Assembly: GCA_944324245.1 (NCBI GenBank)
Contig: CALUVO010000008.1
Location: 1-33,097, forward strand
DNA length: 33,097 nt
Direction of reading: 5' to 3'
Origin: Candidatus Gastranaerophilales bacterium
GTDB taxonomy: Bacteria; Cyanobacteriota; Vampirovibrionia; Gastranaerophilales; Gastranaerophilaceae
Below are positions 1-33,097 of the stretch, piece after piece. The notes under the pieces are model-generated. The model saw only the letters and a program-made list of their open reading frames with translations. It was not told the origin of the DNA and made no database searches. Position 1 is the stretch's first letter. Each line of letters starts with the position of its first letter. Position numbers and translations under genes: made by a program.

Positions 1-51
1 AGGCTGCTGTAAAAATTGCCTCAAAACACAACTGTTTCTAATCAAGGTTAC

Positions 52-86
52 AACAGGGGCGTGCCGCCCCCGTACCCCCTGCTGTT
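52..86. repeat. GC-rich nested palindrome
   Basis: AACAG (52-56) pairs with CTGTT (82-86), and nested inside GGGGC (56-60) pairs with GCCCC (66-70) around a 5-base loop. An alternative pairing is CAGGGG (54-59) with CCCCTG (76-81). It stands out as an almost pure G/C block in an AT-rich intergenic stretch, as dispersed intergenic repeats often do. No second copy was seen in this window, so repeat status is inference. Confidence 0.45.
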
Positions 87-187
87 TATTAAAAAACTTT
101 TTAATTTCATATAATAAATATTATCAATATATAAAATCTGTCATTGAATTATGTAACATATACAAGAGTGACTATGAAACTCTGCGG

Positions 188-214
188 ACAAAACAATCCA
201 GTGAATTGTTTTGT
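188..214. repeat. Perfect 10-bp inverted repeat
   Basis: ACAAAACAAT (188-197) and ATTGTTTTGT (205-214) are exact reverse complements around the 7-base loop CCAGTGA. No T-tract follows on either strand, so it is not a standard intrinsic terminator. It lies about 72 bases past the stop of the 95-residue minus-strand gene and could be a 3'-end stabilising hairpin of that mRNA or a protein-binding site. Confidence 0.5.
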
Positions 215-285
215 AAGAGGGGGCTTATTACAAATTTTCCCGGACAATTTTTTATATCTTTGACTCAGTGAACTATATGAAAAGT

Positions 286-573
286 TTACCAGATTACACG
301 AAAACCTTTAAACAGACCTTTCAAACCTTTTTCTTCATGTACGGGTACAATATTAGCGTCTTTTTGTATATCAGGATGAGGGTTGCTTTTGCTTTCGAGA
401 TTCATAATTTCTGTATTTGTGTAGTTGTTTCTCTCGAGAGTATCAAACGGCTGTGCTCCCTGTGTAGAATATATTCTCGAGTCTATTGCCGATTGAAAAT
501 TTACTGCACCTTCGGCAAATACTGTTGATGTGCTTAAAAGAATTGTGATTAGTAATAAAGTAATTTTTTTCAT
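286..573 (-). CDS. Small exported protein in the tpsB operon
   Basis: Product of 95 residues with an unmistakable signal peptide: MKK, then a hydrophobic Leu/Ile/Thr/Ser core and a probable cut after VFA near residue 20. The mature part of about 75 residues is polar, with no cysteine and no further membrane segment. It ends in a basic, aromatic-rich tail (GLKGLFKGFRVIW). It starts 30 bases after the tpsB stop on the same strand and has only a weak AGG upstream, so it is probably co-transcribed with, and perhaps translationally linked to, tpsB. I do not recognise the family. From context it may be an accessory periplasmic or surface factor of two-partner secretion, for example a chaperone or plug for the giant TpsA. 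That role is inferred from position only. Confidence 0.7.
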   Translation of the reverse strand: MKKITLLLITILLSTSTVFAEGAVNFQSAIDSRIYSTQGAQPFDTLERNNYTNTEIMNLESKSNPHPDIQKDANIVPVHEEKGLKGLFKGFRVIW

Positions 574-603
574 AGTTACAAACCTAAAGACCTCATAAAT
601 TTT

Positions 604-3051
604 TTAGAGATTTTCTTTTTTCTTCTTTTGTTTAGGATGTCTGCCTGCAACTACCTTGCCTATGTCAGGAGCGCAGGTAATATCAAAGTGGAATCTGCCG
701 AGTTTCTGGTCAACATCGTATTTGTTGTTAAGTCCGAATCCCCAGTAAAAACGTGCAGCAACATCTTTTCTTAAGTTTACTCTGAGTCCGAGGCCCCAGC
801 TCATTAAGAATTCTCCGCTGTCTACAGACTGACCGCCTTTGTACGGGAATACCATACCGTGATCCATAAATACGGCGCCTTTTATCATTTCTCTCGGGTA
901 AATGTATCCGAGTCTGTCTGATCCGATTGCTTTTGGCAGGAAGGGTAGAGGGGTTATTATTTCTGCACTGGCAAGATATCCGCTTTTTCCAAGAAGCAGA
1001 CCCTCAGAGTAGCCTCTGACAGTAGACATACCGCCTATCTGGAATTGCTCCATCCACGGGAGTCTGTCTTGAGGTGAATATTGTCCGGCAACTCTAAATT
1101 GACCGATGATTCCGTGTCCGAAATCGTGTAATCTCATAATGTTTCCTTCGTATTTGAAGAAATCTTCATCTCCGCCGAGTGCTTCAAATCCGACAGAACC
1201 GTAGTGACCGGTGTACCAGATACCTTTTTCCGTATCTTTTCTTGCTGTAAATCCCTGTGTCAAAGAGAAAGTGCCTAATGTAGGAAGTTTTACTCCGGAA
1301 ATATCAGTTGTTGAGCGTTTTATATTTGCAGATGTGTAGGAGCCGAGATTAAAATCAACTTTGTCTATTAACGGATGAGTAAGGTAAACACTGTAAATTT
1401 GAGAAGTACCGCCTATTCCGAAGTCTCTTAACGGCCCGTTTACAACGGATATGTTACCTGCAGAAACGGATGCACCGAGCCTTGTTCCGTATTTGTTTAA
1501 CGGGAAGTTGTAGTCAGCAAAACCAACACGATTTCCGCTTCCAAGGTATCCTCCTAAAGACATCCTGTCACGATGTCCGAACAGGCTGTCAGCAGTAATC
1601 ATACCGCCCCATCTCGTTGTGCCTATTGTCTGTCTGCCCTGATTGTCAACAAGAAAGGCAAGGTGGAACGGGAACGGGTCTTCTGTATTCAATGTTATAT
1701 CTGTCTGTCCGGGTTCTTCACCTGCAGAAAGACCGACTTTAAGCTTGACTGCATTGTTTTTATTGAATAATATAACGTCTTCTTCCAGTTCACCTACTTT
1801 TAATAAATCTCCCGGAGTAGGTGCTACACGGTTTTTGATATAACCTGTTTTTGTCCAGCGGTTGTCTTTTACTGTAACTTTGCCTACAGTTCCTTCAAAC
1901 AGATTGATTTTGAGTACTCCGTCAGATAAATCCTGAGGAGGCAGATATGCTTTTGATGTTGCGTAGTCGCCAAGAATATAGCATCTTGTTATTCCGTCCA
2001 CAACTTTTTTGATATCATCCAGTGTTACTGGTTGAGAAAGCAAAGGAGAGGCAAGTTTTTGAAGCTCTTCTTCTGAAAATACTCTTGAAGGGGTGAATTC
2101 TACTTTTGTAATTGTTGCACGCACCTGTGTATTGTCATTCGGGTCAGAGAGATTGTCCTCTACGATAACAGGCGGTCTGTCGGATTTTTTGTTGACACGA
2201 AGATTAAGCTTTTTCTCCTCTTTTGGTTGAGGATTCGCTGCATTTTGCAGTTCTTCATCTTCGTAGAACTTGTATTTTTGTTGAGCAGCTACTTCTTCTC
2301 TGTATTCTTGTTTTAACTTTTCTCCTGATTTAGGAATAGGCGGAATACCCGCAGCAGACTGTCTTGCTGATGTTGTATTTTCAGCTGTTTCTGCCTTATT
2401 TTGCTGCGGATATTCCTGCTTTTTAGCCGTAGGAGGCTGTTGATTAGAAGTTTGTTGTTTAGGAATTTTGTTTTCTTCTGCAGATTTTGATTTTTGTACT
2501 GCAGATACAGGAATTGGTGCAGTATTTTTTACCGGATTAGATACTGTTTTTTGAGTTTGTGTTATTGATTTTTTTTCTTGTGCTGCAGATATATTTGTTT
2601 TTACAGATGTCTTTTGTGCATTTGGAATAGGGGCTGCAGCGGCTGTTTGCTTGGTGCTCTGTGTGATTTTTAAATTGTTTTTTTGTACGGGATTGTTTTT
2701 AGCCGCAGAAGTTTTTGTCTGATGCGGAATCGGCGCAGATACTGTAGTATTGTTATTTAGAACATTATCAAAAACAGGGGCTTGAACAATTGCAGGAATC
2801 GGAGCAGCTCCGGAAATATGAGGCGCAGCAGATTTTTCTACATGAGACGCAGTGGCAATATTTCTTTTATAAATCTGTGAACTTCCGTTTGTTTTGGAAT
2901 TGCAAACCGCATCAATAGCCTGTGCAAAAGCACCGGTTAACGGTAAAGGAGCGGAGTTTGTTTTGTTTTGGGAATATTCTGTATTTTCCGCTGCTATGGT
3001 AAAGTTTTGACTTAATAAGCACAGGCTTATTAAGAATATTAATTTTTTCAT
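604..3051 (-). CDS. TpsB two-partner secretion outer-membrane transporter (FhaC/ShlB family)
   Basis: TpsB proteins are 16-stranded outer-membrane barrels that export a TpsA partner; the partner here is the giant divergent gene. The chosen ATG gives 815 residues beginning MKKLIFLIS, a clean signal peptide. A TTG at 3063 in frame adds four residues, but its AGGA lies one base away, too close to use. Residues about 35-300 are a low-complexity Ala/Pro/Gln/Lys/Thr-rich stretch with recurrent AAPIP, SAPIP and GIPPIP motifs. A POTRA domain follows (about 308-390), then the barrel (about 400-815). The conserved loop-6 motif VRGY is near residue 677. The protein ends in a charged KQKKKK tail after the last strand, odd for a barrel, whose C-terminus is usually aromatic. 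Typical TpsB proteins are about 550-600 residues; the excess is the Pro/Ala-rich extension. The 95-residue exported protein follows in the same operon. Confidence 0.9.
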   Translation of the reverse strand: MKKLIFLISLCLLSQNFTIAAENTEYSQNKTNSAPLPLTGAFAQAIDAVCNSKTNGSSQIYKRNIATASHVEKSAAPHISGAAPIPAIVQAPVFDNVLNNNTTVSAPIPHQTKTSAAKNNPVQKNNLKITQSTKQTAAAAPIPNAQKTSVKTNISAAQEKKSITQTQKTVSNPVKNTAPIPVSAVQKSKSAEENKIPKQQTSNQQPPTAKKQEYPQQNKAETAENTTSARQSAAGIPPIPKSGEKLKQEYREEVAAQQKYKFYEDEELQNAANPQPKEEKKLNLRVNKKSDRPPVIVEDNLSDPNDNTQVRATITKVEFTPSRVFSEEELQKLASPLLSQPVTLDDIKKVVDGITRCYILGDYATSKAYLPPQDLSDGVLKINLFEGTVGKVTVKDNRWTKTGYIKNRVAPTPGDLLKVGELEEDVILFNKNNAVKLKVGLSAGEEPGQTDITLNTEDPFPFHLAFLVDNQGRQTIGTTRWGGMITADSLFGHRDRMSLGGYLGSGNRVGFADYNFPLNKYGTRLGASVSAGNISVVNGPLRDFGIGGTSQIYSVYLTHPLIDKVDFNLGSYTSANIKRSTTDISGVKLPTLGTFSLTQGFTARKDTEKGIWYTGHYGSVGFEALGGDEDFFKYEGNIMRLHDFGHGIIGQFRVAGQYSPQDRLPWMEQFQIGGMSTVRGYSEGLLLGKSGYLASAEIITPLPFLPKAIGSDRLGYIYPREMIKGAVFMDHGMVFPYKGGQSVDSGEFLMSWGLGLRVNLRKDVAARFYWGFGLNNKYDVDQKLGRFHFDITCAPDIGKVVAGRHPKQKKKKENL

Positions 3052-3067
3052 TCTAATCAACAATTCC

Positions 3068-3098
3068 TACAAGTAATATAAATCATATATTACTTGTA
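3068..3098. promoter_or_regulatory. 13-bp perfect inverted repeat, candidate operator
   Basis: TACAAGTAATATA (3068-3080) and TATATTACTTGTA (3086-3098) are exact reverse complements separated by five bases. An extra half-site ACAAGT lies at 3103-3108. The centre, position 3083, coincides with the predicted tpsB -10 box, which fits a repressor operator. If a longer transcript is made, the dyad would instead form an RNA hairpin directly abutting the tpsB ribosome binding site. Confidence 0.6.
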
Positions 3099-3111
3099 AT
3101 TCACAAGTCAA
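3082..3111 (-). promoter_or_regulatory. Candidate sigma70 promoter for tpsB
   Basis: On the minus strand a -35 TTGACT (plus 3106-3111) and a -10 TATGAT (plus 3082-3087) are 18 bases apart; each matches five of six consensus bases. Transcription would start near 3075, just ahead of the AGGA at 3065-3068. The -10 box sits inside a 13-bp perfect dyad (3068-3098), so a protein bound to that dyad would block the promoter. Confidence 0.6.
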
Positions 3112-3124
3112 CAAATCGGGTCAT

Positions 3125-3173
3125 AAAACTTTATAATTATGATAAAGTTTTTAACAAAATACTCTATTTTGTT
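3125..3173. promoter_or_regulatory. Two further inverted repeats in the divergent tps control region
   Basis: The first has 10-bp arms (3125-3134 and 3142-3151, core AAACTTTAT / ATAAAGTTT, 7-base spacer). The second has 9-bp arms (AACAAAATA 3153-3161 and TATTTTGTT 3165-3173, 3-base spacer) and abuts the predicted -35 of tpsA. Three perfect dyads in about 105 bases between divergent genes suggest coordinated control. The arms are not the same sequence, so they need not bind the same protein. Confidence 0.45.
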
Positions 3174-3200
3174 TACTGCACGTATTGATTAAGGTATTAT
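3172..3200 (+). promoter_or_regulatory. Candidate promoter for the TpsA gene
   Basis: TTTACT (3172-3177) and TATTAT (3195-3200) are 17 bases apart; an alternative -10 TATAAT overlaps at 3198-3203. The start of transcription would be near 3207, giving a very short leader before GGAG at 3210-3213. The -35 overlaps the end of the inverted repeat at 3153-3173. Confidence 0.5.
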
Positions 3201-3220
3201 AATAGTATTGGAGAAGACGG

Positions 3221-6200
3221 TTGGGATTATGTATGCCACAAAATAAAAAAAGCCTGAATAATATAGACTTTTTGAAGCTTTTCAAAAAGTCGCTTGCTGC
3301 GTCTTTGACCGTTTTTATTTTTGGTATCCAGACTTCTTATGCTACAAATATTAATGCAGGGCCGGGTTATAATACTAATGTAAGTACTGATGGTAATACA
3401 ACCAATATTACAGGCGGTTTGATAAACGGTAATACAGGATTTCATCATTTTACGGATTTTGACCTTTCAAGAGGAGATATTGCAAACCTGATATTTGCTC
3501 AGGGTGCAGACAGATACGTAAACCTTGTTGATAACAGAGTAAGTATCTACGGTATATTCAATTCTCTAAAAGGGGGAAATATCGGCGGAGATGTGATTTT
3601 TGTATCACCTATGGGTATGATTGTAGGCGCTTCGGGTATTATGAATGTTGGCAGCCTGCAGACTATTACGCCGGCACAGGGTACTTACAATTCTCTGCTC
3701 GGACTCGGTCAGGGTATTACTTATGACAACATCAGCGGTTTATCATCAGAAGGTTCTACTGCCAGTGTGAGCATTCAGGGCAAAATTTTTGCAGCAGACA
3801 AAATTGATTTGTCTGCCGGCAGTAATGTTATGCTCGGGGCTGATTCCGCGCTGGTTACGGGATTTAACGAAGACGGCTTTAACAAAACCAAACTTCCTGA
3901 TGTTGATATGTCAGAAATTGTAAATGATGAAGGTGTTGTAAATGCAGAGTTTATTTCTGACGCTGGCGGTGATGTAAAGCTTTATGCAAACAATATTAAT
4001 GCTTCAGGCGGTTTGATTCAATCCTCTGGAGATGTGAATCTTGACGCAAGAGACGGAACAATTACTGTGGGTTCTAAAGTTATGTCTGCTCAAGATGTTA
4101 ATATCGGCGCAAATTCAGCTGCCACGACAAGAAGAGTTACCCTGAATAATGATATAACAGCAGCAGGCAACGTAAATATTACTATTGATCGTGATGTAAC
4201 ACAGAATGAATCTGCTAACATAACAGCATCTAATGTTAATTATTCAGCGAGTACTTTAACGGTAGACGGCGATATTAATTCGAAAAACGGTGTTACTATT
4301 TCCTCTACTGAATTTGTGCAGGGTGATAATTCTGAAATTTTAAATACTGAATCAGGAAATATATCAGTTTCGGCAAGTACAGATATAGAATCAAATAAAA
4401 TTACAAATCAGGCGCAAGATGGTACAGTAAGCCTGTCAGGCAGAGATATAACCTTAAAAGACTCTGTTACATCGGCAAATACTATTAATGTTTCAGCACA
4501 GGGTGATATTACACAGACAGATGATACTTTTAATGCTTTTGATGCAGGCAATGATTTGAATATAACAGCAGACTATAATGTCGGTTCATCAAATCAGGCT
4601 TTAAATGTAAATGTTGCTAATAATGTAAATGTATTAGGCGCAAATTCTGACATCTATTTAAAAAGCAATGATTCAGATTTAAATATTGCAACTATTTCAA
4701 ATGCAAATAATGTTAATCTTGACGGATCCAAAAAAGTAAATATTTCGCAATCCGTTGATGCTATGGAATCAGTGAATATTAATTCTCAGGAAGGTTTTAG
4801 TCAGACAGCTGATTCTTCAATAAATATAATGGGTGATTCCGGTAATGTTACTATCACAAATACCGGCAGCGGAGATGTTGATGTAAATAATATTTCAAAT
4901 TTTGGCGGCAATGTTGTTATCAACAACGATTCTTCATCTGCTCCGACTCCGGGAAATGTCAATATTAACGGTAATATTCAGGCTGATACAGGCTATGTGG
5001 ATATAGATTCAAGCGGAGGATATTCACAATCCGGTACTATTAATGCTTACGGTACAGATGGTTCGGGTGCATCTGTTTCTATTGATGCACAGGGTGATGT
5101 AAATGCAGGACAGATTACCGGACAGGAAAATATAGCTATAAACGGAAATAATGTAACGCTTTCCGAAACAATAACTTCAGATCAAGGCGGTGTTACCGTT
5201 GATGCACAGGGCGATGTAAATACAGGCGAAATTACAGCTCAAGATGATATAAGCATAAGCGGCAACAATGTACAATTTTCAGACCTTATATCTTCACAGC
5301 AGGGCGGTATCAATGTAGATGCACAGGAAAATATTTCTCAAACAGGTTCTGACAAGACACTGGAGGCATCAGGAGATATTACTCTGAATGCAGGCGGTGA
5401 TGTAGGCTCTAAGGAACAAACTGTTGTTGTATCTACAGAAAAGGGAAGTGTTAAAGTCGATGCTGCAGGCGGAGTTAATGTAACAGGGCAGGATACAAAT
5501 ATTGAATTGGGCAACATAACAGCTGGTACGGACTACAATATTATTACAACCGGTGAAGGCGAGCTTATATTTAATAAAGATTTGTCTGATGTAGAAGGTG
5601 ATTTAACTTTTATTACTGACAAAGACCTTAATATTGACAGTCAGATTACAGCAACCGGAGATGTTTCACTTACATCAAATCAGGGTGATATAATTTTAAA
5701 TTCTATAATTTCTTCAACGGAAGAAAGCGTTAATCTTATGGCAGAAGGCGCAATATATCACGAAGACGGATATTCTGATACTTCGATAAGTGCACAGAAA
5801 GACATAAACCTGACAGCAAACAGCGGTGATATCGGTACTTTTTCAGGTACTGATGTTTCGCAGGCAATAAATCTTAAAGCAGGAGGCACAGTTAATGCAG
5901 AAGGCGCTAATGTTGCTCTGGAAAGCTCTGATTCATTGAAGGTCGGCAATATTAATTCTTCCAAAGAAAATCCTCAAACTCTTGTAAGCATAAAAACAAC
6001 AGGCGCAGATAACGGAAATATTGATATAGCCGGTGTGATAAAAGGGTCTGATATCAGTATTGATGCTGCACAAAATATTACACAGAGTACTCTCGGGCAA
6101 AGCATTACTGCTTCAGGTGATTTGTCTTTAATTTCTCAAACCGGCAGCATCGGCGAGACTGATAATGCAATCAATTTTTCTGCTGAAAATGTATCGGCAA

Positions 6201-9200
6201 GCGCCAATAGCGGTTCTGTTGTTTTAAAAGGTATTGATACAGATATAAAAACTTCTCAGATAAGTGCAAAAGATAATATTGATTTGTCTACGGAAAACAC
6301 AGGTGCAGATCCTGAGAAAGGTAAGATTATTATAGAAAATGACCTTACGACTCAAGACGGTTATATTTCTTTAAATTCAGCTAAAAATCTGGAAATTAAC
6401 AACAACATAAGTGCCGGTCAATCAGTTACTCTCGGTGCACAGGAAGGTATTACACAGAAAGAAAACACAACTGTTACAAGCGGTACATCTGCTTCGGCGC
6501 AAGACGGCAGCGGGAATATCCTTATTACAAACGAAACATCCGGTGATATTTCTTTGCAAAATGTCACTGCTAATAAAGGCAATATCAGTGTTGTGAATAA
6601 TGCTGCAGGCAGTGATATAATACTAAATTCAGTATTAAATTCAACATCATCGGATGTTATTTTAAATTCGGAAGGAAATATTCTTCAGTCCGAAGCAGCA
6701 GACACCGCTTCAATCACTGCAGCAGGTGATATTATTTTAAATGCTGTTAATGCAGGTGCTTACGATAACAAAATAATGGTTAACGCAGATGGTTCTTTGT
6801 ATTCAACATCAGACAATTTGTTTGTTCAGGATACCGAAGGGGATTTGACTCTCGGGGTGCTGAACATAGGCCAAAGCGCTGATATAACAGCAAACGGAAA
6901 CATACTGCAGGATTTGCAGGACAGAGATGCAATTGTTTCATCAGGAAATATTAATATTAATACGACCGGCAGTATTGGTTCTATCGATAATTCACTCGCA
7001 TTAAATATTACGGGTGACGGCAGACTGAATGCACAGGCCTCAGATATTTATTTAGGCGGTACAAGTGTTTCAACAGGACAGATTAATGCTGCAAACGACT
7101 TAAATATAAATACAGTGGATAAAAACGGTTCCGTGACTATCGCTGATAATATGACAGCAGGTGGAAATATTGATATATCATCAGGCGGCGGGGTTTCTCA
7201 TACCGGAGGCATTATCACAAGAGACGACCGGAATTCTGGTCATATAAATATAGGTGCAACAAACGGAGATATATCTCTGGGTAATGTTGTTAACAATAAC
7301 GGTGAAATTAATATAACCGCTACTGAAAATGCGGCTGATGTTGTATTAAATGATGTAATTCAATCTGCAGGCGGCGATATAAATATTTCAACAGTGGGAA
7401 ATATCGTACAAAACGGTTCAAATCCTTCTGTTTCAACTGACAGCAATATAACTTTTGTTACACAGACAGGCTCTGTAGGCTCAGGTGAAAACAAACTTGT
7501 TGTTGAATCAACAGGCGGCAGTGTTTCTGCTGATTCAGGCGAATCTGTTTATTTAACAGGACAGGATACAAATATCAATGCTTCTGACATTACTGCCGGA
7601 AATGATATTGACTTGACGGTTACAGGTACGGGAAATATAAATATAGACAGTGCTCTGACAGCTGATAACGGCTATATAAGCCTTGTTACGGATAACGGAA
7701 TAGTTATAGACAATCTTATTTCAGCATCAGAAGGAGTAAATCTAAATGCTCAGGGCGGTTCTATCATCCAGAATTCAGCTCTTGATAAAGCCATTAATGC
7801 CGGTACTGATATAACACTCTCTGCAGACGGGGATATCGGTTCTGACGGAACAAATCTTTCTTTGAACGCGGCAGGCAGTGTTGCTGCTGACGGGCAGAAT
7901 GTGTATTTAACAAGCCCTGATGCCGATTTAAATATTGCTTCTGTTACTTCTGACGGTGTCGTAAACTTAAAAACCGATAATGCTGGAAATGTAAATCTCG
8001 GCGGATTGGTAACAGGTACTGATGTTACTATTAATGCTGCCGACGGCGTTTATCAAACAGGCACGGATAAAACGATTGACGCCTCAGGCGATTTATCTTT
8101 GATTGCCGGCAAGGAAAGTGTCGGACAGCAGGGGCAGGCTATCAATTTCTCTGCAAATTCAGTTTCTGCAGAGGCAGCAAAATCCGTTGTTCTGTTAGGT
8201 GAAGATACTGATATAAATACCTCTTCCATTAAAGCAACAGAAAATATTGATTTGACAACCAGAGTTACCGACCCTGATTCTGACAAGGGTGTAATTACCG
8301 TATCAAATGAGCTTAATACAACAAACGGATATATAAAACTTGATTCTGCTAAAGCTCTTAATATTAATGAAAATATAAGCGCAGGCCAGCATATTACTCT
8401 TAATGCAAACGGTGGTATTGTCCAGGGCTCAGGCACTTCTATTACAAGCGGAACTTCTGCAGTGGCACAAAACGGTGATATCAATATTTCTAACTCCGGC
8501 AGCGGCAAAATTGAACTTACACAGGTATCCTCCTCTAAAGGCGGAATTAATATTTCAAATAACGTTGAAAGCGGTGATAACGCAGATATAGTACTCGGAG
8601 ATATTACATCCGCTGACGGTGCTGTTACAATTACAAATTCGGCTGCTGATAATGACGTTATTCTGAATTCTCTTGTGCAATCAACCGGAAATAATGCAGG
8701 CATTTCAATTACGTCTAACGGAGCTGTTATTCAGTCTCATGACAATCTTGCACTCAATACAACGGGGAATATAATTCTTGATACGGTAACAGGTGCTGGT
8801 TCTGCAACTCAAGCCTTAAAACTCGGCGCAGACGGTACACTTACAGCAGGCGGCAATGAAATTTATATAACAAGTCCTGAAAAATCTTTGAATATAGCAG
8901 GAATAACTTCAACAGGTACAGTAAATCTGGATACATTAAGCGGCAGCGCAAATATAAATATTCAAGGCGGAATCACTGGCGGTGATATAAACCTCACATC
9001 CGGAAGCGGAATATATCAGACAATAGACGGCCAGTCGATTACTGCAGACGGTAATTTGACACTTACAGCACAAAACGGAAGTATAGGACAAAAAGATAAA
9101 GCGCTGACATTTAAGGCTGATAAAGTTACTGCACAGGCTGCAGGCGGATCTGTTGTATTAAACGGTATTGACACGGATATTAATACAGGCTCTATTATTG

Positions 9201-12200
9201 CAGGACAGGATATTGACCTTACAACAACCGGAAGCGGAAATATTAATGTAGAGGATGTTGTTGATGCTGCAGGATATGTAAGTTTAAATTCCGCAGAGCA
9301 TCTTACTTTGAACCATAATATAAATTCCGATTCTTATATTGAATTAGGCGCATCTCAGGGTTTGACAATCAATTCAAATATAGAAGCGTCCGGCAATGTC
9401 ACTGTTGATACGCAGGGCGGTGTTACACAGCAAAGCGGCAGTATAACAAGTACAGGCGGCGGATTTAGTGCCGAAAATACAGGTACCGGCGATATTAATT
9501 TCAATAATATAACAGCAAACAAGGATGTACAGATAACAAATACGGCACAAAATGCAGCTGTCAGCGTAAGCGGTGTGACTTCGCAAACAGGCGGTGTATC
9601 TTTTGCTTCTTCCGGAAATTTGTCGGCAGAAAATGTAACGGCCTCAGGTGATATTGAAATTTCAAGCAATGCTCAAGATGCTTCTGTAACTGCTGATACG
9701 ATAACTTCACAGGCAGGAAGCGTAAATATTTCCTCTTTACAGGATATAACCGCAGATGCAATTTCAGCTTCAAATAATGTTGTAATTTCAAATACAAGCG
9801 GAGCAGGAACAGTAAACGCAGGCGGTATAACATCAACAAACGGATTTATAGATATAGATTCATCCGGAGCATTGACTGTAACAGATGGCGGATTGACAAC
9901 AAATACAGGTAATATTACATTAGACGCTGCAGGAAATATTATAGCGAGTACAATAAATGCAGGCGGAAATGTTGTTATCTCTAATGCTGCGGGTAAAGGA
10001 ACAGTAAATGCAGGCGGTATAACATCAACAAACGGATTTATAGACATAGATTCATCCGGAGCATTGACTATCACAGACGGCGGATTGACAACAAACACAG
10101 GTAATATTACGTTGAATGCCGCAGAAGATGTTTTATTGTCTTCTCTTGTAAACTCTGCCGGTACTGTTGATATTATTTCGGCGAGTTCTGTTTTGCAGAA
10201 TATTGCAAATAACGGCAAAGCAATACAGGCTGGTTCTGACGTAGATATCGAAGCAGTGAATAATATCGGTTCATCAGAAAATGCATTGCAGATTAATTCA
10301 AACGGATCAATTAATGCAGACGCTGACAATCTTCATATAGCAAATAACGAAGGCGGTTTAAATGTAGGTGAAATTACAGCACAAAACAATGCTAATCTCA
10401 CTGCCTCCGGAAATATTACTCAAACCGCAGGCGGGTTCGTTAGCGCAAACAATATTAATTTAAATGCTGACGGTTATCAAATAGGTTCTAACGGCAATGC
10501 GTTCAATGTTAACACTTCTAATGCTGTCAATGCAAAAGCTGATGATATTTATCTTACATCGGAAAATAACCTGACAACAGGCAGAATAGATGCACAAAAT
10601 ACAGCTGATATTACAACAACAGGCGAACAAACAGATATAACAATATCCAATCTGGTTTCTGCTGATAATGTAAATATAAACGCTTCAGGCAGTGTGCTTC
10701 AAGACAGTACTCTGGATAAAACGATTGAAGCCGGTAATCTTAATTTGACCGCGCAAAACGGAAGCATAGGTGAAACCGGCAATGCAATTGATTTTACAGC
10801 TTCCGGAAATCTTGCCGCAAATGCTTCTCAGGCTGTTGTTTTAAACAGTGTAGGACATGATTTAAATACATCCTCTGTTACGGCAGGTACAAGTATTGAC
10901 CTTTCTACGGAAGGCAGCGGTAAAATTACTGTTTCAAGCGATCTTAATGCTCAGGGCGGGTATATTCGTCTTGATTCTGCCGAAGATTTAGCGCTTAACA
11001 AAGATTTGACTGCAACTGATTATATTGAACTTGCTTCAAAAGGTGGAAATGTCACTTTAGATAATTCCGAAATTACAGCCGGTACTTACGTAGATATTGA
11101 TTCAAACGGTTCTATTACCCAGACAAACAGTATGATTAATGCCGGAACAGATGTAATTTTGAATGCTGTTCAAAATATTGGTACATCAGACAGCGCAATT
11201 GCTTTGAATGCCAAAAACGACGTTACAGTAGAAAATGCTGTGGATGTTTATTTGAAAAGTGAAGATACATTGAACATTGCAGGTGTAAATGCTGCAGGCA
11301 CAGTGAATCTTGATGCTACAAAAGCGGGCAATGTAAATATTAAAGATGAGATTAAAGGCAATGATGTTACAATCTCGGCAGCTGATAATATTTATCAATC
11401 AATGGAAGGACAGGCCATCACAGCTTCCGGTGATGTTGTTTTAAATGCTGCAGCAGGAGATATCGGACAAACTGATAATGCAATCAATGTCGGAGCAGAC
11501 TCTGTACAGGCATCTGCAGTTTCCGGCTCGGTCGTCCTTAATGGTATTGATACTGATTTAAATACAAATGATATTACTGCCGGAGAAAATATAGACCTTA
11601 CAACAACCGGTACAGGGAACATAAATGTACAGAGCAATCTCGATGCAAACGGATATATAAGGCTGGATTCTTCAAATAATTTGAATCTCGGTCAATATAA
11701 TGTAACTTCTGATGATTATATATATATAGGTGCAAATAACGGTATTACACTGGATTCAAATATTGATGCACAAACGGGTATTACAATAGATTCCGGAGCA
11801 GGTATCAGCCAGAATTCAGGCTATATAAATTCTGCAGTAGGTGATATTTTTGTTGCAAACAACGGTGCAAACGGTATAAATCTTAATAATGTAAATGCAC
11901 AGGGCGGATCTGTTGTAATAAGTGCACTGGAAAGCGCTTCAGGTGATATAGTTCTGGATAATATCCTTGCTGCTGATGATATCACAGTGACAAACAGTTC
12001 TTCCGCACAGAGCAATGTAAACCTTAATGATTTAACAACATCAAACGGTAATATTTTTGCTGAAAACACTTCAGGCGGGGATATAGAACTTGATTCTGTT
12101 TTAACGGCACAAAACGGAACAATATCATTAAACGCTGGCAGAGGTGATATTACACAATCTCATTCAAATGCATCTCTTGTCTCAGGCGGAGATATTACTC

Positions 12201-15200
12201 TTGCTGCAAACAATGCAGGTTCACAGACTCAATACATTAACACCCAATCAGGTACAAATGTTAATGCTGACGGTACAAATATTTATATAGAAAGTAATCA
12301 AAACGGCTATAATATAGGTAATATCAATGCTTCCGGCAATTATGCAAATGAAACTGTAAATATAAAATCCAACAGCGGAGATGTAATTTTAAACGGACTC
12401 ACAAAGGGTAATGCTGTTACTATTGATTCCGCAAACAATGTTGTACAGGATAGTTCTCTTGAAAAATCCATTGAAGCAGGTACTGTCACTTTTAACGCTC
12501 AGGGCGGTTTTATAGGAACTCAGGATAACAGAATTGATATGTCAGTAACAGGCGCCGTAAATGTTCCGAATGCTGATTCTGTTTACTTAAACGGTGTGGA
12601 CAACGGCACTGACGTAGCTGTAAATCTAGGTAATATAAATGCTGAAAACACAGTCGATGTTACATCGGAAACTGGCATGAGGCTAAACGGACTTGTTGAT
12701 ACCAAAAATGCCGTACTGACAGCACAGGGCGATATTTTGCAAAGTGAAGATACAGACCTGTCAATTGATGCTGATTCAATCCGGCTGACAAGTGCAAACG
12801 GCAATATCGGTGCAACAGGCGATGCTATTGATTTTAAGACAACGGATTTGCAGGCTTCGGCAATCAACGGGGCAGTAGTATTAAACGGTGTTGACAGCAG
12901 TATTAATACAAACAGAATTGAAGCGGGTACAAATATTGACCTCAGTACAACAGGCTCAGGTGATATCACAATACACGATGCCCTGACAGCTAACGGATAT
13001 ATAAGACTTAACGCAGCTAATTCATTGAATGTAAATCATGATCTTACAGCACAGGATTATGTTGAACTTGCCGCACAAAACGGTGAAGTACTTCTGGGTT
13101 CAATCATTGAGGGTACTGATGTTACTGTCAGCGCAACAGGAGGAGTGGTGCAAACCGGCGGTCAGATTATAAGTTCCGGTTCTAACGGCGTAAATATCAC
13201 AAATTCACAAGACGGCGGAATTAATGTAACAGATATTCAGGCAACCGGCGGACAAATTAATATTACAAATGATGCTACTGCTTCAGGTGATGTTGTGACA
13301 GGTACTCTGAGCGCAAACAGCGGTGTTAATATTACAAACAATTCAAAGACACAGGCTGATGTTGTTCTAAATAAAATTACAAATACAAACGGTGCGGTTA
13401 ATATTGCCAACACGTCCGGCGGCGATGTTGAATTAAATAATCTTGTACAGTCTTCCGGTGATATAAATATCAACGCTTCAACAGGCGATATTACCCAGAC
13501 ATTTAACGGAACTTCAATTGATTCCGGTGCAAATGTATCATTGATTGCAGGTGACACAATTGGAACAACGAATCAAAAACTTTTGATGAATGCAGGCGGC
13601 AATGTGTCTTTAGAAGCATCTAATTTGTACATAACAAGTCCTGATTCAAATTTAAATATTGTAAGCATTAATCAAAACAGAGAAGATAAAACTCTGGGTG
13701 ATGTGATAATAGAAACTACTACAGGCAATTTATCCGTAACAGATGATATTACGGCTGATAATATTGATTTGGATTCAGCAGGAACTTTAAATACCACAGG
13801 AGAACTTCTTGCTGATACGATAGATATGATGGCAGCTTCAGCCCTTACAACAGGCGGAAATATAACGGGGCAAACTGATGTATCAATATCAGGTAAGTCT
13901 GTAACACAGGATGAAAATACAATAATTTCATCAGAAAAAGGTTTTGTACTGGTTACAGCAGAAAACGGAGCCGCACAGGTAAATAATATTTCCGGACAAA
14001 CAGGTGTTATTGTCTCTGGTAACTCTGTTTCTCAGGGGGATGGTACAACAATCTCGTCAGAAACCGGTAATGTATCAATCACTGCAAGCAGCGGAAATGC
14101 ATTGGTCAATAATATCTCAGGACATACAGGCGTAACTGTTTCAGGTGCTTCTGTCACACAGGGCGAAGGAACAACAATCTCATCGGAAGAAGGCAATGTA
14201 TCAATTACTGCAAATAGCGGTGCAGCACAGGTCAATAACCTTTCAGGTCATACAGGAGTAACTGTTTCAGGTGCTTCCGTTACACAGGGCGATGGTACAA
14301 CAATTTCTTCAGAAGAAGGTGCTGTAGCAATCAAAGCAAGCAGCGGAGCAGTACAGGTCAACAACATTTCGGGTCAAACTGGCGTAACTGTTTCAGGTGC
14401 TTCCGTTACACAGGGCGAAGGTACAACAATCTCATCTAAAGAAGGCAATGTATCAATTACTGCAAATAGCGGTGCAGCACAGGTTAACAACATTTCAGGT
14501 CAAACTGGTGTAACTGTTTCAGGTGCTTCCGTTACACAGGGCGAAGATACAAAAATCTCATCTGCAGGTGGAACTGTTTCTGTCACGGCTCAAAACGGTG
14601 ATATTATGTTAAACGGAGCTCTGGAAAGTGCTGTTGCTGATGTTATTGTACAAAACAATACAACAGGCAACGCCTCTGTTACCATAAATGATATTACAGC
14701 AGGCAGCTCCTTCTCTGTTACAAATAATGCAAACGGATTGTTGACCGTAAACGGAACATTAACAGGCAGCAATGATTCTTCTTTATTGGCACAGAATACA
14801 GGCGATTTATCAGGATTACTTGTAAATGACACAGCTGTTATAAACAATAACGGCGGTACTTTATCAATATATAATGCAGGCGGCCAGGGGCTCAACCTTG
14901 GCGGACAAATTAATAACAATTTGTCAGATTCTTCTTCTGTTTCGATTACAAGCGATAAAGGCGGTTTGAAACTCTTTGCTGATATCAATAACGGAACCAA
15001 AACCGGTGATACAAATTCCGTAAGCATAGTAAATAACGGTGCGGATGCAGATGGTAACGGGCTTGTATTTGAGAACGGAACTATAAATAATTACGGCAAT
15101 TTGACTGTTCAAAACAATGCCGGTGAAATGACACTTGCAGGCGGAATAAATACATATCTTGGTTCTGTAAACTCCTTTATTAACGGTGCCGACAGTGATT

Positions 15201-17779
15201 TTATTATAAATACGGAACTTGAAAATACAGGAACAACAATAACTTTTGAAAATAGAGGAACTGGCAGTCTTATAATTGGAGAAGATGCAAATCTTTCTGT
15301 ATACAGTGCACAGCAGGGAGATAATGTTTATACTGGTATTTTGAATCTTGTTAATTCTTCAACTTCCGGTGACGGCGGAGGAATAACTATAAACGGCACA
15401 TTGAATAATGGAGACGGACAAACTGCCGGCGGTATTATAAATATAACAAACGACGGAAACGGCGGAGCCAATGACTATGGTATATTATTCTCCGAAAATT
15501 CTGTTATTAACAACTATGCTGAATTAAATATTTCAAATAACAATACAAATTCGAATGCTGCAGGAAAAATTGCTCTAAACGGTACAATAAAAGGAGATAA
15601 AGGTCCTGTTCTTGCATCAGATACGGCTCCTGTTCCAGAAAATACCATAAGCATTACAAATAACGCGCAGGGTAAAAACAGCTCTATAGAATTTGGTGAA
15701 AATTCAAAAACTAATGCCGGGGCAAATGTAATCAATATAACTAATAACAGCGAAGGAGGTATTACCTTCAATGAAAATTCACAGGTGACAAACAGTGCAA
15801 ACTTAACAATCACAAATAACAAAGGCTCATTAAATGTAAATAACGGCGCCCTTGTGTCTTCTTCATCGGATGTAATGCTTTATAACAGAGAATCAGGAAA
15901 TTCCGTAAATGTTAACGGGCAAATTCATGGCGCTAATGTTACACTTCAAAGCACAGGCTCGGATGTAAATATTGCACACAATACAACAAAAGGTAACATT
16001 ACGGCAGACAAAGATATTAATATAACAGTATCAAACGGAGATATTGTAAATACATCTGCGGTGCAAAATCAACAGGCTCAAGGTATATCAGCAGGCGGAA
16101 ATGTTGTGCTAAGTGCTGATAATATCGGAGGTGTTGATTCTATAGATGTTGTTGCAGACGGATTTAACAATGTAACCCCTGATAATGCTATTCATGTAAC
16201 ATCAGGCGGCAAAGTAACAGCAAATGCTTTTGGAGATATCAATCTTCTTTCGCCTGAAGGAGATTTAAACATAAATACTCTCAGTGCACAAAATGCACTT
16301 CTCGGAACAGTTAACGGAGATATAACAGCATCATCTCTTAATGCTTCCGGTAATTTGTATTTAAATGCACAATCTGACTCTTCAGATATAACAATTGATG
16401 ATGTATCAGCAGGCTTGCTCTCTGCAGAAGCAGGAAATAATATTACGATAAACAGCACACAGGGGCTTGATATAGAATCGATATTGAGCAAAAACGGCTC
16501 TGTAAAAATTGACACTGACGGTAATACCTATATAAGAGAAATTGCTGCAGCAAATGACGTTACAGTCAATGTCGATGATGAAAAACTTACCGTAGTAAAC
16601 CTCGGACGTGTTGAGAGAAATCCTGATATTATTCCCTCAACAATTAATCTAACTGTAACCGATGCAAAAAATACATCGGAAAATAAAAACAGCAAACTTG
16701 ATATCTATAACGGCTATGCTCAGGATAAAGTCACACTGAAAGCAGATACAATAACCGCACAGGTTTATGATATTTCCGAATCTGCTCAAAAAGGCGATAT
16801 CAGACACGACAGCAAATACGGTATTGAAGCAACAGGCTTCCATAATGCAAACAAAAACGGCGAACTTCTAAATTTTGATATTCAGGGTGCAAATTATGAA
16901 CAGAAAGATGTCGGTTCAAATCCTCACAATCCTAATTATCAGCCGGATGAAAACGATAAACATGCTCTGAGCGTTCATTTAACACTGGGTGATTCAGTAG
17001 GAGATGCCTTATACGGTGCTAATTTTGAAAAATTATATTCAGATTATGCATTTATTGATTCTATAAACAAATCCGACCCGGCAGCATTTTCAAAACTCGT
17101 TATAGGCAGTGGTATTATCGGTGATTATGCAATTTTCAGAAATAATAAATACAGACTCGATATAAATAATAACGGCGCAACAGAAGATACGGTAGAAGCA
17201 TATCCTATAAATAAACACTATGACGATGCACCGGACAGGACTGTAAACAATAATACATCATTTACAGCACAGATATTTGATTCTATTATTATAGACAATC
17301 CGTATAATCCTTCTTATCCGACTGATCCTGTGACAGGACAGGTGTATAATCCTCACAGAAACATAAAAGACCCGGATCTTGCCCAAAAAACTAAACAGAT
17401 TTCCGCAAAAGGCGATGACAATTCTGCTGTTGATACGGATGCTTCAACAGGTCTAAGACAGATTTCCTGGGTTGTCAGAAACAGCAATGACGATATAATA
17501 GGTGCTTCTGACATTGATACTCTGCACAATCCTGTTGTGGATTCACTTCTCGCTGTTTCACAAAAAGGAATTATTGTTACTGCAGATACACTGTCAGAAA
17601 ACGGTCTTAAAAAAGGCCAGAAAGTTGGCATTGATTTAAGATACAAAGATATTGATTTTAATGTTAAAGGCGTTGTAAGTCAAATAAACGGACGCACGGC
17701 AGAAATAGAATTTGCGGATGTCGACAAATTGACTTCAACAATTATTCTGTTCTTGCAAATGTATCAGGAAAATCTTTAG
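3221..17779 (+). CDS. Giant TpsA filamentous adhesin (FHA / LktA-like)
   Basis: Exported partner of the divergent TpsB, 4852 codons. The TTG at 3221 is kept because GGAG (3210-3213) lies seven bases before it; ATG at 3233 is the alternative and removes four residues. A basic leader (KKSLNNIDFLKLFKKS) precedes a hydrophobic segment and a cut after SYA near residue 41. Residues about 42-180 resemble the TPS/haemagglutination-activity domain, with a motif FVSPMGMIVGASG where FHA proteins have their NPNGI box; this form is typical of LktA-family adhesins. Residues about 230-4450 are Asn/Asp/Gly/Thr-rich beta-helix repeats of the type DINLTxxGNI. A larger block (VVLNGIDTDINT...IDLTTTGSGNI...GYIxLxSA) recurs about every 210-560 residues. 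Residues about 4470-4740 are non-repetitive, and the last 105 resemble a PilZ fold. I noticed no cysteine after the leader. Surface adhesion is the family role; the ligand cannot be read from sequence. Confidence 0.9.
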   Translation: MGLCMPQNKKSLNNIDFLKLFKKSLAASLTVFIFGIQTSYATNINAGPGYNTNVSTDGNTTNITGGLINGNTGFHHFTDFDLSRGDIANLIFAQGADRYVNLVDNRVSIYGIFNSLKGGNIGGDVIFVSPMGMIVGASGIMNVGSLQTITPAQGTYNSLLGLGQGITYDNISGLSSEGSTASVSIQGKIFAADKIDLSAGSNVMLGADSALVTGFNEDGFNKTKLPDVDMSEIVNDEGVVNAEFISDAGGDVKLYANNINASGGLIQSSGDVNLDARDGTITVGSKVMSAQDVNIGANSAATTRRVTLNNDITAAGNVNITIDRDVTQNESANITASNVNYSASTLTVDGDINSKNGVTISSTEFVQGDNSEILNTESGNISVSASTDIESNKITNQAQDGTVSLSGRDITLKDSVTSANTINVSAQGDITQTDDTFNAFDAGNDLNITADYNVGSSNQALNVNVANNVNVLGANSDIYLKSNDSDLNIATISNANNVNLDGSKKVNISQSVDAMESVNINSQEGFSQTADSSINIMGDSGNVTITNTGSGDVDVNNISNFGGNVVINNDSSSAPTPGNVNINGNIQADTGYVDIDSSGGYSQSGTINAYGTDGSGASVSIDAQGDVNAGQITGQENIAINGNNVTLSETITSDQGGVTVDAQGDVNTGEITAQDDISISGNNVQFSDLISSQQGGINVDAQENISQTGSDKTLEASGDITLNAGGDVGSKEQTVVVSTEKGSVKVDAAGGVNVTGQDTNIELGNITAGTDYNIITTGEGELIFNKDLSDVEGDLTFITDKDLNIDSQITATGDVSLTSNQGDIILNSIISSTEESVNLMAEGAIYHEDGYSDTSISAQKDINLTANSGDIGTFSGTDVSQAINLKAGGTVNAEGANVALESSDSLKVGNINSSKENPQTLVSIKTTGADNGNIDIAGVIKGSDISIDAAQNITQSTLGQSITASGDLSLISQTGSIGETDNAINFSAENVSASANSGSVVLKGIDTDIKTSQISAKDNIDLSTENTGADPEKGKIIIENDLTTQDGYISLNSAKNLEINNNISAGQSVTLGAQEGITQKENTTVTSGTSASAQDGSGNILITNETSGDISLQNVTANKGNISVVNNAAGSDIILNSVLNSTSSDVILNSEGNILQSEAADTASITAAGDIILNAVNAGAYDNKIMVNADGSLYSTSDNLFVQDTEGDLTLGVLNIGQSADITANGNILQDLQDRDAIVSSGNININTTGSIGSIDNSLALNITGDGRLNAQASDIYLGGTSVSTGQINAANDLNINTVDKNGSVTIADNMTAGGNIDISSGGGVSHTGGIITRDDRNSGHINIGATNGDISLGNVVNNNGEINITATENAADVVLNDVIQSAGGDINISTVGNIVQNGSNPSVSTDSNITFVTQTGSVGSGENKLVVESTGGSVSADSGESVYLTGQDTNINASDITAGNDIDLTVTGTGNINIDSALTADNGYISLVTDNGIVIDNLISASEGVNLNAQGGSIIQNSALDKAINAGTDITLSADGDIGSDGTNLSLNAAGSVAADGQNVYLTSPDADLNIASVTSDGVVNLKTDNAGNVNLGGLVTGTDVTINAADGVYQTGTDKTIDASGDLSLIAGKESVGQQGQAINFSANSVSAEAAKSVVLLGEDTDINTSSIKATENIDLTTRVTDPDSDKGVITVSNELNTTNGYIKLDSAKALNINENISAGQHITLNANGGIVQGSGTSITSGTSAVAQNGDINISNSGSGKIELTQVSSSKGGINISNNVESGDNADIVLGDITSADGAVTITNSAADNDVILNSLVQSTGNNAGISITSNGAVIQSHDNLALNTTGNIILDTVTGAGSATQALKLGADGTLTAGGNEIYITSPEKSLNIAGITSTGTVNLDTLSGSANINIQGGITGGDINLTSGSGIYQTIDGQSITADGNLTLTAQNGSIGQKDKALTFKADKVTAQAAGGSVVLNGIDTDINTGSIIAGQDIDLTTTGSGNINVEDVVDAAGYVSLNSAEHLTLNHNINSDSYIELGASQGLTINSNIEASGNVTVDTQGGVTQQSGSITSTGGGFSAENTGTGDINFNNITANKDVQITNTAQNAAVSVSGVTSQTGGVSFASSGNLSAENVTASGDIEISSNAQDASVTADTITSQAGSVNISSLQDITADAISASNNVVISNTSGAGTVNAGGITSTNGFIDIDSSGALTVTDGGLTTNTGNITLDAAGNIIASTINAGGNVVISNAAGKGTVNAGGITSTNGFIDIDSSGALTITDGGLTTNTGNITLNAAEDVLLSSLVNSAGTVDIISASSVLQNIANNGKAIQAGSDVDIEAVNNIGSSENALQINSNGSINADADNLHIANNEGGLNVGEITAQNNANLTASGNITQTAGGFVSANNINLNADGYQIGSNGNAFNVNTSNAVNAKADDIYLTSENNLTTGRIDAQNTADITTTGEQTDITISNLVSADNVNINASGSVLQDSTLDKTIEAGNLNLTAQNGSIGETGNAIDFTASGNLAANASQAVVLNSVGHDLNTSSVTAGTSIDLSTEGSGKITVSSDLNAQGGYIRLDSAEDLALNKDLTATDYIELASKGGNVTLDNSEITAGTYVDIDSNGSITQTNSMINAGTDVILNAVQNIGTSDSAIALNAKNDVTVENAVDVYLKSEDTLNIAGVNAAGTVNLDATKAGNVNIKDEIKGNDVTISAADNIYQSMEGQAITASGDVVLNAAAGDIGQTDNAINVGADSVQASAVSGSVVLNGIDTDLNTNDITAGENIDLTTTGTGNINVQSNLDANGYIRLDSSNNLNLGQYNVTSDDYIYIGANNGITLDSNIDAQTGITIDSGAGISQNSGYINSAVGDIFVANNGANGINLNNVNAQGGSVVISALESASGDIVLDNILAADDITVTNSSSAQSNVNLNDLTTSNGNIFAENTSGGDIELDSVLTAQNGTISLNAGRGDITQSHSNASLVSGGDITLAANNAGSQTQYINTQSGTNVNADGTNIYIESNQNGYNIGNINASGNYANETVNIKSNSGDVILNGLTKGNAVTIDSANNVVQDSSLEKSIEAGTVTFNAQGGFIGTQDNRIDMSVTGAVNVPNADSVYLNGVDNGTDVAVNLGNINAENTVDVTSETGMRLNGLVDTKNAVLTAQGDILQSEDTDLSIDADSIRLTSANGNIGATGDAIDFKTTDLQASAINGAVVLNGVDSSINTNRIEAGTNIDLSTTGSGDITIHDALTANGYIRLNAANSLNVNHDLTAQDYVELAAQNGEVLLGSIIEGTDVTVSATGGVVQTGGQIISSGSNGVNITNSQDGGINVTDIQATGGQINITNDATASGDVVTGTLSANSGVNITNNSKTQADVVLNKITNTNGAVNIANTSGGDVELNNLVQSSGDININASTGDITQTFNGTSIDSGANVSLIAGDTIGTTNQKLLMNAGGNVSLEASNLYITSPDSNLNIVSINQNREDKTLGDVIIETTTGNLSVTDDITADNIDLDSAGTLNTTGELLADTIDMMAASALTTGGNITGQTDVSISGKSVTQDENTIISSEKGFVLVTAENGAAQVNNISGQTGVIVSGNSVSQGDGTTISSETGNVSITASSGNALVNNISGHTGVTVSGASVTQGEGTTISSEEGNVSITANSGAAQVNNLSGHTGVTVSGASVTQGDGTTISSEEGAVAIKASSGAVQVNNISGQTGVTVSGASVTQGEGTTISSKEGNVSITANSGAAQVNNISGQTGVTVSGASVTQGEDTKISSAGGTVSVTAQNGDIMLNGALESAVADVIVQNNTTGNASVTINDITAGSSFSVTNNANGLLTVNGTLTGSNDSSLLAQNTGDLSGLLVNDTAVINNNGGTLSIYNAGGQGLNLGGQINNNLSDSSSVSITSDKGGLKLFADINNGTKTGDTNSVSIVNNGADADGNGLVFENGTINNYGNLTVQNNAGEMTLAGGINTYLGSVNSFINGADSDFIINTELENTGTTITFENRGTGSLIIGEDANLSVYSAQQGDNVYTGILNLVNSSTSGDGGGITINGTLNNGDGQTAGGIINITNDGNGGANDYGILFSENSVINNYAELNISNNNTNSNAAGKIALNGTIKGDKGPVLASDTAPVPENTISITNNAQGKNSSIEFGENSKTNAGANVINITNNSEGGITFNENSQVTNSANLTITNNKGSLNVNNGALVSSSSDVMLYNRESGNSVNVNGQIHGANVTLQSTGSDVNIAHNTTKGNITADKDINITVSNGDIVNTSAVQNQQAQGISAGGNVVLSADNIGGVDSIDVVADGFNNVTPDNAIHVTSGGKVTANAFGDINLLSPEGDLNINTLSAQNALLGTVNGDITASSLNASGNLYLNAQSDSSDITIDDVSAGLLSAEAGNNITINSTQGLDIESILSKNGSVKIDTDGNTYIREIAAANDVTVNVDDEKLTVVNLGRVERNPDIIPSTINLTVTDAKNTSENKNSKLDIYNGYAQDKVTLKADTITAQVYDISESAQKGDIRHDSKYGIEATGFHNANKNGELLNFDIQGANYEQKDVGSNPHNPNYQPDENDKHALSVHLTLGDSVGDALYGANFEKLYSDYAFIDSINKSDPAAFSKLVIGSGIIGDYAIFRNNKYRLDINNNGATEDTVEAYPINKHYDDAPDRTVNNNTSFTAQIFDSIIIDNPYNPSYPTDPVTGQVYNPHRNIKDPDLAQKTKQISAKGDDNSAVDTDASTGLRQISWVVRNSNDDIIGASDIDTLHNPVVDSLLAVSQKGIIVTADTLSENGLKKGQKVGIDLRYKDIDFNVKGVVSQINGRTAEIEFADVDKLTSTIILFLQMYQENL
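9770..10129 (+). repeat. 64-residue tandem duplication inside the adhesin
   Basis: Two consecutive 192-bp units encode nearly identical segments sharing ITSTNGFIDIDSSGAL and DGGLTTNTGNITL. Corresponding bases are exactly 192 apart (for example ggcggtataa at 9821 and 10013). The DNA is almost identical as well, so the duplication is recent compared with the other, diverged beta-helix repeats. Confidence 0.8.
13853..14608 (+). repeat. Six tandem 42-residue (126-bp) repeats in the adhesin
   Basis: Units begin at 13853 (degenerate), 13979, 14105, 14231, 14357 and 14483, exactly 126 bp apart and in frame. Each follows VNNISGQTGVTVSGAS, then VTQGEGTTISSEEG, then NVSITANSGAAQ. Units three to six are nearly identical in DNA, which fits recent expansion by unequal recombination or slippage. 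Copy number here is likely to vary between strains, and short-read assemblies may collapse it. Confidence 0.85.
17455..17770 (+). other. Degenerate PilZ-like domain at the adhesin C-terminus
   Basis: Codons about 4745-4850 read like a PilZ beta-barrel: RQISWVVR, then LLAVSQKGIIV (matching the SxxG half of the D/NxSxxG box), then LKKGQKVGIDLRYK, then VKGVVSQINGRTAEIEF and a closing helix DKLTSTIILFLQMY. The RxxxR c-di-GMP motif is absent and the D/N of the second motif is Ala, so nucleotide binding is not expected. The assignment rests on pattern recognition only. Confidence 0.45.
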
Positions 17780-17843
17780 TTTGTTTCTGTCTATTCTTTT
17801 GAATTTATTCTGAGTGTTAAGAATTTTCAATCTGCACTTGATA

Positions 17844-17871
17844 TTCGAATGTGTTTAAAGTAGTGTATAAT
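17844..17871 (+). promoter_or_regulatory. Candidate rpmB promoter
   Basis: A perfect TATAAT at 17866-17871 lies 31 bases before the rpmB start. The best -35 at suitable spacing is TTCGAA (17844-17849, 16 bases), which is weak; TTGATA at 17838-17843 is better but 22 bases away. I see no clear terminator between the adhesin stop and this promoter. Confidence 0.4.
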
Positions 17872-17901
17872 AAGAAATTAATCTTTGAAAGGAATATAGA
17901 A

Positions 17902-18093
17902 ATGGCAAAACAATGTGCAATATGCGGTAAAACAAAGCTTAAAGCAGCTAAAATTTCTTTTTCACACAAACAGCATGTTCACAGACAGGAAGTTAACCTC
18001 CAGTCTGTAAAAGTTAACCAGAACGGTACTGTAAAAAGAATAGATGTTTGCACTTCCTGCATTAGAGCAGGCAAAGTTCAAAGAGCTTTATAA
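17902..18093 (+). CDS. rpmB: 50S ribosomal protein L28
   Basis: Sixty-three residues, the usual length for bacterial L28, beginning MAKQCAICGK. The CxxC pairs CAIC (5-8) and CTSC near the C-terminus make a zinc-ribbon pattern, as in zinc-binding L28 forms. The central HKQHVHRQEVNLQ segment contains the conserved basic rRNA-binding residues. The frame is open upstream to 17851, but AAAGGA just before 17902 and the family N-terminus fix the start at MAK. It stands alone between the adhesin gene and a strong terminator, so it is probably transcribed by itself and not with the atp genes. The product is part of the large ribosomal subunit. Confidence 0.96.
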   Translation: MAKQCAICGKTKLKAAKISFSHKQHVHRQEVNLQSVKVNQNGTVKRIDVCTSCIRAGKVQRAL

Positions 18094-18103
18094 TCCGTTA
18101 AAG

Positions 18104-18156
18104 TTTTAATTCAAAAAAGACTCCTTTTTTTGAGGGGTCTTTTTTTTGAATTAAAA
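18104..18156 (+). terminator. Intrinsic terminator after rpmB
   Basis: A long stem formed by TTTTAATTCAAAAAAGACTCC (18104-18124, last C excluded if strict) and its complement at 18134-18156 encloses a T-rich loop. The arms are rich in A on the left and T on the right, so the U-tract is part of the stem and the structure could terminate from either side. It separates rpmB from the atp operon. Confidence 0.85.
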
Positions 18157-18188
18157 TTACATTATTTGTGCGATAGTCAAAATTATTT

Positions 18189-18245
18189 TTGTAATATTAT
18201 TGTATTGTAAAATTATTTGTAATTTTCATTCTAAAATGATATATT
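18189..18245 (+). promoter_or_regulatory. atp operon promoter with upstream TTGTAA repeats
   Basis: TTGTAA (18217-18222) and TATATT (18240-18245) are 17 bases apart, and TG at 18237-18238 supplies an extended -10. Two more TTGTAA copies lie upstream at 18189 and 18205, each followed by a similar A/T string. These direct repeats could be regulator sites. TTGTAA also forms the -35 of the two-component operon at 28373-28378. Confidence 0.6.
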
Positions 18246-18282
18246 ACAATAGGAGATATAGGATAGAAAGAGGATACATACT

Positions 18283-18969
18283 GTGTCAGAAGGTCACTGG
18301 ATTGCACATTTAGGTCAATTTAATATAAATGTTGATACAGTTATCACAATGTGGATTACAATGGGTATCCTTATAGTGTTTGCTATTCTGGCTACACGCA
18401 AAATGTCTCTTATCCCTAATAAATTACAGGCAGTTGCAGAAGGCATACTTGGTGCTTTTGTCGGTTTAACGGATTCTATGATTGGCAAAAACGGACGCAA
18501 GCATATACCTCTTTTAGCAACTTTGTTTTTGTTTATTCTGACAGCAAACCTGTTAGGACAATTGCCATGGCGATTATATCATTTGAAAACAGGGGAACTT
18601 GCTTCTCCGACTAATGATATAAATATGACGGCAGCAATGGCTATAATGGTTTTGATATATTATGTTTATCAGGGTGTAAAAGTTAAAGGTTTAAAATACT
18701 TTTTACACGAGTTTAGTGCAGTAGGTATAATAATGGCTCTTATAGAGCTGCTTGAGATGGTTGTAAGACCCTTTTCTCTGGCTCTTCGACTTTTTGCCAA
18801 CATACTTGCAGGAGAACTTTTGATTGTTACATTTGTCGGGCTTTGCGCATATCTTTTACCTCTGCCGTTTATGCTTTTTGAGGTATTTGTGGCATTTGTT
18901 CAGGCTCTTGTATTTATGCTGTTGTCGACAGCTTATATAGCTATGGCGGCACAGGAAGAAGAACATTAA
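18283..18969 (+). CDS. atpB: ATP synthase F0 subunit a
   Basis: Subunit a (228 residues) forms the two half-channels that carry the coupling ion to and from the c-ring. Five to six hydrophobic segments are visible. The signature SLALRLFAN contains the essential arginine (Arg169, equivalent to E. coli Arg210), followed by AGELLIVTF and a final helix FVQALVFMLLSTAYIAMA. The start is GTG, with GAGG at 18270-18273, nine bases upstream. It is the first gene of the operon; no atpI precedes it, although cyanobacterial operons usually begin with atpI. The length is close to the cyanobacterial form (about 240-280) with a slightly shorter N-terminus. Confidence 0.96.
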   Translation: MSEGHWIAHLGQFNINVDTVITMWITMGILIVFAILATRKMSLIPNKLQAVAEGILGAFVGLTDSMIGKNGRKHIPLLATLFLFILTANLLGQLPWRLYHLKTGELASPTNDINMTAAMAIMVLIYYVYQGVKVKGLKYFLHEFSAVGIIMALIELLEMVVRPFSLALRLFANILAGELLIVTFVGLCAYLLPLPFMLFEVFVAFVQALVFMLLSTAYIAMAAQEEEH

Positions 18970-19007
18970 TTTAAAAACAAGAATTAGTAAATAAAAAGGA
19001 GAAAATT

Positions 19008-19253
19008 ATGGCAGTAGAACAAGTAGCAGTTGAAGTTGCATCAATGGCTAAATTAGGCGCAGGTATTGCAATCGGTTTTGGTGCAATCGGTGCCGGAATC
19101 GGTTTGGGTATAGCTACAAAAGGTCTTTTGGATGCTGTATCAAGACAGCCGGAAATTGCAGGTAAAGCATTAATTTACTTCATTATCGGTGCAGGTCTTG
19201 CAGAAGCTTGTGCTATCTATGCATTATTCATCGCATTACAGTTACTCGGTTAA
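19008..19253 (+). CDS. atpE: ATP synthase F0 subunit c
   Basis: An 81-residue two-helix hairpin that assembles into the rotating c-ring. Helix 1 carries the glycine ladder (GAIGAGIGLG), the loop has the conserved RQP (46-48), and helix 2 carries the ion-binding Glu66 in LAEACAIY. At the positions that bind Na+ in sodium synthases (Gln32 and Ser66 of Ilyobacter) this protein has Leu33 and Ala67, which points to proton coupling. A strong AAAAGGAG lies just before the ATG. It follows atpB by 38 bases and is followed by a 110-base gap with two hairpins, fitting the need for many more c than b subunits. Confidence 0.96.
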   Translation: MAVEQVAVEVASMAKLGAGIAIGFGAIGAGIGLGIATKGLLDAVSRQPEIAGKALIYFIIGAGLAEACAIYALFIALQLLG

Positions 19254-19269
19254 AAATTTTGACGGGCAT

Positions 19270-19322
19270 CCGGTGTTGATTTTTGCAAGCACCGGTCATT
19301 ACCGGCAGATATTGCTCCGGTA
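19270..19322 (+). other. Two tandem hairpins between atpE and the b' gene
   Basis: CCGGTGTT (19270-19277) pairs with AGCACCGG (19288-19295, one G-U), and TACCGG (19300-19305) pairs with CCGGTA (19317-19322). Neither is followed by a T-tract, so full termination is unlikely. They may protect the 3' end of the atpE part of the mRNA or reduce read-through. TATAAT at 19321-19326 is a possible internal -10 without a good -35. Confidence 0.6.
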
Positions 19323-19363
19323 TAATGTCAACAAACAAATATATATAAGAAAATAAAAAAATT

Positions 19364-19840
19364 ATGGAAATTAACGCAACTATATTAGTATCAGCAATAA
19401 GTTTTATTGTATTCATTTTTATTATGAACAGCATTTTGTATAAACCTGTTCTTGAAATTATGGAAAAAAGGCAGAAATACATAGATGCAAATAAAAATGA
19501 AGCTGACGAACATCGCAAAAAAGCTCAGGACTTGCTTTCTGACAAGCAGGCAAGAGTCGCTGATGCACAGAGAAAATCCCGTGATATAGTTGCTTCAAAA
19601 GCTGATGCGCTGAAAGAAGAAAAAGCAAAAGTCTTGAAAGACACAAAAGACAGTGTGACAAACTATTTTAGCGAACAAAAACAGAATCTTGCCCAACAGA
19701 GAGAAGAGGCATCGCATAATATGAAATACGATGTGGCGGATATTGCAAACCGTCTTACAACAAAATTGATGGGAACAGGTATTGCTTTTGAACCTGTAAG
19801 CGAGCAGGAAGTTGAAGAGGTAATGAAGAAAAATGCTTGA
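19364..19840 (+). CDS. atpF': ATP synthase F0 subunit b'
   Basis: One of two b-type stator subunits (158 residues): a single N-terminal membrane helix (about 7-27, ILVSAISFIVFIFIMN), then a charged, Ala/Lys/Glu-rich helix that forms the right-handed stalk dimer with the next gene's product. LYKPVLEIMEKR just after the membrane segment is characteristic of b'. The presence of both b and b' is typical of cyanobacteria, plastids and some phototrophic proteobacteria. No clear ribosome binding site precedes the ATG; the leader is A/T-only after the two hairpins. This may keep expression well below that of subunit c. Confidence 0.9.
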   Translation: MEINATILVSAISFIVFIFIMNSILYKPVLEIMEKRQKYIDANKNEADEHRKKAQDLLSDKQARVADAQRKSRDIVASKADALKEEKAKVLKDTKDSVTNYFSEQKQNLAQQREEASHNMKYDVADIANRLTTKLMGTGIAFEPVSEQEVEEVMKKNA

Positions 19841-20336
19841 TTTTAGCTTCTCAAATATTCTACACTCAAACGTAATTAACTTTGCGATAATGATTGCACT
19901 GTTTGTATTTATCGGATACAAATTGAAAGTCGGTCAAAAAATCGAAGATATGAGAGTATCTATAAAAAACAAAGTTGAAGAATCAGATGCAATTAAAGAA
20001 GAAGCTAAAAAAGACTATGAAAGTGTTGCTGATTCACTTTCTCATATAGAAGATGAGCTGAATGCTATTGTTGCTAAAGCTGAAGAAACAGCTAAATCTT
20101 TTGAACAAAAAGCAAGAGCTGACCTTGATAAATCTGTTGCATTGCTGAAACAAAACATAGAAAAACAGGTTGAGACCGAGCAAAATCATGTTCAAGGCGA
20201 GCTTCTTCACAGTGTTGCTACTTCTTCAATAGAAATTGCACAAAAACAGATAAAAACAGCTCTTGATAAAGACAAACAGCTGCACAGAAAATATATAGAG
20301 GATTTTATCAACAGTATTGATAAAACAGATGTATAA
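19833..20336 (+). CDS. atpF: ATP synthase F0 subunit b
   Basis: The second stator subunit (167 residues): membrane helix about 13-30 (NFAIMIALFVFIGYKL), then a long coiled-coil-forming helix with regular Ala/Glu/Lys content. The start codon lies inside the end of the b' gene (eight-base overlap, ATGCTTGA), which implies translational coupling and equal amounts of b and b'. GAAG motifs ahead of the ATG serve as a weak ribosome binding site. The C-terminal part should contact subunit delta, encoded 12 bases downstream. Sequence identity to other b subunits is normally low, so the call rests on architecture and operon position. Confidence 0.9.
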   Translation: MLDFSFSNILHSNVINFAIMIALFVFIGYKLKVGQKIEDMRVSIKNKVEESDAIKEEAKKDYESVADSLSHIEDELNAIVAKAEETAKSFEQKARADLDKSVALLKQNIEKQVETEQNHVQGELLHSVATSSIEIAQKQIKTALDKDKQLHRKYIEDFINSIDKTDV

Positions 20337-20348
20337 CGGATAAGAAAT

Positions 20349-20906
20349 ATGACATCAAAAACAATAGACAACAAATTAATACCACTGGCACAAAGATATT
20401 CCGATGCATTAATCGAAGTTGCTAAAAACAGAAATGAACTGGATAGTGTGTATACGGATTTAATGACAGCTGCCGAGTCTTTAGAATCAGTTAAAGAAAT
20501 GGCAGATTTTCTTTCGCACCCTGTTATACCTCTTTTTGAAAAAAAAGAAATGGTAAAAAATGTTTTTGAAGGCAAAATTAACAATGATGTCTTAAATCTT
20601 TTGTTTATTTTACTTGAAAAAAATAAAATAAATCTTATTCCGGCTCTTCTTTACTGCTTTGAAGAATCTCTTGATAAGGCAAAAAATATACTCAAAGTCG
20701 GAGTTGTTTCTGCTGTGGAAATTGATGAAGACTTAAAACAGAAATTGAAAGATAAACTTGAAAATAAACTCAAAAAATCAATAAAATTTGAGTTTGATAT
20801 AAATCCTGATATCATTGCAGGTCTTGTTTTGAAAATTCAGGATAAAACAATTGACGGTTCTATGGCGGCAAAACTTGAAGGTTTTAAAAAGACTTTAAGA
20901 CAGTAA
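20349..20906 (+). CDS. atpH: ATP synthase F1 subunit delta
   Basis: Delta (OSCP family, 185 residues) ties the b/b' stalk to the top of the alpha/beta hexamer. The N-terminal six-helix domain is recognisable from AQRYSDALIEVA (14-25) and LSHPVIPLFEKKEMV (about 56-70). The C-terminal domain includes the usual VGVVSAVEI strand and ends with DGSMAAKLEGFKKTL, a form of the conserved DGSxxxxLxxL signature. Length is normal. The gene follows atpF by 12 bases, and an 80-base gap with no obvious hairpin separates it from atpA. Confidence 0.95.
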   Translation: MTSKTIDNKLIPLAQRYSDALIEVAKNRNELDSVYTDLMTAAESLESVKEMADFLSHPVIPLFEKKEMVKNVFEGKINNDVLNLLFILLEKNKINLIPALLYCFEESLDKAKNILKVGVVSAVEIDEDLKQKLKDKLENKLKKSIKFEFDINPDIIAGLVLKIQDKTIDGSMAAKLEGFKKTLRQ

Positions 20907-20986
20907 TGAGCTAAGAACTTATCTTAAATCACCGAAAATCAGGATAATAAAGAATATATTAGTAGAAAGATATAAAGGAAAACAAA

Positions 20987-22507
20987 ATGGCAACAATAAG
21001 ACCGGATGAAATTACTTCTATCATCAAAGCCAAAATTGAAAATTATGCTTCTGAAATGGAGGTTTCAAATATTGGCTCTGTATTGGAAGTCGGCGACGGT
21101 ATTGCCCGTGTTTACGGTTTGCGTAATGCAATGTCAAACGAGCTTGTAGAGTTCGAGGACGGTAAAGGCACACTGGGTATTACACTGAACCTTGAAGAGG
21201 ACAATGTTGGTGTTGTTATTCTTGGTGAATATCAGCATATCAAAGAAGGTATGACAGTAAAAACAACCGGAAGAATTGCTTCTGTTCCGGTAGGTGAAGG
21301 ACTTATCGGCAGAATAGTAAGTCCGACTGGCAGACCGGTTGACGGAAAAGGTGATATTCATTATGAAAAAACAAGACCTGTAGAAAGAGTTGCTCCGGGT
21401 ATTGTTTCAAGAAAATCGGTTCATCAGCCTTTGCAAACAGGTTTGACAGCTATCGACGCTTTGACTCCTATAGGCAGAGGTCAGCGTGAGTTGATTATCG
21501 GCGACAGGCAGACCGGCAAGACTGCTATTGCAATAGATACAATTATCAACCAGAAAGGTCAGGATGTAATCTGTGTATACGTTGCAATCGGACAGAAGAC
21601 TTCAACCGTTGCGCAATTAGCTAAAAAGCTGGAAGACTTCGGCGCAATGGATTACACAATAATCGTATCAGCAACTGCTGATGAATCTGCTCCGCTGCAA
21701 TTTATTGCACCGTTTGCTGGTGTTGCAATTGCTGAAGAATTTATGGAACAGGGTAAACATGTACTTATCGTGTATGATGACCTTACAAAACACGCTCAGG
21801 CTTACCGTGCAATGAGTTTGCTGTTAAGAAGACCACCGGGACGTGAAGCATATCCTGGTGATGTATTCTACCTCCATTCAAGACTTCTTGAAAGAGCATG
21901 TAAATTGAGTGACAAGTTAGGCGGCGGTTCTATTACTGCTTTGCCAATCATTGAAACTCAAGCGGGTGACGTTTCAGCGTATATTCCGACAAACGTAATT
22001 TCTATTACTGACGGTCAGATATTCCTTGAAACAGGCTTGTTTAACTCTGGTATCAGACCTGCTATCAATGCCGGTATTTCAGTTTCCCGTGTAGGCGGTG
22101 CTGCTCAAACTAAAGCAACAAAACAGGTCGGCGGTAAATTGAGACTTGACCTTGCGCAATTCAGAGAACTGGAAGCATTTGCTCAATTCGCTTCTGATTT
22201 GGATAAGGCTACTCAGGATCAGTTGAGAAGAGGTCAAAAACTTACAGAAGTTTTAAAACAGCCTCAGTATTCACCTTTGAGCGTTGCAAAACAGGTAAGC
22301 ATACTGTTTGCCGCTAATGAAGGAATTCTTGACGATATTGATAACAGATATATCCAAAAATTCAAAAAAGAATGGTTTGAATATTTTGATGCAAATATGT
22401 CAGAACTTGCTCAAAGACTCAATGAAGGTGCTGCTTTGAGTGATGATGACAAAAAAGCATTGAAAGAAAATCTTGAAACCTTCAAATCATCTTTGTTTAA
22501 CGCATAA
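20987..22507 (+). CDS. atpA: ATP synthase F1 subunit alpha
   Basis: Full-length alpha (506 residues), with non-catalytic nucleotide sites between the beta subunits. The N-terminal beta-barrel contains [11 protein letters not shown]; the P-loop is GDRQTGKT (about 172-179); the Walker B region is [16 protein letters not shown]. The [13 protein letters not shown] segment carries the arginine that reaches into the catalytic site. The C-terminal helical domain starts around [19 protein letters not shown] precedes the ATG at good distance. The beta gene (atpD) is not found here; alpha is followed by gamma, and atpD-atpC must be elsewhere, as in cyanobacteria. Confidence 0.97.
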
Positions 22508-22517
22508 TTTGTAAAAT

Positions 22518-22548
22518 TATGAGGTATTCAATTTTTGAATACCTCATA
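22518..22548 (+). other. 14-bp perfect hairpin between atpA and atpG
   Basis: TATGAGGTATTCAA (22518-22531) and TTGAATACCTCATA (22535-22548) are exact reverse complements around a TTT loop. No T-tract follows (TATAAATAC), so it is unlikely to end transcription. It lies between alpha (three per enzyme) and gamma (one per enzyme), as expected for an mRNA-stabilising or processing structure. Confidence 0.75.
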
Positions 22549-22571
22549 TAAATACATTTAAAGGAAAGTAC

Positions 22572-23510
22572 ATGCCAAATTTATTAGATATAAAAGACAG
22601 AATATCAAGTATTCAAAATACAAAAAAAATTACAAAAGCAATGAAAATGGTTGCTGCGGCTAAAGTCAAAAAATCGCAGGTCAAGGTGCTTTCTGCTCGT
22701 CCGTTTTCAAAAGCACTTGCAGAAGCTTTTGTTAAAGTTTTGTCCTGTACTGAAGGGTTTTCTTCTGCAGGTTTAAAAATCGAAAGGGCGATCGATAATT
22801 ATCCTGTTCTTATGCAAAAAAGAGAACAAAAAACAGCCGGTATACTTGTTATTACATCTAATAAAGGTCTGGCCGGCGCTTATAATGCAAATGTTATTCG
22901 TTTTACTCTTAAAAAAATAAAAGAGTATAAAGAAAAGGGTATTGATGTTAAACTCTTTATTGTCGGTACAAAAGGGGTTGCTTCTTTAAGAAGAAAAGCT
23001 CAGGAAATGAATGTTGAAATGGTTCAAACTTATACAAAAATTTCTCAGGAGCCGAATTCTTCTAATGCGATAGTGATTGCAGAAGACTTGGCACAATCTT
23101 TTGTAGATGAAAAAATTGACAGTATTGAAATTGTAACAACACGCTTTAAAAATATGATGTCTTATAAGGTGGAAGATTGGAAAATCCTGCCTGTTGATGA
23201 CATTAAAGGAGCACTGGGTGATGATACAAAAGAGGAAAAAACAATTGACCCTCTGATGGCATTTGAACCGGATTCAGATCATATTTTGCAAAAAATTGTT
23301 CCTATGTTTATTACAAACATTATTTATCAGGCATTATTAGAAGCCGTGGCAAGCGAGCTTGCTGCCAGAATGACAGCTATGTCTTCCGCTACAAATAATG
23401 CTGATGAAATGATAAGACTTCTTACCATTGACTACAATAAAGCCCGTCAGGCTGCTATTACACAGGAAATTTCCGAAGTTGTATCCGGTGCTGATGCCTT
23501 GAAAAATTAG
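22572..23510 (+). CDS. atpG: ATP synthase F1 subunit gamma
   Basis: The central rotor shaft (312 residues; called atpC in cyanobacterial nomenclature). The N-terminal helix has IKDRISSIQNTKKITKAM and VAAAKV; the C-terminal helix has ASELAARMTAMSSATNNA and YNKARQAAITQEI, the conserved rotor coiled coil. In photosynthetic cyanobacteria an insertion of roughly 30-40 residues sits before the EPD-like motif. Here the segment from TRF to FEPDSD is only about 47 residues, close to the E. coli length, so most of that insertion is absent. Extra residues occur instead around 63-88. AAAGGAAAG precedes the ATG. It is the last atp gene in the window; no beta or epsilon gene follows. Confidence 0.95.
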   Translation: MPNLLDIKDRISSIQNTKKITKAMKMVAAAKVKKSQVKVLSARPFSKALAEAFVKVLSCTEGFSSAGLKIERAIDNYPVLMQKREQKTAGILVITSNKGLAGAYNANVIRFTLKKIKEYKEKGIDVKLFIVGTKGVASLRRKAQEMNVEMVQTYTKISQEPNSSNAIVIAEDLAQSFVDEKIDSIEIVTTRFKNMMSYKVEDWKILPVDDIKGALGDDTKEEKTIDPLMAFEPDSDHILQKIVPMFITNIIYQALLEAVASELAARMTAMSSATNNADEMIRLLTIDYNKARQAAITQEISEVVSGADALKN

Positions 23511-23557
23511 GCGCTTTTATTGTAAAATACACTAGATAGATTTAAATGGTATGAATT

Positions 23558-24406
23558 ATGGGTTATAAAATTTTAAACAAAAAAGAGTTATGTCCTAATC
23601 AGTATGAATTAACGATTCATGCTCCTTATATTACAAAAAATGCTCAGGCAGGGCAGTTTATAATCCTGAGAGTATCAAAAGACGGTGAGCGTATACCTTT
23701 AACGATTGCTGACTATAACAGAGACAAAGGCGAGCTTACTATTGTATTTATGGCTGTTGGTTTTACTACAAAACAACTCGCATTGCTAAATGCCGGTGAT
23801 GAGTTGGAGGATATTGTAGGCCCTTTGGGTCAGCCTACACATATCGAAAAATACGGTACAGTTGTTTGTCTTGCCGGCGGATACGGAGCAGCACCCTGTT
23901 ATTTGATTGCAAAAGCTTTTAAAGAAGCAGGTAATAAAGTTTATATGATTATGGGTGCAAGAACAAAAGATTTAATCTTCTGGCAGGATAAAATGAAAAA
24001 TGCCTGTACTGAATTATTCATAACAACTGATGATGGAACTCTAGGTACAAAAGGCTTTGTTACCGGTGTTTTGGAAGATATTATGAATAAAGAAAAAGTT
24101 GACTATGCTATTGCAGTAGGACCTATGCCAATGATGAGAGCAGTTGCGGAACTAACAAGAGACAAGGGTATAAAAACTGAAGCAAGCATGAACCCTATCA
24201 TGGTAGACGGTACGGGTATGTGCGGAGCATGCCGTGTTACTGTGGGCGGCGAAGTCAAGTTTGCCTGTGTTGACGGCCCGGATTTTGATGCACATAAAAT
24301 TGACTTTGACGAAGTAATAAATCGTACTAAAATATATAAAGACTATGAAAAAAAACGAAGTGAAAACTGTAACTTGTTGAAACAAGCAGAAATGATAAAG
24401 AATTAA
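23558..24406 (+). CDS. nfnA: NfnA / SudB-like FAD and NAD-binding iron-sulfur subunit
   Basis: The 282-residue product belongs to the ferredoxin-NADP reductase-like family that includes NfnA, sulfide dehydrogenase SudB and PyrK. An FAD-binding barrel contains ERIPLTIADYN, where the family has its RPxTI/S flavin motif. The nucleotide-binding half has VCLAGGYGAAPCYLIAKA and MIMGARTKDLIFWQ. The C-terminal cluster site is DGTGMCGAC (Asp217, Cys222, Cys225) and Cys237 in FACVDGPDFD; three cysteines plus an aspartate is the unusual [2Fe-2S] ligation known for NfnA. NfnA normally pairs with the GltD-like NfnB for electron bifurcation between NADH, NADPH and ferredoxin, but no nfnB is adjacent. No Shine-Dalgarno sequence precedes the ATG. 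It lies 47 bases after atpG and may share that transcript. Confidence 0.85.
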   Translation: MGYKILNKKELCPNQYELTIHAPYITKNAQAGQFIILRVSKDGERIPLTIADYNRDKGELTIVFMAVGFTTKQLALLNAGDELEDIVGPLGQPTHIEKYGTVVCLAGGYGAAPCYLIAKAFKEAGNKVYMIMGARTKDLIFWQDKMKNACTELFITTDDGTLGTKGFVTGVLEDIMNKEKVDYAIAVGPMPMMRAVAELTRDKGIKTEASMNPIMVDGTGMCGACRVTVGGEVKFACVDGPDFDAHKIDFDEVINRTKIYKDYEKKRSENCNLLKQAEMIKN

Positions 24407-24428
24407 CTAACAATCAGGAGATAAAAAT

Positions 24429-24608
24429 ATGCCTTTTATACCGATTTGCCCTTTAATGAGCGCAGGAAATGATATCGAAATAGTTTGTGCACAGGAAAAA
24501 TGTGCATGGTATTTGAAAAATTACAAAACTTGTTCTGTTTATTTACTTGCACACAATGCTGCGCTGGATATCAAACAAAAACAATCACAAATATCTTCAA
24601 ATAAGTAA
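24429..24608 (+). CDS. Small four-cysteine protein (59 residues)
   Basis: Starts 22 bases after the nfnA-like stop, with a strong AGGAG at 24416-24420, eight bases before the ATG. The product begins MPFIPICPLMS, and its cysteines are Cys7, Cys20, Cys25 and Cys35, with the core VCAQEKCAWYLKNYKTC. The CP..MS...CxxxxCAWY...C pattern matches small uncharacterised proteins I recall from anaerobic bacteria. Four cysteines in 29 residues suggest a zinc site or an iron-sulfur cluster. Co-transcription with an iron-sulfur flavoprotein subunit hints at an electron-transfer accessory, but that is inference. The gene ends immediately before an intrinsic terminator, which supports its being the last gene of the operon. 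Confidence 0.75.
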   Translation: MPFIPICPLMSAGNDIEIVCAQEKCAWYLKNYKTCSVYLLAHNAALDIKQKQSQISSNK

Positions 24609-24610
24609 TA

Positions 24611-24635
24611 AAAAAGAGCTGTTAAAGCTCTTTTT
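24611..24635. terminator. Bidirectional intrinsic terminator
   Basis: AAAAAGAGCT (24611-24620) and AGCTCTTTTT (24626-24635) are exact complements around a 5-base loop, giving a U-tract on either strand. It ends the nfnA-like operon from the left. It also overlaps the stop codon of the convergent minus-strand gene (24634), so it can serve both. Confidence 0.88.
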
Positions 24636-25809
24636 ATTTTGTCAAATTCGTAGTAAGTTGTTCTTTTTTAGGATTATTCAATATTTCATCGATAGCTTTT
24701 GTTATTGATTCATAGCTAAATGCGTACATGTATTGTAAAGATATCAGTTTTTGAAGATATTCTATATTATTTTTCCAATTATTAAATTCAGGTGTATCTT
24801 CTGCTGTTGCGGCATTGTATTCTTTTATTGCCTGATTTATTTTCATCGCATATTCTTTGCTCAATAGTTTACCTTTTTGAGTGCCATCTATATCAATACT
24901 TTCAACAGGTACATAAGGCGTTTCTGCTAACTGCTTCAATAATATTTCATCTTCTTCCGTATAATCAGCAGAGTCTTTTGACGGTGGAGCAATCTCTTCT
25001 AATTTTTGTTTGTTTGCCTCCGGAATTAAGTCATCATCCTGAAATGTTTTTCGGATTTGTTCAGCATAGCCGGATCTTACTTTTTGTCTCTGTTCTTCCT
25101 GCACGATTGTTCTTTGTTGTTCAGAAGCATCGAACATCTGATTAAACATGGTATTTTGATTATTCATATCAGAAACAAATGATTGCATCATATTGTCAAT
25201 ACCGGAATTACCGGGCATAATATATGAAGCTGTCATTGGCTGCTGCATAGAAAGCATGTTTGTCATAGTCTGAGTCTGCATCATAGCGGCAAGTCCTGAA
25301 CTAAAACCAAGCATTCCGCTACTGATACCGGACATTATTCTCAGACCTCTGTCTCCGCTGTTATATTGCCAGGAATTTGCACCTGCTCCCATAAATCCAA
25401 AGCCGACTCCTGCTAATACTGGCATTGCAAAGCTAAATCCTGTTAACAATTTTTGCCAGAAATTTTTCTTTTTGGGTTGTTGTGCTTGTACCAAAGCAGC
25501 TTCTCTTTGTGCCTGAATTTCTGCCTGCTGTTGTTTTTGCTGCTCTTGTAATTCTTTTTGCTTCATATAATTTGAATAAGCCGCCATTTCTTGAGGTGAC
25601 ATACCCTCCTGATTTGCAGCCATTGTTTTAAATTGTATATCAATTAAATCTTCTGGTGATAACGGGTCACTATTGGGGTCATTAAATGAGATTTTATCTT
25701 CGCTGTCGTATTTGCCATTACCATTTGTGTCAGTAATAATATACTGTGCACCATTTTTAACGACTGTCCAGCCGGATTCATTATTTGCGATAGAAAATGA
25801 ATTGCTCAT
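24634..25809 (-). CDS. Hypothetical protein with Ca-loop-like motif and Gln-rich coil
   Basis: Product of 391 residues, function not recognised. Near the N-terminus (about 27-38) DTNGNGKYDSED matches the DxNxNGxxDxxD calcium loop seen in dockerins and EF-hands. A Gln/Glu/Ala-rich coiled-coil stretch follows (about 83-112), then KKKNFWQKLLTG and a Gly/Ala/Met/Phe-rich hydrophobic block (about 119-190) containing one or two possible membrane segments (FSFAMPVLAGVGFGFMG, ISSGMLGFSSGLAAMM). After that come a Met/Gln/Asn-rich stretch and an acidic helical C-terminus. There is no signal peptide. GAGG lies five to six bases before the ATG. It is a single-gene unit downstream of the two-component operon and convergent with the nfnA-like operon. 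Composition suggests a lineage-specific membrane-associated protein. Confidence 0.75.
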   Translation of the reverse strand: MSNSFSIANNESGWTVVKNGAQYIITDTNGNGKYDSEDKISFNDPNSDPLSPEDLIDIQFKTMAANQEGMSPQEMAAYSNYMKQKELQEQQKQQQAEIQAQREAALVQAQQPKKKNFWQKLLTGFSFAMPVLAGVGFGFMGAGANSWQYNSGDRGLRIMSGISSGMLGFSSGLAAMMQTQTMTNMLSMQQPMTASYIMPGNSGIDNMMQSFVSDMNNQNTMFNQMFDASEQQRTIVQEEQRQKVRSGYAEQIRKTFQDDDLIPEANKQKLEEIAPPSKDSADYTEEDEILLKQLAETPYVPVESIDIDGTQKGKLLSKEYAMKINQAIKEYNAATAEDTPEFNNWKNNIEYLQKLISLQYMYAFSYESITKAIDEILNNPKKEQLTTNLTK

Positions 25810-25876
25810 GTAATCCTCAATAATTTTACTCTCTTATATATATAAAGCGTATATCAATTAAATAATTGCGTATTTA

Positions 25877-25912
25877 AAATAGTTTTATTAACTTTTGTTA
25901 ACAAAATTATTT
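25877..25912 (-). terminator. AT-only hairpin after the histidine kinase gene
   Basis: Three paired blocks, AAATA/TATTT, TTTT/AAAA and TTAAC/GTTAA, separated by single mismatches, close on a TTTT loop. It begins four bases after the kinase stop on the minus strand, where an operon terminator would be. It lacks a GC-rich stem and a clean U-tract, so efficiency is doubtful. Confidence 0.4.
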
Positions 25913-25915
25913 ATT

Positions 25916-27601
25916 TTATGCTGCAGGCAATTTGAAAATTACGCTAAATGTGTTGTCTTTAGTTGATTTTAGTTCTATCGAACCGTTCATTGCAAGAACA
26001 AGTCCTTTTACAATGAACAAACCAAGTCCTGTACCTCTTGTAGTCCTTGTCGTTTTATCATCTATTCTTGTAAATTTGCCGAAAAGCTTTTGCAGTTTAT
26101 CCGGCGGAATATAGTCGTATGCATTTGTAATTTTAATAACAGCATTATTTCTTTCTTTTGATATATCTACTGTTATTTTTGTATCTTCATATGAATATTT
26201 ATAAGCATTTTCTATTAAGTTGATAAATATTTGTTCAAGTCTGTCAGTATCCGCAATAACATCTTTTATCGCTTCGTCATTATTTATTACAATCTCTCTT
26301 TGGGCTTTGTGTTTTGTTGAAAGGATTGCATCGTTTAAAGAGTCCATAAGATTTATTTCCTGAAGATTAAGGTTTAATTTTGCACCTTCAATATCAGGTA
26401 TAACAAGCAAGTCTTCAACCATTCTGCTTAAGCGTTCTGATTGGTTTTTTATTATTTTTAAAGATTTTTGGATAGTTTCTTCATCCAGTTCAATATCCTG
26501 CCTCAACAGTCTTGATGTATAACCTTTTATGCTTGTAAGCGGTGTTCTGAATTCGTGGCTTACTGTGTCTATAAGGTTTGAGCGGAATTCATCGAGCTTT
26601 TTTAATTCTCTGTTTGTATGTTTCAGTTTTTTATAGGCAGTATTAATTTCATCTGCCATTTTGTTAAATTCGTCCGCAAGGAATACTGTTTCATGTGGTG
26701 TAAATACGCTTGTCAGCAATCTGACTTTTCTTTTGTAATTACCTTTTGATAATGCCATTATGCCTTTGAAAAGCTGTCTTATGTTTATATAAAGATAGTA
26801 TGTATATATACCGACTGCAAAAATTATAAATAATGCAGAAATGCATAGGGCTAGTATTATTTTATATCTGGCTGTATTAATAGTTGTTTTTGTAATATGG
26901 TGCGTTGTATTAACTATTATTGTTGTGTCAGGATCAGCAAGTTTGAAATATGCCAGAGGCTGGTTTTTTACTTTTCCGAATATTACAGGTTTATCAAATT
27001 CCAGCTTTTGAGGCAGTGCATATTTTACTCTGTTAAAATCACTTTCATTGTAATTATGTGCGGCAACAAGTTTATTGTCTTTATTTAATATATATATTTG
27101 CCTGTCATCTTTTCTGTATATATTAAAGACCTGCTCTTGAAAAACTTTTATATCAATTTTTGCAATTACAGCATGGTTTTCATCTATTTTTTTCAGTATT
27201 TCTATATTTTTATTTTGTTTATTGTAAAAAGTGTAATCATTCCATTCTTTATATGAAGTTTTATCGTGCTTGTTGACAATATATAACTCAGAGATTAGAT
27301 TAGATGTTTTCAATGTATCTTTCAGATAAACATCTCTGCCGAATTCTGTTGGAATATTTCTGAGTGCCAGTACAATTTGGTTTATTTCATCTTCACCGGA
27401 TTCAGAAAAAGTTTCTATATTTGATGCTATCGACTCTGCAATGCTTAGAGCCGAATATTGCAGCTCATTTCTTACAGCGTGCTGATTGATATTGTTTACA
27501 ATGATTGCACAAACCGTTGTCGGCACAATTACTGCGAGCAAAAGAACAAGTATAATCTGCTCTACTATTTTTAGTCTTTTAAATTTGATTTGATTTTTCA
27601 T
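25916..27601 (-). CDS. Membrane sensor histidine kinase
   Basis: Second gene of a two-component operon (561 residues); its ATG overlaps the regulator stop by four bases (ATGA), so the two are translationally coupled. Order: membrane helix about 14-36; extracytoplasmic sensor about 37-240, probably Cache-like (RQIYILNKDNKLVA resembles its beta-sheet core); second membrane helix about 245-268; HAMP linker; HisKA with SHEFRTPLTSIKGY, His349 being the phosphate acceptor; HATPase with NLIENAYKYS (N-box) and GTGLGLFIVKG (G2). The G1 box is unusual: where DxGxGIP is expected the sequence reads NAYDYIP. Asn for Asp is known in some kinases, but loss of both glycines is not usual. The signal sensed is unknown. 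Confidence 0.92.
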   Translation of the reverse strand: MKNQIKFKRLKIVEQIILVLLLAVIVPTTVCAIIVNNINQHAVRNELQYSALSIAESIASNIETFSESGEDEINQIVLALRNIPTEFGRDVYLKDTLKTSNLISELYIVNKHDKTSYKEWNDYTFYNKQNKNIEILKKIDENHAVIAKIDIKVFQEQVFNIYRKDDRQIYILNKDNKLVAAHNYNESDFNRVKYALPQKLEFDKPVIFGKVKNQPLAYFKLADPDTTIIVNTTHHITKTTINTARYKIILALCISALFIIFAVGIYTYYLYINIRQLFKGIMALSKGNYKRKVRLLTSVFTPHETVFLADEFNKMADEINTAYKKLKHTNRELKKLDEFRSNLIDTVSHEFRTPLTSIKGYTSRLLRQDIELDEETIQKSLKIIKNQSERLSRMVEDLLVIPDIEGAKLNLNLQEINLMDSLNDAILSTKHKAQREIVINNDEAIKDVIADTDRLEQIFINLIENAYKYSYEDTKITVDISKERNNAVIKITNAYDYIPPDKLQKLFGKFTRIDDKTTRTTRGTGLGLFIVKGLVLAMNGSIELKSTKDNTFSVIFKLPAA

Positions 27602-28317
27602 TCTTCATTTCCGCCATCTGGCATAGGCGTTAGTTTATACCCGACATTTGTGACTGTGTGCAGGTATTTTGGATTTTTTGTATCTTTTTCTATTTTTTGT
27701 CTTAATCCGCCTACGTGCACTCTTACCATTCTGACATCTTCATCCGAGTCATATCCCCAAACCTCATCTAACAGCACTGCCAGTGAAACAGAATCGTTAA
27801 AATGCTGCATAAGACAGTACAATATTTCGAACTCAGTCGGTGTCAGTTTAATCTTTTTACCTTCAATGGCTGTTTCTAAGGATTCCGGGAACAATTCAAT
27901 ATCCCCCATTTTTAAAATTTCCTGTTTAAAAGACTGCTCATTAGAACTGTCAGTGTTTCTTCTCAAAAGTGCTTTTACTCTCAATAAAACCTCCTGTATA
28001 TCAAAAGGTTTTACAAGATAATCGTCCGCACCGCAGTCAAATCCCTGTGTTTTATCGCCTATTGTACCCTTCGCCGTTAATAACAAAACAGGTATATCCG
28101 GTTTTGCTTTTCTCAGATTTTTACAGACATCAAAACCGTTCATCTTTGGCATCATAACATCAAGCAATATAAGGTCATATGCATTAGTTACAGCCTTATT
28201 TAATCCTTCCATTCCGTCTTTTGCCGTATCAACAGAATATCCGCTGTGAGCCAAATCAAATTCCAGCAACTCTCTTATTTCATCATCATCATCTACAACC
28301 AATAGTCTTTTTGACAT
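27598..28317 (-). CDS. OmpR/PhoB-family response regulator
   Basis: DNA-binding partner of the downstream kinase (239 residues). The receiver domain has the acidic pocket VVDDDDE (residues 7-13), phosphate-accepting Asp53 in LLDVMMPKMNG, the Thr in LLLTAKG and Lys in DDYLVKPF. A short linker leads to a winged-helix domain with LTPTEFEILYCL, LLDEVWGYD and VRVHVGGLRQKIE, ending in a wing GYKL. All residues needed for phosphorylation are present. GAGG lies about nine bases before the ATG. A promoter with a perfect TATAAT is upstream, and its -35 sits in an inverted repeat that may be an autoregulatory site. Target genes are not evident from sequence. Confidence 0.95.
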   Translation of the reverse strand: MSKRLLVVDDDDEIRELLEFDLAHSGYSVDTAKDGMEGLNKAVTNAYDLILLDVMMPKMNGFDVCKNLRKAKPDIPVLLLTAKGTIGDKTQGFDCGADDYLVKPFDIQEVLLRVKALLRRNTDSSNEQSFKQEILKMGDIELFPESLETAIEGKKIKLTPTEFEILYCLMQHFNDSVSLAVLLDEVWGYDSDEDVRMVRVHVGGLRQKIEKDTKNPKYLHTVTNVGYKLTPMPDGGNEE

Positions 28318-28348
28318 ATGTTCTGCCTCATAAGAAGTATTTTTTCAC

Positions 28349-28389
28349 ATTATATTGCATTCTTAATGAAATTTACAAGAAATTGTAAA
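28349..28389 (-). promoter_or_regulatory. Two-component operon promoter with overlapping inverted repeat
   Basis: On the minus strand TTGTAA (plus 28373-28378) and TATAAT (plus 28349-28354) are 18 bases apart. The inverted repeat TTTACAA (28372-28378) / TTGTAAA (28383-28389), four bases apart, covers the -35. A regulator bound there would repress or activate this promoter; autoregulation by the encoded response regulator is plausible but unproven. Confidence 0.6.
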
Positions 28390-28445
28390 ATATTTTGAAA
28401 ATATAAAAACAGGTAGCAAAAAATATTTTTACAGGTTTTAAATAA

Positions 28446-28488
28446 TTGTGCACAACTTTGTTTGGCATGCCCTTTAAAAAAATTTTTT
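28446..28488. repeat. Cluster of short palindromes before the 879-codon gene
   Basis: Three self-complementary strings follow each other: TTGTGCACAA (28446-28455), GGCATGCC (28464-28471) and an A7T6 tract (28476-28488). They lie about 40-80 bases before the GTG start of the downstream gene. The A/T tract would bend DNA or act as an UP-like element; the two palindromes could be protein-binding sites. I see no convincing -35/-10 pair here. Confidence 0.35.
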
Positions 28489-28526
28489 AGCGGGTTAAAA
28501 TTAGTTTTTCAAAGGTAAACAAAAAA

Positions 28527-31166
28527 GTGATAACAACCGGACAAGTTGACATAAAAAATCAATACGGTTTAAAGCGAAAAGAGTTCCGTCATCGAAATTA
28601 TGCGGCAATGGGGTCGCTAAATGCGGGCAAACAAAACAATGCAATACAAAATAATAGTATACAAAAACCCTTGCAAGGAGGCGCAAACGCGCAAATATCT
28701 TTCAAGGGTTTTGCTTTTGACAGTATAAAAAAAACTTTTATGCCGACTGTAAAATTTGTTCCGGCTAATTTAAAGAATAAAGTATTTGATTCTCTTAAAC
28801 ATATTAGTGAACAACAATATAATACATATCTGCAAATAAAAGATGAGTTTATAAATTATGTAATTAATCCTAACAATGCTGATTTTAGGCGTAAAAATGG
28901 TATTACGGATGACATTTTAAATGTTTTGCAAAAAGGAAATCATGAGACTTTAATTTATTTGCCTAAAAAGACTGTCGCTACAAAATTTATAACACAGCTG
29001 GTATCTCCATTAAGCGCATTGTACAACTGGACTGAAAAGTTGATTTTGCCTAAAAATTCGAAAATTTTGCTAAAAAGAAATGAAAAAAAACGCATTATGA
29101 AAAACTATGCGGCTTTAGAAGGACTTTTTAAATCACATGAAATTTGGGAAAACGGCTACAGAAAAATGAGCGGGCATCCTAAATTTAATAAAAACAGCAC
29201 TTTTATAATTCCTGATGATGTTTTGTATAGCAAAATTAATAGAAGACGGAACAAAGTGGTTGATCCGAATAAAGGAAAGTATTCTTCCAATTCTCTTATG
29301 ATAGGAAACAGACTAATCTCAGGTGTTGTGTATTCGTATTTTTTGGGTACTGACGCATATAATACTACAATGAGATATTCAAACGATAAACACGAAGCTG
29401 CAAATCAAAGAAAATCCCGTATTGCTCAAGAGTTTTCCCGAATAGGTATGAATATGTATATTCAAAATCTCTTGTTTGGCACATTCGAAACTGCTGTAAA
29501 CAGAAGTTTGTCTACTGCAATGTTTGTGTCCGGTTCAACTGTTGCTTTTTCTGAAATTTTAGGAAGAAAGCTTGTCGGCAAACCCATAATGCCTTCTAAT
29601 AAGGAAAAATTGGACAAATTAGAAGAAGAAATGTATTCAAAAAAGGGACTTAGTGCTTCAATAGGCAGGCTGTTAACGTCAGTAAAGAAAAAAGATCCAG
29701 TACAATCAAACCACGCAAATATTTCTAATGTGTATTATAATAAAACATCTGCAAATGAAAAATTATTTTCTTCTTTTGCTACTAAAAATACTTCCAGACA
29801 GGAAGGTCTGCAAAATACGCCATCTTTTAAAGGTACTGTTGATATAAATAAATATTTCAAAGTGGAAAAACTCATAGAAAAAGACAAGGTTGAGTATCTC
29901 TTACAAATACTTGAAAAAGCTGACTCTAAAACAGCTCAAAATATAAAAAATGCAATAATGAAATCTGTAAGAAAATCTGATTATCTCAAACAAAAAGATG
30001 TAGCTATTCCTCAAAATATAGAAGAATTAATAGCGTTAAACGATATAAACAAAATACCACTTGGAAAGAAAGATACTTTCTGGGGAAAACTTACAACAAG
30101 CATACTTGTTCCTGTAAGATTCATTTCAAATGTGTGCAGAGGAATAGTTATTATACCCAGAAAAATATACTATATTGCAACTAACAAAAAGGATACAAGA
30201 CTTGCTGATGAGTTAAATAAATTGAAACAGAGTATAGATTTAACTGATGTTTATAACATCAATAATGAACTAAATAAGCTAAAATTCAACTTAAATAACG
30301 AAAAATCTAAGTTAACTCCAGCTATTTATGAAATAAAACAGAAAAATATAATCAGATTGGAAAAGTTTATAGATTTTTATAAACAAAGACTTGCGACAGA
30401 AGCCTGGTCAAAATCTCCATATACTGCTGACGAAAAATCGCTGAAGATATTTGCTGAGTTTAAAGGTATAAAAAACAAGACAAATGAGGATATACAAGGT
30501 GTAAAAAATATTCTCCTCTGGTTTGATAAACAGCTTCAAAGAGAAGGAATAGAGTTAGATAAAAACGGTAATTTAGCTGAAGAAGATATAAAAAAAGCAA
30601 GAAAAATACTAATGGACTCGGTAATGAGAGCAGACGGAGAAAAACAGCTTGAATATGATGGTAATACACTGGCTCAGACAAATATAAACCTTTCAAGGGC
30701 GATAACTACGTTGTTCTTAATTACAGATGCCTATAACCTTACTATGCAATACAGCAATGATAATCGTAAAGATGCTGCAAAGAGTGCAAAAAACAGAGCG
30801 GCACAGGAAATTTCAAGAATCAGCGTATCGGCTTATATAATGGCTTTTGTTCATAACCTGTTATCAAAACTCTGCAATTCAAGTCTTGCCGGTGCATTTA
30901 CGCTTACAGCTTTGACTTCATCTATCAATGACTCTATTTCAAGAGAAGTTGTCGGTGTTCCGTTGACTGCAAAAACTCAGGAAGAGCTAGAAGAGATTGA
31001 TAAGAAAAATCAAAAGTCTAAAAATCCTATCAAAAAAGCGCTGGCGTATTCTATAGGTAAAAAGTCAGCACTGCCTTCATCTCAATTACAGTCAAAAACA
31101 AATGCCGTTAGCGTAAAAACTGATTATATAGGCAATGACTTTTTTATAAATCCTGAAATTAATTAA
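28527..31166 (+). CDS. Duplicated hypothetical protein with SFKG motifs
   Basis: An 879-residue product I cannot assign to a known function. The start is GTG, with AAAGG about 12 bases upstream; ATG at 28608 is a possible alternative. The protein is an internal duplication. Unit one has ISFKGF (about 57) and then TDAYNTTMRYSND (about 275), RIAQEFSRIGMN, LGRKLVGKP and LEEE. Unit two has PSFKGT (about 432) and then TDAYNLTMQYSND (about 733), RAAQEISRISVS, ISREVVGVP and LEEI. Before each TDAYN block is a variable, Lys-rich helical part. The hydrophobic helices after each block (for example AMFVSGSTVAFSEILG, AGAFTLTALTSSIN) could lie in or on a membrane. No signal peptide is visible. An N-terminal ISFKG-like motif followed by such helices seems typical of Gastranaerophilales proteins, from memory and without a search. 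It precedes rsmH by 40 bases. Confidence 0.8.
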   Translation: MITTGQVDIKNQYGLKRKEFRHRNYAAMGSLNAGKQNNAIQNNSIQKPLQGGANAQISFKGFAFDSIKKTFMPTVKFVPANLKNKVFDSLKHISEQQYNTYLQIKDEFINYVINPNNADFRRKNGITDDILNVLQKGNHETLIYLPKKTVATKFITQLVSPLSALYNWTEKLILPKNSKILLKRNEKKRIMKNYAALEGLFKSHEIWENGYRKMSGHPKFNKNSTFIIPDDVLYSKINRRRNKVVDPNKGKYSSNSLMIGNRLISGVVYSYFLGTDAYNTTMRYSNDKHEAANQRKSRIAQEFSRIGMNMYIQNLLFGTFETAVNRSLSTAMFVSGSTVAFSEILGRKLVGKPIMPSNKEKLDKLEEEMYSKKGLSASIGRLLTSVKKKDPVQSNHANISNVYYNKTSANEKLFSSFATKNTSRQEGLQNTPSFKGTVDINKYFKVEKLIEKDKVEYLLQILEKADSKTAQNIKNAIMKSVRKSDYLKQKDVAIPQNIEELIALNDINKIPLGKKDTFWGKLTTSILVPVRFISNVCRGIVIIPRKIYYIATNKKDTRLADELNKLKQSIDLTDVYNINNELNKLKFNLNNEKSKLTPAIYEIKQKNIIRLEKFIDFYKQRLATEAWSKSPYTADEKSLKIFAEFKGIKNKTNEDIQGVKNILLWFDKQLQREGIELDKNGNLAEEDIKKARKILMDSVMRADGEKQLEYDGNTLAQTNINLSRAITTLFLITDAYNLTMQYSNDNRKDAAKSAKNRAAQEISRISVSAYIMAFVHNLLSKLCNSSLAGAFTLTALTSSINDSISREVVGVPLTAKTQEELEEIDKKNQKSKNPIKKALAYSIGKKSALPSSQLQSKTNAVSVKTDYIGNDFFINPEIN

Positions 31167-31206
31167 ACAAAATTAATAAAATTTTTGTTTAATATAAAAT
31201 ATAGAA

Positions 31207-32169
31207 ATGCAACACAGATATAAAACTCCAGAATTTGAACATTATACAGTTATGGCTTGCGAAGCAGTTGATATGCTTGATTGTAAGCCGGGAAAAATAT
31301 ATGTGGATGCAACCCTGGGAGGCGGCGGACACAGTGAACTTATATTGCAAAAGATTCAGCCGGATGGGCGTCTAATAGCTTTTGATATAGACGATGATGC
31401 GATAAAAGCTTCTAAAGAAAGGCTAAAAGGTTACAATAATTTAACAATAGTTAAGGAATCTTACTGTAATATTAAGAAAGTTTTACAAGATTTAGGAATA
31501 AATGAAATAACAGGGGGAATTGTTTTTGACCTGGGTGCATCATATCATCAGCTTACAAAACAAGAACGCGGATTTAGTTTTATGAAAGATGCGCCTTTAG
31601 ATATGCGTTTTGACAAGGATTCGGATTTTAGCGCTTACGATGTCGTAAACGGGTATTCTGAAGAGGATTTGATTCGAATAATCAGTGAATACGGTGAGGA
31701 AAGATTTACCAAAAGAATTGTAAAAAATATTGTAAATTATCGTAAACTTAAAAATATAGAAACCACGGGCGAATTGGCCGAAATAATAAAAAATTCGGTA
31801 CCAAAAACAAAAGAAAAAATTCACCCCGCAACCCGCACGTTCCAAGCGATTAGGATAGAAGTGAATCAAGAATTACAAAATATTAAAAATACTTTAAATG
31901 ATGTGCTTACTTTATTATCTGTTGGTGCTATAATTAGTATAATAAGTTTTCACTCTTTAGAGGATAGACTTGTTAAACAGTGTTTCAAGTATTATGCGTC
32001 AAAATGCCGCTGCAAACCGAATGAGCCGGTTTGTCACTGCAAACCTCCAATGCTTGAATTGATTAACAAAAAGCCTATAACGGCATCAGAATTAGAAATT
32101 AAGGAGAACCCTCCATCAAGATCGGCAAAGTTGAGGGTAGCTAAAAAAATTTCGTCATGGGAGAAATAA
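31207..32169 (+). CDS. rsmH: 16S rRNA (cytosine-1402-N4)-methyltransferase
   Basis: RsmH (MraW, 320 residues) uses S-adenosylmethionine to methylate N4 of C1402 in the 16S rRNA decoding site. Visible motifs are FEHYTVM (10-16, matching HxPVM), the SAM-binding VDATLGGGGHS (33-43), FDIDDDA, and the closing IISFHSLEDRLVKQCFK. Between them lies the inserted helical domain, with HPATRTFQAIRIEVNQEL. A C-terminal Cys/His-containing stretch (CRCKPNEPVCHCKPP) is a common feature of this family. No Shine-Dalgarno sequence precedes the ATG. It is followed immediately by an FtsL-like gene, the usual start of the division and cell-wall cluster. Confidence 0.96.
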   Translation: MQHRYKTPEFEHYTVMACEAVDMLDCKPGKIYVDATLGGGGHSELILQKIQPDGRLIAFDIDDDAIKASKERLKGYNNLTIVKESYCNIKKVLQDLGINEITGGIVFDLGASYHQLTKQERGFSFMKDAPLDMRFDKDSDFSAYDVVNGYSEEDLIRIISEYGEERFTKRIVKNIVNYRKLKNIETTGELAEIIKNSVPKTKEKIHPATRTFQAIRIEVNQELQNIKNTLNDVLTLLSVGAIISIISFHSLEDRLVKQCFKYYASKCRCKPNEPVCHCKPPMLELINKKPITASELEIKENPPSRSAKLRVAKKISSWEK

Positions 32170-32170
32170 A

Positions 32171-32650
32171 TTGACAAGACCTGTAATCGATACAAAGAAC
32201 AGTCAAAGACATTTATATAATCAATATAATTATGACAATTCTAAAAATCCGATAAGCCCCGTTATAGACGGTTATTTTCCGACTCATAAAACTTATAAAG
32301 AAATGGCTATAGCCAGAGTTAATAAAACTCTTTGCGCAATACTTGTATTTTTTATTTTGCTCTCAGCTGTAAGTTATTATTTTGTTACAGCAAGCGAAAT
32401 TACTCTGAATAAGTATAGAAAGCAGGTTTTGTCTTTAAATGATGAAAATGTAGAGTTGCAAAATAAACTTGATTATCTTAAGTCATATTATAATGTTGAT
32501 AAGGCTATGAAAAAACAGCATTTACTGCAAAAAGCTAAAAATGTCATTGAAGTAAAAGATTCACCGGCAACGGATCCTGTTAAAAATATAGCTGCAGTAA
32601 AAGTTTCACAGTCATCTCAAAAACCTTTTCAATGGTCAATTGGCTTTTAA
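32171..32650 (+). CDS. ftsL: FtsL-like cell division protein
   Basis: Starts with TTG one base after the rsmH stop; GGGAG at the end of rsmH gives a good ribosome binding site, so translation is coupled. The product (159 residues) has a polar cytoplasmic head of about 50 residues, one membrane helix (about 54-73, LCAILVFFILLSAVSYYFV) and then a heptad-like segment (about 76-115, LSLNDENVELQNKLDYL) as in FtsL/DivIC proteins. The protein is recognised by position after rsmH and by topology, since FtsL sequences are poorly conserved. FtsL bridges FtsB and FtsQ in the divisome. The usual next gene, ftsI, is not present; structured non-coding DNA follows instead. Confidence 0.8.
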   Translation: MTRPVIDTKNSQRHLYNQYNYDNSKNPISPVIDGYFPTHKTYKEMAIARVNKTLCAILVFFILLSAVSYYFVTASEITLNKYRKQVLSLNDENVELQNKLDYLKSYYNVDKAMKKQHLLQKAKNVIEVKDSPATDPVKNIAAVKVSQSSQKPFQWSIGF

Positions 32651-32659
32651 ATTCAAGGT

Positions 32660-32832
32660 TTCTTATGATGTCTGAGGCGGCCTCGCTTGTAGGAGTGTAC
32701 ACGGAGTGCAAATGACGCCACCAGGTAGGGGCATAACATCAGGCTTCGCTCTAGCTCAGCCGATGTTGCAGCCAGTCTAGCATTTTACGGAAGTGATCCC
32801 ATGCACTTGTTGGCTGTGCCGGACTTATTTTT
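32660..32832 (+). ncRNA. Candidate structured RNA, first element
   Basis: This stretch is clearly richer in G+C than its neighbours, has no credible gene, and is dense in stems. AACATC + GGCT (32735-32745, one bulged A) pairs with AGCC + GATGTT (from about 32758); GCAGCCA (32768-32774) pairs with TGGCTG (about 32811-32816); AAGTG (about 32791) pairs with CACTT (about 32805). GAGG..CCTC (32673-32683) forms a small hairpin. A possible closing helix, GTCTG (32670-32674) with CGGAC (32820-32824), ends just before a T-tract (32827-32832) that could stop transcription. No match to tmRNA, RNase P, SRP RNA or tRNA signatures was found by eye. The family is unknown to me. Confidence 0.5.
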
Positions 32833-32837
32833 TAACA

Positions 32838-32975
32838 ACGAACTTGTTTATTGCACAGGTTCAACAAGCGGATTTTCGGACGGGTGAAACCCGGAGAGCG
32901 AGGACATTGAGCCGGCTTGTGCAAAGCACAAAAGGCGAAACTGTCTGAGCGTGAAGAAAATCCAAGAAGGAGTCG
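32838..32975 (+). ncRNA. Candidate structured RNA or leader, second element
   Basis: A branched fold can be drawn directly. The outer stem is GGATTTTC (32870-32877) with GAAAATCC (32956-32963). Inside it, CGGGT (32881-32885) pairs with ACCCG (32889-32893) on a GAA loop. A second arm has GGACA (about 32902) with TGTCT (about 32942), then GCC with GGC, then TTGTGC with GCACAA on an AAA loop. Upstream, CTTGTT (about 32842) pairs with AACAAG (about 32863). Unpaired parts are purine-rich (GGAGAGCGAGG, GGCGAAAC, GTGAAGAAAA), as in real RNAs transcribed from the plus strand. It ends 27 bases before the next start codon, so it may be a 5' leader or the 3' part of one long RNA. Confidence 0.5.
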
Positions 32976-32990
32976 GAGTCAGTTGACGAT

Positions 32991-33097
32991 ATGAAATATA
33001 AAAAATATAATGAGGAAATAAATAAACTTAGTAATGAAATTTCCCAAAAAGGCGATATCTGGGAGTTGTATTACCAGAGAGGTTATTTGTATTTTTT
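32991..33097 (+). CDS. TPR-like protein, N-terminal fragment
   Basis: Begins with ATG at 32991 and runs open to the window edge (35 complete codons). The visible part is a charged helix (MKYKKYNEEINKLS) followed by DIWELYYQRGYLYF, which fits the first helix of a tetratricopeptide repeat (W-x-LYY-x-RG-x-xY). GGAG at 32975-32978 is about 12 bases upstream, and AAGGAG (32967-32972) is farther away, so the ribosome binding site is not ideal. TPR proteins are scaffolds for protein interactions; the partner is not visible. Confidence 0.65.
   Translation, partial: MKYKKYNEEINKLSNEISQKGDIWELYYQRGYLYF

Follow-up and report, generated by a model that had tools for sequence, protein, structure and literature searches.

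The sequence downstream of ftsL

The window, i.e., the whole stretch of 33,097 nucleotides analysed here, belongs to a genome (G000) of a Candidatus Gastranaerophilales bacterium. Close to its right end, a GC-rich patch separates an ftsL-like gene from a small ORF that we call TPR-like on a reading by eye. The coordinates of these features are collected in Table 1. Further upstream, the window contains an ORF of 879 aa (28527-31166), the halves of which look alike by eye, both containing a DAYN(T/L)TM(R/Q)YSND-like stretch.

Table 1. Features of the GC-rich patch and its neighbours (window positions)
Feature	Position	Strand	Observation
ftsL-like upstream neighbour	32171-32650	+	named by the sequence-only reading; position after the rsmH-like ORF (31207-32169) fits
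Whole mobile element copy, 329 bp	32669-32997	+	joined-flank comparison: site empty in G001, empty less cleanly in G010, occupied in G014
Left end TGTCTGAGGCGGCCTCGCTTGTA	32669-32691	+	common to nearly all copies
Left arm GGAGTG-TACAC-GGAGTGC-AAATGACGCC	32692-32719	+	replaced by ACTCTGCCG...AGAGGTAG in other copies
Optional hairpin module i2, 54 bp	32720-32773	+	present/absent between orthologs L010 (G000) and L100 (G014)
Core: linker, 5′ arms of P1-P3, 3′ arms of P3 and P2	32774-32868	+	compensatory changes
P1 5′ arm	32794-32800	+	
P2 5′ arm	32805-32812	+	
P3 5′ arm	32814-32819	+	
P3 3′ arm	32853-32858	+	
P2 3′ arm	32862-32868	+	
Optional hairpin module i4, 101 bp (CGGATTTTC...GAAAATCCAAGAAG)	32869-32969	+	without counterpart in the G014 ortholog
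Right end GAGTCGGAGTCAGTTGACGATATGAAAT with GTCA-GT-TGAC palindrome and tail ATATGAAAT	32970-32997	+	exact-motif counts
P1 3′ arm	32975-32981	+	
Beginning of the TPR-like ORF downstream (MKYKKYNEEINKLSNEISQKGDIWELYYQRGYLYF...)	32991-33097, ORF runs past the window	+	ATG inside the element

A first, sequence-only reading had described this patch as GC-rich, gene-free, and full of stems, and had proposed a probable structured RNA, or two adjacent ones. The patch essentially lies where it had been placed: its boundaries as determined by comparison with other genomes enclose 329 bp with a G+C content of 0.50, against 0.366 in the rest of the window. Only 19 windows of 329 bp reach this G+C content, the highest value elsewhere being 0.489. 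That reading had been unable to match known RNA signatures by eye, and an Rfam search of the patch likewise returned no family at the gathering threshold and a permissive search only one chance-level match (E 1.2). A phage collection likewise yielded a single chance match, and seven chance matches in viral contigs lie in coding-like sequence that lacks the element.

The description of the patch as gene-free holds for most of it, but its last seven bases contain the ATG of the next ORF. Its richness in stems is real but uneven. Compared with shuffled sequences, the fold of the whole patch does not stand out on the + strand (z –0.64), with a slightly more negative value for the – strand (z –1.77). 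Individual modules fold well: z is –4.4 for the 101-nt module at 32869-32969 and about –5 for modules of the ACTCTGCCG type in other copies. The value for module i2 is –1.8.

The corresponding site of the sister species G001 is empty and reads ...TTTTTTATGAATAATAAATATGATAAAG, the beginning of the small TPR-like gene, the empty allele of which starts ATGAATAATAAATATG. In the window, the insertion is located directly after ATGA, and the terminal ATGAAAT of the element provides an in-frame start (MKYKKYNEEI...). The element has thereby substituted its own start codon for that of the downstream gene. It had also been noted that the usual next gene of the division cluster is missing. Since the same small TPR-like gene follows ftsL at the empty site of G001, no division gene was removed by the element.

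The supply of a start codon is not a general property of these repeats. An ORF of at least 60 aa is opened in the ATGAAAT frame by 20 of 227 copies, the remaining two frames yielding 0 and 13, and we therefore rejected the idea of a general translation-start supplier in favor of an occasional effect. Positions 32983-33011 of the window, which straddle the right end and the flank, show a TTGACG-17-TATAAT arrangement (11 of 12). A hybrid promoter formed from the TTGAC of the right end was also rejected, because 255 copies show no enrichment of a –10 element at a distance of 16-18 bp.

A dispersed repeat with constant ends and optional modules

When G000 was searched for the patch, 87 pieces matched; scattered over many contigs, they lie on both strands and in 37 extracted copies that contain the core. 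A left end (TGTCTGAG...CTCGCTTGTA) and a right end (GTCGGAGTCAGTTGACNATATGAAAT) are common to the copies, and the simplest form of the element measures about 176 bp. The exact right-end motif GTCAGTTGACNATATGAA occurs 59 times in G000, 73 times in G001, and 139 times in G010, while the reversed motif used as a control has no match in any of the three; all genomes are drafts, G000 being 85% complete. Of 23 genomes belonging to the genus, its own included, 19 contain the element by BLAST, compared to none of 36 others. G010, G001, G012, and G134 are rich in copies, and G005, G011, G013, and G018 are apparently free of them. When 155 genomes from the family were searched with a covariance model of the core, 10 were positive; they represent three genera, one of which includes G134 with at least 25 copies. 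The matches listed for a species-wide contig collection are from Gastranaerophilales, except for “uncultured bacterium” records and one bin titled “Clostridia” (CAMEWS contigs; L213, L231, L279, and L280), which carries the element and is probably a mislabelled Gastranaerophilales genome. We found no description of such repeats in these bacteria in the open-access literature.

For 20 copies, we looked for the joined flanks in the genomes of sister species, where several of the orthologous sites proved to be empty. Alignment with these sites identifies T-GTCTGAG...ATATGAAA-T as the unit that was inserted, with zero duplication and zero loss of target sequence. The cleanest cases are L047, L028, L031, and the window site relative to G001, the remaining comparisons being blurred by divergence. 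The target logo, AAWW|WTT, is AT-rich and represents only a tendency. Copies within one species are often nearly identical, which suggests recent spread. Read in the orientation of the element, 119 of 193 flanks have a positive GC skew, which could reflect the replication strand or the gene strand.

Most complete copies (149 of 175, 85%) are intergenic, and neighboring genes are found in all relative orientations with no fixed one. The other 26 are located within ORFs; an insertion within a gene is seen at L137 of G010. Such copies, together with the exact restoration of reading frames upon removal of the element, are what a self-splicing intron would produce. But the intergenic location of the majority and the excess of antisense over sense copies among those in genes (18 vs. 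8) are at odds with splicing. In addition, the window copy matched neither group I nor group II introns at either Rfam threshold, and 10 of 11 genomes showed no reverse transcriptase (one match in the remaining genome). An intron would therefore be most surprising.

Between the constant ends, hairpin modules are present or absent at fixed positions, and even the common core is missing from some copies. Two pairs of orthologs illustrate this directly: L010 of G000 and L100 of G014 differ by module i2 and are otherwise identical, and L026 and L099 (G000/G014) differ exactly by module i1. The window copy differs from its G014 ortholog in possessing module i4, a case that carries an assembly caveat because it is located near a contig end whose sequence is shared by contigs C8, C66, and C92. 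The ends of these three G000 contigs (L011, L048, and L184) contain the common right end together with the first part of the TPR-like gene, which perhaps results from strain variation or from branching of the assembly at a repeat. The spread of modules from copy to copy might involve short-tract gene conversion or a hairpin-driven insertion of the modules themselves.

The shared contig ends and the many other copies at ends of contigs could raise the suspicion that the repeat was created by assembly of a metagenome-derived genome. This explanation hardly deserves credence, given the copies in the interior of contigs in independent assemblies of other species and the orthologous copy at the window site in G014. 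Taken together, the patch is one copy of a dispersed, modular, gene-free mobile repeat and not a unique RNA gene. Instead of one or two adjacent RNAs, it consists of a single end-to-end element with optional hairpin modules.

The core hairpin

The half of the element adjoining the right end folds into three helices: P1 (TGACCCC/GGGGTCA), P2 (ACTTGTTG/CAACAAGT, extended by an outer C-G/U-A pair), and P3 (CTGTGC/GCACAG). Among 73 distinct sequences, we counted 63 double-change cells, whereas shuffling gave 16.1 and sliding of the structure no more than 12, and the covariation score is 0.153 vs. 0.074 (shuffled) and at most 0.066 (slid). With another genus included, the key pair of P3 is C-G in 20, G-C in 16, and U-A in 13 cases and is paired in 98%, counted in a two-genus alignment that was fitted to the structure. 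In proposing a structure, the first reading was thus correct: the pairing is conserved, as compensatory changes among the copies of relatives demonstrate. Since these changes extend across species and two genera, the pairing is under selection, either as RNA or as single-stranded DNA. One-sided changes in P2 mostly result in G-U pairs on the + strand, which argues for this strand as the folded one; one position of P1, being C-A in most sequences, does not favor it. When the element is transcribed together with its neighbors, its hairpins would enter the mRNA.

A structure under selection is also what one would expect from a non-coding RNA or cis-regulatory leader specific for the locus after ftsL, and the shared strand would allow its co-transcription with ftsL and the next gene. 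We nevertheless consider this very improbable. Dozens of mobile copies, inserted in either strand, adjoin unrelated genes in every orientation and are sometimes located inside genes; orthologous sites in sister species are empty; and no –10 hexamer is enriched downstream of the TTGAC in the right end.

Relation to known repeats and possible routes of movement

Based on copy number, occurrence on both strands, exact insertion without duplication, constant ends, optional modules, and a compensated core hairpin, we are confident that the repeat, which is found in Gastranaerophilaceae, is a small mobile element with a modular structure, non-autonomous and similar in kind to BOX elements or REPINs. 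BOX elements of Streptococcus pneumoniae are composite interspersed repeats of 67-637 bp with constant end modules and a variable interior, which are folded, located near and inside genes, and likely non-autonomous (PMC3049150). Constant ends and interior modules that are present or absent are common to both, a likeness in kind and not in sequence. In contrast to BOX elements, which have terminal inverted repeats and target-site duplications (PMC3049150), the element has neither intact inverted repeats nor a duplication. It is also GC-rich in an AT-rich genome and carries modules of several types, which occupy different fixed sites; the hosts are unrelated. Bacterial MITEs are short, non-autonomous, base-paired, and dispersed (reviewed in PMC10969869), as is our element, but the lack of intact terminal inverted repeats and of a duplication separates it from them as well.

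REP sequences and REPINs, which are associated with RAYTs (REP-associated Y1 tyrosine transposases), are high-copy, mostly extragenic, and non-autonomous, with palindromic ends (PMC3116915, PMC2817692). All of this applies to our element, too, and zero duplication likewise agrees with a REPIN-like element moved by a RAYT. Moreover, several same-genus genomes possess Y1 genes, that of G012 being flanked by two element copies. But no Y1 transposase was found above the cut-off in G000 or in G010, the genome with most copies, nor was any found in G134 or G107. The RAYTs that we read in G001, G012, and G016 adjoin a different REP-like palindrome, GGTTGGGC...GCCCAAC, and the unit itself consists of 176 bp plus modules and not of two inverted REPs of 20-40 bp, with no GTAG-type head seen. 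Because RAYTs are absent from the richest genomes and possess a palindrome of their own, we rejected them as the driver and regard a RAYT-moved REPIN as unlikely. RAYT-like Y1 genes accompanied by this REP-like palindrome are present in relatives at L190, L191, and L192. In summary, the element resembles BOX elements and REPINs in the way it works but lacks tested defining features of each.

A search for Y2_Tnp gave no match, with the control likewise silent. Among 198 right ends paired with a left end, no autonomous, i.e., gene-carrying, copy was seen. Only four of the paired spans exceed 600 bp; three contain nothing but modules, and the fourth (L274, 3.6 kb) looks like a chance match of the left end. 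Because no driver emerged from the searches for Y1 genes and autonomous copies, we can only infer the enzymatic route. Zero duplication, the lack of intact inverted repeats, and the left-right asymmetry of the folded ends fit best with single-strand (HUH-like) transposition, which we put forward as a tentative possibility. Zero duplication and subterminal hairpins would agree with an IS200/IS605-type mechanism, but the target is only AAWW-like and a HUH transposase was not found. An enzyme supplied in trans would recognize the folded ends and move the element; GTCTGA and TCA-GTT-GAC could pair with each other, and the palindrome GTCA-GT-TGAC lies beside the right end.

A two-tier system, in which an undescribed single-strand recombinase would move the element of about 176 bp while hairpin modules insert and excise at fixed internal sites, seems rather doubtful to us. 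If true, ever larger folded structures would arise, and Gastranaerophilaceae would possess a new enzyme as the driver.

The repeat family is abundant and has apparently been active in recent times. Its host, a gut-dwelling relative of cyanobacteria, is uncultured and does not photosynthesize. It breaks assemblies and rewrites gene starts, the window being an example of the latter. The family offers exact empty sites, orthologous copies that are one module apart, and compensatory hairpin changes that are specific to species. With these at hand, it can be tested in what way BOX and other small modular repeats acquire or lose their modules, and by what enzyme an element devoid of inverted repeats and target duplications is moved.

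As to the ends themselves, the left one is merely a truncated match to the right one. Two loci show the right end inverted on both sides, L292:2006-2199 (193 bp) and L199:971-1018 (47 bp), the only such pairs among the fetched loci; they perhaps represent an ancestral or rearranged form.
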